From contig SXOY01000249.1 of assembly GCA_005776545.1 (NCBI GenBank), forward strand, positions 1 to 6,501: a stretch of 6,501 nt of DNA. The letters are read 5' to 3'. Shown here in pieces: positions 1 to 6,501 of this stretch. This DNA is from Planctomycetia bacterium. Lineage in GTDB: Bacteria; Planctomycetota; Phycisphaerae; Phycisphaerales; UBA1924. Under the pieces are notes generated by a model. That model worked only from the letters and a program-made list of their open reading frames with translations. It was not told where the DNA came from and searched no databases. The position numbers and the translations under genes were made by a program. Numbering within the stretch: position 1 is the stretch's first letter; each line of letters starts with the position of its first letter.

Positions 1-128
1 AACTGGTTGAAACGCAGCCGCAGTTCAAGCGGTTGGAGATTCCGACACCGTTTCACCCCGATCCAGCGAAGCTGGCGGCGGCGGAGCAGGCGGCACTTTC
101 GCTGGTGAAAGAGGTTTTCGGCGAGTGA
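1..128 (+). CDS. C-terminal end of an unidentified protein (partial, runs off left edge)
   Basis: The frame starting at base 3 is open from the window edge to a TGA at 126-128, giving the last 41 residues of a protein. The tail contains the stretch LEIPTPFHPDPAKLAAAEQ and ends in KEVFGE. It is a proline-containing segment followed by an alanine-rich amphipathic helix. I do not recognise the family from so short a tail. Its stop lies 21 nt before the ATG of the M20 amidohydrolase gene on the same strand and in the same frame, so the two may be co-transcribed. That it is coding is inferred from the open frame, its codon pattern and the tight spacing. Confidence 0.55.
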   Translation, partial: LVETQPQFKRLEIPTPFHPDPAKLAAAEQAALSLVKEVFGE

Positions 129-149
129 TGGACCACCATACAGTTGTGC

Positions 150-1418
150 ATGTCCACCATTTCCACGCATTCTACCGGTACCGCTGTGCAGATTGAACCA
201 AAGCCCACAACTTCGACTGATCTGATTCGCGCACAGATACACGCTGTGCTTGGGGATATTACGAAGTTGCGGCGAGATCTGCATTCGCATCCGGAACTGG
301 CGTTTGAAGAACATCGGACAAGCAAAGTCATTCAGGCAGAACTTACCAAATTGAATATTCCGTTCAAGGCTGGTTTGGCGCGCGGGACAGGGGTTGTGGC
401 GCACCTGGCCCCCACTACTGCTGCGGCGAAAGATGATCCGGCGGTTGCGCTCCGCGCTGATATCGATGCGCTGCCGATTCAGGAACAGACTAAGAAGCCA
501 TATGCAAGCTGTACGAACGGGGTCATGCACGCGTGTGGACACGATGGTCACACGGCGATGTTGCTTGGTGCAGCGCGCGTTCTTTCTCAGCTATCGCATC
601 GTCCGCAGCCAGTAACGTTTGTTTTTCAGCCCGCGGAAGAGCATGGTGGCGGCGGACAGGTGTTGTGTCAGGAAGGGATCATGAAAGGCTCTGCAGGCGG
701 CGGAATTGGCCCGGCGATTGGGAGAATTTACGGGCAGCATGGGTGGCCCAGCGTGCCGCTGCACACGGTTGCAAGTCGCAAAGGGCCGATGCTCGCGAAC
801 TGTGATGAATTTTATATTACTATCAACGGAGTACAGGCACACGGTGCGTATCCACATCTTGGGCGCGATCCGATTCTCGCGGGCGCACATATCATTGCCG
901 GGCTCCAATCAATAGCATCACGCAGCGTTGGCCCGCTTGACAGCGTTGTCTGTACCGTCGGACAGTTTCATGCCGGTACCGCCACCAACATTATCCCCCA
1001 GACCGCACGCCTTGAGGGTACTGTTCGCACACTTAGAGCCGAGACCACGATTCTTGCAAAGGAGCGGGTTTTCGAAATTGTTGAAAACACTTCAAAGGCA
1101 TTTGGTTGTACCGCGGAAATTGATTGGCAGGATGGATATCCCGTGACGTTCAATGATTTCGGGTTGACCGATACGTTTTTTGAAATCGCGCGGTCAACGC
1201 TGGGCACGCCTCGCGTGCAGGAACTTTCTGAGCCGACGATGGGCGGCGAGGATTTCAGCTTTTACGGGCAGCATGTTCCCGCGTGTTTCTTCATGCTTGG
1301 GCTGAAGCCTGCGGGCGTGACACAGATGCCGTCACTTCATCAACCGGATTTTGACTTCAATGACGATGCGCTTGCGACTGGGATAGAGATGTTTGTGAAC
1401 CTCGCGCTGAGGGGTTAA
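150..1418 (+). CDS. M20D-family metal-dependent amidohydrolase (N-acyl amino acid / hippurate hydrolase type)
   Basis: Predicted zinc or manganese amidohydrolase of 422 residues from the ATG at 150, the usual length for peptidase family M20D (hippuricase, IAA-amino acid hydrolase, N-acyl-L-amino acid amidohydrolase). These cytoplasmic enzymes release amino acids from N-acylated forms; the substrate here cannot be told. Seen motifs: LHSHPELAFEE (about 45-55), ALRADIDALPIQEQ (100-113), HACGHDGH (127-134), FQPAEEHGGGG (159-169), YGQHGWP (194-200), the lid-domain motif AHGAYPHLGRDP (230-241), MGGEDFSFY (364-372) and SLHQPDF (395-401). Expected metal ligands are C129, H131, E164, H197 and H397, with E163 as catalytic base, so the site looks intact. 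The start is not certain: a TTG at 144 adds two residues, and neither has a clear Shine-Dalgarno site. The first ~28 residues are outside the conserved domain. The gene ends 11 nt before uvrC, suggesting one operon, though no functional link is evident. Confidence 0.93.
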   Translation: MSTISTHSTGTAVQIEPKPTTSTDLIRAQIHAVLGDITKLRRDLHSHPELAFEEHRTSKVIQAELTKLNIPFKAGLARGTGVVAHLAPTTAAAKDDPAVALRADIDALPIQEQTKKPYASCTNGVMHACGHDGHTAMLLGAARVLSQLSHRPQPVTFVFQPAEEHGGGGQVLCQEGIMKGSAGGGIGPAIGRIYGQHGWPSVPLHTVASRKGPMLANCDEFYITINGVQAHGAYPHLGRDPILAGAHIIAGLQSIASRSVGPLDSVVCTVGQFHAGTATNIIPQTARLEGTVRTLRAETTILAKERVFEIVENTSKAFGCTAEIDWQDGYPVTFNDFGLTDTFFEIARSTLGTPRVQELSEPTMGGEDFSFYGQHVPACFFMLGLKPAGVTQMPSLHQPDFDFNDDALATGIEMFVNLALRG

Positions 1419-1429
1419 GGCACATTTGC

Positions 1430-2863
1430 GTGGCTGATGATCCTGACAACCGAGCGATAGATGCGCACGGCATGATGCCCAAAGACACGCCGCCGGCGTG
1501 GGGCGAGGAGGCGTTTGACCAGCGGATGGTGCGGCTTTCAAAGAAGGCGCGGGAGCTGGCGGATGTGCCGGGCGTATATCTGATGAAGGACTCCGGCGGC
1601 ACAGTGATCTATGTGGGTAAGGCGCTGAGATTGCCTGACAGAGTATCGAGTTACTTTGTACCATCGGCAGAGCTGGGGTACAAGAAGCAGCCCATGCTTG
1701 ATGTGGTGCATGATTTTGATGTATTGGAGTGCGAGGGAGAATGGGAGGCGTTGCTGGCGGAAAACCGGTTGATCAAAGACATTCATCCACGATTCAATGT
1801 GCGATTGACGGATGACAAGACGTTTCCATATCTGGTGGTGACGATGCGGGAAGATTTTCCGCGTGTGTTTGTGACGCGCAATCCGAGCGGTGTCGGTGAT
1901 GAGAATGAAACGCAGTTGCTGAAGGGCGCGAAGGTTTTTGGACCATTTACTCAGGTAGGTGCGTTACGTGAAGCGGTGCAGGTGTTACAGCGCGTATTCA
2001 AATTTCGCACGTGCTCAATTGACATTGTTGATCAGGATCCAAAGAACAGGTTTTTCAGGCCGTGTCTGTTACACGCGATCAATCAGTGCACTGCTCCGTG
2101 CGCGGACAACGTGTCACTCACTGTGTACGGCGAGGATATTGGGAGATTCGTGCGGTTTCTGGAGAGCAAGCGGAGTGTGATGTTGCGGGAAATGCGGCAG
2201 GAGATGGAGGCCGCGGCGAAAGAACTAAATTTTGAGCGGGCGGCGATTGTGCGGGATCAACTGAGCGCGATCGAGAAACTTGAAGAGCGAGGACAGCGTT
2301 CGGAAGGGTGGCAGCCGGAAACTGAGATCTCGATTATTGATCCAGAGGGCGGACTTGCATCGCTGCAAAGGACGCTTGGTATTGAGACTTCAATTCGGTG
2401 TGTTGAGGCGATTGATATCGCACACTTGCAGGGCGGCGAGACAGTTGGGAGCAAGGTGTGCTTTGTGGATGGGAAGCCGCTGAAGAGCGAATATCGGAGG
2501 TATCGCATCAAGACGGTGGAGAACAACGACTACTTTGCAATTCGGGAGGTCGTGAGTCGGCGCTATCGTGAAGCAGGCGAAGGTCATGAGTTGTACCCCG
2601 ATGTCATTTTGATCGACGGTGGATTGGGGCAGTTGCATGCCGCGTTGGAGGCGTTTGAGCAACTGGGTATCAGGCCGCCGATGGTGATAAGCCTGGCCAA
2701 GAAGGAAGAACTGATTTATGTACAGCAAAAGTCAGAGCCTGTGAAACTGGGAAGAGATAACCTGGGGCTGCGGTTATGTCAGGCGATTCGGGATGAGGCA
2801 CATCGGTTTGCCCAGCACTATCACCATGTGTTGCGGCGGAAAAAGACGCTTGGCGAAGAATGA
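1430..2863 (+). CDS. uvrC: UvrC-type excinuclease ABC subunit C lacking the C-terminal (HhH)2 domain
   Basis: Nuclease subunit of UvrABC nucleotide excision repair, which cuts on both sides of a DNA lesion after UvrB loading. At 477 residues it is shorter than the usual ~600. Seen: the GIY-YIG nuclease domain (PGVY 47-50, YVG 61-63, R71, E111 in ENRLIK), which makes the 3' incision in known UvrCs; four cysteines C195, C212, C220, C224 matching the ligands of the [4Fe-4S] cluster reported for E. coli UvrC; a UvrB-binding UVR segment (about 246-281); and the RNase H-like domain for the 5' incision, with D329 (EAIDIAHLQG), D367, D396 (ILIDGG) and H458 (RDEAHRFA) conserved. The protein stops at LRRKKTLGEE, just before the helix-hairpin-helix pair of other UvrCs. 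Reading past the stop meets another stop after eight codons with no HhH sequence, so this is not a simple nonsense break. The GTG start is chosen because AAGG at 1417-1420 sits 9 nt upstream; ATG at 1472 or 1475 would shorten the ~47-residue leader. Confidence 0.95.
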   Translation: MADDPDNRAIDAHGMMPKDTPPAWGEEAFDQRMVRLSKKARELADVPGVYLMKDSGGTVIYVGKALRLPDRVSSYFVPSAELGYKKQPMLDVVHDFDVLECEGEWEALLAENRLIKDIHPRFNVRLTDDKTFPYLVVTMREDFPRVFVTRNPSGVGDENETQLLKGAKVFGPFTQVGALREAVQVLQRVFKFRTCSIDIVDQDPKNRFFRPCLLHAINQCTAPCADNVSLTVYGEDIGRFVRFLESKRSVMLREMRQEMEAAAKELNFERAAIVRDQLSAIEKLEERGQRSEGWQPETEISIIDPEGGLASLQRTLGIETSIRCVEAIDIAHLQGGETVGSKVCFVDGKPLKSEYRRYRIKTVENNDYFAIREVVSRRYREAGEGHELYPDVILIDGGLGQLHAALEAFEQLGIRPPMVISLAKKEELIYVQQKSEPVKLGRDNLGLRLCQAIRDEAHRFAQHYHHVLRRKKTLGEE

Positions 2864-2889
2864 GATGCCGCCGTTGTCGGAACCGCGTG

Positions 2890-2922
2890 ATCGGTCATAC
2901 TGAAACCGATACCCTTGGGTAT
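2890..2922 (+). promoter_or_regulatory. Two overlapping small hairpins at the pyrE start
   Basis: ATCGGT at 2890-2895 can pair with ACCGAT at 2905-2910, and ATACC at 2909-2913 can pair with GGTAT at 2918-2922 around a CTTG loop. The second hairpin contains the first two bases of the pyrE ATG. The two stems share bases 2909-2910, so they cannot form fully at the same time. This could control translation initiation, but the stems are short and no function is established. Confidence 0.2.
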
Positions 2923-3481
2923 GGCGAATTCAAATCTCAGTCACGGTGAAATAGCACGATCAATCGCAGAGGTCGCTTTACTTCGTGGGACGTTTACTTT
3001 GCGATCGGGACGTGTAAGTAATTTCTATCTTGACAAATATTTGTTTTCAACACGGCCGGAGCTGCTAGATCAGATTGGTGAATTGCTCGCCAAACGTGTG
3101 AAGGAAGTTGAGAAGACAATTGGAGCGAAGGTGGTTCGATTGGCGGGCGCGGAACTGGGGGGCATTCCACTGGTGACAGTCACGAGCCTGAAAACAGGCT
3201 TGCCATGTGTATTTGTTCGGAATAAGAAGAAGGAATATGGCACTTCCAAACAGTTGGAAGGGGTCATAAACAAAGGTGACATTACAGTTTTGGTCGAAGA
3301 TGTTGCGACGACGGCGGGTCAGGCGATAGAGGCCGCTGAATCGTTGCGAGAATCTGGAGCGGATGTGCGTGCGATCATTGCCACCATTGACCGCCAGGAA
3401 GGCGCACGAGAAAATGTTGAGAAAGCTGGATTCATCTTTGAATCACTTTTTACAAAGGCTGATCTGGGTATCAACGAATAA
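2921..3481 (+). CDS. pyrE: Orotate phosphoribosyltransferase (PyrE-like)
   Basis: Predicted cytoplasmic enzyme of de novo pyrimidine synthesis, joining orotate and PRPP to give orotidine 5'-monophosphate. It has 186 residues from the ATG at 2921, within the normal OPRT range. Seen motifs: FTLRSGRVSNFYLDKY (25-40), the N-terminal OPRT signature; GAELGGIPL (76-84); the catalytic-loop region RNKKKEYG (100-107); and the PRPP-binding loop VLVEDVATTAGQ (123-134). The K-x-Y-G ending of the catalytic loop and the ELGG motif resemble the shorter archaeal and actinobacterial type more than E. coli PyrE. The PRPP loop has TTAG where many relatives have TTGG. A TTG at 2915 would add two residues; ATG is preferred, though neither has a good Shine-Dalgarno site. 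The gene lies 57 nt after uvrC and is probably in the same transcript. No other pyrimidine gene is nearby. Another phosphoribosyltransferase of the same fold is possible, but the N-terminal signature favours OPRT. Confidence 0.9.
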   Translation: MANSNLSHGEIARSIAEVALLRGTFTLRSGRVSNFYLDKYLFSTRPELLDQIGELLAKRVKEVEKTIGAKVVRLAGAELGGIPLVTVTSLKTGLPCVFVRNKKKEYGTSKQLEGVINKGDITVLVEDVATTAGQAIEAAESLRESGADVRAIIATIDRQEGARENVEKAGFIFESLFTKADLGINE

Positions 3482-3589
3482 TCAGTATGCGAATCTTGCA
3501 AAGATGCGATTGACGCAATAACATTGCGCAGGTAGCAAGGCCGTGTTTTGACGCGCCTTCTTTCAATAATCGCATTTGGAGTACTGCAC
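3482..3589 (+). promoter_or_regulatory. Intergenic region with inverted repeat, possible promoter and Shine-Dalgarno site
   Basis: This 108-nt gap holds a perfect 6-3-6 inverted repeat, CGCAAT (3514-3519) and ATTGCG (3523-3528), overlapping a good -35-like hexamer TTGACG (3510-3515). No convincing -10 follows; TAGCAA 17 nt downstream is weak. GGAG at 3578-3581 sits 8 nt before the ATG at 3590 and is a plausible ribosome binding site, fixing the start of the next gene. The promoter and operator reading is inference. Confidence 0.3.
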
Positions 3590-4030
3590 ATGGCAAAGTC
3601 AAAGAAGTCTGGATCATCTCTCGGAGGAGCTTCGGCCGCGGATCTCGCGAAGGAAGTGGCAAAGCGGCATCAGCGTGTGGCTGCGCTCAAGAGCAAACGC
3701 AACAAACTGCTGCTTGAGATTCGCGATATGGATGAGCAGATCCGGGCAGAAGGCGGATCGCTGCACGGCGCAAGCATTCACGCGTTCGCGTCGGGCGATA
3801 TGCCTTCCCAGGGCCGCAAGCGGTTCATGAACAAGTCCAATCTCCCTGACGCAATGGCAGCAACGATGAAGGGCAAAGAGCTTGGCGTGACCGAAATCGC
3901 CTATGCCGTTGTGAACAACGGATATAAGACGACCGCCGCCAATTTCCGCACAATTGTCAACCAGACGCTGATTCGCCTTCCCGGCCGGTTCAAGAAGGTT
4001 CGTCGTGGCGTGTACACGTCAAAGGGCTGA
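3590..4030 (+). CDS. Small basic protein with coiled coil and C-terminal HARE-HTH-like winged helix
   Basis: A 146-residue, lysine- and arginine-rich protein. Seen in order: a Ser/Gly/Lys-rich N-terminus (MAKSKKSGSS); a charged helical segment with coiled-coil character (about 17-53, including AALKSKRNKLLLEIRDMDEQ); a flexible linker (54-82); and a C-terminal domain (84-143) with LPDAMAATMKGKELGVTEIA, then NNGYKTTAANFRTIVNQTL and FKKVRRGVY. The order helix, EIA, GY-T-NFRT-V-L, F-KV-RGVY fits the HARE-HTH winged helix found in bacterial RNA polymerase delta subunits and in restriction- or chromatin-associated proteins. From this I infer a DNA-binding or nucleoid/transcription role, possibly as a coiled-coil oligomer; the partner is unknown. 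A TTG at 3548 would add 14 residues, but GGAG 8 nt before the ATG supports 3590. The gene faces parB, with a shared terminator between them. Family assignment is by motif recognition only. Confidence 0.85.
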   Translation: MAKSKKSGSSLGGASAADLAKEVAKRHQRVAALKSKRNKLLLEIRDMDEQIRAEGGSLHGASIHAFASGDMPSQGRKRFMNKSNLPDAMAATMKGKELGVTEIAYAVVNNGYKTTAANFRTIVNQTLIRLPGRFKKVRRGVYTSKG

Positions 4031-4059
4031 ATCGTCAACGCAGGTATCGCAAAACTATG

Positions 4060-4092
4060 ACCCCCGGGAACTCCTTGTGAATTCCCGGGGGT
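4060..4092. terminator. Bidirectional intrinsic terminator between the HARE-HTH gene and parB
   Basis: A perfect 11-bp stem, ACCCCCGGGAA (4060-4070) with TTCCCGGGGGT (4082-4092), encloses an 11-nt loop. On the plus strand it is followed by a T-rich tract (TTGTTGTT), 30 nt after the upstream stop codon. On the minus strand it is followed by a stretch containing TTTT (complement of 4051-4054), about 30 nt past the parB stop. It can therefore end both convergent transcripts. Confidence 0.88.
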
Positions 4093-4121
4093 TTGTTGTT
4101 AATGAAAGCGGATACATCACA

Positions 4122-5156
4122 TTATGTGCATTTTCTAAATTTCTCGACGAGTCCGTCGAAATGATCAATGTCATAATATTCAATCATGATTCGTCCGGCG
4201 GTCATTCCTTTACGACCAACGCGAGGCTGTATCTCCACTTTTGTACCAAGTACTTCCCCAATCTGGCGAGCAAGGTCGGCGAGGATAATCAGGGTCTTAT
4301 CTGTTGCTGCATTTTGATGAGCCGCGGCTAGTTCCTGACCGACGCCCCCGAGCTTTCGGGTGCGAATCGCTGATTGCCATTTCTTGACTTCAATTTCCGT
4401 GGTCTTGACGCTCCAGCCGCTTGCCGCAGCACGTTTGCCGAGAATAACGCGTCCACGCTGATCCTGGCTCAATTCTGGCTCCGACTCAAGAGAGAGCAAT
4501 ATCTTGGCGTGACCGTTAGAAAGATCACCGCGAGCCACAAGATCCTGAAGCACGGGTTCCAACTCGGTCAGGCGGATCAGATTGGCAATGGTTGAGCGGT
4601 CGACTCCGACGCGCTCGGCAATCTCAGACTGGGTCATTCCAAATTGCTCGCCAAGGGCGCGAAATGCGAGGGCCTTATCGATCGGATTGAGATCTTCACG
4701 CTGAACGTTTTCAACAATGGCCCATTGGGCACTGTCGCTGTCGGACAATTCACGGATAACCGCTGGAACAGTTCGCAGCCCTGCTTCGGAAGCCGCCCGC
4801 CAACGCCGCTCGCCAGCCACCAATTCCCAGGTCGCCCCTGCAGCCGAGCCATGCCCCCCCACTACTCCCCCGCTCACCGATTGAGTGAGCGGCCGCACGA
4901 CAATTGGCTGCATGACGCCGCTCGTTTTGATCGATGCTGCCAATTGAGCGATTGTGGCATCGTCTATATGTCGGCGCGGTTGAAAACGATTGGGGATGAT
5001 ATCCGCGATCGGAATATGAACCAACCCGTCTGTCTGGTGAGTAGACGGACCGGTATGTTCATTGACAACTGAGGTCTCTACGTGGACTACCTGAACAGGG
5101 GTATGCACAGAAAGTAGACTGCTGAGGCCCCTTCCGAGTTTTTTTGGCTTATCCAT
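4122..5156 (-). CDS. parB: ParB/Spo0J chromosome-partitioning protein (CTPase clamp)
   Basis: A 344-residue ParB of normal length. ParB binds parS, hydrolyses CTP as a sliding DNA clamp and, with ParA, segregates the chromosome origin region. Seen: N-terminal LGRGLSSLL (7-15), the usual ParA-interaction motif; the ParB/Srx nucleotide fold (about 45-155), with SGVMQPIVVRPL (79-90), GERRWRA (115-121) and ENVQREDLNP (149-158) as its CTP motifs; a helix-turn-helix (MTQSEIAERVGVDRSTIANL, 174-193) followed by the parS-binding helices; and a C-terminal dimerisation domain (about 290-340, KVEIQPRVGRKG, IMIEYY). A Gly-rich insertion at about 91-107 sits between the first two CTP motifs. AAGGAA on the minus strand (5164-5169) lies 7 nt before the ATG, a good Shine-Dalgarno site. 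No parA is adjacent: the gene is divergent from a histidine kinase and ends at a terminator, so it appears monocistronic. A parS-like site lies ~190 bp upstream. Confidence 0.97.
   Translation of the reverse strand: MDKPKKLGRGLSSLLSVHTPVQVVHVETSVVNEHTGPSTHQTDGLVHIPIADIIPNRFQPRRHIDDATIAQLAASIKTSGVMQPIVVRPLTQSVSGGVVGGHGSAAGATWELVAGERRWRAASEAGLRTVPAVIRELSDSDSAQWAIVENVQREDLNPIDKALAFRALGEQFGMTQSEIAERVGVDRSTIANLIRLTELEPVLQDLVARGDLSNGHAKILLSLESEPELSQDQRGRVILGKRAAASGWSVKTTEIEVKKWQSAIRTRKLGGVGQELAAAHQNAATDKTLIILADLARQIGEVLGTKVEIQPRVGRKGMTAGRIMIEYYDIDHFDGLVEKFRKCT
4870..4892. repeat. 8-bp inverted repeat inside parB
   Basis: CCGCTCAC (4870-4877) and GTGAGCGG (4885-4892) form a perfect inverted repeat around a 7-nt loop, within the codons of the glycine-rich ParB insertion. 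Adjacent homopolymers (C7 at 4854-4860, C5 at 4867-4871 on the plus strand) make this a low-complexity patch. It may simply be part of the inserted sequence. Confidence 0.4.
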
Positions 5157-5276
5157 GAATCGCTTCCTTGCTTGTTGTAGCAGTGTAGCACGAACTGGCC
5201 TGCGAGTGTTGTGTGAAACTGGCGAAATTGGAACTTCTGCGAGTTTGCATCAAATTATTTGATTGAGCGGTCAGCG
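5157..5276. promoter_or_regulatory. Divergent parB / histidine kinase promoter region
   Basis: This 120-nt gap must hold the starts of both divergent transcripts. On the minus strand, AAGGAA (5164-5169) is the parB ribosome binding site and TACACT (complement of 5182-5187) is a reasonable -10 box, but I find no -35 at the right distance. On the plus strand, TTGGAA (5228-5233), a 17-nt spacer and CAAATT (5251-5256) form a weak promoter candidate, and GAGCGG (5265-5270) could be the kinase ribosome binding site. Only the parB ribosome binding site is convincing. Confidence 0.4.
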
Positions 5277-6068
5277 ATGATTCGAGCTTGCTTGTCCGAT
5301 GAAACTGCAATGTCAGAGCGACACTTCGACCAACACGCGAATGCGTTCCACGTGGAACCAAGGCCGGATGCACTGCTGGATATTCAACTTGCTGACCTTC
5401 AGCGACTCGCATCGCTCGGTGTCTTGACTGCGGCGGTACTGCATGAGATCAACAACGCGCTCACGCCCGCGATGACATACTCGCAGCTGGCACTTGCCAA
5501 TCCTGGTGACGCTGTTTTGATGAAAAAGGCACTCGAGCGTGCGGTTTCAGGTATCAAACATGCCAATCGAATTGCGGAATCGACGCTTGGATTGGCAATG
5601 CCGTCGGAGCGCGAGAGCAAACGCGCGTGTGATACATGTGCCACCGCGGCAATTGAAACGGTTCAGAGTTCTGTTTCAACAATTGCATGCCAAGCTGGAG
5701 TTTCGGTGGTTACAGCATGTGACCATGGAATTCGTTTGGCCATGGATCCAATGGAACTCGAGCAGGTTCTCGTGAATCTCGTCAAAAACTCGATCTGTGC
5801 GTCTCAAATAGGTGGGGTGGTTCACATTCGCTGTTCCACGCAGAACATCACGCAATCGGCGGTAATTGAGGTGGTTGATGAAGGTGTCGGTGTTTGTGCT
5901 TCTATTCGCGAGAAGTTGTTTCGTCCGCTGGCGACGGGTCGGGTTGATGGCCACGGGATAGGTTTGATGGTCTCCCGACGACTCATTGAAGCGGCGGGGG
6001 GAAAACTGGATTTCGATAGCGAGCACTCGCCAGGCGCGAGATTTGTGATCCAGTTGCCCATTAAATAA
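5277..6068 (+). CDS. Soluble sensor histidine kinase, HisKA plus HATPase_c, no recognisable sensor domain
   Basis: A 263-residue two-component kinase from the ATG at 5277. It is expected to autophosphorylate a histidine and pass the phosphate to a response regulator, none of which is encoded here. Seen: a ~35-residue N-terminus without domain features; a DHp helix with the H box LASLGVLTAAVLHEINNALT (about 45-64), phosphoacceptor H56; the N box ELEQVLVNLVKNS (about 160-172); the G1 box VVDEGVGV (199-206); the F box LFRPLATG (214-221); the G2 box GHGIGL (225-230); and a final ARFVIQLP strand. There is no signal peptide or membrane segment, so it should be cytoplasmic. It has eight cysteines, four of them clustered at C118, C121, C138 and C148. 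Other starts are TTG 5259 and ATG 5310; 5277 is chosen for its length and the GAGCGG 6 nt upstream. The gene diverges from parB and carries the parS-like palindrome in its N-terminal codons. Confidence 0.9.
   Translation: MIRACLSDETAMSERHFDQHANAFHVEPRPDALLDIQLADLQRLASLGVLTAAVLHEINNALTPAMTYSQLALANPGDAVLMKKALERAVSGIKHANRIAESTLGLAMPSERESKRACDTCATAAIETVQSSVSTIACQAGVSVVTACDHGIRLAMDPMELEQVLVNLVKNSICASQIGGVVHIRCSTQNITQSAVIEVVDEGVGVCASIREKLFRPLATGRVDGHGIGLMVSRRLIEAAGGKLDFDSEHSPGARFVIQLPIK
5344..5359. other. parS: parS-like centromere site (ParB binding site)
   Basis: CGTTCCACGTGGAACC contains the perfect 14-bp palindrome GTTCCACGTGGAAC (5345-5358). It matches the conserved bacterial parS consensus TGTTnCACGTGnAACA at all specified positions of the 14-bp core; the GTTCCACGTGGAAC form is known from pseudomonads. 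It lies ~190 bp upstream of the parB start, where parS sites often cluster. It sits inside the kinase gene, encoding the residues FHVEP just before the DHp domain. Its role is inferred from sequence and proximity. Confidence 0.85.
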
Positions 6069-6095
6069 TATTGTAGTATATAATAATTATAGCAA
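6061..6095. other. Short AT-rich patch after the kinase gene
   Basis: The bases around and after the kinase stop (TAA 6066-6068) are almost entirely A and T, a sharp contrast with the surrounding genes. The patch lies between two convergent genes and has TATAAT-like words on both strands, but no gene starts nearby to use them. No function can be assigned. Confidence 0.3.
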
Positions 6096-6120
6096 CAGTG
6101 TAGCAGGCACTTGTGTCAAC

Positions 6121-6145
6121 AAAAAAAGCCCGACTTTCGTCGGGC
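6121..6145 (-). terminator. Intrinsic terminator of the dockerin-protein gene
   Basis: GCCCGAC (6128-6134) and GTCGGGC (6139-6145) form a perfect 7-bp GC-rich stem with a 4-nt loop. Read on the minus strand it is followed at once by seven T (A7 at 6121-6127 on the plus strand), a textbook intrinsic terminator 29 nt after the stop of the minus-strand gene. It may also end the kinase transcript from the other side, where the following CTCTGTTTATTTG is only moderately T-rich. Confidence 0.9.
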
Positions 6146-6174
6146 CTCTGTTTATTTGATTGTCGGATTGTGGA

Positions 6175-6501
6175 TCAGCAACCGAGTGAGAATGCATCGA
6201 CGAAATCGAGGTAGTCGAAGAAGTCGATGACGGTGTCGCCGTTGAAATCTGCAGATGGGTCGTTTGCCGAGAAGGCGTCGACAAAATCGAGGTAATCGAA
6301 GAAGTCGACGACGGTGTCGCCGTTGAAGTCCGCCGCACAACTGGGTGAACCGTTGCCTGGAATTGGCAGGTTGGTCAGGTCGAGCGAGCCATTGTTCTTG
6401 AAGTAGTACAACTTGGCGGTTCCGGTGACTGGGGCGGTGTTGGTTGTGACGGAGAACGTTGCCGCGGTTGAGTAGCGAAGGGCAGAGGAGTTAGAGTTCT
6501 G
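6175..6501 (-). CDS. C-terminus of a surface or secreted protein with a GC-type dockerin tail (partial)
   Basis: The minus-strand frame is open from the right edge to a TGA at 6175-6177, giving the last 108 residues of a longer protein whose start lies outside the window. The first ~50 visible residues are rich in Thr, Ser, Asn and Pro (such as ATFSVTTNTAPVTGTA and LDLTNLPIPG), like a beta-sandwich domain or linker of an extracellular protein. Two dockerin/EF-hand-type calcium loops follow, ADFNGDTVVDFFDYLDF (about 57-73) and ADFNGDTVIDFFDYLDF (84-100), 27 residues apart. Asp/Asn are present at loop positions 1, 3, 5, 9 and 12, but Thr replaces the usual Gly at position 6. A Cys precedes the first repeat (55) and another is the final residue (108). 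This Cys...Gly-Cys ending is, from memory, the GC-type dockerin of Phycisphaerae, probably an extracellular attachment or assembly module. The function of the main protein cannot be seen. Confidence 0.88.
   Translation of the reverse strand, partial: QNSNSSALRYSTAATFSVTTNTAPVTGTAKLYYFKNNGSLDLTNLPIPGNGSPSCAADFNGDTVVDFFDYLDFVDAFSANDPSADFNGDTVIDFFDYLDFVDAFSLGC
6194..6336 (-). repeat. Tandem dockerin repeat, 81-bp period
   Basis: Two 62-bp segments (6194-6255 and 6275-6336) are about 85-90% identical, with an 81-bp period corresponding to 27 residues. Most differences are at third codon positions, so the protein repeats are almost identical while the DNA has drifted, consistent with selection on the calcium-loop sequence or occasional conversion between the copies. 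Confidence 0.85.

Follow-up and report, generated by a model that had tools for sequence, protein, structure and literature searches.

The parS sites of chromosomal partition systems are well described: their consensus is printed as TGTTTCACGTGAAACA in a passage of PMC7383237, and a passage of PMC7614844 gives the B. subtilis site as TGTTCCACGTGAAACA. That parS can lie within genes has been described before. In Pseudomonas aeruginosa nine of ten parS sites were predicted inside coding sequences, according to a passage of PMC4368675, and the Caulobacter sites are described within essential or costly genes in a passage of PMC5815017. Here we describe a 6,501-nucleotide stretch of DNA (the whole stretch analyzed, hereafter the window) that carries a parS-like palindrome in a histidine kinase gene next to parB. 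The site resembles chromosomal ParABS parS in its core, its position adjoining parB, the low number of sites per genome (in relatives) and the usual domains of the ParB protein. It differs in that the locus is a parB-histidine kinase pair, the ParA-like genes are unlinked (in six relatives), and only one intact site is present in the window. Similarly to the intragenic sites of P. aeruginosa and Caulobacter, the palindrome is read as codons; in contrast to them, a single kinase gene is the recurrent host in many species of an order, in three reading frames and including the ATP-binding domain. As far as our literature searches show, the novel feature is this recurrent, frame-shifting centromere in one parB-linked kinase gene, which reaches into the catalytic domain and is accompanied by peptide scars. 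A whole-word search found no paper joining parS, ParB, histidine kinase and Planctomycetota, although spelling variants could hide some.

A check of the window sequence identified the perfect 14-bp palindrome GTTCCACGTGGAAC at positions 5345..5358 (no strand), which matches the parS core GTTYCACGTGRAAC. The initial annotation had reported a parS-like palindrome at 5344..5359; the palindrome is indeed there, and the 16-mer adds one C on each side that, being non-complementary, leaves it without the outer T...A of the consensus. The site starts 189 bp from the start of the divergent parB gene (5156), as against the ~190 bp previously estimated, and it translates in the kinase frame as (A)FHVE(P), as had also been proposed. 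By scanning the window with up to two mismatches we obtained two parS-like matches, compared with 0.09 expected from shuffled sequences. Taken alone, the window makes a modest case for constraint on the coding sequence, as parS is also present in 1069 of 20000 synonymous permutations of its kinase gene (5.3%), and it is the comparative evidence that carries the argument. Judging from the window scan and the related loci, the palindrome is very probably a functional parS.

The parB gene (4122..5156, minus strand) is complete and encodes the ParB_N, HTH_ParB and ParB_C domains. It also contains the sequence GERRWRA, an instance of the GERRxRA motif of ParB proteins. In Caulobacter numbering, R173 and G201 mark parS-specific ParB proteins, as opposed to Noc, in a passage of PMC7383237, and R and G occupy these positions in the window ParB (counted along the Spo0J alignment). 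Among the contacts listed there as common to ParB and Noc (Q162, G170, K171, S172, N178 and R204), Q162, G170 and N178 are kept, while K171, S172 and R204 are replaced by V, D and K. In relatives, the arginine motif is matched by 82 of 88 ParB proteins and the other six are unreadable; this count is not independent, since the motif itself demands R (or R/K in the fallback). The sites in seven loci (L154, L155, L172, L179, L208, L209 and L226) include CACATG/CATGTG centres that break the palindrome in the middle. All listed sites are of this kind in L154, L172, L179, L208 and L226, which suggests that the specificity of ParB may have shifted in these five loci.

The kinase gene (5310..6068, plus strand) was assigned by domain search, homologue alignment and an AlphaFold2 model as a HisKA-like plus HATPase_c protein. 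The HATPase_c match is strong (E 1.1e-17) and the HisKA match is under the Pfam cut-off (23.3 vs 26.9), with an H box, HEINN, present; the protein therefore combines the phospho-acceptor H box and the HATPase_c domain that define a histidine kinase. These two elements are shared with AtoS/NtrB-like kinases (NCBIfam matches below cut-off), from which the window kinase differs in its recurrent pairing with parB and in that no sensor domain was found by the domain search. The probable start is the ATG at 5310; alternative starts are the ATG at 5277 and the GTG at 5352, which lies within the palindrome and, if used, would make parS straddle the start codon. We compared the window kinase, as protein, with its seven closest homologues after its own entry (P0002-P0008) among the matches listed (the best 120 of 224). 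FHVEP is present in three of the seven (P0002, P0004 and P0006) and P0008 has FHLEP, whereas the annotated proteins P0003, P0005 and P0007 begin at MEP, with P0007 diverging directly after it; such starts would fit a GTG in the palindrome. On the other hand, P0004, P0006 and the window kinase (read from ATG 5310) share a leader of 12 residues before FHVEP with little sequence in common, and this equal length favors a parS within the coding sequence. Nearer relatives of P0002 were sought at the level of the family and none was found (0 of 163). The AlphaFold2 model has a mean pLDDT of 80 and a pTM of 0.58. Its residues 14-27 are of low confidence and FHVEP (residues 24-28) has a pLDDT near or under 50, so the peptide is probably disordered. 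Both the homologue comparison and this low-confidence prediction agree with the earlier placement of the site in a poorly conserved kinase N-terminus.

The second match of the window scan is a decayed parS-like site, GTTCCACGCAGAAC, at 5833..5846 (no strand), on which the initial annotation was silent, as it was on the catalytic-domain parS of relatives. Its codons read CSTQN (residues 186-190), a peptide that in the model closes a strand and makes the turn of a beta-hairpin within the ATP-binding domain, with high confidence. In the equivalent hairpin of relatives, STWN spells parS; as the window hairpin aligns two columns off most relatives, this equivalence is based on how far the peptide lies beyond the H box (129-155 residues). 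Five of the seven closest listed homologues have CSTWN, and P0005 and P0006 have CSTQN and CSTRN, respectively.

Relatives were drawn from the phylum and from the order around the L058 genome, a planctomycete. In the phylum draw, the kinase was matched in 240 of 392 genomes at E 1e-25, and among the 30 loci returned a parB gene was found within roughly 3.7 kb in 12 and was absent there in 18. Because parB was present at only 12 of these 30 loci, we applied a stricter cut-off of 1e-38, which retains likely orthologs, to the order draw, where 93 of 400 genomes had a match. The loci of these 93 genomes (G639 contributing twice) and two loci of the phylum draw form a set of 96 related loci, or 97 with the window. 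The parB gene is divergently upstream of the kinase in 87 of the 96; of the other nine, eight, some of them short contigs, lack parB in the fetched DNA, and in L200 parB and the kinase lie on one strand. A scan of named-species genomes gave best kinase matches of ~30% identity, with no parB at the loci checked (L058-L080).

A strict set of 73 of the 97 loci was used for locating sites, 14 loci being omitted by the first H-box motif and 10 more having no suitable divergent parB; a looser H-box motif anchored all 97 kinases. The strict set, which includes the window, contains 126 parS sites of all variants between -2500 and +900 of the H box, compared with none elsewhere in 1,026,500 fetched bases. 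Most strict loci have two sites (48 of 73), 16 have one, five have none and four have more than two. In a separate count, GTTCCACGTGGAAC alone occurs in 126 copies over the 97 loci, whereas each of nine control palindromes has no copy there. Because the species are related, locus and site counts are not independent.

Within the kinase gene, parS is read in all three frames, as FHVE, STWN or VPRGT, at different positions. Between the H box and the stop codon the 97 kinases contain 27 parS sites in 26 genes. Synonymous permutation yields 0.86 sites on average and never more than 5 in 300 draws; it ignores kinship, so that the counts are not independent events. In this surely coding part, all 21 STWN peptides are encoded by TCC-AC[G/A]-TGG-AAC, 18 of them with ACG, which gives the perfect palindrome, and three with ACA, which gives a CACATG centre; serine codons overall are TCC in only 309 of 1420 cases in the same part. 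Since the STWN codons there always spell parS, selection acts on the DNA. Over whole open frames, which include sites ahead of the H box whose coding status is uncertain, parS is spelled by 32 of 32 STWN and 10 of 10 FHV[EK], and by 8 of 10 VPRGT, the other two having a single mismatch; the codons of FHIE in L225 do not give parS. The initial annotation had named, as an observation that would count against parS, an FHVEP peptide retained while synonymous changes disrupt the palindrome. No such case was found among the 10 FHV[EK] in the open frames of the 97 kinases, seven of which, that of the window among them, precede the H box, in a part less certain to be coding. The proposed check of codons in orthologs thus came out in favor of constraint at synonymous positions, and together with the clustering of parS at the parB-kinase locus of relatives it supports the identification of the site as a parS.

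We analyzed the history of the hairpin site on an unrooted ParB tree built from 60 of 88 rows, leaving out the 28 whose ParB matches were short. The window falls in a set of 22 rows (SH-aLRT 96), in which the hairpin parS is intact in 16, decayed in four (the window, L165, L155 and L168) and absent in two (L187 and L247); thus most of the ParB clade of the window keeps the intact site. None of the other 38 rows has a hairpin parS. The state of the hairpin requires five changes on the tree, compared with a mean of 14.5 after shuffling. L187 has no hairpin site, yet carries a parS read as VPRGT elsewhere in the kinase. We read this pattern as a single old acquisition in the hairpin, presumably followed by decay and relocation.

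The exact site was counted in 60 of the 93 genomes. It is present in 58, with none in the other two, and its 157 copies include 111 at parB-kinase loci. In the genome scan proposed initially, here carried out in relatives, 46 of the 58 site-bearing genomes keep every exact site at the kinase locus, and the copy number is one to three in 52 of 60. The relatives therefore have the few, clustered copies typical of a chromosomal parS. The whole-genome count equals the locus count in 48 of 60 genomes (zero in two of those); in the other twelve the two counts differ, most prominently in G465 (25 sites, five at the locus), G603 (nine, none at the locus) and G568 (nine, four at the locus). The sites of G465 (locus L193) are spread over many contigs, perhaps of a mixed bin, and in G603 (locus L188) all nine lie away from the kinase locus. 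A reversed-pattern control was not clean, with two matches in G511, one in G522 and none in the other 58 genomes.

Six genomes with the kinase on a multi-megabase contig were scanned for dnaA and ParA; G398, which also has such a contig, was omitted. Exactly two sites, both at the locus, are found in G685, G368, G659, G423 and G352, and G511 has three, two of them at the locus. As regards clustering near the origin, the picture is mixed: the kinase is less than 50 kb from dnaA in three of the six (~25 kb in G685, ~27 kb in G511 and ~49 kb in G352), whereas the distance is ~155 kb in G368, ~487 kb in G423 and, assuming a circular contig, ~715 kb in G659. A sparse GC-skew sample of G685 gave no clear signal. 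In each of the six genomes another protein also matches the DnaA family, more weakly and under the curated cut-off. ParA-like ATPases (PF13614, a family that also holds other ATPases) are present in all six, not adjacent to the locus.

We consider it highly likely that the palindrome is a chromosomal parS bound by the ParB of the divergent gene, with a partition complex over the locus and the kinase gene as host of the centromere. In this mechanism, we infer, ParB would bind the parS at 5345-5358, load there as a CTP-gated clamp and spread across the parB-kinase region, forming over its own locus a partition complex that an unlinked ParA would move in segregation. The codons of the kinase gene would be bent to spell parS, here as FHVEP in an N-terminus that is probably disordered and, at an earlier time, also in the hairpin of the ATP-binding domain, where CSTQN would be the decayed remnant. 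That the FHVEP and CSTWN peptides are instead conserved for kinase function, with the palindrome as a by-product, is very improbable: they do recur among the closest listed homologues, but their codons are fixed, the residue ahead of STWN, outside the palindrome, varies (C/R/G/S), the identical 14 bp gives three different peptides at different kinase positions, and FHVEP itself is poorly modeled. Palindromes with CACGTG also serve other factors, and the site could in principle be an operator of such a regulator unrelated to ParB; however, the low copy number per genome, the concentration at the parB-kinase locus and the match to the parS core make this explanation just as improbable. A chance palindrome, even if synonymous permutation of the window kinase can produce one, is contradicted by both the window scan and the pattern in relatives, and its probability is negligible.

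A less remote, though still unlikely, alternative, in line with the initial annotation, is that the site is chiefly a means for ParB to repress the kinase and parB or to set their timing, while the kinase signals the state of segregation. It would account for the conserved pairing of the two genes, and the lack of a detected sensor domain means that genomic position could be the input of the kinase. In Pseudomonas, a passage of PMC5521831 describes repression by native ParB beside the intergenic parS3 and parS4, and lower expression near parS1-4 with excess ParB; the same passage, however, reports no effect of native ParB beside the intragenic parS1 and parS2. Moreover, the sites of relatives occupy many positions and frames, which a centromere tolerates but a precise operator would not, and a promoter and terminator scan of 5100-5420 was empty, which is weak evidence. 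Regulation of the kinase by ParB is possible, but control of the kinase or of parB by ParB occupancy finds no support in the present analysis. It can be further speculated that the kinase gene is dedicated to bearing the centromere, its expression or activity being coupled to occupancy by ParB, that this sensorless kinase reports the state of segregation to the cell cycle, and that parS turnover between the frames stays in the gene because the coupling matters; we regard this proposal as quite unlikely. With the centromere reading preferred, the locus presents a bacterial centromere site that the codons of a neighboring kinase spell out, in different frames and in many species of one order, with peptide scars in an enzyme domain (STWN to STGN or STQN). 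It is a clear case of selection on a DNA site shaping a protein, and offers a candidate connection, open to testing, of chromosome partition with two-component signaling.

Two other genes were found in the window. A small basic protein, for which neither Pfam nor NCBIfam gives a match, is encoded at 3590..4030 on the plus strand, convergently with parB, and a similar open reading frame is present in the fetched DNA of 28 other loci (of 88 loci counting the window). At the end of the window, positions 6175-6501 on the minus strand encode a GC-type dockerin (NF041540) with the repeated unit DFNGDTV(V/I)DFFDYLDFVDAFS.
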